Shown here in pieces: positions 1-52,331 of a DNA stretch of 52,331 nucleotides. Position 1 is the first letter of the stretch. The number at the start of each line of letters is the position of its first letter. The position numbers were made by a program, and so were the translations under genes. Below the pieces are notes generated by a model. That model saw only the letters and a program-made list of their open reading frames with translations, was not told where the DNA came from and searched no databases. Source of the stretch: an uncultured Paraprevotella sp. (lineage in GTDB: Bacteria; Bacteroidota; Bacteroidia; Bacteroidales; Bacteroidaceae); contig CALUIV010000020.1 in the NCBI GenBank assembly GCA_944320775.1, positions 1 to 52,331 on the forward strand, written 5' to 3'.

Positions 1-84
1 GAATATAAGCCACGCACCGTGCAGCTCGTCAATCAGCACTGGGGTTATGCCCTGAAAGACTGGAACTACGAAGTGCACGAATAA
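1..84 (+). CDS. C-terminal end of an unidentified protein (5' truncated)
   Basis: The first 27 codons of the window are open in frame 1 and end with TAA at 82-84. The peptide is rich in Trp, Tyr and His and ends in NYEVHE. A strong intrinsic terminator starts 7 bases later, which supports this being the genuine end of a gene that begins outside the window. I do not recognise the family from so short a tail, so no function is given. Confidence 0.6.
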   Translation, partial: EYKPRTVQLVNQHWGYALKDWNYEVHE

Positions 85-90
85 AAAATC

Positions 91-139
91 AGGCTTTTGC
101 CTTTTCCGGATGAGATTCCGAAGGGCAAAAGCCTTTTTT
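91..139. terminator. Rho-independent terminator, probably bidirectional
   Basis: A perfect 10-bp stem (GGCTTTTGCC at 92-101 with GGCAAAAGCC at 124-133), extended by further pairing around TTCCGGA/TCCGAA, is followed by six T on the plus strand. On the minus strand the stem is followed by GA and a T run, so it can also end the BspA-like gene that converges on it. Confidence 0.85.
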
Positions 140-184
140 GTATCATCATATATTCAATCTTCCTGAATGTATCGGAAGAAAAAT

Positions 185-3100
185 TTATCTGATTACTATT
201 TTCGACGTAGACCCGTCACGACGTCTGATGATATAAATACCCGGAGTGGTGGGTTTGCTGCTCCGAACACCGTCAATAGATATGTATTCCTGGATAGGGT
301 TCATGTTTTCTGCCGGGGCAGAGTGGATACCCGTAATCGTTTCCGGTGAGATACAAATGGAATAGATTTTCACGAAATCTTCTGCGGCGCGGGTTTTGTT
401 CAGGAAACTCGGTTGATTTGCGGGTTCTGAGGCATAGATATAAACGTAAGTATCTTCGGTTATATTGTAGTCGAAAGTGACAGTCCCTTGGGCTGTTTGG
501 GTATAGGACTGCGATTCGCCTTCGGCTGTCATCACACACAATTGCCGGTCGCCACAGGTTCGGCAATTCACCTGCAGATTTCCCGTTCCTGCGGGCAGCA
601 GGACGATCATTCCGTCAAACCGGTTGGCCACGTCGGACAACCCCGGTACCATACCGGCTATGGAGTTTGCCTCTTCGGTACTCAGGGTGGAATGAAGCAC
701 AATACTGCCGTCGGACGCATCAAAATAGTCGTTGTCACCGATGGTCACGTAGACGTCTCCCAAGACAGCATCCTTCAGGTCTGTCTGCTCTTGAATGGCA
801 TCGGCAAATGTTGTTTCGCTCTTCATTCTGGGTGCTGAAATTTCCTGTATCGGTACGATAACCGAAGCATATTTGTTCCAGTATGGATTGTTGCGGTATT
901 CTTCCACGCTCTTTTCCGGCACTTTCATATAAGCTACATCGCTGACCGTATAATAGAAGTTCCAAAGCCGGTCTCCTTCTGTCGGGACTGGTGGAACCGG
1001 CGATGCAGAGGTTATCCTGACTTTTTCTTTCGGAGAGAAATTGAAAGGTACGTCCCCAATGTATTCCAATGTCGACGGGAGATAGATGGAACGAACGGCG
1101 TCGCATTTCTGGAAGGCCTGTTCGCCCAATACTTTTGTTCCCTCGGGCAGAGATATCTCTTGCAGACTTTCGCACCAGCGGAATGCCTGAACTCCTACTT
1201 CTTCAAGATACAAAGGCCAGTGGAATTCGGTCAATGAGCTGCAGTAGCCGAAAGCTTCGGCGCCAATCTTTCGGACCTGATCGGGGAGATAGATGCTTCT
1301 CAGGTTTTGGCATCCGCTGAATGCCTGATCGTCTATACATTCTACGCTGGACGGCAACACCAGTTCCGTCAGGGTTGTGTTGTAGTTGAATACTCCTGCC
1401 GGAATCCGTGTCACCTGATCGCCTACGATGAAACTGCATTCGAACTCCACCGGACGACCGGCGTGCTGACCAAAGATTCCTCCGGCAATGGTGGCGTCAA
1501 TGGCCTCATACTTCACTTGCCAGATGGCGTCGCACTCCCAGAACATATTCTGGCCTATGTATGCTACCTGTTCGGGAATGGTGACCCGAGCCAGGTTTTC
1601 GCACCCATAAAAGAGTTCATTGGGCCAGCGCGTCACCCCGGGCATGTCCGGTATACTCGTAATGCCACTCATGGCAAAGGTGCGTTCGCCCACATGTTTT
1701 ACCGATGCCGGAATGATAATCTCTGTCGCCGGGTTTCCTTGGAATAATTGCTTTGGTAAGGTCACAGTACCTTCTTTGATCTCGTAGCGGTCCAGGTTTT
1801 CTGCCACCTGATAGGCCACGGCACCTACATACCGGATGCCGCCTTCGGGTTCTACACTATTGATAAAGTTTGTGGGAAGTGCGTTCGGACCGATATCCAC
1901 AAGGGTCATGGGAATCAGGAAGGTGTCGGGTTCGGTATAGAGGAACGCATCTTCTCCGATACATTTCAGTCCGTTGCCCAAGGAAACATATTTCAGCTTG
2001 TCGCATTGCATGAAAGTTGCTTTCCGTATGGTGTCAGGCGTGGCTGTCATTTCTACCTTTTTAAGGTTGCTGCCCTGAAAAGCCCCTTCTCCTATGGACT
2101 GTAATGTTTCGTAAAACTTGAAACGGCTCATTTTAGAACCGGCGAAGGCATAGTTGCCGATTACTTTCAAGGCCGGCAGATCTACATTGCCCATAAAACC
2201 ATTGCTGAAGGCATAGTTTCCTATCTTCTCGATGCTTTTGGGAAGATTTACGGTGTAGGGCTCTTTTCCGAAGAATAGGGCACGGTCACCGATTTCGGTA
2301 AGCCCCTCGGGCAGGGTCACTGCCAGCATGTTTGGGGCACACAGGATGCATTCGCCCAGTGAGGTGAGCGTCTTGGGCAAAATAACCCGGGTCAGCGTGG
2401 GGTGTTTGTAAAAGGCATATTGCAGATTGTTGCAGTGCACATCGGTGGTCATGGTTGTGGGACTCGGCGATCTTGTTTCGCTCCAGTTCGTTTCGCTCAG
2501 GTAGTAATTATAGGTGTGCGTGGTGCCCATTCCTCCTTCGGGTGCGCTAACATACGTATAGTATAATCCGTCGTCGTATTCAAAAGAGACGTCCTCCATA
2601 TCCAGATAGCGAAGCCGGGACATGAGACCTTGTGTCGAGGTCAGATATTTCAAATCTTGTCCGTTAAGCGTTCCGCTCACGGACAGTCCTTCCACAAAGT
2701 CTACATCAAGCTGCATCAGCAGTTCGGTCAGCTGACCGGGAGTCGTGACGTTGATCTCGTGTATGGTTTCCGGAACTTCCGGAACTCCGGGCTTTAAAAA
2801 CGTATAAATATGCAGTGGCGACTCGTTGGGTCCGTAGCGGTTAAGATACAAATAACCGTTGGGGAATACGGAAGCTACCTGCAGGGTACAGCTCTGCTCG
2901 ATGTGAATGGGGGTACCGTCGTAGGGGGTTGAGGCCTGGGTGGGTACGGAACCGTCGAGTGTATATACGGTCCGACAGTTCATATTTAAACTGGCTTCGG
3001 TGGGTGTCAGTATAACATCTATAGCCTCATCATATTCACCGGATTCGTGTGAACAATCTACCAGACTGCCGTGCATGAAACCTGAGTCCGGCAAATAATT

Positions 3101-3586
3101 TCCATACCATACCAAAACAGAGTTGATCGTAATGTTGCTTGTGGCCGTAAGGGTAAGCCGGCTCTCGCTGTTTACGTCGTACATGTAATAATACGTGCCT
3201 GCCGACGTGAGTCCGATTTCATAGTCCGTTCGGTTTAGTTTGCCCTGGTTGATGGAAAGCTCCTGGGTTACATATTCTTCCTCGTGTGGGTTGTTTGGGT
3301 CGATCCAGGGATGGATTTCAAAATAAAACTGGGCTCCATAAATCAGGTCGGGAATGACTGGCAGGGTAATGGAACCTCCTTTTTTCACAATAATAGAGGA
3401 TTTTCCGGCATAGACCTGGTCAAAAGTCCAGCCTTCCGGATGATCCAGTTGAGTAGGGTCGAGGGGTATTGTACCGTCATCGGAACCACTGACTTGGGAA
3501 AAACGTTCCTGAAATAAATAATTCTGTGCCGTGACTTGTATGATGCCAAGCACGAATGCGAAAATAAGGTAGCAGATTTTCTTCAT
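185..3586 (-). CDS. BspA-like leucine-rich repeat surface protein
   Basis: This 1133-residue secreted protein starts with a clear signal peptide (MKKICYLIFAFVLGIIQVTAQ, residues 1-21). Residues about 175-265 resemble the chitobiase/beta-hexosaminidase C-terminal fold (pattern YTLDGSVPT...ASTPYDG). Residues about 390-905 are a long array of LRR_5/BspA-type repeats of about 23 residues (pattern L-x-x-I-x-L-P-x-x-L-x-x-I-G-x-x-A-F). The C-terminus ends in a GIYIIR...KIVIR tail of the type-IX-sorting kind also seen on two enzymes in this window. BspA-like proteins of oral and gut Bacteroidales are surface adhesins that bind host matrix or other bacteria; that role is inferred here. It is a single gene with a TATATTTG -7 box upstream on its strand. 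Base composition is more GC-rich than the next genes. Confidence 0.88.
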   Translation of the reverse strand: MKKICYLIFAFVLGIIQVTAQNYLFQERFSQVSGSDDGTIPLDPTQLDHPEGWTFDQVYAGKSSIIVKKGGSITLPVIPDLIYGAQFYFEIHPWIDPNNPHEEEYVTQELSINQGKLNRTDYEIGLTSAGTYYYMYDVNSESRLTLTATSNITINSVLVWYGNYLPDSGFMHGSLVDCSHESGEYDEAIDVILTPTEASLNMNCRTVYTLDGSVPTQASTPYDGTPIHIEQSCTLQVASVFPNGYLYLNRYGPNESPLHIYTFLKPGVPEVPETIHEINVTTPGQLTELLMQLDVDFVEGLSVSGTLNGQDLKYLTSTQGLMSRLRYLDMEDVSFEYDDGLYYTYVSAPEGGMGTTHTYNYYLSETNWSETRSPSPTTMTTDVHCNNLQYAFYKHPTLTRVILPKTLTSLGECILCAPNMLAVTLPEGLTEIGDRALFFGKEPYTVNLPKSIEKIGNYAFSNGFMGNVDLPALKVIGNYAFAGSKMSRFKFYETLQSIGEGAFQGSNLKKVEMTATPDTIRKATFMQCDKLKYVSLGNGLKCIGEDAFLYTEPDTFLIPMTLVDIGPNALPTNFINSVEPEGGIRYVGAVAYQVAENLDRYEIKEGTVTLPKQLFQGNPATEIIIPASVKHVGERTFAMSGITSIPDMPGVTRWPNELFYGCENLARVTIPEQVAYIGQNMFWECDAIWQVKYEAIDATIAGGIFGQHAGRPVEFECSFIVGDQVTRIPAGVFNYNTTLTELVLPSSVECIDDQAFSGCQNLRSIYLPDQVRKIGAEAFGYCSSLTEFHWPLYLEEVGVQAFRWCESLQEISLPEGTKVLGEQAFQKCDAVRSIYLPSTLEYIGDVPFNFSPKEKVRITSASPVPPVPTEGDRLWNFYYTVSDVAYMKVPEKSVEEYRNNPYWNKYASVIVPIQEISAPRMKSETTFADAIQEQTDLKDAVLGDVYVTIGDNDYFDASDGSIVLHSTLSTEEANSIAGMVPGLSDVANRFDGMIVLLPAGTGNLQVNCRTCGDRQLCVMTAEGESQSYTQTAQGTVTFDYNITEDTYVYIYASEPANQPSFLNKTRAAEDFVKIYSICISPETITGIHSAPAENMNPIQEYISIDGVRSSKPTTPGIYIIRRRDGSTSKIVIR

Positions 3587-3674
3587 AATGGTATTGGATT
3601 AGGTTATGAATGAATAAGTTTAGTATCAGAGACCGTATAATCATAATGAATATGTAAGGAAAACGTCTCCTGAG

Positions 3675-3682
3675 CAAATATA
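3675..3682 (-). promoter_or_regulatory. Bacteroides -7 box for the BspA-like gene
   Basis: CAAATATA on the plus strand reads TATATTTG on the minus strand, a perfect match to the Bacteroides -7 consensus TAnnTTTG, about 90 bases before the start codon. No good -33 TTTG lies at the expected distance, so confidence is moderate. Confidence 0.4.
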
Positions 3683-3863
3683 CCATTAATTTAGATTATT
3701 CGTTATATTTAGGGCGAAATGTTTTATAAAATTTTTATCAAATAGGAACAGGTATTTTTATTACAAGGAAAAGATAAAGCTTTTTCGGCGTATGGGGTAC
3801 AGTCTTCGTATGAATACTTGTTAATGAATAAAATTGAATCGCAAACTATTTATTGAATGATGG

Positions 3864-3895
3864 TGTGGTAATTTCCTAAATATTATTTATATTTG
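3864..3895 (+). promoter_or_regulatory. Promoter of the TraB/GumN-like gene
   Basis: TATATTTG at 3888-3895 matches the Bacteroides -7 consensus TAnnTTTG. TGTG at 3864-3867, one mismatch from the -33 TTTG, lies 20 bases upstream of it. The predicted transcript start near 3902 leaves a leader of about 30 bases before the ATG at 3934. Confidence 0.55.
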
Positions 3896-3933
3896 TCTTT
3901 CATCGTAATCAATAAAATATAAATCAAACCGTA

Positions 3934-4818
3934 ATGAAAAAGATATTCATATTTATAATACTCATATGTATTGCTTTTGGTGTTCAGGCGCAATTGTTAT
4001 GGAAGGTGTCTGGCAACGGACTCGACCGGCCATCTTACGTGATTGGTACACACCACATGGCACCGCTCAGCATTAAAGACAGCATCAATAATCTGCAAGA
4101 GGTTATTGACCAAACTGAACAGGTGTATGGAGAAGTCTTAATGGACGAGGCTGCCATTCCGGAAACAATTCAGAAGATGCAACAATCCATGATGCTTCCG
4201 GCTGATACGACACTAAAGAGTCTTTTTACGCAGGCACAGTATGATACGATAGCAATTGCGGTGAAAAACTATTTAGGGGTAGACCTTGCTCTGTTTAATC
4301 AGCTTAAACCGGCTGCGCTGACAACAGAGTTGACTGTAGCATTGGGGTTGAAAGTGCTAGAAGGATTCAACCCGCAGGAACAGCTCGATACCTGGTTTCA
4401 GGTACAGGCTCGGCAAGCGGGTAAAAAGGTTGGTGCTCTGGAAACCATTGACACGCAAATCCAAATGCTCTACAATTCACAATCCGTGGCGCGCCAGGCA
4501 CTGCTGCTGTACTGCACGGCTACACATATCGAACAAGGCATCGATCAGATTTTACGCATGACCCAGGCTTACATGAAGCAGGACTTGGATGAACTGCTTG
4601 CCGTTATTGAAGAAAGGATGAATAATGCCTGTGACAGTAGTCCGGAAGAATTGGAAACAATGATATACGGCCGTAACAAAAATTGGGCACGACAATTGCC
4701 GGATATCATGAAAAATGCTCCAACGCTGTTCGTTGTAGGTGCCGGGCATTTACCTGGTCAACGCGGTTTACTGAAACTGCTTCAGGAGCAGGGATATAGA
4801 GTGGAGGCTATGAAGTAA
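3934..4818 (+). CDS. TraB/GumN family protein
   Basis: This 294-residue exported protein has a signal peptide (MKKIFIFIILICIAFGVQAQ). It carries the two hallmarks of the TraB/GumN (Tiki-related) superfamily: GTHH at residues 38-41 near the start of the domain and GAGH at 269-272 near the C-terminus, both with histidines thought to bind metal. The domain fills the whole mature protein, and the length is normal for the family. Some members of the superfamily are metal-dependent proteases, but bacterial members are mostly uncharacterised, so the activity is inferred. It is followed after 4 bases by a metallophosphoesterase, so the two are probably cotranscribed. Confidence 0.85.
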   Translation: MKKIFIFIILICIAFGVQAQLLWKVSGNGLDRPSYVIGTHHMAPLSIKDSINNLQEVIDQTEQVYGEVLMDEAAIPETIQKMQQSMMLPADTTLKSLFTQAQYDTIAIAVKNYLGVDLALFNQLKPAALTTELTVALGLKVLEGFNPQEQLDTWFQVQARQAGKKVGALETIDTQIQMLYNSQSVARQALLLYCTATHIEQGIDQILRMTQAYMKQDLDELLAVIEERMNNACDSSPEELETMIYGRNKNWARQLPDIMKNAPTLFVVGAGHLPGQRGLLKLLQEQGYRVEAMK

Positions 4819-4822
4819 ATTT

Positions 4823-5389
4823 ATGAAAATCATACAAATATCCGATACCCACAACAAGCATCATCTGCTGGCTGATCTTCCTGCGGGTGATGTAATTGTG
4901 CATTGTGGTGACATTACCGAAAACGGTACGGAAAAGGAGGTGCTTGATTTCCTTAATTGGTTTATTTCATTGCCTTATAAGCATAAGATATTCGTTACAG
5001 GCAATCATGATTTGTGTCTTTGGGATGCTACAGATATTGAGGACTTGCCAGAGAATGTTCATTTTCTTCAGGATCGTGCGTGTGAAATAGACGGGGTAAA
5101 ATTCTTTGGACTGGCATACAACCATCCTGAAGAACTCATTCCTTCTGATATGGATGTATTGGTTAGTCACGAACCTCCATTGATGATTTTAGATGGAGAA
5201 AATAACACCCATTGGGGAAATGCTCCATTGAGAAACAGAGTATTTGAAGTCAAGCCCCGCTATCACCTTTTCGGTCATGCTCATGGATTCTACGGAACGA
5301 AAAAATTACATGGCATTATTTTCTCAAATGCTGCGCTATTGGATAACTTTTATCAGTTGAAATATGGGCCAAAGACGTTTGTTTTGTGA
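4823..5389 (+). CDS. Calcineurin-like metallophosphoesterase
   Basis: This 188-residue cytoplasmic protein has every metal-binding block of the calcineurin-like phosphoesterase fold: DTH at residues 8-10, GD at 29-30, GNHD at 60-63, SHEPP in the middle and GHAHG near the C-terminus. The compact form with the SHEPP block resembles the MPPED1/239FB-type subgroup. The substrate cannot be told from sequence; phosphodiesters or phosphomonoesters are typical. The start codon lies 4 bases after the stop of the TraB/GumN-like gene, indicating one transcript. Confidence 0.85.
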   Translation: MKIIQISDTHNKHHLLADLPAGDVIVHCGDITENGTEKEVLDFLNWFISLPYKHKIFVTGNHDLCLWDATDIEDLPENVHFLQDRACEIDGVKFFGLAYNHPEELIPSDMDVLVSHEPPLMILDGENNTHWGNAPLRNRVFEVKPRYHLFGHAHGFYGTKKLHGIIFSNAALLDNFYQLKYGPKTFVL

Positions 5390-5966
5390 ATCTTTTATGG
5401 CTTGTTGAGGTTCTTGTCAGATATAAATCTACTCCAGCTGACACAGTTTAAACCACCTCCATCTTTTATCAGGTTGGGAATGTATTTTAATCCTATTGCT
5501 GTGACTTTTTTGTTATTGCAATAGCAGTTTTATTGTATGTTTTGGCATATTATTTCCTATCATTCTTTTCTGGTGTTTGCATTGTATAAGGTATGACTAA
5601 CAAAAGATTAAAATTATGATGATGGGAGTTGGATATTTTCCGCCAAACTTGTTTCTTTTATAATAAAAAGTAAAACAGTTTTTATAAAATATAAAATACA
5701 TTAATAATGTTCCGTGCGTATTGTGATTTATGAAAAATGTTTTTTATATTCATGGTATTAAATTAAATATTTAATTTAATGTGGATAGTAAACAAAAGTT
5801 TTATATTTAAATAGGCTTTTGTTGGAGGGTTGAGATAAGAAGTCAGTTTTATATTAAGGGACATTGTTGCTGATTAATTTTAAAATTATAAATATAATTA
5901 GAGGCTTAAACTTTTATTATGAACCAACATGCTGTACGAAAAGCGTACAGAGCAAAAAAAATTAGT
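5390..5966. promoter_or_regulatory. Long AT-rich leader/regulatory region before the sialidase gene
   Basis: About 580 bases without a convincing gene. It holds a perfect 24-base palindrome at 5757-5780 (core TTAAATATTTAA) and, just after it, an 8-bp inverted repeat AACAAAAG (5791-5798) with CTTTTGTT (5816-5823). No exact TAnnTTTG box with a -33 partner was found; TAGGCTTTTG near 5812 is a one-base-longer variant. The symmetric elements look like binding sites for a dimeric regulator, possibly the ROK protein encoded at 14490, but that link is inference. Confidence 0.45.
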
Positions 5967-8900
5967 ATGAAAAACAAATGGACAACCGTAATGGCCTGTT
6001 TCCTATGGGGAGGGTTAACTATTCAGGCAGACCAGGCCTTCAGAAATCATCGGTATGATGGTTTCAAAGTCTTGCCTACAAATGGTGAGCAGATCGTGTT
6101 TATCGGGAACAGCATCACGAATATGCATGAGTGGTGTGAAGCTTTTGGTAATCATAATGTGATTAATCGTGGAACCTCAGGAGCAGTTAGTGATGAAGTA
6201 GTGAACAATCTGGAGTCAATGATTGCCGGAAACCCTAAAAAAGCATTCATTATGATTGGTACCAATGATTTGGGAACTTCCGGTATCAATAATGCAGCTC
6301 ATGTGGCAGGTAATGCCCGCCTGATTATTGATTATATTCAAAAGACATCTCCAGAAACAGAAATTTATGTGCAGAGCATTTTACCAAGCAGGTTGAGAAA
6401 CCTGCAACTTCAGCAGGAAACCAATGATTCGTTGAAGAATATCTGCCGTGATTTTGAGGTGACTTACATTGATTTATGGGATAAACTGTTGAGTGTAAGT
6501 CAAAATAATACGCATACATTGGATGGTTTGCATCTGAGTGCTACGGGCTACAGAATATGGTGTAATACAATTGCCGGTTATGTAGGTTCTTCGTGTATGT
6601 ATCCTGAAGATGCACAGAACCAGACCGGAGGATTGGACGGTTCATATGGCATGCGTCTTAGTGCCTTTGGTATGCAGAAGGTAAATGCCGAAGATATTCT
6701 GTTGATTGGAGATGAAGTGATTCATGGAGGAGAATGGCATGAACTGTTCAGAAGTGCTAAGGTAAAGAACAGAGGTACCGGTTGGGGATGGCCCGGACCG
6801 GGAATCGCAGATGTAACGCGGGAAATTCCTGTAATTCTGAAAGGACGCAGTGATAATGAAGAACCTCAGAAAATATTTCTTTCTGTAGGTGCTGCTGATA
6901 TTAATGGGACTGCCGCCCTGTCAACACTCAAGGATTCATACGATAAGATGGTACAAGCGGTGCGTGAACTGGCACCCAATACGGAAATCTATATTCAGTC
7001 GGTTTTACCGTTTGCTGCATCGGCTACCAATACGAGTCGAACGGAACCTTTTAATGAGATGTTGAAGGAAATAGCCGGAAAATATGAAAAGGTAACTTAT
7101 GTAGATACGTATACGGAAATGGCTGATAACCATGCGGCACGGAGTACCTATTTTACCGGTAATTATCTGTACGGAAAGGGTTATGTCAAATTGGCCCAAA
7201 TACTGGCTCAGTATATGGGGGATGATGTAAATCCCGTTTCTGAACAGGAAGCGGAAAAAATATATGCCTTGATTTCTGCCCGTCAGAATCTGGCAGATGT
7301 AGTTATTGAATCCAAGAAACTCCGTTTTGGAAAAGAGGTGGGAGAGATTGATCCAGAGAAAGGGCTGAAACTGAAAGAGGCGGTGTCCTTGGCCGAGAAG
7401 ATGTTGAGTCAGGATCAGAATGTCGTTGAAGAGTTGAATGAAACGGCAACTCAACTGTTACAGTTGAAAGAAGAAGCGATGCAGGGCATTAATCAACCAA
7501 AAGTCAGCGCTGCCGGAGAGGAATACTGGTATAAGATTTATACTCCTAACCGTGACTACCGTTATCTGACTTCCAACGGTGCAGGAAATGCTGTTGTCGG
7601 AGAACCGGACCGGAACTATGCGCGGGCTATGTGGAAGTTTGAGAAGAGAGAAAAGGACGGAGACTATAATATCGTGAACCGTGCGGATCATTCCTATCTT
7701 AACCCGAACGCTGCTTACAATGCAGCTGTGTCTACTCAAAAGGATGAGCCGGAGAAAGGTTGGTCTCTGAGTTATTCTAATGCTCCGGGTACCTATATCA
7801 TTACGAGCGGAACCGTGGAATTGAATCAGACCAGAGAGAACATGGATTATGCAATTTATAACTGGAGCAGCAACCAGGCCGGAACAGACCGTACAGACTC
7901 CGGATGCCAGTTTGCCTTGAGTGAAGCCGGTGAACCTACGGAAGAACCGGTGGTAGATGAAAAACCGATGTTGACCTATACAAATATAGAAATGGACGGT
8001 ACTGCACCGTTCCGAATTCCGGATGCCGATGCCGAACAAGTGATGAAGGCGAGAACATTGAGTGTTGTGATAGACTTTACATCCGAATCCTTACCGGTAG
8101 ATACGGCTTTTCTGGTAGCAAGCAGTAATGAGAATGAGGAAAACTATTTTGGAGTAGTGCTTCAGGAACGTACAAAGTACGGTGTGAAGTATATTGGTGA
8201 TAACGGCTTAAAAGGATGGTATACACAAAATGGTATAGACTTTTCCCAACGTAAGCAGATGGTGATTACGATGGACGGAGAAACCGAATCGTATGCTTAT
8301 TATACAGACGGCAAGCTGGACCGTACCGTTTCGGGAATGGGAGCTTATGGCTACCGTGTGTTTGGAAACGTGCCGGGAGTGACCGGACTTTTCCTTGGAG
8401 GCATTGTTACAGAAGACCACATCAAGTTCGCATTTAAAGGTACGATTCACTCCATTCGTTTTTATAACAGAAAACTTTCCGCATCAGAAATTGCTGCTTT
8501 GGAATACGAAAATCAGGAAAAACCGGAACAAGGAGATTCTATTACGGTAAGTATGGGATACGGAAAGTTTGTATCTGGTAATGGAAATTGGAACAAAACC
8601 TGGCAGAGTACGAGTGATTCACCACTGCTGACCTTTGATTCCGGTTATAACAACATGACTTCCAGTGGGGACAATATTGTGGGATATGTGGGATTGTATA
8701 GTCCTCAGAACTATACCTTGTCGGTTCCGGCCGGATATATCATTGAGGGATATACCTTTGATTTCTGTATTCATAACAATGGCACGCCGATTACTCTGAC
8801 CGTTGACGGAAAGACTTATACTTCAAAAACGGAAGATCAGTCTGTAGCTGTAAGTGGATTGGATAAATCTGTGGCTTCCTTTATCTTGAGTGGCGCGAAC

Positions 8901-10913
8901 AAGGGTATTATATTTAAGAATTTCCGGGTACATGTGATCAAGGATAACCGTCCGCAGGAACCACGTGTAGAGATCTTTACAACGGCAGCCGGCGCCTCAA
9001 TACCTTATCGTATCCCTGCCATAACCAGAATGCACAACGGAGATGTGATCGCTGTGGCCGATTACCGTCATAGCGGACAGGATATCGGTATTGTCAAGAA
9101 TGGCAGAATAGACCTGCATGCCCGAATTTCAAAAGATAACGGAAAAACTTGGGGGGAGTTGTTCCCTGTTGTAGAAGGTTTGGGGGCCAATTATGCGGAA
9201 GCAGGGAAAAGCGATTTCTGGGTGGCATTCGGTGATCCTTGCATTGCAGCCGACAGGGAGAGCGACCGTGTGTTGTTGATGAGTTGTGCCGGAAATGTAA
9301 GTTTCCCGGCTGGAACAAGAGATAATCATCAGGGTATTGCAGTGTTCCATAGTGAAGATAACGGAACAACTTGGGCAGAACCAAAAGATGTGTCAGAAAG
9401 TATATATGCTCAGTTTGACAAGAGTCAGAGAGGACCGGTGCGGGCTATGTTTATCGGTTCCGGTAAGATTCATCAGAGTAGATGGACCAAGGTGAAGGAT
9501 TATTATCGTTTGTATGCGGCTGTTCTGGTGAAAGATGTCAATGGAGTAAACTGCAACTACGTGATTTATTCTGATGACTTTGGTGATACATGGAAGGTTT
9601 TGGGTGATCCGAATGTGCCGGCCATTCCAAGTGGCGGTGATGAGCCTAAGGCAGAAGAACTTCCGGATGGAAGCGTATTGATCAGTTCACGTTGTAGCGG
9701 AGGAAGATATTATAATATATTCTCTTTCTCTGACAGTGAAAAGGCATTGGGTTGCTGGGGGACCATGGCATTCTCCGGAGAATCCAATCAGGGAGTTACG
9801 GCACAGTCAAATAGTTGTAACGGAGAAATCATGATTGTTCCGGCACGTCGTAAATCCGATCAGAAAAAGCTGTATGTGGCCTTGCAGTCTGTGCCTTTCG
9901 GACCAGGACGTTCTAATGTCGGTATCTATTATAAAGAACTGGAAAGTCTTGAAGATTTTTCCGATCCGGAGCATTTTGCAAAAGAATGGGACGGAAAGCA
10001 CCAGGCTAGTGTGATGAATTCCGGCTATTCGACAATGACTTTGCAGGCAGACCACACAATAGGCTTCCTGTTCGAGGAATCTACCTATGGCCGTGACTAT
10101 ACCATTATCTATAAGAACTATAGTCTGGAAACCATTACAGACAGTTTATATGTATATGATGAGGAAGTTGTTGCAGACGATATTGTTAAGGATGGATTTG
10201 AAGAGAAACTGAATGCGATTAAAGAATGTGTCGGAAAGAATGTCGGAAACATAAAGGAAACCTGTGCTTCTGCAATTGAAACGGCCGGTGAAAAATATCT
10301 GCAACAACCGTCAAAGGCAGCTTATGAGGCATTCAATCAGGCTGTACAGACAGCTGAACAGGTTGAAATTGAGTCTGGAAAGTATTATCGCTTGCGAAAT
10401 GCGGAACGTCAGGAAGGAACGCTGTATTTAGTACTCGATCCGGAGGGCATGAGTGCTTCTCTCTTAGAACGGGAAGATACGCGCCAGCTTTTTCTGTTTC
10501 AGAAAGATGAGTCCTCAGAAGGATATCGTGTAATCTGTAAGGATAATGAACTTTATATTGGAACAACTCCGGATTTATATGCCGAAATACCAGTAACAGA
10601 ATCTGTTATCGGAGCCGGAGTTTTTTCTGTCAGTTCAACCTTGAAAGGGTTAAGCACAGTGACTTGTAACAATGGAGTGAATGCATCCTATGCTTCCATA
10701 CATTTGGATGCTTCGGGTAAACTGGTGCCTTGGACAATGTCTTCGGAGGCTTCACAATGGTTTGTTGAGCCCATAGAGGTGGTTACGGATGTGGAACTAC
10801 TTTCTCCGGATGCACAGAAAAAATATCCTGTATATGATTTGACCGGGAGGAGGGTGCTTTCTCTCCAAAAGGGAATTTATATTCAGGGAGGACATAAATT
10901 TATCATAAAATAG
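5967..10913 (+). CDS. Multi-domain secreted sialate esterase-sialidase (SGNH-SGNH-GH33)
   Basis: I place the start at 5967 because it gives a clean signal peptide (MKNKWTTVMACFLWGGLTIQA); an in-frame ATG at 5919 would add 16 basic residues. From 5967 (1648 aa), domain order is as follows. An SGNH/GDSL esterase spans about 30-215, with GNS (Ser49), GTND (Asn100) and DGLH (Asp186/His189). A second SGNH copy spans about 230-425 and lacks the catalytic residues. A helical linker precedes a 135-residue module (about 518-653) shared with the downstream GH20. A LamG/CBM40-like domain (about 665-845) and a beta-sandwich insert follow. The GH33 sialidase (about 990-1395) has YRIP (Arg1015), Asp boxes at 1055, 1129 and 1202, further arginines in SSRCSGGR and PGRSN, and the likely Tyr nucleophile in MNSGYST. 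A helical region and a GIYIQ...KFIIK tail end the protein. It would de-O-acetylate and release sialic acids from mucin-type glycans outside the cell. Confidence 0.9.
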   Translation: MKNKWTTVMACFLWGGLTIQADQAFRNHRYDGFKVLPTNGEQIVFIGNSITNMHEWCEAFGNHNVINRGTSGAVSDEVVNNLESMIAGNPKKAFIMIGTNDLGTSGINNAAHVAGNARLIIDYIQKTSPETEIYVQSILPSRLRNLQLQQETNDSLKNICRDFEVTYIDLWDKLLSVSQNNTHTLDGLHLSATGYRIWCNTIAGYVGSSCMYPEDAQNQTGGLDGSYGMRLSAFGMQKVNAEDILLIGDEVIHGGEWHELFRSAKVKNRGTGWGWPGPGIADVTREIPVILKGRSDNEEPQKIFLSVGAADINGTAALSTLKDSYDKMVQAVRELAPNTEIYIQSVLPFAASATNTSRTEPFNEMLKEIAGKYEKVTYVDTYTEMADNHAARSTYFTGNYLYGKGYVKLAQILAQYMGDDVNPVSEQEAEKIYALISARQNLADVVIESKKLRFGKEVGEIDPEKGLKLKEAVSLAEKMLSQDQNVVEELNETATQLLQLKEEAMQGINQPKVSAAGEEYWYKIYTPNRDYRYLTSNGAGNAVVGEPDRNYARAMWKFEKREKDGDYNIVNRADHSYLNPNAAYNAAVSTQKDEPEKGWSLSYSNAPGTYIITSGTVELNQTRENMDYAIYNWSSNQAGTDRTDSGCQFALSEAGEPTEEPVVDEKPMLTYTNIEMDGTAPFRIPDADAEQVMKARTLSVVIDFTSESLPVDTAFLVASSNENEENYFGVVLQERTKYGVKYIGDNGLKGWYTQNGIDFSQRKQMVITMDGETESYAYYTDGKLDRTVSGMGAYGYRVFGNVPGVTGLFLGGIVTEDHIKFAFKGTIHSIRFYNRKLSASEIAALEYENQEKPEQGDSITVSMGYGKFVSGNGNWNKTWQSTSDSPLLTFDSGYNNMTSSGDNIVGYVGLYSPQNYTLSVPAGYIIEGYTFDFCIHNNGTPITLTVDGKTYTSKTEDQSVAVSGLDKSVASFILSGANKGIIFKNFRVHVIKDNRPQEPRVEIFTTAAGASIPYRIPAITRMHNGDVIAVADYRHSGQDIGIVKNGRIDLHARISKDNGKTWGELFPVVEGLGANYAEAGKSDFWVAFGDPCIAADRESDRVLLMSCAGNVSFPAGTRDNHQGIAVFHSEDNGTTWAEPKDVSESIYAQFDKSQRGPVRAMFIGSGKIHQSRWTKVKDYYRLYAAVLVKDVNGVNCNYVIYSDDFGDTWKVLGDPNVPAIPSGGDEPKAEELPDGSVLISSRCSGGRYYNIFSFSDSEKALGCWGTMAFSGESNQGVTAQSNSCNGEIMIVPARRKSDQKKLYVALQSVPFGPGRSNVGIYYKELESLEDFSDPEHFAKEWDGKHQASVMNSGYSTMTLQADHTIGFLFEESTYGRDYTIIYKNYSLETITDSLYVYDEEVVADDIVKDGFEEKLNAIKECVGKNVGNIKETCASAIETAGEKYLQQPSKAAYEAFNQAVQTAEQVEIESGKYYRLRNAERQEGTLYLVLDPEGMSASLLEREDTRQLFLFQKDESSEGYRVICKDNELYIGTTPDLYAEIPVTESVIGAGVFSVSSTLKGLSTVTCNNGVNASYASIHLDASGKLVPWTMSSEASQWFVEPIEVVTDVELLSPDAQKKYPVYDLTGRRVLSLQKGIYIQGGHKFIIK

Positions 10914-10928
10914 TACTGATCAGTCAGG

Positions 10929-10962
10929 AAAGACAGTCTTGTAAAATAGGACTGTCTTTTCT
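10929..10962 (+). terminator. Intrinsic terminator after the sialidase gene
   Basis: AAAGACAGTC (10929-10938) pairs perfectly with GACTGTCTTT (10950-10959) across an 11-base loop, and a T-rich stretch follows. It lies between the sialidase and GH20 genes, so it may reduce rather than abolish read-through into GH20. Confidence 0.75.
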
Positions 10963-11001
10963 GATTCTTAAATCAGAAGTTTTTAAATAAGATATGGAAT
11001 T

Positions 11002-14000
11002 ATGAAAATAAAGTTATCTGCGTCTTTTTTGTTTGCTTTGCTTTTTCCTGTTTATACGGAAGGTAAGGTAAAAGATTTGTTGCCTCGCCCTCAGCAAATC
11101 GAAATGTCTGCAGAAAATGAATCATTTCTTCTGCATCGGTCTGTTGCATTGGAAGATCCTACGGACTGTGATCTGTTGAAACTGTTTTTGCAACAGCATC
11201 AGTGTACTTTAGATGATGGAGCTGAGGCACATATTCAGGTGGAACTTTGTACAGAAATTCCAGGAAGTTATGATTATCTGCTTCCGGGTTTTGAGAGCGA
11301 AGTTTATCAGATCAAGATAAAAAAGAACCTTGTTTCAATAAAGGCTCTGTCAGAAGTGGGAGTGATTCGTGCCGTGCAGACCCTGCAACAGATGGCAGAA
11401 GGTTATGATTCTGCTACTCCTGCTTTGGAGTCGCTTACTATAACTGACTGGCCGGCTTTCAAACTTCGTGGACTGATGCACGATGTCGGCCGTTCATTTG
11501 TCAGTATAGAAGAACTGAAAAAGGAGATTGATTTGCTTTCCCGTTTTAAAATTAATGTCTTTCACTGGCATTTGACGGAAAAGTTGGCCTGGAGATTTGA
11601 GGTGAAAACTTATCCGCAACTTACAGCTGTTGAGAATATGCTCCGTTATCCGGGATGTTATTACACTCAGGAAGAATGTCGCGAACTGCAGGATTATGCG
11701 ACGGAACGAGGTGTAACAGTAATTCCGGAAATTGATATGCCGGGACATAGCGATGCTTTCCGCAAGGCTATGGGGTTTGATATGCAGAGTGATGAGGGAG
11801 TAGCCGCTTTGAAAAATATTCTTGATGAGGTGATCCGTACTTTTTCTAAGGCACCCTATATTCATATTGGAGGTGATGAAATAAGAATTACTTATCCGAA
11901 TTTCTTGGAAACGATGGCAGCCTATGTCAGGGAACAGGGACGGAAGGTTGTTGTCTGGAATCGTCTGGTTTCCGGTCCTCCGACTATGGCGGTGGCGGAT
12001 ATGACGCAAATGTGGGCCAGCTCCGGTCAGAAAGTTTCCGGTATTCCGAATATTGACTGCCGTTATAATTACATCAATCATTTTGATGTATATGCCGATG
12101 TTGTCGGTATTTATAAAAGCAATATTTATTATGAAGAGAAAGGAAATGAGGATATTGCCGGAACAATTACGGCTATATGGAACGACACCAAAACAGAAAC
12201 TCAGGAGGATATCGTGCGCCAGAACAACTTATATGCTAACGCACTGGCTATGGCGGAAAGAGCTTGGATTGGTGGTGGAAAACAGTATATCGAGGCTGGA
12301 GGAACTTCTTTACCTTCGTCTGGTGACGAATATGAGGAGTTTGCAGATTGGGAGCGGCGTTTTCTCTTCCATAAGAATCATTCCTTGAAAGACGAACCGA
12401 TCCCTTATGTGCGCCAGTGTAATGTGAAGTGGAGGATTACTGATCCATTTCCGAACGAAGGAGATCCCAAAAAGGTTTTGCCGCCAGAAACGGATGACAG
12501 TGATCTGTTGCCTATTTCCTTTGATTATGACGGTAAGAAGTATTTTTCATCTGTGGCCACCGGTGCCGGTATTTATCTGAAGCATATCTGGCATCCGCGT
12601 GTACCTTCTTTCTATTCATCTCCGGATAATGCACTGACGGCTTATGCTTGGACTTATGTTTATTCTCCTGTTGAGCAACAGGTCGGTGCACAGGTGGAGT
12701 TTTATACTTACAGTCGCTCTGGTAATGAGAAAGCTCCGGAAAAGGGATGTTGGGACCGCAGAGGATCGCGTCTTTGGGTGAATGATCAGGAGATTGCCGC
12801 TCCGGAATGGAAACAGCCCGGAAAGAATATTTTGCAGGATCATGCCACAGAGGGACTTACTAATGAAAACTTTACAGCACGTCCGCCTGTTTCTCTAACC
12901 TTGAAACAAGGATGGAACAAGATTTTTATGAAACTGCCACATGCCAGCAATGGTGGTACCGGAAGAGACAAATGGCAGTTTACTTTCGTGATTACCGACC
13001 CGGAAGGTAAGGATGCGGTAGACGGATTGATTTATTCTCCTTCCAAATCCATGGATGACAGTTCTCAGGAACTTGCTGTCTATGTGGATTCTTTGTTTCG
13101 TTATGTCGCTGAGAATTTCAAGACAGAAGTAGGATACTATGATGAGGCCTTGGCCAGACCTCTTAAATCAAAGTTGGAAGAAGTATATGCTTCTTTGGGA
13201 GAATCTATGTCTGAGACTGAGCGCATGGAGCAGAAAGAGGATTTACAGAATCTGCTGGGCTCTCTGAAAAATCAGATACAGCAAGCTGAAATCAATCAGC
13301 CGGTAGCTTCTACTGATGTAGAAGAGGTCTGGTATGTTTTGAGTACTCCGTTACGTGGAAACCGTTATCCTTCTTCTCAAGGTGCAGGTAAGGATCTGGT
13401 GGGGGAAACAGGAGCCGGAAAGTCGTCTACCTGGAAGTTTGTTTTGCGAAAAGACGGAACCTATAATATTGTGAATGCTGCCGATGGTGGATTTGTTTCT
13501 CCTGTTGCCACAGAAAATTCGCCTTTAAAAATGTCCGCTACGGAGCCGGATAAGGGTTGGAGTATTTCGGCTTCGGATGAAAAGGGCCTGGTTATCTTGA
13601 CTTCCGGTACTGTTCAATGGAATCAGACCAATAATGCTCAGCAAGGATATAAAATATTCAATTGGGGAGGCGGACAAAATATAACGGACACGGGATGCAA
13701 ATATAAGGTAGAGCGGACCAGTTTGCCGGCTGCTCCGAAAACAAGCTCTGATAAGGTGTTCTATTGGTATAAGATTTCCACTCCGCTTCGGGATAATCTG
13801 TTTGTCACGTCAAAAGGAGACAATAATTCCTTGATCGGAGCGCAGAATCAGGATTCCGATGCGGTTCTTTGGAAACTGGTAGAACGTGAAGATGGAGATC
13901 TTAATCTGGTGAACCGGTTGGATCTGGCATTTATTTCTCCTGAGGCACCCAATAATACTCCATTGCACACTGTTACCGAAGAACCGGAAAGAGGATGGAA

Positions 14001-14331
14001 GTTACAACCGGCAAATACGGAAGGTTATTACATTATAGTCAGTGGTTCCAGTCAGATGAACCAGACAAACGGAGGACTCGGTTACCAGATCTATAATTGG
14101 GGAGAAGGCAAGAATATCACAGATACCGGATGCCAGTTTGCCTTTACCTTTTGGGGGAAGGAGGAAGGGGAAGCCACTGAGGTTTACACTCCGCAATCAT
14201 CTTTTACCGATCATTCCGGTGAAGAAAGATATTTTACGTTAGATGGGCGTGAACTATTTGAACGTCCCGCTCGAAAAGGGATTTATTTATTTCTGACCGG
14301 TTCTGAAGTTCGTAAAGTGATGATAAAATAA
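11002..14331 (+). CDS. GH20 beta-N-acetylhexosaminidase with two C-terminal repeat modules
   Basis: This 1109-residue secreted enzyme has a signal peptide (about residues 1-21), a GH20 N-terminal alpha/beta domain (about 25-150) and a GH20 catalytic barrel (about 150-460) with FHWHLTEK and HIGGDE, where Asp292-Glu293 is the catalytic pair for substrate-assisted hydrolysis. A beta-rich region (about 470-690) and a helical segment (about 690-770) follow. Two copies of a 130-residue module lie at about 774-906 and 920-1049 (pattern WYxxSTPLRxN...WNxTNNG...YxIxNWG...DTGCxFxF), the same module found once in the sialidase upstream. The C-terminus ends in a GIYLF...KVMIK tail. It should remove terminal GlcNAc or GalNAc once sialic acid has been trimmed. 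The gene lies 88 bases after the sialidase, with a terminator between them. Confidence 0.9.
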   Translation: MKIKLSASFLFALLFPVYTEGKVKDLLPRPQQIEMSAENESFLLHRSVALEDPTDCDLLKLFLQQHQCTLDDGAEAHIQVELCTEIPGSYDYLLPGFESEVYQIKIKKNLVSIKALSEVGVIRAVQTLQQMAEGYDSATPALESLTITDWPAFKLRGLMHDVGRSFVSIEELKKEIDLLSRFKINVFHWHLTEKLAWRFEVKTYPQLTAVENMLRYPGCYYTQEECRELQDYATERGVTVIPEIDMPGHSDAFRKAMGFDMQSDEGVAALKNILDEVIRTFSKAPYIHIGGDEIRITYPNFLETMAAYVREQGRKVVVWNRLVSGPPTMAVADMTQMWASSGQKVSGIPNIDCRYNYINHFDVYADVVGIYKSNIYYEEKGNEDIAGTITAIWNDTKTETQEDIVRQNNLYANALAMAERAWIGGGKQYIEAGGTSLPSSGDEYEEFADWERRFLFHKNHSLKDEPIPYVRQCNVKWRITDPFPNEGDPKKVLPPETDDSDLLPISFDYDGKKYFSSVATGAGIYLKHIWHPRVPSFYSSPDNALTAYAWTYVYSPVEQQVGAQVEFYTYSRSGNEKAPEKGCWDRRGSRLWVNDQEIAAPEWKQPGKNILQDHATEGLTNENFTARPPVSLTLKQGWNKIFMKLPHASNGGTGRDKWQFTFVITDPEGKDAVDGLIYSPSKSMDDSSQELAVYVDSLFRYVAENFKTEVGYYDEALARPLKSKLEEVYASLGESMSETERMEQKEDLQNLLGSLKNQIQQAEINQPVASTDVEEVWYVLSTPLRGNRYPSSQGAGKDLVGETGAGKSSTWKFVLRKDGTYNIVNAADGGFVSPVATENSPLKMSATEPDKGWSISASDEKGLVILTSGTVQWNQTNNAQQGYKIFNWGGGQNITDTGCKYKVERTSLPAAPKTSSDKVFYWYKISTPLRDNLFVTSKGDNNSLIGAQNQDSDAVLWKLVEREDGDLNLVNRLDLAFISPEAPNNTPLHTVTEEPERGWKLQPANTEGYYIIVSGSSQMNQTNGGLGYQIYNWGEGKNITDTGCQFAFTFWGKEEGEATEVYTPQSSFTDHSGEERYFTLDGRELFERPARKGIYLFLTGSEVRKVMIK

Positions 14332-14397
14332 GATTCTGTATATCACTGTTCTTTTTGTCATCATAGGTTTTGCTGAATAAGTTATGAACATTTTACC

Positions 14398-14426
14398 ATA
14401 TTTTTCTTGGAAAAATATTAATTTTG
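14398..14426 (+). promoter_or_regulatory. Promoter and operator-like inverted repeat of the ROK gene
   Basis: TAATTTTG at 14419-14426 matches the Bacteroides -7 box. Directly abutting it is a perfect 9-3-9 inverted repeat, ATATTTTTC (14398-14406) with GAAAAATAT (14410-14418), which fills the -33/-7 spacer. That is where a repressor would block the promoter. Autoregulation by the ROK protein encoded next is inferred. Confidence 0.5.
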
Positions 14427-14489
14427 TTGCTGATAGATTTCTTTTGTAGAAAATATACTGTCAGATTTAATTTTAATGCCCTTTAAAGG

Positions 14490-15704
14490 ATGTTACTTGA
14501 TTTATTAAAAGAACAGGAAAACGGAAATAAGAATATCTTGATTAAAAGACGGCTAATCTCTTATTATGCCCATCATAAGACATCAACAATTCCCAATCTG
14601 GCACGTGAACTGAAGTTGAGTGTTCCTACGGTAACCAAGGCGCTTTTGGAAATGTGTACGGAGGGGTATATTCTGAACTATGGGAAAGTAGAGACCACTG
14701 AAGGACGTCCGCCTACGCTTTATGGACTGAATCCGGATATAGCCTATTTTATTGGGGTTGACGTTCATCTTTTCGAACTGAATATCGGAATTATGGATCT
14801 TTCCGGAGAGCTGAAACAATTTTCCATGAATTTGCCTTATCATCTGGAGAATAGTGATATAGCCAGGGATCAGGTCAGTCAGTATATTGCACAATTTATT
14901 CAGAATTCTCATTTGAGTCAGGAAAAGATTTTGAATGTCGGCATCAATATTCCCGGACGTGTAAATCCGATGAGCGGATACAGTCACAGTTGGTTTAATC
15001 AGACAGATGTTCCTTTGACTAAGTGGTTTTCCGATCACTTGAAAGTCCCGGTGACGATTGATAATGACACCCGTGCCATGATTTATGGAGAGCAATTGAA
15101 CGGGTGTGCCAGAGGGTATGAGAACGTTATTTTTATCAATTTGAGTTGGGGGCTTGGTGCCGGTTTTATTTTGAATGGTGAAGTATATACCGGCAGATCA
15201 GGCTTTTCTGGAGAATTGGGACATTGCAATGTTTTTGATAATGAGATTTTGTGTCATTGTGGAAAGAAGGGCTGTCTCGAAACGGAAGTTTCCGGTATGG
15301 CTTTGCATCGTATGGTTCTGGAAAGTCTTAAAAATGGAAAAGCTTCTATTTTGCAGCAAAAATTTCAATCAGGCCAAGAACTGACACTGGCAGATATCAT
15401 AGAGGCTATCTGTGCCGAAGATCCTTTGTGTCTGGAGCATTTGGAAGAAATAGCTGTTAAGTTAGGGCGTTACTTATCTGCTCTATTGAATCTGTTAAAT
15501 CCAGAACTGGTGGTAATTGGTGGCACATTGGCGGCTGCCGGTGAGTTTTTATTGGCTCCGCTACGATATTCAGCTCAGAAAAATACATTGAGCTTGATCT
15601 ATCATGATTCAGAAATTGTATTGTCGGACTTGCAGGAGCGGTCTGGTGTTATTGGAGCCTGCACGTTGGCACGAAGAAAGATTTTTGATCGTTTTAAGAA
15701 CTGA
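14490..15704 (+). CDS. ROK-family transcriptional regulator
   Basis: This 404-residue protein has an N-terminal winged helix-turn-helix (about residues 20-75, LARELKLSVPTVTKALLEM) followed by a ROK sugar-kinase-like domain beginning near IGVDVH. The ROK zinc site is present at about 240-262 as GHC...CHCGKKGCLE, and an ETEVSG block follows. Length and layout match NagC/Mlc/XylR-type regulators, which are released from DNA by amino sugars or sugar phosphates. Placed downstream of a sialidase and a hexosaminidase, its likely effector is ManNAc, GlcNAc or a phosphorylated form; that is inference. A regulator rather than a kinase is indicated by the HTH. Confidence 0.88.
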   Translation: MLLDLLKEQENGNKNILIKRRLISYYAHHKTSTIPNLARELKLSVPTVTKALLEMCTEGYILNYGKVETTEGRPPTLYGLNPDIAYFIGVDVHLFELNIGIMDLSGELKQFSMNLPYHLENSDIARDQVSQYIAQFIQNSHLSQEKILNVGINIPGRVNPMSGYSHSWFNQTDVPLTKWFSDHLKVPVTIDNDTRAMIYGEQLNGCARGYENVIFINLSWGLGAGFILNGEVYTGRSGFSGELGHCNVFDNEILCHCGKKGCLETEVSGMALHRMVLESLKNGKASILQQKFQSGQELTLADIIEAICAEDPLCLEHLEEIAVKLGRYLSALLNLLNPELVVIGGTLAAAGEFLLAPLRYSAQKNTLSLIYHDSEIVLSDLQERSGVIGACTLARRKIFDRFKN

Positions 15705-15740
15705 TGGTGATATTTCCAATTATCTAATGGATATTTTAAT

Positions 15741-15795
15741 AATGATAAAGTCGCCCAAGGTCTTGATTTTGTAGCGACTTTATCATTATCATTAT
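15741..15795. terminator. Bidirectional terminator between the ROK gene and cydB
   Basis: A perfect 14-bp stem, AATGATAAAGTCGC (15741-15754) with GCGACTTTATCATT (15774-15787), encloses a 19-base loop between two converging genes. T-rich sequence flanks it only weakly, but the stem is unusually long and precise. Confidence 0.7.
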
Positions 15796-15854
15796 CCGAA
15801 TGTTTTCTCATTCTTGTTTTATTTCAGTCTTTTATATTCCTTTTAGACTATCCT

Positions 15855-17006
15855 TTAATAAGCATGATCGTCATGTTTGATTTCATCCTTTGTTATGGAT
15901 TTCCGGTCGATAGCTTGCCAGGCATAGAAAATATAGGCCAGTACGAAAGGTACGAGTATCGATACATAGGCCATGGTTTTCAGTGTAAACAGGCTGGAGC
16001 AGCTGTTGGCTATGGTCAGTGAGCTTTGCAGGTCAGCTACGGACGGGTAGTAGGAGGTGTTGTTGTAGCCGACGGCCAAAAGCAAAGCAAGTACTGTGAG
16101 GACGGTACCGATACCAGCAAACCAGATCCCTTTGCGATAGGACGGAGAAAAGATACTCTTTATTGTTCCGAAAAGCACAGAGACGACACCTGTCAGGAAT
16201 AATACCAGAAGGACAGGCATGGCCAACAGGTTGTGGAGATACTTGAATGGTTCCATCACGAACTGTTGGGTCTCCGGGTCGAAGGCGAATCCGTCTTTTG
16301 TCAGTGTCCGGATCAGGTAAGTCAGGAAGAACAACAGGAACGGCACGGTATCAGTAATCAGTTGGCGGCGGCAACGGGCTGTCAGCGTTTCATCGTTGAT
16401 GTTGTTGATGAAGTACATGCTGCCGAGCATACGTGCCAGAAAGAGTACTGCGAGACCGAGCAGAATGTTCCAAGGCTGGGCAAATGCGTCCAGTCCATGC
16501 CAGGGGTTGGTCCAGGTGCTGATGACGGGCATACCGAATTCGGTCAGATTGTCTTTAGTCACGGTAAAGTTTGAACCATAGAAGAAGGTGGATACAGCCA
16601 TGCCAAGCAACACGGGGCCGACAATACCATTGAGTACCAGAAAGAACTGATAAGTACGCTTGCCGAGCAGATTGCCCAGTTTGGATTGGAACTCATAGGA
16701 TACTGCCTGCAGGACAAACGTGAAGAGGATAATCATCCAAAGCCAGTAGGCACCACCGAAACTTGTGCTGTAGAACAGGGGAAATGAAGCGAAGAAGGCA
16801 CCACCGAAAGTTACGAGTGTCGTGAAGGTGAATTCCCATTTCCGACCGGTAGAATTAATCAGTAATTTGTGCTCCTCTTCCGTACGGCCCAAGGTAAATA
16901 TCAGGGAATTTCCACCCTGTACGAAAAGCAGGAACACGAGTAGGGCACCCAGGAGCGATATGATGAACCACCAGTACTGCTGTAGGAAAATATATGTTGA
17001 TTCCAT
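15855..17006 (-). CDS. cydB: Cytochrome bd quinol oxidase subunit II
   Basis: This 383-residue integral membrane protein has about eight to nine hydrophobic segments and the CydB pattern throughout: an N-terminal helix pair, an FTFTTLVTFGGAFFASFP region, SYEFQSK and GMAVSTFFYG. With CydA it forms the high-affinity bd oxidase that reduces O2 to water at the quinol pool. In Bacteroides the complex supports growth in nanomolar oxygen. It starts 36 bases after cydA stops, in the operon order DUF4492-cydA-cydB. Length is normal for Bacteroidetes. Confidence 0.95.
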   Translation of the reverse strand: MESTYIFLQQYWWFIISLLGALLVFLLFVQGGNSLIFTLGRTEEEHKLLINSTGRKWEFTFTTLVTFGGAFFASFPLFYSTSFGGAYWLWMIILFTFVLQAVSYEFQSKLGNLLGKRTYQFFLVLNGIVGPVLLGMAVSTFFYGSNFTVTKDNLTEFGMPVISTWTNPWHGLDAFAQPWNILLGLAVLFLARMLGSMYFINNINDETLTARCRRQLITDTVPFLLFFLTYLIRTLTKDGFAFDPETQQFVMEPFKYLHNLLAMPVLLVLFLTGVVSVLFGTIKSIFSPSYRKGIWFAGIGTVLTVLALLLAVGYNNTSYYPSVADLQSSLTIANSCSSLFTLKTMAYVSILVPFVLAYIFYAWQAIDRKSITKDEIKHDDHAY

Positions 17007-17042
17007 GTTTTTATGTTTCGTTTGTGATAATAGTTAAATAAG

Positions 17043-18545
17043 TTAAATGTCTTCAGGGCCTTTTTTGATTGCTTGAATCATGATGCCTATTTCTGCGATG
17101 AGCAGCACGGTGAAAAGAACCAGAAAAATGAAAAACGTGGTTTGAACCGAACCGGTTTCGAGATGAGATATGGCTGCATTTACGGGTAGCAGATCCTGAA
17201 TCGTCCAGGGCTGGCGGCCTACTTCGGCTACAATCCAACCGGCCTGGCTGGCAATGTATGCCAAAGGTACGCTCCAAAGGCCAATCTGATGCAACCATCC
17301 GGATTGGTCGAAGAAACTTGATTTCTTCCATGTGAGGAACAGAAGCAGGGCGAATAAAAAGATGAAATAGACACCCAGTCCGACCATGATGCGGAACGAC
17401 CAGAACATGAGAGCGACGTGGGGAACCAGACTGGCTGTGTCGCGGATATAGCCGTAGCCGAAATAAGGCATGTTCTGTTGTAACGTAGCAAGTGCTGCTT
17501 CCATTTGCACGCTGTCAGCTGCTTTGCTGGCCTGACGGTAGTCGGCCAAGGCGTTGACGGCCATTTTACCTCTCTCGATTTTTTCTTCAGCCGATAGGGC
17601 AGTACTGCCGTCGGCAAGCGGATATCCTCCTTGAAGCAGGTCGTTGATGCCGGGCACAAAACCATCTCTGCTGTGGGTAGCCAGAACGGAGAGCATCTCT
17701 GGAATCCGTACCGGACCGACTACAGTCAGCGGGGCGTGAGCACTTCCGTCGTACAGGGCTTCCATGGCAGCAAGTTTCATCGGCTGAACCTGGGCTACCT
17801 GATAGGCCGACTGGTCGCCGGTGGCAGCCGTGACGAGCGAGGCGAACAGGCCGACGGCTGAAGCTACTTTGATGCTGGCCCGCGCGAAAGCCTGCTCGCG
17901 TTTGCGAATCAGATACCAGCAACTGACCCCGACCACAAATACGGCTCCGAGAATCCAGCTGCTCAATACGGTATGGAAAAATTTGACTATGGCTACGGGC
18001 GAAAAGGCTACGGCCATGAAATCGACCATTTCGTTGCGCATCGTCTCAGGATTGAATACCATTCCTACAGGATATTGCATCCATGAATTGGCTACCAGAA
18101 TCCACCAGGCCGATATGGTGGCACCGAGACCGGTCAGCCAGGTAGAAGCCAAATGGAATTTACGGCTCACCTTTTCCCAACCGAAAAACATGACGGCAAT
18201 GAATGTAGCTTCCATAAAGAAGGCCAGGATGCCTTCGATGGCCAATGGCGCACCGAATATGTCGCCTACAAACCAGGAATAGTTGCTCCAGTTGGTTCCG
18301 AACTGAAATTCCAGAATCAGGCCTGTGGCCACGCCGATGGCGAAGTTCACCCCGAACAGTTTCATCCAGAATTTGGCCGTTCGTTTCCAGAATGCGTTTC
18401 CGGTGCGGTAATAAATGGTTTCCATGGTGCCCATAACCACAGCAAGGCCGAGGGTCAGGGGAACAAAGAGCCAGTGGTACATGGCCGTAAGAGCAAACTG
18501 GGCTCTCGACCAGTCGATCATTGAGGTGTCGATAGTTTCTTGCAT
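17043..18545 (-). CDS. cydA: Cytochrome bd quinol oxidase subunit I
   Basis: This 500-residue membrane protein opens with the CydA signature (SRAQFALTAMYHWLFVPLTLG) that carries a haem-ligand histidine, continues with LEFQFGTNWSNYSWFVGDIFG and the FFMEATFIAVMFFGW helix, and has the diagnostic GRQPW motif in WIVAEVGRQPWTIQDLLP. A long soluble stretch (about residues 245-365) is the quinol-binding Q loop, of the longer kind. It carries haems b558, b595 and d and oxidises menaquinol. A DUF4492 gene ends 11 bases upstream and cydB begins 36 bases downstream. Confidence 0.96.
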   Translation of the reverse strand: MQETIDTSMIDWSRAQFALTAMYHWLFVPLTLGLAVVMGTMETIYYRTGNAFWKRTAKFWMKLFGVNFAIGVATGLILEFQFGTNWSNYSWFVGDIFGAPLAIEGILAFFMEATFIAVMFFGWEKVSRKFHLASTWLTGLGATISAWWILVANSWMQYPVGMVFNPETMRNEMVDFMAVAFSPVAIVKFFHTVLSSWILGAVFVVGVSCWYLIRKREQAFARASIKVASAVGLFASLVTAATGDQSAYQVAQVQPMKLAAMEALYDGSAHAPLTVVGPVRIPEMLSVLATHSRDGFVPGINDLLQGGYPLADGSTALSAEEKIERGKMAVNALADYRQASKAADSVQMEAALATLQQNMPYFGYGYIRDTASLVPHVALMFWSFRIMVGLGVYFIFLFALLLFLTWKKSSFFDQSGWLHQIGLWSVPLAYIASQAGWIVAEVGRQPWTIQDLLPVNAAISHLETGSVQTTFFIFLVLFTVLLIAEIGIMIQAIKKGPEDI

Positions 18546-18556
18546 AGCATAGCGTT

Positions 18557-18793
18557 TTAGTTCGTTTTAATGATAGTTTCTTCCTGTGACAATGCTCTAC
18601 GGATCAATTCGTTACTTACGTACTCCTGTTTTTCTTTCTCGGTTTTGTTTTTAAGAAAGGAAGGAAAAAAGAAAAGTTTAAGGACGAAGAACATAATGAA
18701 AAGCTTGACCAGAATAATGAGCCACAGGATGCGTCCGATGGTCATGGCCTTAAAGCCTGATATGTAGAAATTATAAATGTCCGTTAGCTTCAT
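18557..18793 (-). CDS. DUF4492 small membrane protein upstream of cydA
   Basis: This 78-residue protein starts MKLTDIYNFYISGFKAMTIG and has one long membrane segment (WLIILVKLFIMFFVLKLFFF) and a charged C-terminal tail. I chose the ATG at 18793 over an upstream in-frame ATG at 18835 because it gives the usual start of the DUF4492 family. This family is typically found just before cydA in Bacteroidetes, and here only 11 bases separate them, so it is probably an accessory or assembly factor of the bd oxidase, comparable in size to small Cyd subunits. That role is inference. Confidence 0.8.
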   Translation of the reverse strand: MKLTDIYNFYISGFKAMTIGRILWLIILVKLFIMFFVLKLFFFPSFLKNKTEKEKQEYVSNELIRRALSQEETIIKTN

Positions 18794-18868
18794 TTTCGTT
18801 TTGATTTGAGTGGTTCGCCAGGTACGTGTGATCATTTCAGATTACAATGTTCGTAAAAAATATCGGGA

Positions 18869-18903
18869 TTTGCAAGGAAGTTGGAAAATACAATGTAAAT
18901 TTG
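18869..18903 (+). promoter_or_regulatory. Promoter of cutC
   Basis: TAAATTTG (18896-18903) matches TAnnTTTG and TTTG (18869-18872) lies 23 bases upstream, slightly wider than the usual spacing of about 20. The transcript would start near 18912, some 23 bases before the cutC ATG. Confidence 0.5.
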
Positions 18904-18934
18904 CCTGTAATCTTTAAATCCGTGAATAAATCAT

Positions 18935-19717
18935 ATGGGAACTTATACTTTTGAGATTTGCGCCAATTCGGCGGAAAGTTGCCGGGCTGCCCAGGAGGGC
19001 GGGGCACAGCGTGTGGAACTTTGTGCGGCTATGCCCGAAGGGGGAACGACACCGTCGTTCGGTGAAATCAGAATGGCCCGCAAGCTGATTGATATCCGGT
19101 TGCACGTGATTATCCGTCCGCGTGGCGGTGATTTTCTATATTCTCCGCTTGAATTGGATATTATGGAGGAAGACATTCGGGCGGCACGCGAGGCAGGAGC
19201 CGATGGAGTGGTGTTCGGATGCCTGACTCCGGAGGGAGAACTGGACCTTCCGGCCATGGAACGGCTGATGAAAGCATCCGAAGGGATGGCGGTCACCTGT
19301 CATCGGGCCTTTGATTATGTCCAAAATCCGGCTCAGACGCTGGAGAAGCTGATCGGGCTCGGGGTGGACCGCGTGTTGACTTCCGGACAGCAACCGTCGG
19401 CCTTGAAAGGGGCAGGTTTGCTGGCCGAACTTGTGCGGCAGGCTGCAGGGCGAATTGTCATTATGCCGGGATGCGGCGTTAATGAAACGAATATTGCGGA
19501 ACTGGCCCGGATCACCGGTGCGCAGGAATTTCATTTCTCGGCTCGTGAAAATAAAGAAAGCCGGATGCTTTTGCGCAATCCGGCTTTGTCGATGGGGGGA
19601 ACGGTCATTATCGACGAATACCTCCGGCCGGTGACCACGGCCGAACGGGTCCGTCGGACGATTCAGGCGCTTACAGGCCCTGAATCGTGTGAATCATCTG
19701 TTCGCCAAGACCAATAG
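18935..19717 (+). CDS. cutC: CutC family protein
   Basis: This 260-residue cytoplasmic TIM-barrel protein matches CutC closely: FEICANSAESCRAAQEGGAQRVELC near the start, IRPRGGDFLYS, CHRAFDYVQNP, VLTSGQQ and IMPGCGVN in order. CutC was named for copper homeostasis in E. coli, but that role is disputed and no reaction is firmly established. Its last 47 bases overlap the 3' end of the convergent transglutaminase-like gene, so the C-terminal tail may vary between strains. GC content is high relative to the window, like that of its convergent partner. Confidence 0.92.
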   Translation: MGTYTFEICANSAESCRAAQEGGAQRVELCAAMPEGGTTPSFGEIRMARKLIDIRLHVIIRPRGGDFLYSPLELDIMEEDIRAAREAGADGVVFGCLTPEGELDLPAMERLMKASEGMAVTCHRAFDYVQNPAQTLEKLIGLGVDRVLTSGQQPSALKGAGLLAELVRQAAGRIVIMPGCGVNETNIAELARITGAQEFHFSARENKESRMLLRNPALSMGGTVIIDEYLRPVTTAERVRRTIQALTGPESCESSVRQDQ

Positions 19718-22307
19718 TGTAACCGTCGATTTCAAATACGACGCGATTAAATGTATCGCCGATGATGAATACAGGGAGCTGTCCACCTTTGGGCAGCTTC
19801 ATGTTTTCTGCAATCTCGCTGCGGATTTTTCCGTCGGTGTCGATGCCATAAACCACGGTGGAGGGCAGGTTGGGGAAATCGGCCGGATTGAATTTCCGGA
19901 AAGAGGCTTCATCGGGGAAGAGCAGAACCAGTTTGCGTCCCCATTTTTCGAATTCGGCTTTTTTCACTTCGATGTCTTTCAATGCGTGGTTGGTCGGTTC
20001 CTGACCCACGCCGAGAATACCCACAACGAAATAGCCGCGACCGGTCGTAGCCAGAACGGATGTTTCTTTCTGTTCCGGCATGCTCAGGAAGCGGGCTTCG
20101 GAATTGAAATTGCCGATGACCCGGATTTCTTCCGCATTGTCGCGCATGATGAGTTCGATATGGGTTGTTTTACCGGCTTCTACGGTAAACAGAGTTGTCT
20201 GGCCCATGACGCCACCGTTGGCCATACGCGAACCGGTGACGAGCTGGTAGTAGCCGGCTTCAAGCGGCGTACCGTTCTTGAGCAAGGATGCCCAAGTGGC
20301 ATCGTCCGGATAATTGAGCAGACGGAAACTGCCATTTTCATACTTCGAAAGGGTAAAGTGGGTGTAATATTTCGGATTGTCGAGACGTGGAATCGGTTGG
20401 TAGGTAGCTTTTAGGACGCCTTCTGCAATCTGGGTGTTTTCGGCTGTTTTTTCAAAATCAACCGGAATGCGCTGTCCGTTCTGACTATAATAAATATTAC
20501 CGGTCACTCCGTCAATCCATGCCGGGATGTTCAGACTCCGGGATGCGGCAACGAAGAACACGTCGCGTGATAAGGCATCGACAACCCGGCTGTTCCAGGT
20601 GCCGATTGGTGACGTCAGGGTTCCTCCGGTATTGAGGTCGCTACGCACTGTCAGACTGTCGCGGCACCATTCCACCAGTTGTTGCGGATCTTTGCGGAAA
20701 CTGGCGGCAAGCGGTTCTGGGATTTGCTTTTGCAGGTAGGAACGGTAAGGCGTGAGCAGTTCGTGAGCAATTCGGGGAGAGAGCACGGTTGCAGCATCGG
20801 CATCAGCCGGCGTCTGATAGAGATGATCCTCGAGCACGCTGCATGGGGTGTCGCGCAGGTCTTTTTCGGATATGGTACCTAACAGCTCCAAAGCGCGTTC
20901 ACCCATCTTTCGGTTGTTTGCTTCACGCAAAAATTGCATGATTTCTGCATAATTCCCTCGTGAACGGAGCAGGTAGGAGCTGACCTTATCCGCATCCAGT
21001 TTGATTTCTGCTGCAAAACCTCGGGCTTTTGTCTCATCCGGGAAGGTGCCGACGTATAGATAGCGTATGGAATCTTCTTCGGCCATGCGCCGGGTGTTTT
21101 CAGCCCGCTGTTCGGGAGTGACTTCCGGCATCCGGGTATTTTCTGCCGGTGGGATGATGTCCATCATTTCAGACATGGCCTCACCCTGGCTATGGTCTAA
21201 TCGGATGACGACATCTTTGTCTTTACCGAATGTGACTTTGGCCAGACCGAAGCGGTCGCCTTTTGAAGCCAGAACGACCATATCACCTAATCCGGCTTTG
21301 AGGGATGCCTGTCCGTTGCTATCGCTCGTTTTCTGAGAAACGGTGTAGAATTCGGCATAGTTGTAGACTTTAAATTCTACGTTGGCTTCCTGAATGGGGT
21401 TGCCTTCCGGATCTTGCACGGTAATGGTGATTGGTGCGCTGGTTGCATAATTATCAATGACATTGATTTCTGTGTAGTTGGCTGTCTGTTTCATGACATC
21501 TTCCGGTCCGTTATAGGCACCGAACACTTTAGTGTGCATTAGCATGCCCCGACTGGCAGGTGCATTGAACCATCCGAGATTCAACACGGGTTCGGGTTCG
21601 CAGGCACCCAGAAAATACCATTGTCCGTCGGCCCAGACTTCAACCCAGGCATGATTATCGTCGGTATGGGCCCATCGTGGGGTGTAGACCTGGCGGGCCG
21701 GTATGCCTATGGAGCGTAGGGCGGCCACCAGGAATGTCGATTCCTCGCCGCATCGCCCGTATGCCGTCCGGACGGTGGCCAGAGGAGCACTCGTACGCAT
21801 GTCGGACGGAGTGTAGATGACTTTTTCGTGGCACCAGTGATTTACTTCGAGAATCGCATCCTGCATGGACAAGTCCTTGACACGGGGCCAAAGTTCTTTC
21901 TGGAAAACTTCGCGGGCATTGTCGAGGTTTTCGTTATTTACGCGGACAGGAAGTACGAAGTGGCGGAACAGCAGGTCGGGGACGGTTTTCCCCCAAGAAG
22001 CTTCCTTGCGGTTATTGAGTGCGAGACGAACGTTGTTCAGGAAAAATTCGCCGGAGTAGTCGGCAATGTCGCATATGGGCATATAGGCATAGAGAAATTG
22101 CAGTGCTTCGCGTTCTTCCTGAGTCATTTCCTGCTGGAAAATGTCGAAAAGACGCCCTCGGGACATTTCTTTCTGTTTCGCGGCAAAGTCTTGTTCTACC
22201 TGAGCCCGGAAATCGGCTTCTTTAATAAAATGATTGTCAGAAACACAGGCCGTGAAGCTGCAGGTTGCCACTGCCATGCCGGCTGTGTAGATCAGTTGTT
22301 TCAACAT
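19671..22307 (-). CDS. Transglutaminase-like lipoprotein with C-terminal thioredoxin-like region
   Basis: This 878-residue protein has a hydrophobic N-terminus with a cysteine in SFTAC, fitting a lipoprotein signal. The transglutaminase core is at about residues 165-245, with Cys186 (YGRCGEES) and His219 (DNHAWVEVW). The usual Asp of the triad, expected in a W-x-x-LD context, is replaced by LGACEPEP, so protease or amidase chemistry is possible but not assured. A carboxypeptidase-regulatory-like beta domain follows (about 290-370, PEGNPIQEANVEFKVYN). The last 100 residues resemble a thioredoxin fold without a CxxC. A surface peptidase or amidase role is inferred. It converges on, and overlaps, cutC. 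Confidence 0.8.
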   Translation of the reverse strand: MLKQLIYTAGMAVATCSFTACVSDNHFIKEADFRAQVEQDFAAKQKEMSRGRLFDIFQQEMTQEEREALQFLYAYMPICDIADYSGEFFLNNVRLALNNRKEASWGKTVPDLLFRHFVLPVRVNNENLDNAREVFQKELWPRVKDLSMQDAILEVNHWCHEKVIYTPSDMRTSAPLATVRTAYGRCGEESTFLVAALRSIGIPARQVYTPRWAHTDDNHAWVEVWADGQWYFLGACEPEPVLNLGWFNAPASRGMLMHTKVFGAYNGPEDVMKQTANYTEINVIDNYATSAPITITVQDPEGNPIQEANVEFKVYNYAEFYTVSQKTSDSNGQASLKAGLGDMVVLASKGDRFGLAKVTFGKDKDVVIRLDHSQGEAMSEMMDIIPPAENTRMPEVTPEQRAENTRRMAEEDSIRYLYVGTFPDETKARGFAAEIKLDADKVSSYLLRSRGNYAEIMQFLREANNRKMGERALELLGTISEKDLRDTPCSVLEDHLYQTPADADAATVLSPRIAHELLTPYRSYLQKQIPEPLAASFRKDPQQLVEWCRDSLTVRSDLNTGGTLTSPIGTWNSRVVDALSRDVFFVAASRSLNIPAWIDGVTGNIYYSQNGQRIPVDFEKTAENTQIAEGVLKATYQPIPRLDNPKYYTHFTLSKYENGSFRLLNYPDDATWASLLKNGTPLEAGYYQLVTGSRMANGGVMGQTTLFTVEAGKTTHIELIMRDNAEEIRVIGNFNSEARFLSMPEQKETSVLATTGRGYFVVGILGVGQEPTNHALKDIEVKKAEFEKWGRKLVLLFPDEASFRKFNPADFPNLPSTVVYGIDTDGKIRSEIAENMKLPKGGQLPVFIIGDTFNRVVFEIDGYTIGLGEQMIHTIQGL

Positions 22308-22450
22308 AAGTAAGGTTTTAGGTTAATTGAAATTTCGGATAAAGATATAAAATAAGATTTTAAGCGAAACATTTATTCGTTGAAAAAAGCAGAAATTACT
22401 AACTTCGTCGCGTTTTTCAGTTTATATAGTAAATACCAATAGCTAAAAAT

Positions 22451-22924
22451 ATGGATGTAAATTCAAAATTTCAGGATATGGCGATAGCTCCGATGCATAC
22501 GGCTGAGCATCTATTAAATCAGACGATGGTACGTATGTTTGGCTGTCCGCGTTCAAAAAACGCTCATATCGAACGGAAGAAAAGTAAAATCAATTATGTG
22601 CTGGCTCATGAACCGTCGGCAGAACAAATTATACAGATAGAATCAAAAATGAATGAACTGATTCAGGCTGCTCTTCCTGTCTCGTATGAGTTTGTTCGGC
22701 GAGAAGAGGTGCCTGATTATATTCCGCTGGACCGGCTTTCCGATGATGCTGATGAAATCCGCCTGGTTCGGATTGGTGATTATGATGTATGTGCCTGTGT
22801 TGGATGTCATGTGGCACATACCGGAGAATTGGGCGGGTTTAAAATTAATAGCACAAGCTATCAGAACGGTCAGTTTCGGATTGTTTTTAAATTACAGGAC
22901 AAAGGAGACAAAGCAAATATCTGA
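22451..22924 (+). CDS. AlaX-like free-standing tRNA editing domain protein
   Basis: This 157-residue cytoplasmic protein consists of little more than the second additional domain shared by alanyl- and threonyl-tRNA synthetases. All four zinc ligands can be placed: His16 and His20 in HTAEH, then Cys116 and His120 in CVGCHVAHTGE. This is the layout of short AlaX-type proteins, which hydrolyse mischarged Ser-tRNA(Ala) or related aminoacyl-tRNAs. It lacks the N-terminal beta-barrel of longer AlaX forms. It is a single gene facing mltG with a terminator between them. Specificity cannot be told from sequence. Confidence 0.8.
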   Translation: MDVNSKFQDMAIAPMHTAEHLLNQTMVRMFGCPRSKNAHIERKKSKINYVLAHEPSAEQIIQIESKMNELIQAALPVSYEFVRREEVPDYIPLDRLSDDADEIRLVRIGDYDVCACVGCHVAHTGELGGFKINSTSYQNGQFRIVFKLQDKGDKANI

Positions 22925-22953
22925 TTGTTTCCTTTTTCTGACAGATACAAAAA

Positions 22954-22998
22954 AGGCGCTATCACACTTTTTTCAGAAAGTAGGATAGCGTCTTCTTT
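22954..22998. terminator. Terminator shared by the AlaX-like gene and mltG
   Basis: GGCGCTATC (22955-22963) pairs with GATAGCGTC (22984-22992) with one G-T pair, followed by a T run on the plus strand and preceded by an A run that serves the minus strand. It sits between two convergent genes. Confidence 0.7.
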
Positions 22999-23004
22999 TT
23001 ATTC

Positions 23005-24018
23005 CTATTTGATGCCCCGTTCGTTCAAGGCTTTTGTGTATTTTGCTGCGTTGTTCAGATGTTCCTGATAGGTGCGGGCAAAATTATGTCGGCCGGAAAA
23101 ATCTTCTTTGGCGCACATATAAAGAAAATCATGTTTGTCATAGTTCAATACGGCGTCTATGCCGGCGATTGACGGAATGCGGATTGGACCAGGAGGTAAT
23201 CCTATATTTCGATAGGTGTTGTAGGGGCTTTGGATGTCCAGATGTTTATGATAGATGCGGCGCAAAGAGAAATCCTTTAGTGCGAATTTGATGGTCGGAT
23301 CTGCCTGCAAAGGCATTCCTTGTTTAAGTCTGTTTAAGTACATACCTGCTACAGCAGGTTTTTCTGCGTTAGCAGCTGTTTCCTCGTCAACAATTGATGC
23401 CAAAGTTATTACCTGATTGGGTGTCAGACCGGCATTTTGGGCTTTCTGCAGTCGTTCTTGACTCCAGAATTGCTCGTTCTCTTTTTTCATTCTATTCATA
23501 AAGTCTTCAAGCGAAGTGTTCCAATATATCTGATAGGTATTGGGAATGAAAAGGCATGCTATTGTAGCCGTGTCATAGCCAAACTGCTGGCAAAAAGTTG
23601 AATCATAGAGTGCATCGGCAATTTCTGTAGAATCAATCATCAGCTTACTGCCTAAATACAAGGCGAGCCGGTCCATTGTACGGACACTAGGAATTGTCAG
23701 GTTCAATGGCGTTTGTCGGCCATTTCTGACTTTTTTGTAAAATGTGAGTGTTGATTCGCCGGGTGCAGCTTCATACCGTCCGGTGTGAGGTTGAAAACTG
23801 GTTGTTGCAAAAAGAAGCTGAAAACCCAACATCGCAGACGGGTTTAACGCCTTAATTTTTGTTTTTACCGAATCGGTATTGTCATCGGTATCAACATAGA
23901 GAAAACTTTTTTGATTCCCCTTGAAAGCTGGTATAAAGAGACTGTACGCAGTTCCTGCTACAATAATCAGTAATACACCAAATATAATTCCTTTGACGGT
24001 TAAATCTTTTTTTATCAT
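23005..24018 (-). CDS. mltG: Endolytic murein transglycosylase MltG
   Basis: This 337-residue protein has one N-terminal membrane helix (about residues 10-30) and a periplasmic YceG/MltG domain. Family blocks seen are FIPNTYQIYWNTS, ASIVDEETA with the conserved glutamates, MPLQADPTIKFAL, YNTYRNIGLPPGPI and a final GRHNFARTYQEHLNN. MltG cleaves nascent glycan strands near the inner membrane and sets their length, working with the penicillin-binding proteins. The length is typical. It is monocistronic, with tRNA-Tyr upstream in the same orientation and a terminator between. Confidence 0.92.
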   Translation of the reverse strand: MIKKDLTVKGIIFGVLLIIVAGTAYSLFIPAFKGNQKSFLYVDTDDNTDSVKTKIKALNPSAMLGFQLLFATTSFQPHTGRYEAAPGESTLTFYKKVRNGRQTPLNLTIPSVRTMDRLALYLGSKLMIDSTEIADALYDSTFCQQFGYDTATIACLFIPNTYQIYWNTSLEDFMNRMKKENEQFWSQERLQKAQNAGLTPNQVITLASIVDEETAANAEKPAVAGMYLNRLKQGMPLQADPTIKFALKDFSLRRIYHKHLDIQSPYNTYRNIGLPPGPIRIPSIAGIDAVLNYDKHDFLYMCAKEDFSGRHNFARTYQEHLNNAAKYTKALNERGIK

Positions 24019-24070
24019 GGTTCGTTCTTCTTTTTCTTTTTGATAAAATGTATTGGTTCATATAATAAAA

Positions 24071-24100
24071 AACCCCATCGATAATCGATAGGGTCTTTTT
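24071..24100. terminator. Terminator of tRNA-Tyr
   Basis: CCCATCGAT and ATCGATAGGG form a stem of about 9 to 10 bp with a minimal loop, flanked by A/T runs on both sides, so it works on both strands. It lies 10 bases beyond the 3' end of the minus-strand tRNA-Tyr. Confidence 0.75.
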
Positions 24101-24109
24101 CTATTATTG

Positions 24110-24192
24110 TGGGCAAGGATGGATTCGAACCACCGAAGGCGTAAGCCAGCAGATTTACAGTCTGCCCCATTTGGCCACTCTGGTACTTGCCC
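24110..24192 (-). tRNA. tRNA-Tyr (anticodon GUA)
   Basis: The 83-base minus-strand sequence begins GGGCAAG and ends CTTGCCC plus an A discriminator, giving a perfect 7-bp acceptor stem. The anticodon stem GCAGA/TCTGC holds the loop CTGTAAA with anticodon GTA. A long variable arm (class II, as expected for bacterial tRNA-Tyr) and the T-arm GGTTCGAATCC are present. CCA is not encoded. Confidence 0.97.
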
Positions 24193-24281
24193 TTATTTAT
24201 TTACAAAGGTATATGGAAAAAATGAGTTTTACAAGATATGAAATGTTTTTTAACTTATTTATGGTAGGTGTTCAAATATAA

Positions 24282-24327
24282 AAGCAGATGAAGAACAGAT
24301 TAAATGAAATCTGTTTTTCATCTGCTT
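24282..24327 (-). terminator. Terminator downstream of ribH
   Basis: A long, nearly perfect hairpin: AGCAGATGAA (24283-24292) and the next AACAGATT pair with AATCTGTT and TTCATCTGCT (ending 24326). It lies 15 bases past the ribH stop and can end the ribH-TPR transcript. Confidence 0.7.
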
Positions 24328-24341
24328 ATTAAAATAAGACT

Positions 24342-24842
24342 TTATTTCTGGGTTTTCAACTTGTTACGGTAATCAACCATTTTGATGGCGGTTACAGCAC
24401 ATTCATCACCTTTGTTTCCTAAAGTTCCTCCAGCTCTGTCCTGTGCCTGTTCCATATTATTGCAGGTTAGCAATCCGTAGATAACGGGAACATCAAATTT
24501 TTCGTTCAATGCAGCCAATCCTTGCGTAGCACCTGCACAAATATAATCGAAGTGGGGTGTATCGCCTCGAACAACACAACCGATGGCAATTACTGCATCT
24601 ATTTTCCCACTTTTGACCATTTGAGCAGCACCGAAAACAAGTTCAAAACTTCCCGGTACTGTCATTACAGTAATGTCTTTTTCTTCTGCACCATGCCGGG
24701 TAAGCGTTTGAAATGCTCCTTCCAATAGTGCACCTGTTATGTTGCTATTCCATTCACTGACAACAATGCCGAACCGCATTCCTTTCGCATCGGGTACGGA
24801 ATTGAAGTCGTAGTCGGAAAGATTATGAAAGTTGGTTGCCAT
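24342..24842 (-). CDS. ribH: 6,7-dimethyl-8-ribityllumazine synthase
   Basis: This 166-residue enzyme of riboflavin synthesis condenses ribityl-aminopyrimidine with 3,4-dihydroxy-2-butanone 4-phosphate. Family blocks are [50 protein letters not shown] with the catalytic His, and [17 protein letters not shown] with the phosphate-contacting Arg. Lumazine synthase assembles into pentamers or icosahedral shells. It starts 4 bases after the TPR protein gene, so the two form an operon; no other rib gene is nearby. Confidence 0.95.
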
Positions 24843-24846
24843 TCTA

Positions 24847-25518
24847 TTATTTGCTTACACGTTCAATGTATTTGTCGATCTCACCATATTGCATGGAATT
24901 CATGTATTTGGTTTTGATCTGCTGATAGCATTCAAGTGCTTTGTCTGCCTGGTTCAGAGATTCGTAGATTTCGCCTGCCTGAATCAGATACATTGGGCTG
25001 AGACTGTTGTTATCAGCCATTTTTGCTGCTTTTACCAATGTTTCTACAGCCTTGTCCAACTGATTAAGTTGAGCATAGCAGTTACCCAACATTCCTACAG
25101 CTGCCGGTGAAATCATGGCATCATCGCAGTTGTCATAGTTCTGAAGGTATTTGACAGCCTCTTCATAGTTTCCCATTTGTGCATAGCTCATACCTGCATA
25201 CAATTCTGCCAGGTTTCCAGCTTTAGTACTGCTGTATTCATCGGCAATAGCCAAGAAGCCGGTGTAACCCAAACTGTCGCCTTTGAGGGCATGTTCATAA
25301 TCGTTCATGGCAAAATATTGCTGGCCTTTGTATAAAGCATTGTTGCCTTCTTCTGCGTGTGGATCGGCTACAAAATTTTTATACGTAAAGAAACCTGCTA
25401 CGGCAATGATAACAATAGCAACACCTGCCATTACCGGTTTTTTGTACTTGTCGATTAACGCTTCAGATGAATGCGTTAAATGGTCAGCTTCGTGACCTTG
25501 CATGTTTTTGTTCGTCAT
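24847..25518 (-). CDS. Membrane-anchored tetratricopeptide repeat protein
   Basis: This 223-residue protein has a single membrane helix (about residues 28-48, [20 protein letters not shown]) and then a periplasmic stretch of about four TPR-like repeats ([57 protein letters not shown]). The layout resembles YfgM/TPR_21-type proteins that act at the Sec translocon or in envelope chaperoning, but the partner here is unknown. It precedes ribH by 4 bases. Confidence 0.8.
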
Positions 25519-25589
25519 GTTATTGTAATTTTATTATTATTTCCAAATAAATTGATCTGTTGTTTGTCACAGCTTGGTTTTAAGCGGAG

Positions 25590-25620
25590 CAAAATTAGCT
25601 AAATTCTCTCGTTTTATAAA
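25590..25620 (-). promoter_or_regulatory. Promoter of the TPR-ribH operon
   Basis: On the minus strand TAATTTTG (plus 25590-25597) matches the -7 consensus, and TTTA (plus 25617-25620), one mismatch from TTTG, sits 19 bases upstream. The transcript would start near 25581, about 60 bases before the ATG. Confidence 0.5.
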
Positions 25621-25640
25621 ATTTATGGATGATTATTTTC

Positions 25641-25668
25641 TTTGAATCTCCAATAAACCTTACTTTTG
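25641..25668 (+). promoter_or_regulatory. Possible recF promoter
   Basis: TACTTTTG (25661-25668) matches TAnnTTTG. TTTG at 25641-25644 is only 16 bases upstream, shorter than usual, so only the -7 box is well supported. The recF ATG follows at 25724. Confidence 0.35.
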
Positions 25669-25723
25669 CAGGAAAAATATAAGTCCTCGGGAACTGTTCT
25701 ATTGATTTTACAACATTGCATTC

Positions 25724-26833
25724 ATGATACTAAAGCATATATCTATTCTGAACTACAAAAATATTGGTGAAGCTGAGCTGGATCTTTCTTCAAAAATGAA
25801 TTGCTTCTTAGGAAACAACGGGCAGGGCAAGACAAATTTGCTTGATGCCGTATATTATCTTTCTTTTTGTAAGAGCTTCGCTAATTCGGTTGATTCTCAG
25901 AATATTCGTCATGATGCCGATTTCTTTATGATTCAGGGATTTTATGAACATGAGGACGGAACACCTGAAGAGATTTATTGCGGTATGAAGCGAAAATTGA
26001 AAAAGCAGTTCAAACGCAATAAAAAAGAATACAAACGACTGGCGGAACATATCGGCTTGATACCTTTGGTTATGGTATCGCCGGCTGATGCGGATCTGAT
26101 TGCTGGAGGGAGTGAAGAGCGGCGACGTTTTATGGATTTGGTGATTTCACAATACGATGCTGGATATTTGGATGCGTTGGTACGTTACAATAAAGCTCTT
26201 TTGCAACGGAATGCTTTGTTGAAGATGGAGGAGGAACCGGATATAGAATTGCTGGTTTTATGGGAAGAGGCTATGGCTCAGGAAGGTGAGCGTATTTATG
26301 CCGGCCGAAAAGCTTATATAGACGAATTTATTCCGATATTTCAAAATTTTTATCGGAAAATATCTGGAAATAAGGAGCTGGTCGGATTAAATTATGTATC
26401 ACATTGCCAGCGAGGACCACTTCTCGAGGTCATACAGCGTGACCGGGCAAAGGATCGTATTATGGGCTATTCGTTGCATGGAGTGCATAAGGATGAATTG
26501 GAGATGACATTAGATGGTTTTCCGATTAAGAAGGAAGGTTCACAAGGACAGAATAAGACTTTCTTAATTGCATTGAAATTGGCTCAGTTTGATTTTTTGA
26601 AACGTACTGGCAGTAAAACTACTCCTTTGCTATTGCTCGACGATCTGTTTGATAAACTGGATGCTGATCGTGTAGAACAGATCGTAAAGCTTGTTGCAGG
26701 CGATAGTTTTGGGCAGATTTTTATTACGGATACGAATCGGGGACATTTGGATCAGATTTTGAGCCGAATAGGAAATGATTATAAGCTGTTCCGTGTTACA
26801 GACGGAGAGATTTTGGAAAAGAATAATATTTGA
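25724..26833 (+). CDS. recF: DNA replication and repair protein RecF
   Basis: This 369-residue SMC-like ATPase has Walker A GNNGQGKTN near residue 30, the RecF block YLSFCKSFANS, the HGVHKDELEM segment, an ABC-type signature region QGQNKTFLIALKLAQ and Walker B PLLLLDDLFDKLD. RecF loads RecA at gapped, SSB-coated DNA together with RecO and RecR. The downstream DUF721 gene starts one base after its stop, a pairing common in Bacteroidetes. Confidence 0.95.
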   Translation: MILKHISILNYKNIGEAELDLSSKMNCFLGNNGQGKTNLLDAVYYLSFCKSFANSVDSQNIRHDADFFMIQGFYEHEDGTPEEIYCGMKRKLKKQFKRNKKEYKRLAEHIGLIPLVMVSPADADLIAGGSEERRRFMDLVISQYDAGYLDALVRYNKALLQRNALLKMEEEPDIELLVLWEEAMAQEGERIYAGRKAYIDEFIPIFQNFYRKISGNKELVGLNYVSHCQRGPLLEVIQRDRAKDRIMGYSLHGVHKDELEMTLDGFPIKKEGSQGQNKTFLIALKLAQFDFLKRTGSKTTPLLLLDDLFDKLDADRVEQIVKLVAGDSFGQIFITDTNRGHLDQILSRIGNDYKLFRVTDGEILEKNNI

Positions 26834-26834
26834 T

Positions 26835-27125
26835 ATGCGAAGAAAAAATGCTCAGTCGATAGGTGATGTGTTAAGGCAATTTTTGCGTCAGGAGGGATTG
26901 GAAACTCCTTTGAATGAGATGCGTATGGTTGCAGCTTGGGCCGAAGTAATGGGACGGGGTGTTGCTTCTTATACAGGAGATGTCTTTGTGAAAAACAGTA
27001 TTTTATACGTGCAGATTAAATCTCCGGCTTTACGTTCTAATCTTATGATGAACCGAGATGCTTTAGTACGTCGGTTAAATGAACATGTTGGGGCACAAGT
27101 GATTCAGAATATTATATTCCGTTGA
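26835..27125 (+). CDS. DUF721 (DciA-like) protein
   Basis: This 96-residue protein starts with the ATG at 26835, one base after recF stops; a longer in-frame start at 26775 lies inside recF and was not used. It shows the DUF721 pattern: basic N-terminus, IGDVLRQFLR, AWAEVMGRGVASYT, and ILYVQIKSPALRSNLMMNRD. DUF721 includes DciA, the ancestral loader of the DnaB helicase, found in bacteria without DnaC/DnaI. A replication role beside recF therefore makes sense but is inferred. Confidence 0.85.
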   Translation: MRRKNAQSIGDVLRQFLRQEGLETPLNEMRMVAAWAEVMGRGVASYTGDVFVKNSILYVQIKSPALRSNLMMNRDALVRRLNEHVGAQVIQNIIFR

Positions 27126-27182
27126 ATGTTAGCCAGAAGTTTTTATTTGGTCAGCTGTTGACTGTAACCTGTTCAATCCAGT

Positions 27183-27719
27183 TCAATCCGAAATGATTTC
27201 GTCCATAATGATGTCGTGTTGTTCACATGGAATTTCCGAAAGCATTTGAAAATCGAAACAGACACCTATTTTATAGATCCGTTTCGACTGCACTTTTCCA
27301 AGCAGTCTGTCGTAGTAACCTTTTCCGCGGCCTAATCTATGTCCGGTGGAGTCAAATGCCATTCCAGGAATGAAAGCCAGTTCGATGGTTTCCGGTTGTA
27401 TGATTTCTCCTTTGGGTTCATATATACCGAATTTTTCCTCCTGAATCAGATTTTCGTCGCCGGTATATAGTTTTAGTTCTAATGATTCTTCGTGTATTAC
27501 AGGAAGGATTAACTGTTTTTCTTTATAATATTTATGTAGGATGTCACATGTGTTGACTTCATCTGCCAGAGCATGATAGAGCAATATGGTTTGTGCCTTT
27601 CGAAAAAGAGGGTGTTGTTCTATCTGCTTGCAAATAGTGGTGGATTTCTCTTGCAGTTCTTCAGGTGTATATTGTTTCTTTAGACTCCTGATTTTTTTTC
27701 TGAGTGTACTTTTGTCCAT
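27183..27719 (-). CDS. 5-formyltetrahydrofolate cyclo-ligase
   Basis: This 178-residue enzyme converts 5-formyl-THF to 5,10-methenyl-THF with ATP, returning a dead-end folate to the one-carbon pool. It has the basic N-terminal KSTLRKKIRSLKK, the LYHALADEVNT block and the ATP/folate site GRGKGYYDRLLG. Length is normal. It converges on recF-DUF721 and is separated from the S41 protease gene by a terminator. Confidence 0.92.
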   Translation of the reverse strand: MDKSTLRKKIRSLKKQYTPEELQEKSTTICKQIEQHPLFRKAQTILLYHALADEVNTCDILHKYYKEKQLILPVIHEESLELKLYTGDENLIQEEKFGIYEPKGEIIQPETIELAFIPGMAFDSTGHRLGRGKGYYDRLLGKVQSKRIYKIGVCFDFQMLSEIPCEQHDIIMDEIISD

Positions 27720-27757
27720 GTGTGCGATTGTATCTTTCTGTACTTTTGAAAAAGAAT

Positions 27758-27817
27758 GACCGAAACAACGATTGTCTCAATCACCCATAAGAGAGTGTGC
27801 TTATCGTTGTTTCGGTC
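27758..27817 (-). terminator. Terminator of the S41 protease operon
   Basis: A perfect 15-bp stem, GACCGAAACAACGAT (27758-27772) with ATCGTTGTTTCGGTC (27803-27817), encloses a 30-base loop. On the minus strand the stem is followed by a T-rich run. It lies 11 bases past the S41 protease stop codon. Confidence 0.75.
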
Positions 27818-27827
27818 TTCTCTGAAA

Positions 27828-29519
27828 TTATTTGTTTTTCTTCTCTTTTGAAGTTTGATCGCTTTTCTGCGTTTTTTCAGTTGCGGCTTTCTGCGTTTCC
27901 GGTTTTTTAGGATATGCCTCGCCGGCTTCCATTACAGCCAATGATTTGATAATGGCCGGATCGGTTTCGTTGAGGTATTTGATAAAGGCTTCAGTATTCA
28001 TGATGTTGTAGATAATCATGCCATAGACATTTTCTTCGAAAAGCTTGTAGGACTTACGAATCATTAAGTTTCTACGTTTCAGACCTTTCTTAGCCGCATA
28101 ATTGGCAAACTGATTGATTACGTTTTTACGTTTCAGATATTGAGCTAATTCATCAGGTGTTTCAAACTTGTTGAGTTCTTGACGATTGGCATCAGCGTAT
28201 TCGAAACAGAATTGACGAAGTAGGCCACTGAATACAGCTTCTTTATAATATACCGTGATTCCGGTTGTATCTTCCGGAACAAAAATGTCAGGCATGATAC
28301 CGCCACCGCCATATACGGTTCTTCCCAAACGGGTCGTATATTTTTCACCCTCTTGCTTGATACTGTCTTGAGAGAAGAATTCACCACGTTCATATCGGGT
28401 CAGCAGATCGTTTTCGTATTCTTCTTCATGACCTTTTTCATAATGTTTCTGGATACATCTGCCCGAAGGAGTATAATAACGTGCTGTAGTCAGACGTACG
28501 ATACTGCCGTCCCGGAATTCAATCGGTAACTGGACTAATCCTTTTCCGAATGATCGACGTCCGATTACCGTACCCCGGTCGTTATCCTGGATTGCTCCAG
28601 CGAAAATTTCACTGGCAGAAGCCGAACGTTCGTCTATCAGTACAATGAGCGGAAGATTACGGAATCCGCCCTGACCGTCGCTAAAATAATTTTCACGAGG
28701 TGATTTTCTTCCTTCTGTATAAACAATCAGTTGGTTTTTGGGGAGGAACACATTGGCCATCTGGATGGCTGTATGCATGTATCCTCCAGAGTTACCGCGC
28801 AGGTCGATGATAAGGTTTTTCAAACCTTGTTTATTCAGTTTGGCCAAAGCGACCAATAATTCAGGATAGGTTGTTTCCGAGAAACTCTTAACACGTAAAT
28901 ATCCTGTCTGGTCGTTAATCATATAAGCAACATCAATACTGTGCTGTGGAATGTCACCACGGACAATTTCAAATGTCATCGGTTCTTTTTCTGTTCTTCG
29001 ACGAATGCCGAGTGTAACCTTTGAACCTTTAGGACCTTTCAGTTTTTTCTTGGCATTGATGTCGGTTACGCTATCGCCTACAAAAGGTTTGTTGTCGACA
29101 CTGATGATACGGTCGCCTGCCATAAGGCCCACTTTTTCAGAAGGTCCGCCTTCAAGAACCTCCATAATGTGAATAGTATCGTCCTTTATGGTGAACATGA
29201 CACCAATTCCAGAGAAGCTTCCTTTCAGGTCTTCCATGGATTCTTCTGCATTCTGAGCACTGATGTATGCTGAATGTGGATCTAATTCAGACAGTATCTT
29301 GGGCATGGCATCTTCAATCACAGTAGCCATGTCAATGGTATCTACATATTGTTCGTCAATTATGCGTAACAAATCATTCAATTTGTTGTTACTCGTATTG
29401 ATGATGTTTAATCGGTTGCCGGAGAAATGATTGGCATAGAAAGTTCCGATAAGAATTCCGGCAATCATGCTCAATGCCAAGAAGAATGGCATGAAGCGTG
29501 GCGAGCGACTCTTGTTCAT
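27828..29519 (-). CDS. S41 family C-terminal processing peptidase
   Basis: This 563-residue protein has an N-terminal signal anchor (FFLALSMIAGILIGTFYA), a PDZ domain (about residues 85-170, GGPSEKVGLMAGDRIISVD) and an S41 catalytic domain with GNSGG, ERSASASEIFAGAIQD containing the nucleophilic Ser near 302, and the general-base Lys in SFGKGLVQ. Such CtpA/Prc-type proteases trim or degrade periplasmic proteins. The C-terminal 60 residues are Lys/Thr/Glu-rich and probably disordered. It lies 28 bases after the dCMP deaminase gene, probably in one operon with it and the M3 peptidase. Confidence 0.92.
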   Translation of the reverse strand: MNKSRSPRFMPFFLALSMIAGILIGTFYANHFSGNRLNIINTSNNKLNDLLRIIDEQYVDTIDMATVIEDAMPKILSELDPHSAYISAQNAEESMEDLKGSFSGIGVMFTIKDDTIHIMEVLEGGPSEKVGLMAGDRIISVDNKPFVGDSVTDINAKKKLKGPKGSKVTLGIRRRTEKEPMTFEIVRGDIPQHSIDVAYMINDQTGYLRVKSFSETTYPELLVALAKLNKQGLKNLIIDLRGNSGGYMHTAIQMANVFLPKNQLIVYTEGRKSPRENYFSDGQGGFRNLPLIVLIDERSASASEIFAGAIQDNDRGTVIGRRSFGKGLVQLPIEFRDGSIVRLTTARYYTPSGRCIQKHYEKGHEEEYENDLLTRYERGEFFSQDSIKQEGEKYTTRLGRTVYGGGGIMPDIFVPEDTTGITVYYKEAVFSGLLRQFCFEYADANRQELNKFETPDELAQYLKRKNVINQFANYAAKKGLKRRNLMIRKSYKLFEENVYGMIIYNIMNTEAFIKYLNETDPAIIKSLAVMEAGEAYPKKPETQKAATEKTQKSDQTSKEKKNK

Positions 29520-29547
29520 TGTTTTATTGTTTTATAAGATTTGTCGG

Positions 29548-29997
29548 TTATATTTTTTCCAATTCAATCTGTTCTACCGTGATGCCTGCACGTTTGAGCA
29601 GGTTTATTCCGTCTTCTATACGGTAGTTCCGATTGTAGATGACTCTTTTGATACCAGCCTGAATGATCAGTTTGGCACATTCGATGCATGGAGCGTCAGT
29701 AACATACAATGTGGCATTTTCACTGTTGTTGTTTGATCGGGCTATTTTGGTAATGGCATTGGCTTCTGCATGCAGTACGTAGGGTAGTGTGATATTTTGT
29801 TCGTCTTCACATACATTTTCAAATCCAGATGGCGTTCCGTTATAGCCGTCGGAAATAATCATTTTATCTTTGACAATCAGGGCACCAACTTTTCTTCTTA
29901 CACAATAACTGTTTTCGGCCCATATATGAGCCATGCGTAAGTAACGTATATCCAGTTCCTGCTGCTTTTCTTCGTTGTTTATTTTTTTATTTTCCAT
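29548..29997 (-). CDS. dCMP deaminase family protein
   Basis: This 149-residue cytidine/deoxycytidylate deaminase-fold enzyme has zinc ligands HAE (in YVLHAEANAI) and PCIEC (in VTDAPCIECAKLII), and the NGTPSGF and VCEDE blocks typical of the dCMP deaminase/ComEB group. It converts dCMP to dUMP, feeding thymidylate synthesis. It lies between the M3 peptidase (3 bases upstream) and the S41 protease, so the enzyme is probably cotranscribed with two proteases, without an obvious shared pathway. Confidence 0.9.
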   Translation of the reverse strand: MENKKINNEEKQQELDIRYLRMAHIWAENSYCVRRKVGALIVKDKMIISDGYNGTPSGFENVCEDEQNITLPYVLHAEANAITKIARSNNNSENATLYVTDAPCIECAKLIIQAGIKRVIYNRNYRIEDGINLLKRAGITVEQIELEKI

Positions 29998-30000
29998 TTT

Positions 30001-32091
30001 TTAGTTTTTGGTAGTTGAGGTTATACCGTTTCGTGTCAACAATGCATCAATGCTTGGTTCTTGGCCTCTGAAACGTTTATATAAGGTCATTGGATGTTCG
30101 GTTCCTCCTTTCGACAGAATATTATCGCGGAAACTTTGTGCCACTTCTTGACTGAATATGCCGTTCTTTTGGAATACGGAGAATGCATCAGCATCAAGGA
30201 CTTCTGCCCATTTGTAACTATAATAACCGGCAGCATATCCACCCGACATGATATGTCCGAATTGTACGGTCATGCAGGTTCCGTCGATTTGTGGGAATAA
30301 TTGTGCTTTTTTCCATGCTTCACGTTCAAACTGCATGATATCGTCATGGAATTCTTCCTTAAGCGTGTAATAAGCCATATCTAAAAGTCCGAAACTTACC
30401 TGGCGAATACATGCATAGGCTATGTTGAAATTACGACTCGCTATGATTCGTTCGATCAGTTCTGTCGGCATGGGTTCACCTGTTTCATAATGACGTGCAA
30501 ACGTATTGAGAAAATCAGGTTCGACCGCAAAATTTTCCATAATCTGTGATGGAAGTTCTACAAAGTCCCAATATACACTGGTTCCACTGAGACTTTCGAA
30601 GCGGGTGTTGGCAAATATACCATGCAAAGCATGTCCAAATTCATGCAGGAATGTTTCTACTTCGCTGAGGGTGAGCAATGCAGGTTTGCTTTCAGTTGGC
30701 TTTGTGAAATTCATGGTTACCGAAACGTGTGGACGGCTATTTCCATCTTCTTCACTGATCCATTGGTCTTTGTATGATGTCATCCAGGCACCACTTTGTT
30801 TGCCCTCTCGCGGATGGAAATCTGTGTAGAGCACGGCTAAATAAGAACCGTCTTTATCAAATACTTCGTATGCTGTGACATCCGGATGGTAAACAGGAAT
30901 ATCTTTGTTTTCTACAAATGTAATGCCATAGAGACGGGTTGCAAGTCCGAATATCCCAGATTTCACCTGACTTAATTCGAAATAAGGACGGAGCATTTCT
31001 GCATCCAAGTTGTATTTTTCTAATTTTAGTTTATGGGCATAATATGCAAAATCCCAAGGTTCTATAGTGAAATCATCGCCTTCAGTTCGTTTTGCTAAAG
31101 CTTCAATTTCTTCAACTTCCTTGCGTGCGGCAGGCATGTAAGCTTCAAGCAGTTCGTTGAGGAGCCTATATACATTTGTACTGTTCTCAGCCATTCTCTT
31201 GGTCAGTACAAAATCAGCGTATGTTTCATAACCAAGCATTTGCGCACGTTCACGTCGTAGATTGATGATCTGCCGGGCGATGTCCATATTGTTGTACTCA
31301 TTGTCGTGTGTGCATATCGTATTACGAGCCATGTACATCTTTTTACGGAGTTCCCGATTGTCGGCATAAGTCATAAAAGGTGTGATACTTGGAGCGTGCA
31401 AAGTGAATATCCAGCCTTCTACCTGTTTTTCTTTTGCGGCTAGTGCTGCAGCTTCGATGGCTGATTCAGGCAGACCGGACAGATCTTCAGAATTTGTAAT
31501 ATGCAGGCTAAAATTGTTCGTCTCTTTCAGGTTGTTTTGTGAGAATTGTAACGTGAGACGGCTCATTTCCTTACTTATTTCCCGAAAACGTTTCTTTTGA
31601 TCAGGGTTTAGATTGGCGCCACTCCGGATAAAACCATCATACATTTTCTCCAGTAACATTTGTTCTTCTGTATCCAATGGTCTGTGATGTTCATATACGT
31701 ATTTTACGCGTGCAAATAATTTTTCGTTGAGCATGATGTTGTTGGCATGTTCAGATAGGATCGGAGACATTTTCTGGGCCAGTTCATCCATCTCATCGCA
31801 GGTTTCAGCACTCAACAAATTAAAAAAAACTTCAGTAACACGTGATAACAGATTATCGGGTGTACTGTAAGCTATTGTGTTCTCAAAAGTCGGTTCTTCC
31901 GGATTATTTGCGATTTTATCGATCAGTTCATTGTCTTGTCTGATTCCTTCCAATATAGCAGGTTCATAGTCTTCTATATGTATTTGATCGAAAGGCGCAG
32001 TATTGTGAGGTGTTCCGTATGGTTGTTTGAAGAATGGATTTGTACGTTCTTCAGACGGAATGGCTTGTTTGTTCTTGATATTATCTTTCAT
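30001..32091 (-). CDS. M3 family peptidyl-dipeptidase (Dcp-like)
   Basis: This 696-residue zinc metallopeptidase has the thermolysin-like motif FLHEFGHALHG (HExxH), the third ligand region downstream, and M3 family blocks such as GIFANTRFESLSGTSVYWDFVELPSQ and GGYAAGYYSYKWAEVLDADAF. Size and layout match bacterial Dcp, which removes dipeptides from peptide C-termini. No signal peptide is evident, so it is probably cytoplasmic. The dCMP deaminase gene starts 3 bases after its stop. Confidence 0.93.
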   Translation of the reverse strand: MKDNIKNKQAIPSEERTNPFFKQPYGTPHNTAPFDQIHIEDYEPAILEGIRQDNELIDKIANNPEEPTFENTIAYSTPDNLLSRVTEVFFNLLSAETCDEMDELAQKMSPILSEHANNIMLNEKLFARVKYVYEHHRPLDTEEQMLLEKMYDGFIRSGANLNPDQKKRFREISKEMSRLTLQFSQNNLKETNNFSLHITNSEDLSGLPESAIEAAALAAKEKQVEGWIFTLHAPSITPFMTYADNRELRKKMYMARNTICTHDNEYNNMDIARQIINLRRERAQMLGYETYADFVLTKRMAENSTNVYRLLNELLEAYMPAARKEVEEIEALAKRTEGDDFTIEPWDFAYYAHKLKLEKYNLDAEMLRPYFELSQVKSGIFGLATRLYGITFVENKDIPVYHPDVTAYEVFDKDGSYLAVLYTDFHPREGKQSGAWMTSYKDQWISEEDGNSRPHVSVTMNFTKPTESKPALLTLSEVETFLHEFGHALHGIFANTRFESLSGTSVYWDFVELPSQIMENFAVEPDFLNTFARHYETGEPMPTELIERIIASRNFNIAYACIRQVSFGLLDMAYYTLKEEFHDDIMQFEREAWKKAQLFPQIDGTCMTVQFGHIMSGGYAAGYYSYKWAEVLDADAFSVFQKNGIFSQEVAQSFRDNILSKGGTEHPMTLYKRFRGQEPSIDALLTRNGITSTTKN

Positions 32092-32149
32092 TATTTTGTT
32101 AGATTATAAACAGTTTTGTCTTGTGAGTATTTCTTATATAATAGTATAC

Positions 32150-32827
32150 TTATGAGTTTTGTTTCACCAGATTTTCCAAGGCCGGGATGATGATTGCTTT
32201 TCTTTTTAGCAGGATATCTCCATTTTTTTGCATCTGGTTGAGAGCTTTCGACACGTTTATACGAGTGACGTTCAGATGTTTAGCAAGATCTTCCATTTTG
32301 ATGTACAAAGTTTTTTCTCCTGCGGGATATATGACTTTTGTTATAATAAAATCGACGATCTTGTTTTCCAATCTTTCTGCTGGAGAACGCCAAAGTAGCC
32401 GTTGATTCTTAAATATTTGAGTAGATAATAGATTCATGATGTTGATACGAAAAACTTCATACGACATGAATATGTGGTTTACTGCCTGTTTTTCTACAGA
32501 CAGAATACAAGTATCGCTTTGTGCTGTGTAAGTATGTGTGAAACGTGGATAGATACCATAAAGAGCTTCTGCCTGAAGAACTCCTGGCGCTTGAATACGT
32601 TCTGTTAATGTAAATTGATGATCATCTGATCTCGTGCTTACGGTCAGGTTACCTTTTAGAAGAAACAATAAGTGATTGCATACTTCGTCCTGGCGAGCGA
32701 TAATCTGGTTTTGCTCGAATGTGGTAAAATTGAATTTAACTGTTTCAATGATTTGAGTCAGGTCGTCCTTTCCCAAACCTTGAAACAATGGCAATTCCAG
32801 TAAAGTTTCAAACATTGAGCGTTCCAT
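32150..32827 (-). CDS. Crp/Fnr family transcriptional regulator
   Basis: This 225-residue protein has an N-terminal cyclic-nucleotide-binding-like beta roll (about residues 15-130) and a C-terminal winged HTH (DLAKHLNVTRINVSKALNQMQKNG). No cysteine cluster of the FNR kind is seen, and the cAMP-contacting residues cannot be assigned, so the signal is unknown. It is the last gene of a minus-strand run, starting 24 bases after apbE, which suggests it senses something linked to respiration or metal state; that is inference. Confidence 0.88.
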   Translation of the reverse strand: MERSMFETLLELPLFQGLGKDDLTQIIETVKFNFTTFEQNQIIARQDEVCNHLLFLLKGNLTVSTRSDDHQFTLTERIQAPGVLQAEALYGIYPRFTHTYTAQSDTCILSVEKQAVNHIFMSYEVFRINIMNLLSTQIFKNQRLLWRSPAERLENKIVDFIITKVIYPAGEKTLYIKMEDLAKHLNVTRINVSKALNQMQKNGDILLKRKAIIIPALENLVKQNS

Positions 32828-32851
32828 GAATCTGTTTTTTATTTCTCAGGT

Positions 32852-33880
32852 TTATTTTTGAATCATTTGTTCCAGTTTCGGGGTAAAATAAATTTGGTTT
32901 TTTCCATTTTCATCAGCATAAATAAAATATGCCTGAATTTCCGGATGTTTGTCTAGGATAAGTTTAGCCTTTTCAAGTCCGAGCACCATAAATGCAGTGG
33001 CATATGCATCTGCTGTAGCACAATCTTTAGCCAACACAGTAGAGGATAAGATTGAATGTTGCACAGGATAACCCGTTTTCGGATCTATGGTATGTGCATA
33101 CTTCTTTCCGTCTTTATAGTAAAAATTACGGTAGTTGCCAGAAGTTGCCATTGCAATATCGCTGATATTCAGTATGGTTTGGATTTCATTATTGGTATTC
33201 GTTGAGTCGTCTGTCGGTTTGTTTACACCAATCCTCCAACGTTTTTTACTTGGACTGATACCTTTTACGGCAATTTCTCCTCCGATTTCTACCATATAAT
33301 TTTGTATTCCCTTTTTTTCCAGTAAACGAGCAACAACGTCAGTTCCATAACCTTTGGCAATGGCACTACAATCCAATATAGTACGTGAATCCTGTTTCTT
33401 AATTTTTCCGTTTTCAATCCATACTTTATTGAAGCCTACAAATTGCAACATACTATCTATGGCATTTTGAGAAATACTATCGGTATTCTTAAAACCAAAA
33501 CCCCAGGCATTAACCAAAGGAGCTACCGTAATATCAAAAGCGCCATCTGTATTTTTACTGATTTCTTTAGCCAAGTTAAAAACATCAAGAAACATGGAAT
33601 CAAGTAGAACGCTGTCGTTGTTGTTGACTCGTGTAATGATGGATTCTTTATTGAATGGAGAAAGCGAATGGTCAACCTTCTGAAGTTCGCTGACTATTTC
33701 ATTCTGAAGACTGGAATCACATTGATAAGTCAGATGATAAATGGTACCAAAGATCATACCTTCATTTTTCTGATAGGGAGTTTCATGATGGTTCTTGATG
33801 ATATAAATTGTACCAATGATAAGCAACGCTAAGAAGGGGAGTTGCCATTTCAGTTTTTTCTTTCTGTCTTGATTAGTCAT
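32852..33880 (-). CDS. apbE: FAD:protein FMN transferase
   Basis: This 342-residue protein is anchored by an N-terminal membrane helix (LPFLALLIIGTIYII) and has the ApbE blocks DCSAIAKGYGTDVVARLLEK, YMVEIGGEIAVKG, KYAHTIDPKTGYPV and CATADAYATAFMVLG. ApbE attaches FMN through a phosphodiester bond to threonines of Nqr/Rnf subunits and other flavoproteins outside the cytoplasm. No target gene lies in this window. It lies 12 bases before the end of mntP's upstream neighbourhood, in a tight operon. Confidence 0.92.
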   Translation of the reverse strand: MTNQDRKKKLKWQLPFLALLIIGTIYIIKNHHETPYQKNEGMIFGTIYHLTYQCDSSLQNEIVSELQKVDHSLSPFNKESIITRVNNNDSVLLDSMFLDVFNLAKEISKNTDGAFDITVAPLVNAWGFGFKNTDSISQNAIDSMLQFVGFNKVWIENGKIKKQDSRTILDCSAIAKGYGTDVVARLLEKKGIQNYMVEIGGEIAVKGISPSKKRWRIGVNKPTDDSTNTNNEIQTILNISDIAMATSGNYRNFYYKDGKKYAHTIDPKTGYPVQHSILSSTVLAKDCATADAYATAFMVLGLEKAKLILDKHPEIQAYFIYADENGKNQIYFTPKLEQMIQK

Positions 33881-33892
33881 ATAAAAAATATA

Positions 33893-34471
33893 TTATGTCA
33901 GGTGTTCTATTAGTATTTTTATGCCGATACAAATAAGAATCATTCCACCTATCGGTTCTGCCGGAATTCTGATTTTTTTTCCAGCCAGGATACCGATACC
34001 AAGGCCTGCGGCGGTAAAGAGTGAAGAACCTAATGCAATGGTCAGTGTCGGAACAAGCATTCCTGTTTCGCCTTTATTTAAGAATGCAAAAGAAACTCCG
34101 ACTGCTAATGCATCGATACTTGTAGCAATAGCCATGGTCAGAATGTTTCTTAACTTAAATAATTTGGACTGTACGATTTCTTCATTATCCTTGTTCTTAG
34201 AAAATATCCCTTCGTATATCATTCGAATACCCAAATAGGAGAGGAGAATAAAAGCAATCCAATGGTCTATCGGTTCTACAATACTTTTAAAGGCAGATCC
34301 TCCCAGCCAGCCCAATGCAGTCATTCCTCCTTGGAATACACCAAAAAGAATAATCATTTGAGTCATAGGTTTGCTAATGAACTTTTGGGAAGATATACCA
34401 CTTGCAATACTTACGGTGAAACAATCCATGGCCAAAGCTATGGCAATGATAATGATTTCAGCAATAGTCAT
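33893..34471 (-). CDS. mntP: Manganese efflux pump MntP
   Basis: This 192-residue protein has six membrane helices and two internally repeated halves. Acidic residues lie in the two repeated signature positions, ALAMDCFTVSIASG near the N-terminus and ATSIDALAVGVSFAFL in the second half. MntP exports Mn(II) and protects from manganese excess; in other bacteria it is often under an Mn riboswitch or MntR, neither of which is visible here. It lies 12 bases upstream of apbE and 14 bases downstream of the DUF6048 gene. Confidence 0.93.
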   Translation of the reverse strand: MTIAEIIIIAIALAMDCFTVSIASGISSQKFISKPMTQMIILFGVFQGGMTALGWLGGSAFKSIVEPIDHWIAFILLSYLGIRMIYEGIFSKNKDNEEIVQSKLFKLRNILTMAIATSIDALAVGVSFAFLNKGETGMLVPTLTIALGSSLFTAAGLGIGILAGKKIRIPAEPIGGMILICIGIKILIEHLT

Positions 34472-34485
34472 TTTTCAATGTTCTG

Positions 34486-35211
34486 TTAGATATTAAAAAT
34501 GATATTAAATGTTCCTCCAAAACAAGTTGATGAAGCATACTTTCCGAAACCTGGTATATACCATGGATTACCATGTTTTTCTTCTGTATGTTTTAAAAGA
34601 AGCTTATAACGTAGTGTCCATCCGACGCGCAGAAAACTCCATAATTTTGTTTCCAGACCAAACAGCGCCTCCGCCCAGTGAGCTGTAGCTGGCTCATTCT
34701 CCAAGCGGAATGGAGTGGGGTTGTCCCAAACCGGATCATTGAATCCTTCATCATACATGTTATAATTGTATCTGGACAAGCCATACCGGACTCCGGCATA
34801 TAGCCTGTTTCCATTACGTTTTTTGGTAAAATTGTAGTCCATACCAATTCGTAAATAAGGTGCTTTGGTACTATATCTTTTATTAGTTTCTTCCGAAATG
34901 TAGTTGCATTCTCCATATCCTAATTCAAAAGCCGGAAAATATTTTTCCTTGAAATTAAGTCGTAGAGATGCTTCCATTTGGGCAAAATCTGCACTGAAAA
35001 GTTTCATTCCCAAACCGGATAAGTCTGCTGTGATGGCAATTCCGCAGAAAACGGGTACAGGCTTTTCCTTTAGTGTTTCCAGAAGAGGTTCTGTCTGTTC
35101 CTGTGTTGTCGTTTTTTTTATTGTAAGCGTGTCTTGTTGCTGTGCCCATGTTGGAATAAAGAGCAGGCTAAAGATCAGTGTACAAAACGATTTTAAAATT
35201 TTCTGTCGCAT
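34486..35211 (-). CDS. DUF6048 outer-membrane beta-barrel-like protein
   Basis: This 241-residue protein has a signal peptide ending in PTWAQ and a mature part rich in alternating hydrophobic/aromatic strands (PYLRIGMDYNF, LYAGVRYGLSRYNYNMY, RVGWTLRYKLLL), ending with the FGGTFNIIFNI strand. It fits a small outer-membrane barrel and the DUF6048 family of Bacteroidales. Function is unknown. Its first 44 bases overlap the end of the DUF6452 gene, the typical arrangement of the pair, which suggests translational coupling and a joint role. Confidence 0.75.
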   Translation of the reverse strand: MRQKILKSFCTLIFSLLFIPTWAQQQDTLTIKKTTTQEQTEPLLETLKEKPVPVFCGIAITADLSGLGMKLFSADFAQMEASLRLNFKEKYFPAFELGYGECNYISEETNKRYSTKAPYLRIGMDYNFTKKRNGNRLYAGVRYGLSRYNYNMYDEGFNDPVWDNPTPFRLENEPATAHWAEALFGLETKLWSFLRVGWTLRYKLLLKHTEEKHGNPWYIPGFGKYASSTCFGGTFNIIFNI

Positions 35212-35677
35212 TGTAGTCTATATTCGGGTTTTCTGTATATATACTATCGATGATTTTATGTGTCGACCGTACTCCTGTAATCTGGTGGAACATTACGGTT
35301 GGACAATCTGGTGATTCAAAATACTCAGAACTGTTTTTTGAAATCCATACCGTATCTCGGTTTATACTGCCTGCAGCGTTTGAGAATGTAAAGATGAGTG
35401 TATCTGTTTCTCCTTTATGGCTAAGCGGCAAGTGTAATTGGGAAGCTCCAGTTTCACGGTTGATCAGGATTGAATCGGTTCCTGCAGCTGTTATCGTGAG
35501 GGTATCCAGCACCTGTACCGTCTGCAGTTCATTATTCTCATCTGTTGCATAGAATGCATAGGTAGCATAAATTGTATTGTTTAACGGACATGCTACTTCA
35601 TTACATCCTGTTATGAAAAGTATTTTAGTCAAAGCTAATCCTATTCCGGTCAGAACCGTTTTAAATCGTTTCTGCAT
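35168..35677 (-). CDS. DUF6452 lipoprotein
   Basis: The chosen start at 35677 gives 169 residues with a short basic N-terminus, a hydrophobic stretch and a lipobox ITGC; an in-frame ATG at 35710 would add 11 residues and overlap the upstream GT2 gene. The mature part is a predicted beta-rich domain (YATYAFYATDENNELQTVQ, DTLTITAAGTDSILINRE). It matches the DUF6452 proteins found next to DUF6048 in Bacteroidales. Its function is unknown; a lipoprotein partner for the DUF6048 barrel is a reasonable guess. Confidence 0.72.
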   Translation of the reverse strand: MQKRFKTVLTGIGLALTKILFITGCNEVACPLNNTIYATYAFYATDENNELQTVQVLDTLTITAAGTDSILINRETGASQLHLPLSHKGETDTLIFTFSNAAGSINRDTVWISKNSSEYFESPDCPTVMFHQITGVRSTHKIIDSIYTENPNIDYNATENFKIVLYTDL

Positions 35678-35693
35678 ATACGGGCTTGTTCGG

Positions 35694-36647
35694 TTAGATT
35701 TCTTTTTCAATTTGATAATTATTTCTTTCTGCTGAATTTCTACTGATCAGTTCTCCTAAAAAACCGGCCAGGAATAATTGGGTACCGATGATCATCATGG
35801 TGAGTGCCAGATAAAAATATGGAGAATCAGTAACCAGCCGGTATGGCATGCCATGGTGTAGGGAATATAATTTATCCGCACCGACTCCAACGACTGCTAC
35901 AAATCCCAGGAAGAACATAATAGAACCCAACAGACCAAATACATGCATTGGTTTGAGTCCAAACCGGCTTAGAAACCAAAGAGAGATAAGATCAAGGTAT
36001 CCATTGAAAAAACGGTTCCATCCTCCGAACTTAGTTTTTCCAAACTTTCTGGCCTGATGATGAACTACTTTTTCGCCAATCTTTGAGAAACCTGCATTCT
36101 TGGCCAAATAAGGGATGTAACGGTGCATCTCTCCATAAACCTCGATATTTTTGACTACTTCTTTCCGATATGCTTTTAAGCCACAATTAAAGTCGTGCAG
36201 ATTGTGTATACCGCTGACTTTACGGGCTGTAGCATTAAACAGTTTTGTCGGAATAGTTTTTGAAAGCGGATCATAACGTTTCTGTTTATAACCTGAAACC
36301 AAATCATACCCTTCTTGCGTAATCATTCGGTATAATTCTGGTATTTCATCGGGGGAATCCTGTAAATCTGCGTCCATAGTGATTACAACATCGCCTTGTG
36401 CACGTTTGAAACCACAATAAAGAGCAGGACTCTTACCATAATTTCTTCGGAACTTTATGCCTTTGACAGATTCTGATTTTTGGCTCAGTTCTTCGATAAT
36501 ACGCCACGAAGCATCTGTGCTACCGTCGTTGACAAATATGATTTCATACGTAAATCCATTTTCATTCATTACCCGCTCTATCCAGGCGTGAAGTTCGGGC
36601 AGTGATTCTGCCTCATTATACAGAGGTACTACAACCGATATGTCCAT
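35694..36647 (-). CDS. GT2 family glycosyltransferase with two C-terminal membrane helices
   Basis: This 317-residue protein has a GT-A domain of the DPM1/GtrB/ArnC group: VVPLYNEAESLPEL at the start, IIFVNDGSTDAS, the MDADLQDSPDEIPE metal/nucleotide site, and FRRNYGKSPALYCGF. Two membrane helices (FGLLGSIMFFLGFVAVVGVG and LTMMIIGTQLFLAGFL) follow. Such enzymes move a sugar from UDP/GDP to polyprenyl phosphate at the inner face of the membrane. The acceptor pathway is not shown by neighbours. Confidence 0.9.
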   Translation of the reverse strand: MDISVVVPLYNEAESLPELHAWIERVMNENGFTYEIIFVNDGSTDASWRIIEELSQKSESVKGIKFRRNYGKSPALYCGFKRAQGDVVITMDADLQDSPDEIPELYRMITQEGYDLVSGYKQKRYDPLSKTIPTKLFNATARKVSGIHNLHDFNCGLKAYRKEVVKNIEVYGEMHRYIPYLAKNAGFSKIGEKVVHHQARKFGKTKFGGWNRFFNGYLDLISLWFLSRFGLKPMHVFGLLGSIMFFLGFVAVVGVGADKLYSLHHGMPYRLVTDSPYFYLALTMMIIGTQLFLAGFLGELISRNSAERNNYQIEKEI

Positions 36648-36678
36648 AGTTTGAATTTTCAGTTTATATGATTAGTTT

Positions 36679-37233
36679 TTAATTGTTCCGTGTAGTTTTG
36701 TTTTTCCGGCTTACAAAAAATCCGGTTGGCAAGGATAAAATAAAACCAAGAAAGACATTATAGATAAGAAAATTAAATGTCAGTTGAATAGGGGTTATTG
36801 TATAAAGCATGTTGATAGCTTCATGAATGGCTGTTTCTTGTTGTTCCATTCCGGGCATTAACTGTTGAAGTAGTTTCTGATACTCCGGATTTTGAAAAAG
36901 TGTTTCATATGTACTGACTAAAAAACCATTGTCAATGAAACGAAAGTAGATATATTGAGCTGCAGCAAATAATAGTGAAGCATACATATATACAAGAATC
37001 GCCATCCATGTGGCCTGACTGAATTTAAGTGGGAAAACGGTTCGTCCAAACCTATTGAGCAATTTAATCGTAATGAATAATGAAGCCAGTCCGATTAAAA
37101 GACTAAAATTGGATAAGACGGGATAATGCAGCCCTCCGATGAAGCAGGCAAAACTGCAAATCCAGATGAGTCCTATTATAGCGCCGTATTGTCCGGCATA
37201 AGTACGTGCAGATCTATAGTCAAAATTTTCCAT
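36679..37233 (-). CDS. DUF4199 membrane protein
   Basis: This 184-residue protein has four predicted membrane helices (GAIIGLIWICSFACFIGGL, NFSLLIGLASLFITIKLL, WMAILVYMYASLLFAAAQYI and LTFNFLIYNVFLGFILSLP) and a basic C-terminal tail, matching DUF4199 of Bacteroidetes. Its role is unknown. It is the first gene of the minus-strand operon that runs through the GT2, DUF6452, DUF6048, mntP and apbE genes to the Crp/Fnr gene, with a -7 box 30 bases upstream. Confidence 0.8.
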   Translation of the reverse strand: MENFDYRSARTYAGQYGAIIGLIWICSFACFIGGLHYPVLSNFSLLIGLASLFITIKLLNRFGRTVFPLKFSQATWMAILVYMYASLLFAAAQYIYFRFIDNGFLVSTYETLFQNPEYQKLLQQLMPGMEQQETAIHEAINMLYTITPIQLTFNFLIYNVFLGFILSLPTGFFVSRKNKTTRNN

Positions 37234-37261
37234 TCAGGGTGATTTATAAATTATAAGTTTG

Positions 37262-37269
37262 CAAATATA
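37262..37269 (-). promoter_or_regulatory. -7 box of the DUF4199-GT2-mntP-apbE operon
   Basis: CAAATATA on plus is TATATTTG on minus, a perfect TAnnTTTG match. It predicts a transcript start near 37253, about 20 bases before the first ATG. No clear -33 partner is visible. Confidence 0.5.
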
Positions 37270-37387
37270 AGAAAAAATAATGGAACAGCCTTACTTCATA
37301 AGGAAAAATAACGTTTTTATAATGTATTGAAAATGAGATTCTATAAAGAAAAAATATATGTGTTGAGATAAAAAAGTTGAGATAATG

Positions 37388-37419
37388 TTTGGAGGTTTCA
37401 GATGTTTTATATACCTTTG
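37388..37419 (+). promoter_or_regulatory. Full Bacteroides promoter of the SRP RNA-tRNA-Thr unit
   Basis: TTTG at 37388-37391 and TACCTTTG at 37412-37419 match both halves of the Bacteroides consensus with a 20-base spacer. The RNA begins about 12 bases after the -7 box, at 37431. This is the best-matched promoter in the window, as expected for a strongly expressed stable RNA. Confidence 0.85.
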
Positions 37420-37430
37420 CACTCGCAAAC

Positions 37431-37530
37431 GGGAAAGTCCTGTACGGCCAGCTCCCTTCGAATCCCCCAGGGCTTGGTCGCAGCAAGGGTAGTTGGTTGT
37501 AGCGGCGCGATGCAGATCGCTTTCCCACCC
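37431..37530 (+). ncRNA. ffs: Signal recognition particle RNA, small bacterial type (4.5S)
   Basis: GGGAAAG at the 5' end pairs with CTTTCCC near the 3' end, closing a long hairpin of about 100 bases. The apical part, CAGGGC...CGCAGCAAGGGTAG, corresponds to the conserved helix 8 loop region of SRP RNA (compare CAGGTC...GGAAGCAGCC of E. coli 4.5S RNA). The 3' part GATGCAGATCGC...CCCACCC parallels the 4.5S end GATGTAGCTGGC...CCCACCC. With Ffh it targets membrane proteins. It has a perfect promoter and runs straight into tRNA-Thr, so the two are probably cotranscribed and processed. Confidence 0.82.
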
Positions 37531-37604
37531 GCCTCTTTAGCTCAGTTGGCCAGAGCACGTGATTTGTAATCTCGGGGTCGTTGGTTCGAATCCGACAAGA
37601 GGCT
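37531..37604 (+). tRNA. tRNA-Thr (anticodon UGU)
   Basis: The 74-base sequence starts GCCTCTT and ends AAGAGGC plus a T discriminator. The D-arm is GCTC...GAGC, the anticodon loop TTTGTAA carries TGT, and the T-arm has GGTTCGAATCC. The anticodon stem CGTGA/TCTCG has one central T-T mismatch. CCA is not encoded. It abuts the SRP RNA directly. Confidence 0.95.
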
Positions 37605-37616
37605 CAGAAAATCATA

Positions 37617-37643
37617 GGGCGAAACTTTTGGTTTCGCCCTTTT
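37617..37643 (+). terminator. Terminator of the SRP RNA-tRNA-Thr unit
   Basis: GGGCGAAAC (37617-37625) pairs perfectly with GTTTCGCCC (37631-37639) over a 5-base loop and is followed by four T. It lies 12 bases past the tRNA and 21 bases before the next ATG. Confidence 0.85.
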
Positions 37644-37664
37644 CATTTTTATTCTGAGAATTTC

Positions 37665-38393
37665 ATGGTGAATGAACAACATTATAATCCAGTGATTTAT
37701 AAACGTCTGCTTGCCTTATGTCAGCAGACTGACAGTTCTGAGCTTTTGATTTATCTGGATGCTTTGTCACATGCAAATTTTCGGACGGCTGGATATATTT
37801 TAGGAGAACGTATTTTACCTCAAGTTTCTATGGACCGTTTTTGGTCTTTGTTTTATTTGTTGCTAGATTACCATTCCAAAGCTTTTCTAGTAACATTACT
37901 TAAATCTGTTCTTGTTCGCAGGCAGTTGAATCAGGAGTCTTTGGACATGTTGCTTCATCATCCTGGCTTTTTAGTTGTTTCTAACTATTTGAATTCTAAC
38001 GGACGAAGTTTGGATAAGAAAAAGATTTTGCAAAAGCTGATTCCTGAGGTTGAAACACCGGCATTAGGTGAATTCTTGTTCGAACGTTTGCATGTGACAA
38101 CTGCTGAGGCTCGTTTGGAGGTTTTATTGCGTAGTTCCGGATTATGTGCGGCCTATCTTTTGTTTCAGACATTGCGTGAATTGGAACATGAACGTACTTT
38201 GTTGGTTCGTTGTTGTGTTTTTCTGATGAAAAAAGGAGATTCTCTATCGTTCAATCTGGTCAGTCTGTTCAAACTATATTTTGATTTGACTGAAGTGAAG
38301 GGATGTTTCTCGTTACGTTTGAACCCATATGAATTAGGACGCATGGAAAGTTCATATGAGGTTTTTGTTAAAGTGATGTCGGATTTGACTTGA
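37665..38393 (+). CDS. Conserved-looking hypothetical protein
   Basis: A 242-residue protein that I do not recognise. The start at 37665 is chosen because the longer frame would begin inside tRNA-Thr. It has no signal peptide or clear membrane helix and appears all-helical, with many Leu, Arg and Tyr residues arranged in amphipathic stretches (VIYKRLLALCQQTDSSELL, LFYLLLDYHSKAFLVTLL, LVRCCVFLMKKGDS). This could suggest HEAT- or TPR-like packing, but no repeat consensus is clear. It has a strong terminator at its 3' end and a terminator just before it, so it must have its own start or rely on read-through. Confidence 0.75.
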   Translation: MVNEQHYNPVIYKRLLALCQQTDSSELLIYLDALSHANFRTAGYILGERILPQVSMDRFWSLFYLLLDYHSKAFLVTLLKSVLVRRQLNQESLDMLLHHPGFLVVSNYLNSNGRSLDKKKILQKLIPEVETPALGEFLFERLHVTTAEARLEVLLRSSGLCAAYLLFQTLRELEHERTLLVRCCVFLMKKGDSLSFNLVSLFKLYFDLTEVKGCFSLRLNPYELGRMESSYEVFVKVMSDLT

Positions 38394-38436
38394 TGGCTTG
38401 AAACTTGCTCAAAGATTTATAAGTCAGGAGATAATG

Positions 38437-38492
38437 AAACAATTAGAGTATCCCGTCTTTTATAATTAAAAGCAGGGATACTCTAATTGTTT
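38437..38492. terminator. Bidirectional terminator between the hypothetical gene and the NSS transporter
   Basis: A perfect 18-bp stem, from AAACAATTAGAGTATCCC (38437-38454) to its complement at 38475-38492, encloses a 20-base loop. It stands between two convergent genes and reads equally on both strands. Confidence 0.8.
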
Positions 38493-38522
38493 ATACAAAC
38501 GAATTATACTCAGGGTGAATTA

Positions 38523-39914
38523 TCAAGAGAATGAGAGAATGTTTAATTGATCCAGGAATATCAGAAGAATACCTACGGGAGCTACAAATTTCATTAGAAA
38601 CATAAAAACTTTGAAACCATAGAAACTAAGTTGGCCTTTGTTGGTGAGTTCTTCCCAGATTATTTTCCGTTCAAGTTGCCATCCTGTGAACAATGCGATG
38701 AAAAGTCCCCCGAGTGGAAGCATCCATTTGGCGGTCAGGTAATCGAACAGGTCAAATAATGACATGCCTCCAATATTAAGTACCGATCCAGATCCTAATG
38801 AAAGCGAGCATAGAATACCAAAAACAAGACATACTGTGGTTACAATATATGTTGCTTTCTGTCGTGATATATGATGTCTTTCATGCAGATAAGCGGTAAC
38901 CAGTTCATGCATGGAAATCGTGGACGTGAGCGAAGCCAACACTAATAGAAAATAGAATAAGAATGGCAGTATATATGCAACTATAGGATAGTCGGCAAAT
39001 ACGATCCGGAATATATTGGGTAACGCAACAAATACCAGGCTTGGTCCTTCAGATGGTTCCATACCCGGAACTGAGAATACAGCAGGAAAGATAATCAGTC
39101 CGGAAACAATGGCCACAAACGTATCAATGCCTGCTACGCTGATTGCAGTTTTGGTCAGGTTTACATTTGGACGGAAATAGGATGCGTATGTGCACAAACA
39201 ACCCAATCCGATACTTAACGAGAAGAAAGCCTGTCCCATAGCCGAAAGAATTACATCGGAATTTATTTTGCTGAAATCAGGTTTGAACAGAAACGACAGT
39301 CCTTCTGCTGCTCCTTGGGTTGTCAGTGCAAATCCAGCCAAAACCAGTAACAAAATGAAAAGTGTGGGCATCATGATTTTTGAGAAACGTTCAATTCCTT
39401 TTTCAATTCCTTTTGCTACTACATAATGGGTCAGTAAAATAAAGGCGGTTAAATAAATTGTTGGCCATATCGGATCCGCAATAAAATTGCTGAAATAGTT
39501 TCCAAAAACGTTTTCTGTGCCATTTCCTGCCATATGGTTGAAACGGTTTAGACCTGCTTGAACCGTATAGTTTAATGTCCATCCGGCTACGACCGAATAG
39601 AAACTGAAAATCATCATTCCGGCTACAACGCCCAATGGTCCAATCCAGTGCCATTGTATTTTGCCTGGTGCTAATTTTTTGAATGCAGTTGATGCGTCGG
39701 CGTTTGTATTTCGTCCGATCATGAATTCTGCAATCATGACGGGCAATCCGAATAAGATAATGCAGCAGATGTAGATCAGGATAAAGGCAGCACCTCCGTT
39801 TTCTCCCGCTTCTGTCGGGAAACGCCAGATATTGCCTAGGCCGACAGCAGATCCTGCCGAAGCCAGAATAACTCCTAGTTTACTTGCAAATTTACCTCTG
39901 TTGTTTTTCTCCAT
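38523..39914 (-). CDS. Sodium-dependent transporter (neurotransmitter:sodium symporter family)
   Basis: This 463-residue protein has about 11 to 12 membrane helices with the LeuT-fold signature in the first helix, ASAGSAVGLGNIWRFPTEAGENGGAAF, whose unwound GLGNIWRFP segment binds Na+ and substrate. FFSLSIGLGCLCTYASYF corresponds to the sixth helix. The family imports amino acids or related amines with Na+. The substrate is not determined by sequence alone. It lies 19 bases downstream of mutS2, so read-through from the mutS2 promoter is likely. Confidence 0.93.
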   Translation of the reverse strand: MEKNNRGKFASKLGVILASAGSAVGLGNIWRFPTEAGENGGAAFILIYICCIILFGLPVMIAEFMIGRNTNADASTAFKKLAPGKIQWHWIGPLGVVAGMMIFSFYSVVAGWTLNYTVQAGLNRFNHMAGNGTENVFGNYFSNFIADPIWPTIYLTAFILLTHYVVAKGIEKGIERFSKIMMPTLFILLLVLAGFALTTQGAAEGLSFLFKPDFSKINSDVILSAMGQAFFSLSIGLGCLCTYASYFRPNVNLTKTAISVAGIDTFVAIVSGLIIFPAVFSVPGMEPSEGPSLVFVALPNIFRIVFADYPIVAYILPFLFYFLLVLASLTSTISMHELVTAYLHERHHISRQKATYIVTTVCLVFGILCSLSLGSGSVLNIGGMSLFDLFDYLTAKWMLPLGGLFIALFTGWQLERKIIWEELTNKGQLSFYGFKVFMFLMKFVAPVGILLIFLDQLNILSFS

Positions 39915-39933
39915 AATAATCTTTTTATTTCTT

Positions 39934-42549
39934 TTATATCAGGTCAACGACTGTAATTCCGGCTCCTCCGAATTGTACATGTTCGTCTTTAAAACTTTTT
40001 ACACCGGGGATGGTGTTCAAATATTGTCTAATTAGAGTACGCAGAATACCGGTTCCTGTACCATGCAGTATACGTACACGTGACATACCAAGTAAAATGG
40101 CATCGTCGATAAAGTAGGTTACGGCATTGATGGCTTCATCGCCACGCATCCCCCTGACATCAATGTCTTGTTTGAATTGCAGTTTCTTTTCATAGACCGA
40201 ATCCTGCGTTTGTTTGCTGACAAAGGTTGTTGCCCGGTCGGTTGCTTTTGTCGGTGGAGGAGTGGCTCGTTCCAAACGGTCATACTGCACATTGGTGCGC
40301 ATCATTCCAAAAGTAACAATAACTGTTTTTCCTTCAATGTCCTCAATAGTACCAACGGTGGTTTGTCCCTTGATACGTACTGTATCTCCAACAGCAAGTG
40401 GCTTGGCTTGCAATGCTTTTTCTTGAGCTTCACGGGCTGTCTTTTCTGCGTCGGCCAAGACTTTACGTTCTGCTTCCTGCGTTTTTTTCTCTTTTCGTTC
40501 TGCCTGTCGCTTTTGTCGGTCGATGATTTGTTGCATCTTCCGTGCTATCTTGTCTTCTTGATGCTGCCGTTCAATATCTTCCAGTTTGTTTTTGAATTCA
40601 TCCAGTTCCTGGCGCACATTTTTTGTTTTTTCTTTTTCAGCTTGCGCTTCTTTAATCATTTTGATCGTATTCTCGATTTTAGCATTTGATTCGTGCAAGA
40701 GTTGTTCTGCCTGCTCTTTAGCCTTTTTAATGATTTCTTTTCGGCTTTGCTGTAATTCTGCTATTTCCGATTCGTAGCGGGCAATCGTTTGTTCCATCTG
40801 TTTTTCACGTTGATGGATGTTTTGTCGTTTGTTTTCCCAATAACGTTTGTCGCGTACTATGTCTTGTAAATATTTGTCGGCATTGATATATTCCCGTCCG
40901 ACAATATCTGAAGCGTCGGCAATGACTTCTTCTGGGATACCTATTTTACGGGCGATCTCTACAGCAAATGAGCTGCCTGGATTTCCGATTTGCAGTTGGA
41001 ACAAAGCTTGCATTTGTTGCCGGTCATAAAGCATAGCACCATTGACCACGCCTTCATGATCTTCTGCAAAATGCTTTAGGTTTTGATAATGGGTCGTGAT
41101 TACTGCAAACGCTTTTTTCTGATTGAAACGTTTTAGTACGGCTTCAGCTATGGCGCCTCCGATTTGAGGTTCTGTTCCTCCTCCGAATTCATCAATAAGC
41201 AGCAAACTTGTCCCGCCACAGTGTTTCATCATGTTTTTCATGTTTAACAGATGGCTGGAATAGGTACTTAGATCGTCTTCTATGCTTTGTTCGTCGCCGA
41301 TGTCAATAAAGATACTGCCAAAAACTCCGGTTTTGGAATTTTCACCTATAGGTACGGGGAGTCCACACTGCAACATATATTGAAGTAATCCGACAGTTTT
41401 CAGACAAACAGATTTACCGCCTGCATTTGGTCCTGATATGATCAGGATACGTTGTCGGCCGTTGAGTTCAATATCTAGAGGAACTACTTTTTTACCGTGT
41501 TTGCTCAAGGTCAGCTGTAATAACGGATGTATGGCCATGGTCCAGTCGATGACTGGTTTTCCTGACAAATAAGGTGTTATTCCGTGGATTTGACGGGCAA
41601 AATGTGCCTTCGCACGGATAAAGTCTATGTCAGCAAGAAATTCATATGAGTGAAGTATATCCTGCGTGTATGGGCGTACCTGTGCTGCAAACTCTTGAAG
41701 TATACGGATAATTTCACGTCGTTCGTCTCCCTCAAGTTCCCGAATCCGGTTATTTGCTTCAACGACTTCTGCCGGTTCGATAAAAACAGTTTTTCCTGTA
41801 GCCGACTCGTCGTGGACAATACCTTTTATTTTTCGTTTCATTGCTGGTGCAACGGGGATTACCAGGCGGCCGTCGCGAAGAGTCGGAGTAATGTCTTTCT
41901 CTACAATACCGTCTTGTTGTGCGTTGCGTAAAATGTTGTGCAACATACGGGATATACTTCCTTCTGTAGCAGCTATTTCACGTCGGATACGTAAAAGTTC
42001 CGGTGAGGCATTATCTTTTATTTTACCAAATTTGTCGAGAATCGCGTCGATACGTTTAGCCAGTTGAGGGAAGGTCTTTACATCCTTTGAAAGTCTGTGT
42101 AAGGCCGGGTACTTAAAGTCTTCGTCCTTGAAATCTTCTTCAACTGTCTGTTGATCAACGGTTTCATCTGGGACGGTCTGCATTTCTATTTGTTCTAGAA
42201 TTTGGTCGCCCTTTCCTTTATTTAGGATATTGGTTATACCCACAATGGTTTCAAGAGAACGTTTTAAATCGAATAATTCTTGTTCGTCTAAGAAGGTTCC
42301 TTCAATTCGGATTCTTTTTATAGAATTACGTATGTCAAAGAAATTTTGGTCTGGAAAATTATCTTCTTCTTCCATGATACTCAGGAATTCCTGAGTATGT
42401 TTCTGGCGTTCGCGTAAAAGTCGTACGTCTGCTGAAAATCGCATTTCACTGACTCTCTGAAGTCCCAATGGGCTTAAGCAATGTTGATTCAGCAAATGGC
42501 GAATTTCCGTGAAACCTATTTTTTGCTCAAAATTCTGCGGATAAATCAT
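39934..42549 (-). CDS. mutS2: MutS2 family protein
   Basis: This 871-residue protein has the MutS2 layout: helical core and clamp, an ATPase with Walker A GPNAGGKSVCLKT near residue 380 and LLIDEFGGGTEP, a long Lys/Glu/Gln-rich coiled coil (about 540-710), and a C-terminal Smr domain with DVRGMRGDEA and RILHGTGTGILR. MutS2 proteins suppress recombination or, in Bacillus, split collided ribosomes; which applies here is unknown. It is somewhat longer than the roughly 780-residue Bacillus protein, mostly through the charged coiled coil and linker. Confidence 0.93.
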   Translation of the reverse strand: MIYPQNFEQKIGFTEIRHLLNQHCLSPLGLQRVSEMRFSADVRLLRERQKHTQEFLSIMEEEDNFPDQNFFDIRNSIKRIRIEGTFLDEQELFDLKRSLETIVGITNILNKGKGDQILEQIEMQTVPDETVDQQTVEEDFKDEDFKYPALHRLSKDVKTFPQLAKRIDAILDKFGKIKDNASPELLRIRREIAATEGSISRMLHNILRNAQQDGIVEKDITPTLRDGRLVIPVAPAMKRKIKGIVHDESATGKTVFIEPAEVVEANNRIRELEGDERREIIRILQEFAAQVRPYTQDILHSYEFLADIDFIRAKAHFARQIHGITPYLSGKPVIDWTMAIHPLLQLTLSKHGKKVVPLDIELNGRQRILIISGPNAGGKSVCLKTVGLLQYMLQCGLPVPIGENSKTGVFGSIFIDIGDEQSIEDDLSTYSSHLLNMKNMMKHCGGTSLLLIDEFGGGTEPQIGGAIAEAVLKRFNQKKAFAVITTHYQNLKHFAEDHEGVVNGAMLYDRQQMQALFQLQIGNPGSSFAVEIARKIGIPEEVIADASDIVGREYINADKYLQDIVRDKRYWENKRQNIHQREKQMEQTIARYESEIAELQQSRKEIIKKAKEQAEQLLHESNAKIENTIKMIKEAQAEKEKTKNVRQELDEFKNKLEDIERQHQEDKIARKMQQIIDRQKRQAERKEKKTQEAERKVLADAEKTAREAQEKALQAKPLAVGDTVRIKGQTTVGTIEDIEGKTVIVTFGMMRTNVQYDRLERATPPPTKATDRATTFVSKQTQDSVYEKKLQFKQDIDVRGMRGDEAINAVTYFIDDAILLGMSRVRILHGTGTGILRTLIRQYLNTIPGVKSFKDEHVQFGGAGITVVDLI

Positions 42550-42573
42550 GTTTTATTTTATAATTACAAGGGG

Positions 42574-42605
42574 CAAAAATACGAATAATCTGTGATATAT
42601 TCAAG
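42574..42605 (-). promoter_or_regulatory. Promoter of mutS2
   Basis: On the minus strand TATTTTTG (plus 42574-42581) matches TAnnTTTG and CTTG (plus 42602-42605), one mismatch from TTTG, lies 20 bases upstream. The start near 42565 gives a 16-base leader. It lies close to a plus-strand TATTTTTG at 42612-42619, so the two strands may have overlapping divergent promoters. Confidence 0.55.
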
Positions 42606-42720
42606 TTTTGTTATTTTTGTCAGGGGGAGCAGTTTCGTCTGTTTTGAGTGATTGGTTTAAAGAAGCCATCCAGTTTGAATTATTCGTTTTGTTTAGTCTT
42701 GATTTTGTGGATTATTTCCG

Positions 42721-42728
42721 TATTTTTG
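42721..42728 (+). promoter_or_regulatory. -7 box before the SDR gene
   Basis: TATTTTTG matches TAnnTTTG and would start transcription about 13 bases before the chosen ATG at 42749. A second match (42612-42619) lies further upstream. Neither has a clear -33 TTTG. Confidence 0.35.
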
Positions 42729-42748
42729 TGAAAATTATCCGCAGACGT

Positions 42749-43492
42749 ATGGGAAACAAAAGAATTATTATTATGGGAGCTTCTTCCGGTATTGGTTATG
42801 AAGTGGCTCGTTTGTTTATCGACCGTGGGTGGCTTGTTGGTCTTGCGGCCAGACGGACAGATTTATTATCGGAACTTCAGGCTCAGGCTCCGGAGCGTGT
42901 CCGAATACAAGGAATCGATATAACCGATCAGGAAGCCGATCAGGCTTTACAATATTTAATTGCAGCATTGGGTGGAATGGATATCTATTTACATGTATCT
43001 GGAATTGGAAAACAAAACAAAACTTTGGATCCAGAGATTGAAGAGAATACGTTTCAGACCAATGTCGTTGGTTTTGGCCGTATGGTTGGAGCGGTTTATC
43101 GATATTTTTCTCAGAAGGGAAAAGGGCAGATTGCTGTGGTAAGTTCTATTGCAGGCACTAAAGGTTTGGGAGTTGCGCCGGCATATTCAGCAACCAAACG
43201 GTTTCAGAATACTTATATTCAGGCATTAGCTCAATTAGCCCGTATGGAAGGATGTCATATTGATTTTACTGATATTCGTCCAGGATTTGTTGATACAGCA
43301 TTATTATCTGGAACCCAACATTATCCTATGTTGATGCGTCCTGAAAAAGTAGCTCGTCAGATTGTTTCTGCTATTGAGCATCGTCGTCGTGTTGTGGTCA
43401 TTGATTGGCGTTATGCTGTGATAACTTATATTTGGCAGCTTATTCCCAGATGGGTCTGGGAAAGGATGGTTGTCCGGACTCGTCGGAAATAG
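42749..43492 (+). CDS. Short-chain dehydrogenase/reductase
   Basis: With the ATG at 42749 the protein has 247 residues and starts MGNKRIIIMGASSGIGYEVA, placing the NAD(P)-binding GxxxGxG motif at the usual position; the longer open frame from 42608 adds 47 unrelated residues across promoter-like sequence. The catalytic YSATK (Tyr-x-x-x-Lys) and an upstream VVSSIAG serine are present. Its substrate is unknown; the size and C-terminal hydrophobic segment (YAVITYIWQLIPRWVW) resemble membrane-associated SDRs acting on lipids or sugars. It is a single gene facing the TlpA-like gene. Confidence 0.87.
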   Translation: MGNKRIIIMGASSGIGYEVARLFIDRGWLVGLAARRTDLLSELQAQAPERVRIQGIDITDQEADQALQYLIAALGGMDIYLHVSGIGKQNKTLDPEIEENTFQTNVVGFGRMVGAVYRYFSQKGKGQIAVVSSIAGTKGLGVAPAYSATKRFQNTYIQALAQLARMEGCHIDFTDIRPGFVDTALLSGTQHYPMLMRPEKVARQIVSAIEHRRRVVVIDWRYAVITYIWQLIPRWVWERMVVRTRRK

Positions 43493-43558
43493 AATCCAGT
43501 GATTATTCTGAAGTGTACGAATTTTCGTTTCCAGACTTACGTTTATGTCTCTTGCATT

Positions 43559-44734
43559 TTATTCGGCAAACAGATCACGGATGAAATCCGCCAGTTCTTT
43601 TCCTCGAAGTTTTTCGGCTAGTACAACACCTTCGTTGTTGATAATAAATATACTGGGAATATAACGTACATGGTAGGCATTTAGCATTTTGCGGTTTATA
43701 TCCCGGTAATTCGACCATGGCATTTGTTCTTCTGTGAGCGCCTTTTTCCATTCGTTCAGATCTTTTTCCGTGGTGATGCTGATCATTTTCAGTCCTTTCG
43801 GAGCATACTTCTCATAAATTTGTTTCAGATTATTCATTTCAACCCGGCATGGTTCACACCAAGATGCCCAGAAATCAACCAACAGGTAACGGGCATCAGT
43901 AAAATGTGTGTTAACTTGCATGGTATTACCTTCAATGTCTGCAACTTCTATTTGGGGTGCTTGTTTGCCAAGCAGACTACTTGGATGCAGTTCATTGTCT
44001 ACTTCCTTACCGTATTGACTCTCTTTGGCTTTTTGACTGAATGCATCATATATTGCCTGATGATTTTCTGTAAGATTTCCGTTGAGTGACAATAAGAGCA
44101 TCGGACCCATAAATGAGTTTTTATAGCGCAAGGCTAATTTGTTTACTACTTCGTTACGTAATTGATATCCTTGTAATACACGTTCCACGTATTGTTGCCC
44201 GCGTTCAGTCTGGTAAATACTGTCAATGGCTTGTTTGTTTCCGATATTTTCTGCTTCCCTGATTTTTCGGATTAATGATTTGAACTGACCTTTAATTACA
44301 TCTTCAATGGAATCGTTATAAGCTTCATAAGTGTTTTTTGCCAGTTGAAATTCATTTTGATAGGCTGCACCTTCTATTTTCATACCTCTGAAATGAAGTT
44401 TGTCTTTTATGACAATCCTGCCACTGATCTTGATGTTTTCGTTGGGAGCAGCCAGAATTTCATAATAACCTTCTTTCTTGGGCAGACGCAGGCGCAAAAG
44501 GGTGGGTTCATCCAAATTAATTCGAAATACAATTTTTTTATTTTCGTAATTTTCTTGTGTATAACGAGGTATGACATCTTTGTTTGTAGCGCCTTTGCGC
44601 AATACAAGTGTTTCTGGATGTTTCAGACCACGTAAGGAGACACTTAATGTTGTTTCGTCGGCCTGAACTGATACTGTCAAGAACATAACGCCAGCTAGTA
44701 TCAGAATTTGTTTTAGTAAATGGTAGGTTTTCAT
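43559..44734 (-). CDS. TlpA-like thiol:disulfide oxidoreductase with DUF4369-type N-terminus
   Basis: This 391-residue exported protein has a signal peptide (LILAGVMFLTVSVQA). The N-terminal beta domain (about 25-130) has DUF4369 character, with a helical middle (about 130-235) and a C-terminal thioredoxin fold (about 245-391) with VDFWASWCEPCRVEM holding the WCxPC active site and the cis-Pro in YIPSIFIIN. Bacteroides encode many such proteins, thought to reduce envelope disulfides. The active-site cysteines are intact. It follows rho, with a terminator and its own -7 box between. Confidence 0.9.
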   Translation of the reverse strand: MKTYHLLKQILILAGVMFLTVSVQADETTLSVSLRGLKHPETLVLRKGATNKDVIPRYTQENYENKKIVFRINLDEPTLLRLRLPKKEGYYEILAAPNENIKISGRIVIKDKLHFRGMKIEGAAYQNEFQLAKNTYEAYNDSIEDVIKGQFKSLIRKIREAENIGNKQAIDSIYQTERGQQYVERVLQGYQLRNEVVNKLALRYKNSFMGPMLLLSLNGNLTENHQAIYDAFSQKAKESQYGKEVDNELHPSSLLGKQAPQIEVADIEGNTMQVNTHFTDARYLLVDFWASWCEPCRVEMNNLKQIYEKYAPKGLKMISITTEKDLNEWKKALTEEQMPWSNYRDINRKMLNAYHVRYIPSIFIINNEGVVLAEKLRGKELADFIRDLFAE

Positions 44735-44756
44735 AGGTTTATTTTTATGTCTTTAG

Positions 44757-44764
44757 CAAATATA
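44757..44764 (-). promoter_or_regulatory. -7 box of the TlpA-like gene
   Basis: CAAATATA on plus is TATATTTG on minus, a perfect TAnnTTTG. It predicts a transcript start near 44748, 14 bases before the ATG. The rho terminator hairpin occupies the place of the -33 box. Confidence 0.45.
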
Positions 44765-44782
44765 ACAAAAAAAATAAAAAAT

Positions 44783-44825
44783 GGCCGCAAGAATTATGAT
44801 TTTTCTTGCGGCCTATTTTTTATTT
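44783..44825. terminator. Terminator of rho
   Basis: GGCCGCAAGAA (44783-44793) pairs perfectly with TTCTTGCGGCC (44803-44813) over a 9-base loop. On the minus strand it is followed by a long T-rich run, placing a strong intrinsic terminator after rho; the plus strand also has T after the stem. Confidence 0.88.
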
Positions 44826-44867
44826 TAACATTGGTCTGACAGGTTAATATCTATCAGAGGTTTGTTC

Positions 44868-46901
44868 TTATGAGTTCATGCTGAGCAGGAATTCTTCATT
44901 GTCTTTTGTCTGTTCCAGACGCTCTTTGGCAAATGTCATGGCTTCAACAGGATTCATATCGGACAAGAATTTACGCAATACCCACATACGGTCGAGTGTT
45001 TGTTTGTCGTGAAGCAAATCGTCGCGACGTGTACTTGATGCTATGATATTTACAGCCGGGAAGATTCGTTTGTTGCTTAATGTCCGGTCGAGTTGCAATT
45101 CCATATTACCTGTTCCCTTGAATTCTTCAAAAATTACTTCGTCCATTTTGCTGCCTGTATCGATCAATGCGGTGGCGATAATGGTAAGTGAACCACCTCC
45201 TTCTATATTTCGTGCAGCTCCGAAGAATCGTTTGGGCTTGTGTAAAGCATTTGCATCGACACCACCGGAAAGCACTTTTCCACTTGCAGGAGATACTGTG
45301 TTGTAGGCTCTTGCCAATCGGGTTATCGAGTCGAGGAAGATGACAACGTCATGTCCGCATTCTACCATGCGTTTGGCCTTTTCCAATACGATACCGGCAA
45401 TTTTTACATGGCGTTCTGCCGGTTCGTCAAAGGTTGAAGCGATGACTTCTGCATTGACTGTCCGTGCCATATCGGTGACTTCTTCCGGACGCTCATCAAT
45501 GAGCAACATCATCAGATAGGCTTCTGGGTGGTTGGCTGCAATTGCATTTGCAATATCTTTCATCAGCATGGTTTTACCAGTTTTAGGCTGTGCTACGAGC
45601 AGGGCTCTCTGGCCTTTTCCGATTGGTGCAAAAAGGTCGACCACACGGGCTGATAATGAATCATTGTAACCTTTACAGAGTTTGAATTTTTCTTCCGGGA
45701 AAAGTGGAGTGAGATGTTCAAACGGTACCCGATCGCGTACTTCACCCGGTTCACGTCCGTTAATTTGCGTGACACGAATCAATGGGAAATATTTTTCTCC
45801 TTCTTTGGGTGGTCGTACGGGGCCTTCCACTACATCTCCTGTTTTCAGGCCGAAAAGTTTGATCTGGGAAGTGCTGACATAAATATCATCGGGAGATGAT
45901 AAATAGTTATAGTCGCTTGAACGAAGAAAACCATAGCCGTCGGGCATAATTTCCAAAACACCTTGTCCCGTCAGGATTTCAGCAAAATCGTAAGGTGTTT
46001 CTGTCGGTTCCTTTTTGAGAACTACATCTTGTTTTGGTAATTCCGGCATAGTCCAGGAAGTATCTTCCGGTATGACACCGCTTGGAATATATGATGAATC
46101 TTCCGGTAAATCCAATGTTTCTGGAAGTGTTACCGATGTGTGTGTCATTTCAGGAAGTCTTTCCTGTTGTTCAAAAGGAATATCTTTTATAATGATAAAA
46201 TCCGGTTCGTCGGATGAGAAAAATTCACGGGCTGAAACAACAGGCATTTCTTCAGAAGTTGTTTCGGATTCTTGGCTTTCCGAGATTTCCTGTTGGTTTT
46301 CATCGGATAGTTCAGGCTGGTTTGCTTCTTCCTTTTTTTGATCGTCAGTAGGTTCTTCCGAAGAAGCAGGGATGATTTGCGATTCTATATTATTTTGTTC
46401 TGTTTCAGGAATAATGGCTTCAGCCACAGGATCTTCTATAGATAACTCTTTGATTTCTGATTCAGCTGGAAGAACGGTTTCTTGAACGGCTTTTTCTGTT
46501 TTTGGCTTACGTCCTCTTTTCTTAGGAGTTCCAGTTGGAATTACTGTTGTTTCTGCAGTAGTCTCCGGTGTGATCACCGCTGTATCTTCAATTTTGGAAA
46601 TACTTGTTTCTGATTGGGCAAGTTCTGCATTAGCTTTTTTCTTTTTCAGGTCAAAGTTTTCTCCTTCGCCCAGTTGAGATGCTGAATAAACCTTGTCTGT
46701 TTCCTTTTTGCTGATGCGTGTACGTTTCCGGGGTGTTTTTGTTTCGGATGCCTTTTGTGCTGACCGGATTGATTCTTCATCTAAAATACGATAGATCAGA
46801 TCAATCTGTTCATCGCTGGCATGTGTTGGAATGCCCAGTTCTTTGGCAATGTCCTTCACTTCTTCGATGGACATGCTTTCTAGTTCACTTTTGTTGTGCA
46901 T
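44868..46901 (-). CDS. rho: Transcription termination factor Rho with large N-terminal insertion
   Basis: This 677-residue Rho has a Rho_N-like head (about residues 1-50, [19 protein letters not shown]), then about 250 residues of Glu/Ser/Thr/Pro/Lys-rich low-complexity sequence that should be disordered. An RNA-binding cold-shock-like domain ([26 protein letters not shown]) and the hexameric ATPase follow, with AQPKTGKT near residue 443, [13 protein letters not shown] and the Q/R loops. E. coli Rho has 419 residues. Long inserts are normal in Bacteroidetes, and the one in B. thetaiotaomicron Rho has been reported to drive phase separation and gut fitness. The gene has its own promoter and intrinsic terminator. 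Confidence 0.95.
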
Positions 46902-47044
46902 AAATATGTTTGTAAGCGTGCTTTTCTACCTATATTTTTGGAGCAAGGCAGAAAAACAGAAATTTGATTATAAAATTTGTTGGAATTGAGATGAAATCAG
47001 CACTACTTGTTCTTGATATTCGTGCGTAATTCTATTTTGTGATG

Positions 47045-47052
47045 CAAATATA
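47045..47052 (-). promoter_or_regulatory. -7 box of rho
   Basis: CAAATATA on plus is TATATTTG on minus. It predicts a start near 47035 and a leader of roughly 130 bases before the rho ATG, long enough to hold autoregulatory signals; no stable hairpin is obvious in it. The 46902-47184 stretch otherwise shows only the two divergent promoter boxes. Confidence 0.45.
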
Positions 47053-47107
47053 AGAAATATTTTCTGTATTGAGAATTTTTCCTATACTAATTTTCCTTTT
47101 TGAGGTG

Positions 47108-47115
47108 TATATTTG
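47108..47115 (+). promoter_or_regulatory. -7 box of the ABC-F gene
   Basis: TATATTTG matches TAnnTTTG exactly; transcription would begin near 47123. An upstream in-frame TTG codon at 47113 falls inside this box, which supports the ATG at 47185 as the true start. Confidence 0.45.
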
Positions 47116-47184
47116 AGTTTCATGACGACAATATTGTCGCAAAAAGGAAAAAGCATTAATTTCGCAGATAAAACAATAGAATAC

Positions 47185-49077
47185 ATGGCAGCAGTAAATC
47201 CTTATTTGCAAGTGGAGGGGCTCACCAGACGTGTGGGTGACCGGGTTCTTTTTGATCGTATCTCCTTTGGTATTGCCGAAGGTCAGCGGGTTGGTCTGAT
47301 CGCAAAGAATGGTACGGGTAAGACTACCTTATTAAATATATTAAGTGGAAAAGATATTTATGACAGTGGAACAATTACCTATCGGCGTGATCTTCGTGTG
47401 GGATATTTGGAACAGGCTCCGGTTTATCCCGACGAATTGACCGTTATGGAGGCATGTTTCTGGCATGGTAATGATACGACTAATCTGATTCGGGAATATG
47501 AGACCTGTATGCAGACGCCCGGTAATCCAGGTTTGGATGAATTGCTCGACCGTATGGAGCATCAGAAGGCATGGGATTATGAGAGTAGAGCCAAACAGAT
47601 TCTGTCTAAGTTGAAGATTTATGATTTCAACCAGAAAATAGCCAATTTGTCCGGCGGACAACTCAAACGTGTAGCCTTGGCTAATGTATTGATTACGGAA
47701 CCCGATCTGTTGATCCTGGATGAGCCGACCAACCATCTGGATCTGGAGATGATAGAATGGCTGGAAGATTATCTGAATCATGGCCATCTTAGTCTGTTGA
47801 TGGTAACGCACGACCGCTATTTTCTGGATCGTGTCTGTTCGGAAATTATGGAACTCGACAACGAGCAGATTTATACTTATCATGGCAATTATAGTTATTA
47901 TTTGGAGAAACGGCAGGAACGTATAGATGCCACCAATGCAGAAATAGCACGTGCCAATAACCTGTATCGAACCGAATTGGATTGGATGCGCCGGATGCCC
48001 TGTGCACGTGGGCATAAGGCTCGCTATCGTCAGGAGGCGTTTTATGAATTGGAAAAGGTGGCTAAAAGACGTACCGCAGAGCAAAACGTATCGCTGGAAG
48101 TCAAATCGTCGTATATCGGCAGCAAGATTTTCGAGGCGGAGTATATCTGTAAGAGTTTTGGTCCAGATAAAGTGATTCTGGATAATTTTTATTATAACTT
48201 TTCCCGTTACGAGAAAATGGGTATCGTCGGAAACAACGGTACCGGAAAATCAACATTCATCAAAATGCTGCTTGGCGAGGTGAAGCCGGACAGTGGTCGG
48301 ATAGTGGTCGGCGAGACCGTACGGTTCGGCTATTATTCGCAGGACGGTCTGAAGTTTGACGAACAGATGAAAGTCATTGATGTGGTGCGCAATATTGCCG
48401 AATATGTTGATTTGGGTGGCGGACGCCATCTTTCGGCCATGCAATTTCTGCAACATTTCATGTTTTCGCCTCAGGCTCAGCAGAATTATGTTTATAAGCT
48501 GAGCGGTGGCGAACGTCGCCGTCTGTATTTGTGTACGGTGCTGATGCAGAATCCGAATTTTCTGGTTCTCGACGAGCCGACCAATGATTTGGATATTGTC
48601 ACGCTTCAGATTCTGGAGGAGTATCTTCGGAATTTCAAAGGATGCGTTATTGTGGTCAGTCACGACCGTTACTTTATGGACAAGGTGGTTGATCATTTAC
48701 TCGTATTCCGGGGGCAGGGCGATGTTCGGGACTTTCCGGGTAATTATTCCCAGTATCGGGAGTGGCTGGATGCCAAGAAACAACAGGAGCGTAGTGAACA
48801 GAAAAAGGTTGCTGTGGAGCAGAAACCGATTCGCAACCGGCCGTCTAGTGAACAGACACGTAAACGTCTGACCTACAAAGAGCGTCAGGAAATGGAAGCA
48901 TTGGAGAAAGAGGTTGCTGACCTGGAAGCCGAGAAGAAACGTTTGGAAGAAGCATTGTGCAGCGGAACGCTTTCTGTAGAAGAACTGACAGAATACTCCA
49001 AACGTTTGCCGGTGCTTAATGACGAACTGGACGAGAAATCCATGCGCTGGTTGGAGTTAAGCGAAGTGGAAGGTTAA
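47185..49077 (+). CDS. ABC-F family ATPase (Uup-like)
   Basis: Starting at the ATG at 47185 the protein has 630 residues and opens MAAVNPYLQVEGLTRRVGD, directly ahead of the first ABC domain. The first domain has Walker A AKNGTGKTT near residue 43, LSGGQ and LLILDEPTNHLD. The second has GNNGTGKST near 352, LSGGERRR and FLVLDEPTNDLD. No membrane segments are present, and a charged coiled coil forms the last 80 residues (Uup-type C-terminal domain). ABC-F proteins act on ribosomes; Uup is also linked to DNA transactions. A resistance role is not indicated, as the linker is not of the antibiotic-resistance length. Confidence 0.9.
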   Translation: MAAVNPYLQVEGLTRRVGDRVLFDRISFGIAEGQRVGLIAKNGTGKTTLLNILSGKDIYDSGTITYRRDLRVGYLEQAPVYPDELTVMEACFWHGNDTTNLIREYETCMQTPGNPGLDELLDRMEHQKAWDYESRAKQILSKLKIYDFNQKIANLSGGQLKRVALANVLITEPDLLILDEPTNHLDLEMIEWLEDYLNHGHLSLLMVTHDRYFLDRVCSEIMELDNEQIYTYHGNYSYYLEKRQERIDATNAEIARANNLYRTELDWMRRMPCARGHKARYRQEAFYELEKVAKRRTAEQNVSLEVKSSYIGSKIFEAEYICKSFGPDKVILDNFYYNFSRYEKMGIVGNNGTGKSTFIKMLLGEVKPDSGRIVVGETVRFGYYSQDGLKFDEQMKVIDVVRNIAEYVDLGGGRHLSAMQFLQHFMFSPQAQQNYVYKLSGGERRRLYLCTVLMQNPNFLVLDEPTNDLDIVTLQILEEYLRNFKGCVIVVSHDRYFMDKVVDHLLVFRGQGDVRDFPGNYSQYREWLDAKKQQERSEQKKVAVEQKPIRNRPSSEQTRKRLTYKERQEMEALEKEVADLEAEKKRLEEALCSGTLSVEELTEYSKRLPVLNDELDEKSMRWLELSEVEG

Positions 49078-49093
49078 GTAATTAGATGCGTCA

Positions 49094-50026
49094 TTACTCT
49101 TTTATATGGGCATAAAACCCCAGTTTGTAGAGTTTAAACAAGAACAGACTGGGGTGAGGCCCTAACAGATTACGACGTAATAATGGCCGAAAGACAGGAA
49201 ACAACCGGTTGCAAAATACCAATAAGTGTATTTTTCTCAATTGTTCTGCAGTGTGTGCAATCAGTACATGTTCTTTTATTTCGTCGTCCAGACTATGGAG
49301 CGTTTTTAAAGCGGTTTCTGTCTTATTCAAGAATTCCAGATTAGTGTCTATGCCAAGATGAATCAGCGGGTTATCGATATGGCAGATACTGATCTGTTTT
49401 TTTTTAAGTTCCATGCCAAAATAAACATCTTCGTAACCATAATGTTTGCACTGCTCATTGAAACCTATGGAGCAGAAAATGTTACGGGCTATCAGAAAAT
49501 TAAATGTAGAGAATTGTGCATACGGATTTTTGGAACGTTGGGAGGCACTGCGTCGTTTGTCGGCATCTGCTTCGTATGTAAATCGAAGTGCATATTTTTT
49601 GCCGGGACAGAATGATACGTTGCGCAGGCCTCCGCAGACAACTGCTGGTGTTTCTGGTCTGTCTGTGTTGGATGATATAGGTTTTACTGCATTCCAATAG
49701 TCTGCCAGAAAATGTGCAGAACAAACTTGGGCATCACTGTCGATAAATAACAGATAGTCGTATGTTGCCTGATTGGCCAACCAGTTTCTTATGGCAGCCC
49801 GTCCTATATTTTGTGGCAATAGTGTATAAGTACAGTTTTCTATCCGGTTGATTTCAAGATTATTCTTGATTGTATTCTGTTGTGTGGAACAATCGTCGGC
49901 AACCAAAATCTCGTACCGAAAATTAGTCATGTGTTCTGACTGGCAAAGTTGTTCTCCCTGTTGCTGTAATGTTTTGACTAGTGTGAGACAAGTATAATTA
50001 TAGGTCGGTATCAGGATTGAAATCAT
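49094..50026 (-). CDS. GT2 family glycosyltransferase
   Basis: This 310-residue soluble enzyme starts MISILIPTYNY and has the GT-A blocks ILVADDCSTQQN, PQNIGRAAIRNWLANQA and LLFIDSDAQV (DxD-type metal site), then a GYEDVYFGMELKKK block that probably holds the catalytic base. No membrane helix is seen. The donor and acceptor are unknown. It converges on the ABC-F gene with only 16 bases between the stop codons. A minus-strand -7 box (TATTTTTG, plus 50046-50053) lies 20 bases upstream of its ATG. Confidence 0.87.
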   Translation of the reverse strand: MISILIPTYNYTCLTLVKTLQQQGEQLCQSEHMTNFRYEILVADDCSTQQNTIKNNLEINRIENCTYTLLPQNIGRAAIRNWLANQATYDYLLFIDSDAQVCSAHFLADYWNAVKPISSNTDRPETPAVVCGGLRNVSFCPGKKYALRFTYEADADKRRSASQRSKNPYAQFSTFNFLIARNIFCSIGFNEQCKHYGYEDVYFGMELKKKQISICHIDNPLIHLGIDTNLEFLNKTETALKTLHSLDDEIKEHVLIAHTAEQLRKIHLLVFCNRLFPVFRPLLRRNLLGPHPSLFLFKLYKLGFYAHIKE

Positions 50027-50801
50027 ATTATAAAGGCTTTTTCTGCAAAAATATTATTTTTTATGTGGATTGCGTTGCGCGAAAACAAAAGTTCATGTTA
50101 TTTTTATCTTTGAAACTGATTTTTTAGATTCTGTCAAAATGAAACCTTTTTTATGGTGTACACAATCATTATGTTTGTTTTCAATTACTTTTTTGCATAA
50201 ATACTTTATTTTATCATGTATAGAAAATCTTGAAAAGTTAAAGATATTTTTGTTTCGACTTTTAATTTTAACAATTATTTGCACTTTTGTCACGTCTAAA
50301 TGGTCGTCTGAGGTATTTTTCTAGCGTATTTTTAGAGGAGTACAGAATAATGAGTTGCCGATCTCTGTAATTTCTTTTCCTCAACTGATTTGAATCAGAT
50401 CGTCATCTCTCTGTTTTTTTAATGCACAAATTATATTTTTTGAGCCAGATTATTCTAGATGATTAGTTTAATAAATATTTGTAGTTGATTAAATATTAAT
50501 ATGATATAATAAATTAGGGCTTCGTATACTCTTAAAAAGACAAATATGTATGAGAGTGCAGGGAAAAAAGCCCGAATTGGTAGTTTGTTTTTAACAGAAT
50601 GACAGATTGATATATGAGGGAAATATGACAACTTTTGTATAAACTTTAAAGAAGTCTATATGGAATAATTGTAAGTATCAGCATCGTGTAGCTTTTTATG
50701 TAGATGCTTTACATGTTATACTATATTTGATCTTACTTGTGAAAACGGTAATTTAGAAAGACCATGAATGCTTTTATCAACAAACTTTTCTATGAACCTG
50801 A

Positions 50802-50948
50802 AATCTGTTGAGTTCGGCTGGGTTGACTGTACAGCAAATTTCAGAACAGTTGCAATTTGCCGATCAGGCTTCGTTCAGCAAGTTTTTTAAGCGACATGCA
50901 GGTGTGTCGCCACAGGGTTTTCGTCAGAAAGCTTTGATGCCGGAGTAA
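50802..50948 (+). pseudogene. Remnant of an AraC-family transcriptional regulator (C-terminal HTH only)
   Basis: A 48-codon open stretch, ending with TAA at 50946-50948, encodes the second helix-turn-helix of an AraC/XylS protein: LTVQQISEQLQFADQASFSK, then FFKRHAGVSPQGFRQ. This is a near-ideal family signature (SFSKFFKRHxGxSPxxFR). A stop codon (50799-50801) lies immediately upstream in frame, and no start codon or N-terminal part was found in other frames nearby. The gene therefore appears to be a 5'-deleted relic. Confidence 0.85.
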
Positions 50949-51066
50949 AAGTGTGTATTTCCTATTTTATTATATAAATGTTATACGTGAAATCAGGAAT
51001 ATAGACATTTTTTGAATTTTGCTATAAAAAATCTACAACATGGAAACATTGTTTTAAATAAATGCT

Positions 51067-51074
51067 TATCTTTG
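51067..51074 (+). promoter_or_regulatory. -7 box upstream of the TIR-Sel1 gene
   Basis: TATCTTTG matches TAnnTTTG. Transcription from it would begin near 51082 and leave a leader of about 160 bases before the ATG at 51241. No -33 TTTG lies at the right distance. Confidence 0.4.
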
Positions 51075-51240
51075 GTAGTATAACGGTTGCTAAGAGCCTT
51101 TCATGAACCTTTTGGGAAGTTTAATACTTGAAAAGAAGAAATATAACTAATGATTAATGCGTAAGTGACCAGGTTGATATATTGTGAAGGTTCACATAAA
51201 AGCAACAAATCTGTTCCATTTAAAGACTAAAAATTTATTT

Positions 51241-52047
51241 ATGGATACATCATATGATATTTTTATCAGTTATTCTACCAAAGATAAATCTAAAGTTTCG
51301 GATATAATCAATGCTTTTAAACAGCAAGGGTATAAAGTATGGATTGATAAAGAAGGTATAAGGGGGGGAGATCCTTCATTTAAATCCACTTTGGTAAAAG
51401 CCATTGAACAGTCTAAAATCGTTGTGTTTTTTTCTTCTTCCAATTCCAACTCATCAAAGTGGACAGAAAAGGAAATAGGCATAGCTATTAGTAAAAATAA
51501 ATATATAATTCCCGTAAAACTTGATGAATCACTCTATGCAAATTCTGTACAGTTTGATTTAATAAATTATGATTTTATTGATTTCACAAGTTGCACGAGA
51601 CGAGCATCAGAAGAAGGTAAGCTTTATTCAAGTCTGAATAAAGTTTTAGGGAATGAAAGGAAAGAAACACATAAAGATATAAATAAACAAATTTTGAAGA
51701 TTGCAGAATCTTTTAGAAAAGGCAATGGAGTAGAAAGGGATTATTCTTTTGCAGCTTTATTGTACGATAAAGCTGCAAAACAAGGAAATCCAACAGCTCA
51801 ATGCAATCTTGCCACATTATATTATAATGGGTTAGGGGTTGAGAAAAATGTTCCATTAGCAGCTACATTATATAGAACAGCAGCTAATGGTGGAAGTAGT
51901 CTGGCCATGTATAAATTAGGAAAGATGTATTTTAAAGGAGATTTTGTTGCACAGAACTATAACCAGGCGATTCTTTTGTATCAACAAGCTGCTTCTTTAG
52001 GAAATGAACAAGCAAAAAAAGCATTATTGGAACTGAATGTATTCTAA
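51241..52047 (+). CDS. TIR domain-Sel1 repeat protein
   Basis: The ATG at 51241 gives 268 residues starting MDTSYDIFISYSTKDKSKVS, the first strand of a TIR domain; an in-frame GTG at 51184 would add 19 residues ahead of it. The TIR domain (about 1-130) contains FISYS, VWIDKEGIRGGD (BB-loop region) and W74-TEK-E78-I, which aligns by eye with the catalytic glutamate motif W-x-x-K-E of NAD-cleaving TIR enzymes such as SARM1. Residues 151-268 are about three Sel1-like repeats (AALLYDKAAKQGNPTAQCNL, AATLYRTAANGGSSLAMYKL). There is no signal peptide. A cytoplasmic NADase or signalling protein in phage defence is plausible but inferred. GC content is far below that of most of the window, suggesting transfer. 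Confidence 0.88.
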   Translation: MDTSYDIFISYSTKDKSKVSDIINAFKQQGYKVWIDKEGIRGGDPSFKSTLVKAIEQSKIVVFFSSSNSNSSKWTEKEIGIAISKNKYIIPVKLDESLYANSVQFDLINYDFIDFTSCTRRASEEGKLYSSLNKVLGNERKETHKDINKQILKIAESFRKGNGVERDYSFAALLYDKAAKQGNPTAQCNLATLYYNGLGVEKNVPLAATLYRTAANGGSSLAMYKLGKMYFKGDFVAQNYNQAILLYQQAASLGNEQAKKALLELNVF

Positions 52048-52331
52048 TATTAACTTGATTTGTTGGAGTTTGCTAGAAGTTGAAAGAAGAACATTTAAAT
52101 CTGAGATTAATCTATGAATTTAAATAGTCTAAGATAACCCTGTCTATATTTTTTTTATTATTCACGTTCATGTCCTTTTCCTTATGTTATACCTTTGTTC
52201 GTTTTGCTGTTAATATAAAGTCACAATTAGGAATAAAGAAATATTACTTTAATAAGTAAGCATTCGAATAAATGCACCTTTTAAACCTTGAGGTTTGGTT
52301 GTAGCTTTGCGTAGCAAATACAATCAAGCCT
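52048..52331. other. 3' flank of the TIR gene with promoter-like box and hairpins
   Basis: No gene is seen. TACCTTTG (52190-52197) matches the -7 box. The last 50 bases can form either a small hairpin (AAACCT 52283-52288 with AGGTTT 52291-52296) or a long one, AGGTTTGGTTGTA (52291-52303) with TACAATCAAGCCT (52319-52331), capped by TTTGC/GCAAA. Both use AGGTTT, so they exclude each other. This suggests a leader or small RNA whose remainder lies beyond the window. Confidence 0.5.

Follow-up and report, generated by a model that had tools for sequence, protein, structure and literature searches.

The DNA analysed here (the window) comprises 52331 bases, the whole of contig C20, and carries close to its end an intact reading frame for a protein in which a TIR domain is joined to Sel1 repeats (Table 1). 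A GTG start at 51184 in the frame listing would lengthen the product to 287 aa. When the 268-residue product was scanned against Pfam, TIR_2 (E 1.1e-23) and, in three stretches, Sel1 (E 2.4e-24) were found at values far beyond chance, together with TIR (8.7e-9) and ThsB_TIR (1.1e-9). The initial annotation, a 268-residue TIR protein with about three Sel1 repeats, was thereby borne out, and the motifs that it had named, FISYS at residues 8-12 and W74-T-E-K-E78-I, were present as claimed. The chain opens straight into the TIR strand (MDTSYDIFISYS); by eye neither a signal peptide nor a membrane helix was seen.

Table 1. Coordinates of the features discussed, on the window unless contig C44 is named.
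Feature	Position	Strand	Remark
TIR-Sel1 gene	51241..52047	+	ATG-to-stop frame, 268 residues plus stop
TIR_2 domain	51259..51588	+	residues 7-116
Codon of Glu78	51472..51474	+	presumed catalytic residue
Linker helix and three Sel1 repeats	51673..52044	+	residues 145-268
Decayed remnant, presumably AraC-type C-terminus, upstream	50802..50948	+	48 residues, one frame
Stretch up to contig end	52048..52331	.	contig C20 = 52331 bases
RyR genes of locus L167 (contig C44)	446-2953 and 3808-4950		

The G+C content of the TIR-Sel1 gene was 31.8%, compared with a mean of 42.6% for bases 1-50000, where only 0.8% of the 807-base stretches were as low, in agreement with the lower GC noted earlier. The 1.2 kb directly upstream (50027-51240, G+C 29.5%) are free of long frames and hold two frames only, of 84 and 66 aa, besides the upstream extension of the TIR-Sel1 frame itself. 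A decayed AraC regulator had been described alongside; the decayed remnant is there, and AraC is a presumed name for it. The contig ends 284 bases past the TIR-Sel1 stop, so that the gene can be called lone on its upstream side only. Among the ten upstream neighbours scanned with PADLOC no match was taken as a defence gene; the matches of the ABC-F neighbour, to mad3 (E 5.6e-46) and to many further ATPase models, were set aside as generic ATPase similarity. Homologues of the upstream glycosyltransferase neighbour were found in 15/17 genus siblings. Nine of the sibling regions were fetched; beside this homologue they showed neither the ABC-F gene nor the remaining gene order of the window, and an empty site is therefore not definable.

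Glu78 was invariant in three TIR alignments (A1, A2 and A3), lay within helix 73-84 of the predicted structure and aligned to residue 77 of 8j7s_B, so the catalytic-glutamate context proposed for it was upheld. The protein has an intact frame, both folds and, as in catalytic TIR NADases, a conserved glutamate in the alpha-C helix; the TIR fold was recovered by Pfam, by the structure model and by its fold matches, the TIR domains of SPARTA and SARM1. A sequence-profile search gave SPARTA, Cat1, TIR-1, AbTir and SARM1 as best matches, with the SPARTA TIR as the best solved one (E 7e-14), and a 38-residue fragment search for a direct SARM1 alignment found nothing. The model had a pTM of 0.56, at which the mutual placing of the TIR and Sel1 domains is unsure.

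The protein resembles parts of several known systems. It matches the ThsB_TIR and ThsB models of Thoeris, and differs in its Sel1 repeats and in its scores: the best NCBIfam TIR models were far under their cut-offs (ThcB4, 42.4 vs 220 bits; Retron_TIR, 49.8 vs 600 bits), the curated Thoeris TIR cut-off was not reached, and the PADLOC ThsB matches span the TIR part only. No ThsA-type partner was found among the ten upstream neighbours, the downstream side ending 284 bases past the stop. SPARTA, with its TIR-APAZ and short pAgo, provided the best profile match and a top fold match, but the present chain is without APAZ, its 268 residues being filled by TIR, linker and Sel1, and no Argonaute match was found among the ten upstream neighbours scanned. 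The CBASS TIR-SAVED model PDLC02012 matched residues 4-78 only, at positions 13-87 of 404. Avs5, in the part of PMC12931631 that describes it, is a Sir2-STAND protein with a C-terminal TPR/Sel1 sensor and thus also unites an NADase effector and a Sel1-type sensor within a single chain; whereas Avs5 has Sir2 and a STAND ATPase, neither of which was found in our protein by the Pfam scan, here TIR is joined directly to Sel1. Passages on ternary and TRADD-N/FGS conflict systems list TIR and FGS (FGE-sulfatase) among the effector domains (PMC7159879, PMC8195603), and Sel1 is listed among those of iSTAND systems (PMC7159879); the passages on the ternary and TRADD-N/FGS systems show no TIR-Sel1 fusion and no linkage to RyR (ryanodine-receptor) domains. 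The phrases TIR-Sel1 and Sel1-TIR were not found in a literature search with most preprints and subscription papers outside its scope.

To follow the two halves of the protein separately we examined its matches in related genomes. In the 17 genus siblings no match to the TIR half was detected at E 1e-3, and their matches start at residue 129 or later. In the Bacteroidaceae 108 of 399 genomes matched at E 1e-12, and 18 of these, the source genome included, matched in the TIR half among the matches listed, which extend to E ~3e-14; the remaining 90 are called Sel1-only by the absence of a TIR-half match among the matches listed. Two others (G641, G705) matched at E 1e-22 in an order sample of 393 genomes, and no other did so in a phylum sample of 395. 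Close relatives were not confirmed in viral contigs, and no plasmid or phage record covered 80% of the query. From 80 TIR loci, kept of 166 confirmed, and a few further genome stretches, 12 different TIR-Sel1 proteins were gathered, target included. A TIR tree was built from 120 rows, after two rows on long branches, all duplicates and any row shorter than 85 residues had been set aside; on it the Sel1 label changed 9 times, at least 7 of the changes being forced by well supported branches (bootstrap not settled). With no fewer than 7 changes of label among 12 examples, the TIR-Sel1 proteins do not form a single family. TIR and Sel1 have come together, or separated, on several occasions, and function is therefore not simply transferable between the fusions.

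The initial annotation had called for the neighbourhoods of related genes to be checked for defence genes, and the outcome was divided. Further TIR genes were present in the fetched DNA of 6/11 other TIR-Sel1 loci (L071, L074, L105, L124, L168, L170). The other 5/11 (L133, L136/L171, L139, L144, L169) lay by eye among ordinary genes with no second TIR, as judged with the TIR-Sel1 protein itself as query, which divergent TIRs may escape, and with L144 and L136 on short stretches. At L170 the order was TIR, RCK-type protein, putAbiC-domain protein, TIR-Sel1, ClpP and kinase-AAA; at L168 the TIR-Sel1 gene has a vWA-TIR gene beside it, and ~5 kb further an nSTAND1-WD40 gene follows.

Some minor observations concern these loci and the source genome. 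L139 and L144 have a common local order, with genes that look by eye like those for an imidazolonepropionase and an rRNA methyltransferase. Tandem TIR genes with varying C-terminal parts (FGE-sulfatase, Sel1, others) were seen at L045/L074, L044/L073, L071, L093 and L124, and look as if sensor tails had been exchanged on a TIR base. The source genome has a TIR gene near the end of contig C42 (L166, 10379-11649), apparently split over two overlapping frames, and a small one with a C-terminus that is SEC-C-like by eye near the end of contig C25 (L165, 571-1128), where the DNA looks insertion-sequence-like by eye.

RyR domains were found in 14/18 of the Bacteroidaceae genomes with a TIR-half match among the matches listed, the source genome included and G025, G034, G405 and G413 being the exceptions. 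Of the Sel1-only genomes 13/90 carried RyR (0/16 of the best-scoring and 13/74 of the others, among them G179, just outside the best-scoring 16). By a Fisher test, which ignores kinship, the difference gave p 2.5e-7, or 8e-7 without the source genome, and we concluded that RyR accompanies the TIR half and not Sel1. The two matching genomes of the order sample, G641 and G705, had no RyR. Over the Bacteroidaceae a hand count gave 73 RyR matches in 43/329 genomes. At this density a rough estimate by hand predicts ~0.1 match for 80 stretches that are each 20 kb long, and RyR frames were present in 17/80 TIR loci, some of which are below 20 kb or come from other families. One of the seven further genome stretches, L167, also carried RyR. 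TIR and RyR matches shared a contig in five of the 13 other genomes with both, at spacings of ~0.9 kb (G171), ~2.6 kb (G284), ~4.8 kb (G245), ~20 kb (G260, a one-contig assembly) and ~21 kb (G159); in the other eight and in the window's genome they lay on separate contigs, among the matches listed.

Other results run against the RyR reading. RyR occurred in the fetched DNA of only 2/11 other TIR-Sel1 loci (L071, L124), and lay ~21 kb off at L168. When 110 TIR domains were placed on a tree, those labelled 'RyR or channel nearby' did not cluster (32 changes against a shuffled mean of 33.9, with 134/500 shuffles as low), so RyR marks no TIR subclade and the position of the target in the tree adds no support. 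In similarity to the target the TIR loci with RyR did rank somewhat higher (Mann-Whitney p 0.011 for 17 vs 63 loci), and they made up 4 of the best 5. Nine control regions had no RyR; they are weak controls, because 17/17 genus siblings are without it.

The source genome has two RyR matches in all, both on contig C44 (PF02026, E 1.2e-33 and 7e-31), ~7 and 9 kb from a TIR-FGE gene, and the genome thus shares the RyR component of the proposed RyR-linked TIR clusters. No RyR gene adjoins the TIR-Sel1 gene within the 52331-base window, which ends 284 bases downstream. On C44 one RyR domain is joined in a single protein to an RCK-like domain and what appears to be a membrane part of two helices, and the second RyR protein is separate; a relative of this membrane/RCK protein folds like the gating rings of plant DMI1/CASTOR. 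One RyR copy of the cluster carries Thr where the His that contacts the phosphate would stand. The cluster also holds a PrsW protease, FGE and LRR genes and a sigma-like gene (TIGR02937, 33.6 bits, under its cut-off of 42.9). Phage RyDEP proteins with RyR domains bind or cleave TIR-made 2'/3'cADPR, according to the accessible part of a 2026 preprint (PMC13232231). Four RyR ligand residues (spacing 0, +3, +25, +42) were kept in 20/28 RyR frames from TIR loci, a likeness to RyDEP; RyDEP is a phage counter-defence, whereas the genes described here are bacterial, stand in TIR clusters and in one case are fused to membrane and RCK parts. That part of the preprint treats phage and animal RyR and a B. 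thetaiotaomicron structure, not bacterial RyR in TIR clusters; it was the only source on RyR with TIR or Thoeris among the papers listed, and an earlier description may exist.

We favour, with a probability of about 0.55, the reading that the TIR-Sel1 protein is a cytosolic sensor-enzyme, a predicted NAD+-cleaving or signal-making TIR switched by its Sel1 part. Catalysis and self-assembly are inferred, as are a sensing function of Sel1 and a part in defence against phage or stress. At rest a competent TIR enzyme would be kept inactive within the chain; the Sel1 solenoid would bind a trigger, perhaps a phage or stress protein, upon which the TIR domains may assemble and then act, either by a draining of NAD+ that kills or by sending a cyclic ADP-ribose signal to a receptor whose gene lies elsewhere. 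The latter output is worth considering because RyR co-occurs. The unsure placing of the two domains, the low NCBIfam scores, the relatives among ordinary genes, the repeated origin of the fusions, the absence of defence genes among the ten upstream neighbours and the few TIR-Sel1 loci with RyR weigh against the sensor-enzyme. So does a review that, in the passages concerned, takes the Sel1 repeats of certain conflict systems to associate with peptidoglycan and not to sense (PMC7159879). The earlier reading as a single-gene abortive-infection or signalling module triggered via Sel1 is partly supported.

Several features would also fit a leftover of a multi-TIR cluster, stranded or in decay and now without its partners and its function, its frame still open by chance or through recent arrival: the decayed AraC-like remnant and the 1.2 kb without long frames just upstream, the two other TIR genes of the genome near contig ends, one apparently frame-broken, and the closeness of 6/11 relatives to additional TIR genes. 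We consider this unlikely though not negligible, as frame and motif residues are intact and the DNA fetched for 5/11 relatives holds no second TIR gene, from which it follows that on-site partners are not always needed. The invariance among relatives of the glutamate of enzymatic TIRs, and best profile matches that are SPARTA, Cat1, TIR-1, AbTir and SARM1, make it improbable that the protein links others and makes no signal, with a TIR that serves for assembly without enzyme activity and Sel1 as scaffold.

The match list of the protein also includes TcpB, which we take to be a TIR protein of the secreted kind that damps host innate signalling, and this would fit a secreted mimic acting on an animal host. 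Such a role is very improbable: the chain starts at the TIR strand with no signal peptide by eye, inspection of the upstream neighbours by eye showed no secretion gene, and the TIR relatives are mostly from rumen and gut Bacteroidales.

The cytosolic sensor-enzyme could serve as an input in trans on the RyR cluster of C44, within a TIR to RyR to ion-channel pathway of Bacteroidales that we put forward as a rather doubtful possibility. Upon infection TIR proteins whose sensor tails can be exchanged (Sel1, FGE and others) would make a cyclic ADP-ribose signal, chromosomal RyR-domain proteins would receive or remove it, and the RyR protein that is joined to a DMI1/CASTOR-type 2TM-RCK channel would open the membrane. 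The link to the gene of the window we infer from co-occurrence, not from adjacency. The TIR-Sel1 gene alone is one more sensor-TIR fusion in a large, growing class, and the wider RyR pattern matters more. If true, the pathway would give bacteria an equivalent of the cADPR-ryanodine-receptor axis that is debated for animals, and would tie RyR modules to TIR immunity beyond animals; if bacterial RyR proteins, among them the one joined to a CASTOR-like channel protein, are receptors for TIR-made cyclic ADP-ribose, cADPR gating of an RyR-bearing channel would be testable in a small bacterial system.

The DNA around the gene was also inspected for repeats and RNA. The idea of a contig-end repeat was rejected, as the last 292 bases had no further copy in the genome except for two matches only 16 and 21 bases long; the contig end folded no better than shuffles (z 0.30), and a single sub-threshold miRNA match was taken as chance. 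An inverted repeat (51066-51084 / 51269-51287, 18/19 bases) has one arm inside the TIR start, where it codes for SYSTKDK, and the other ~180 bases upstream; it may be a relic, an inversion site or chance.
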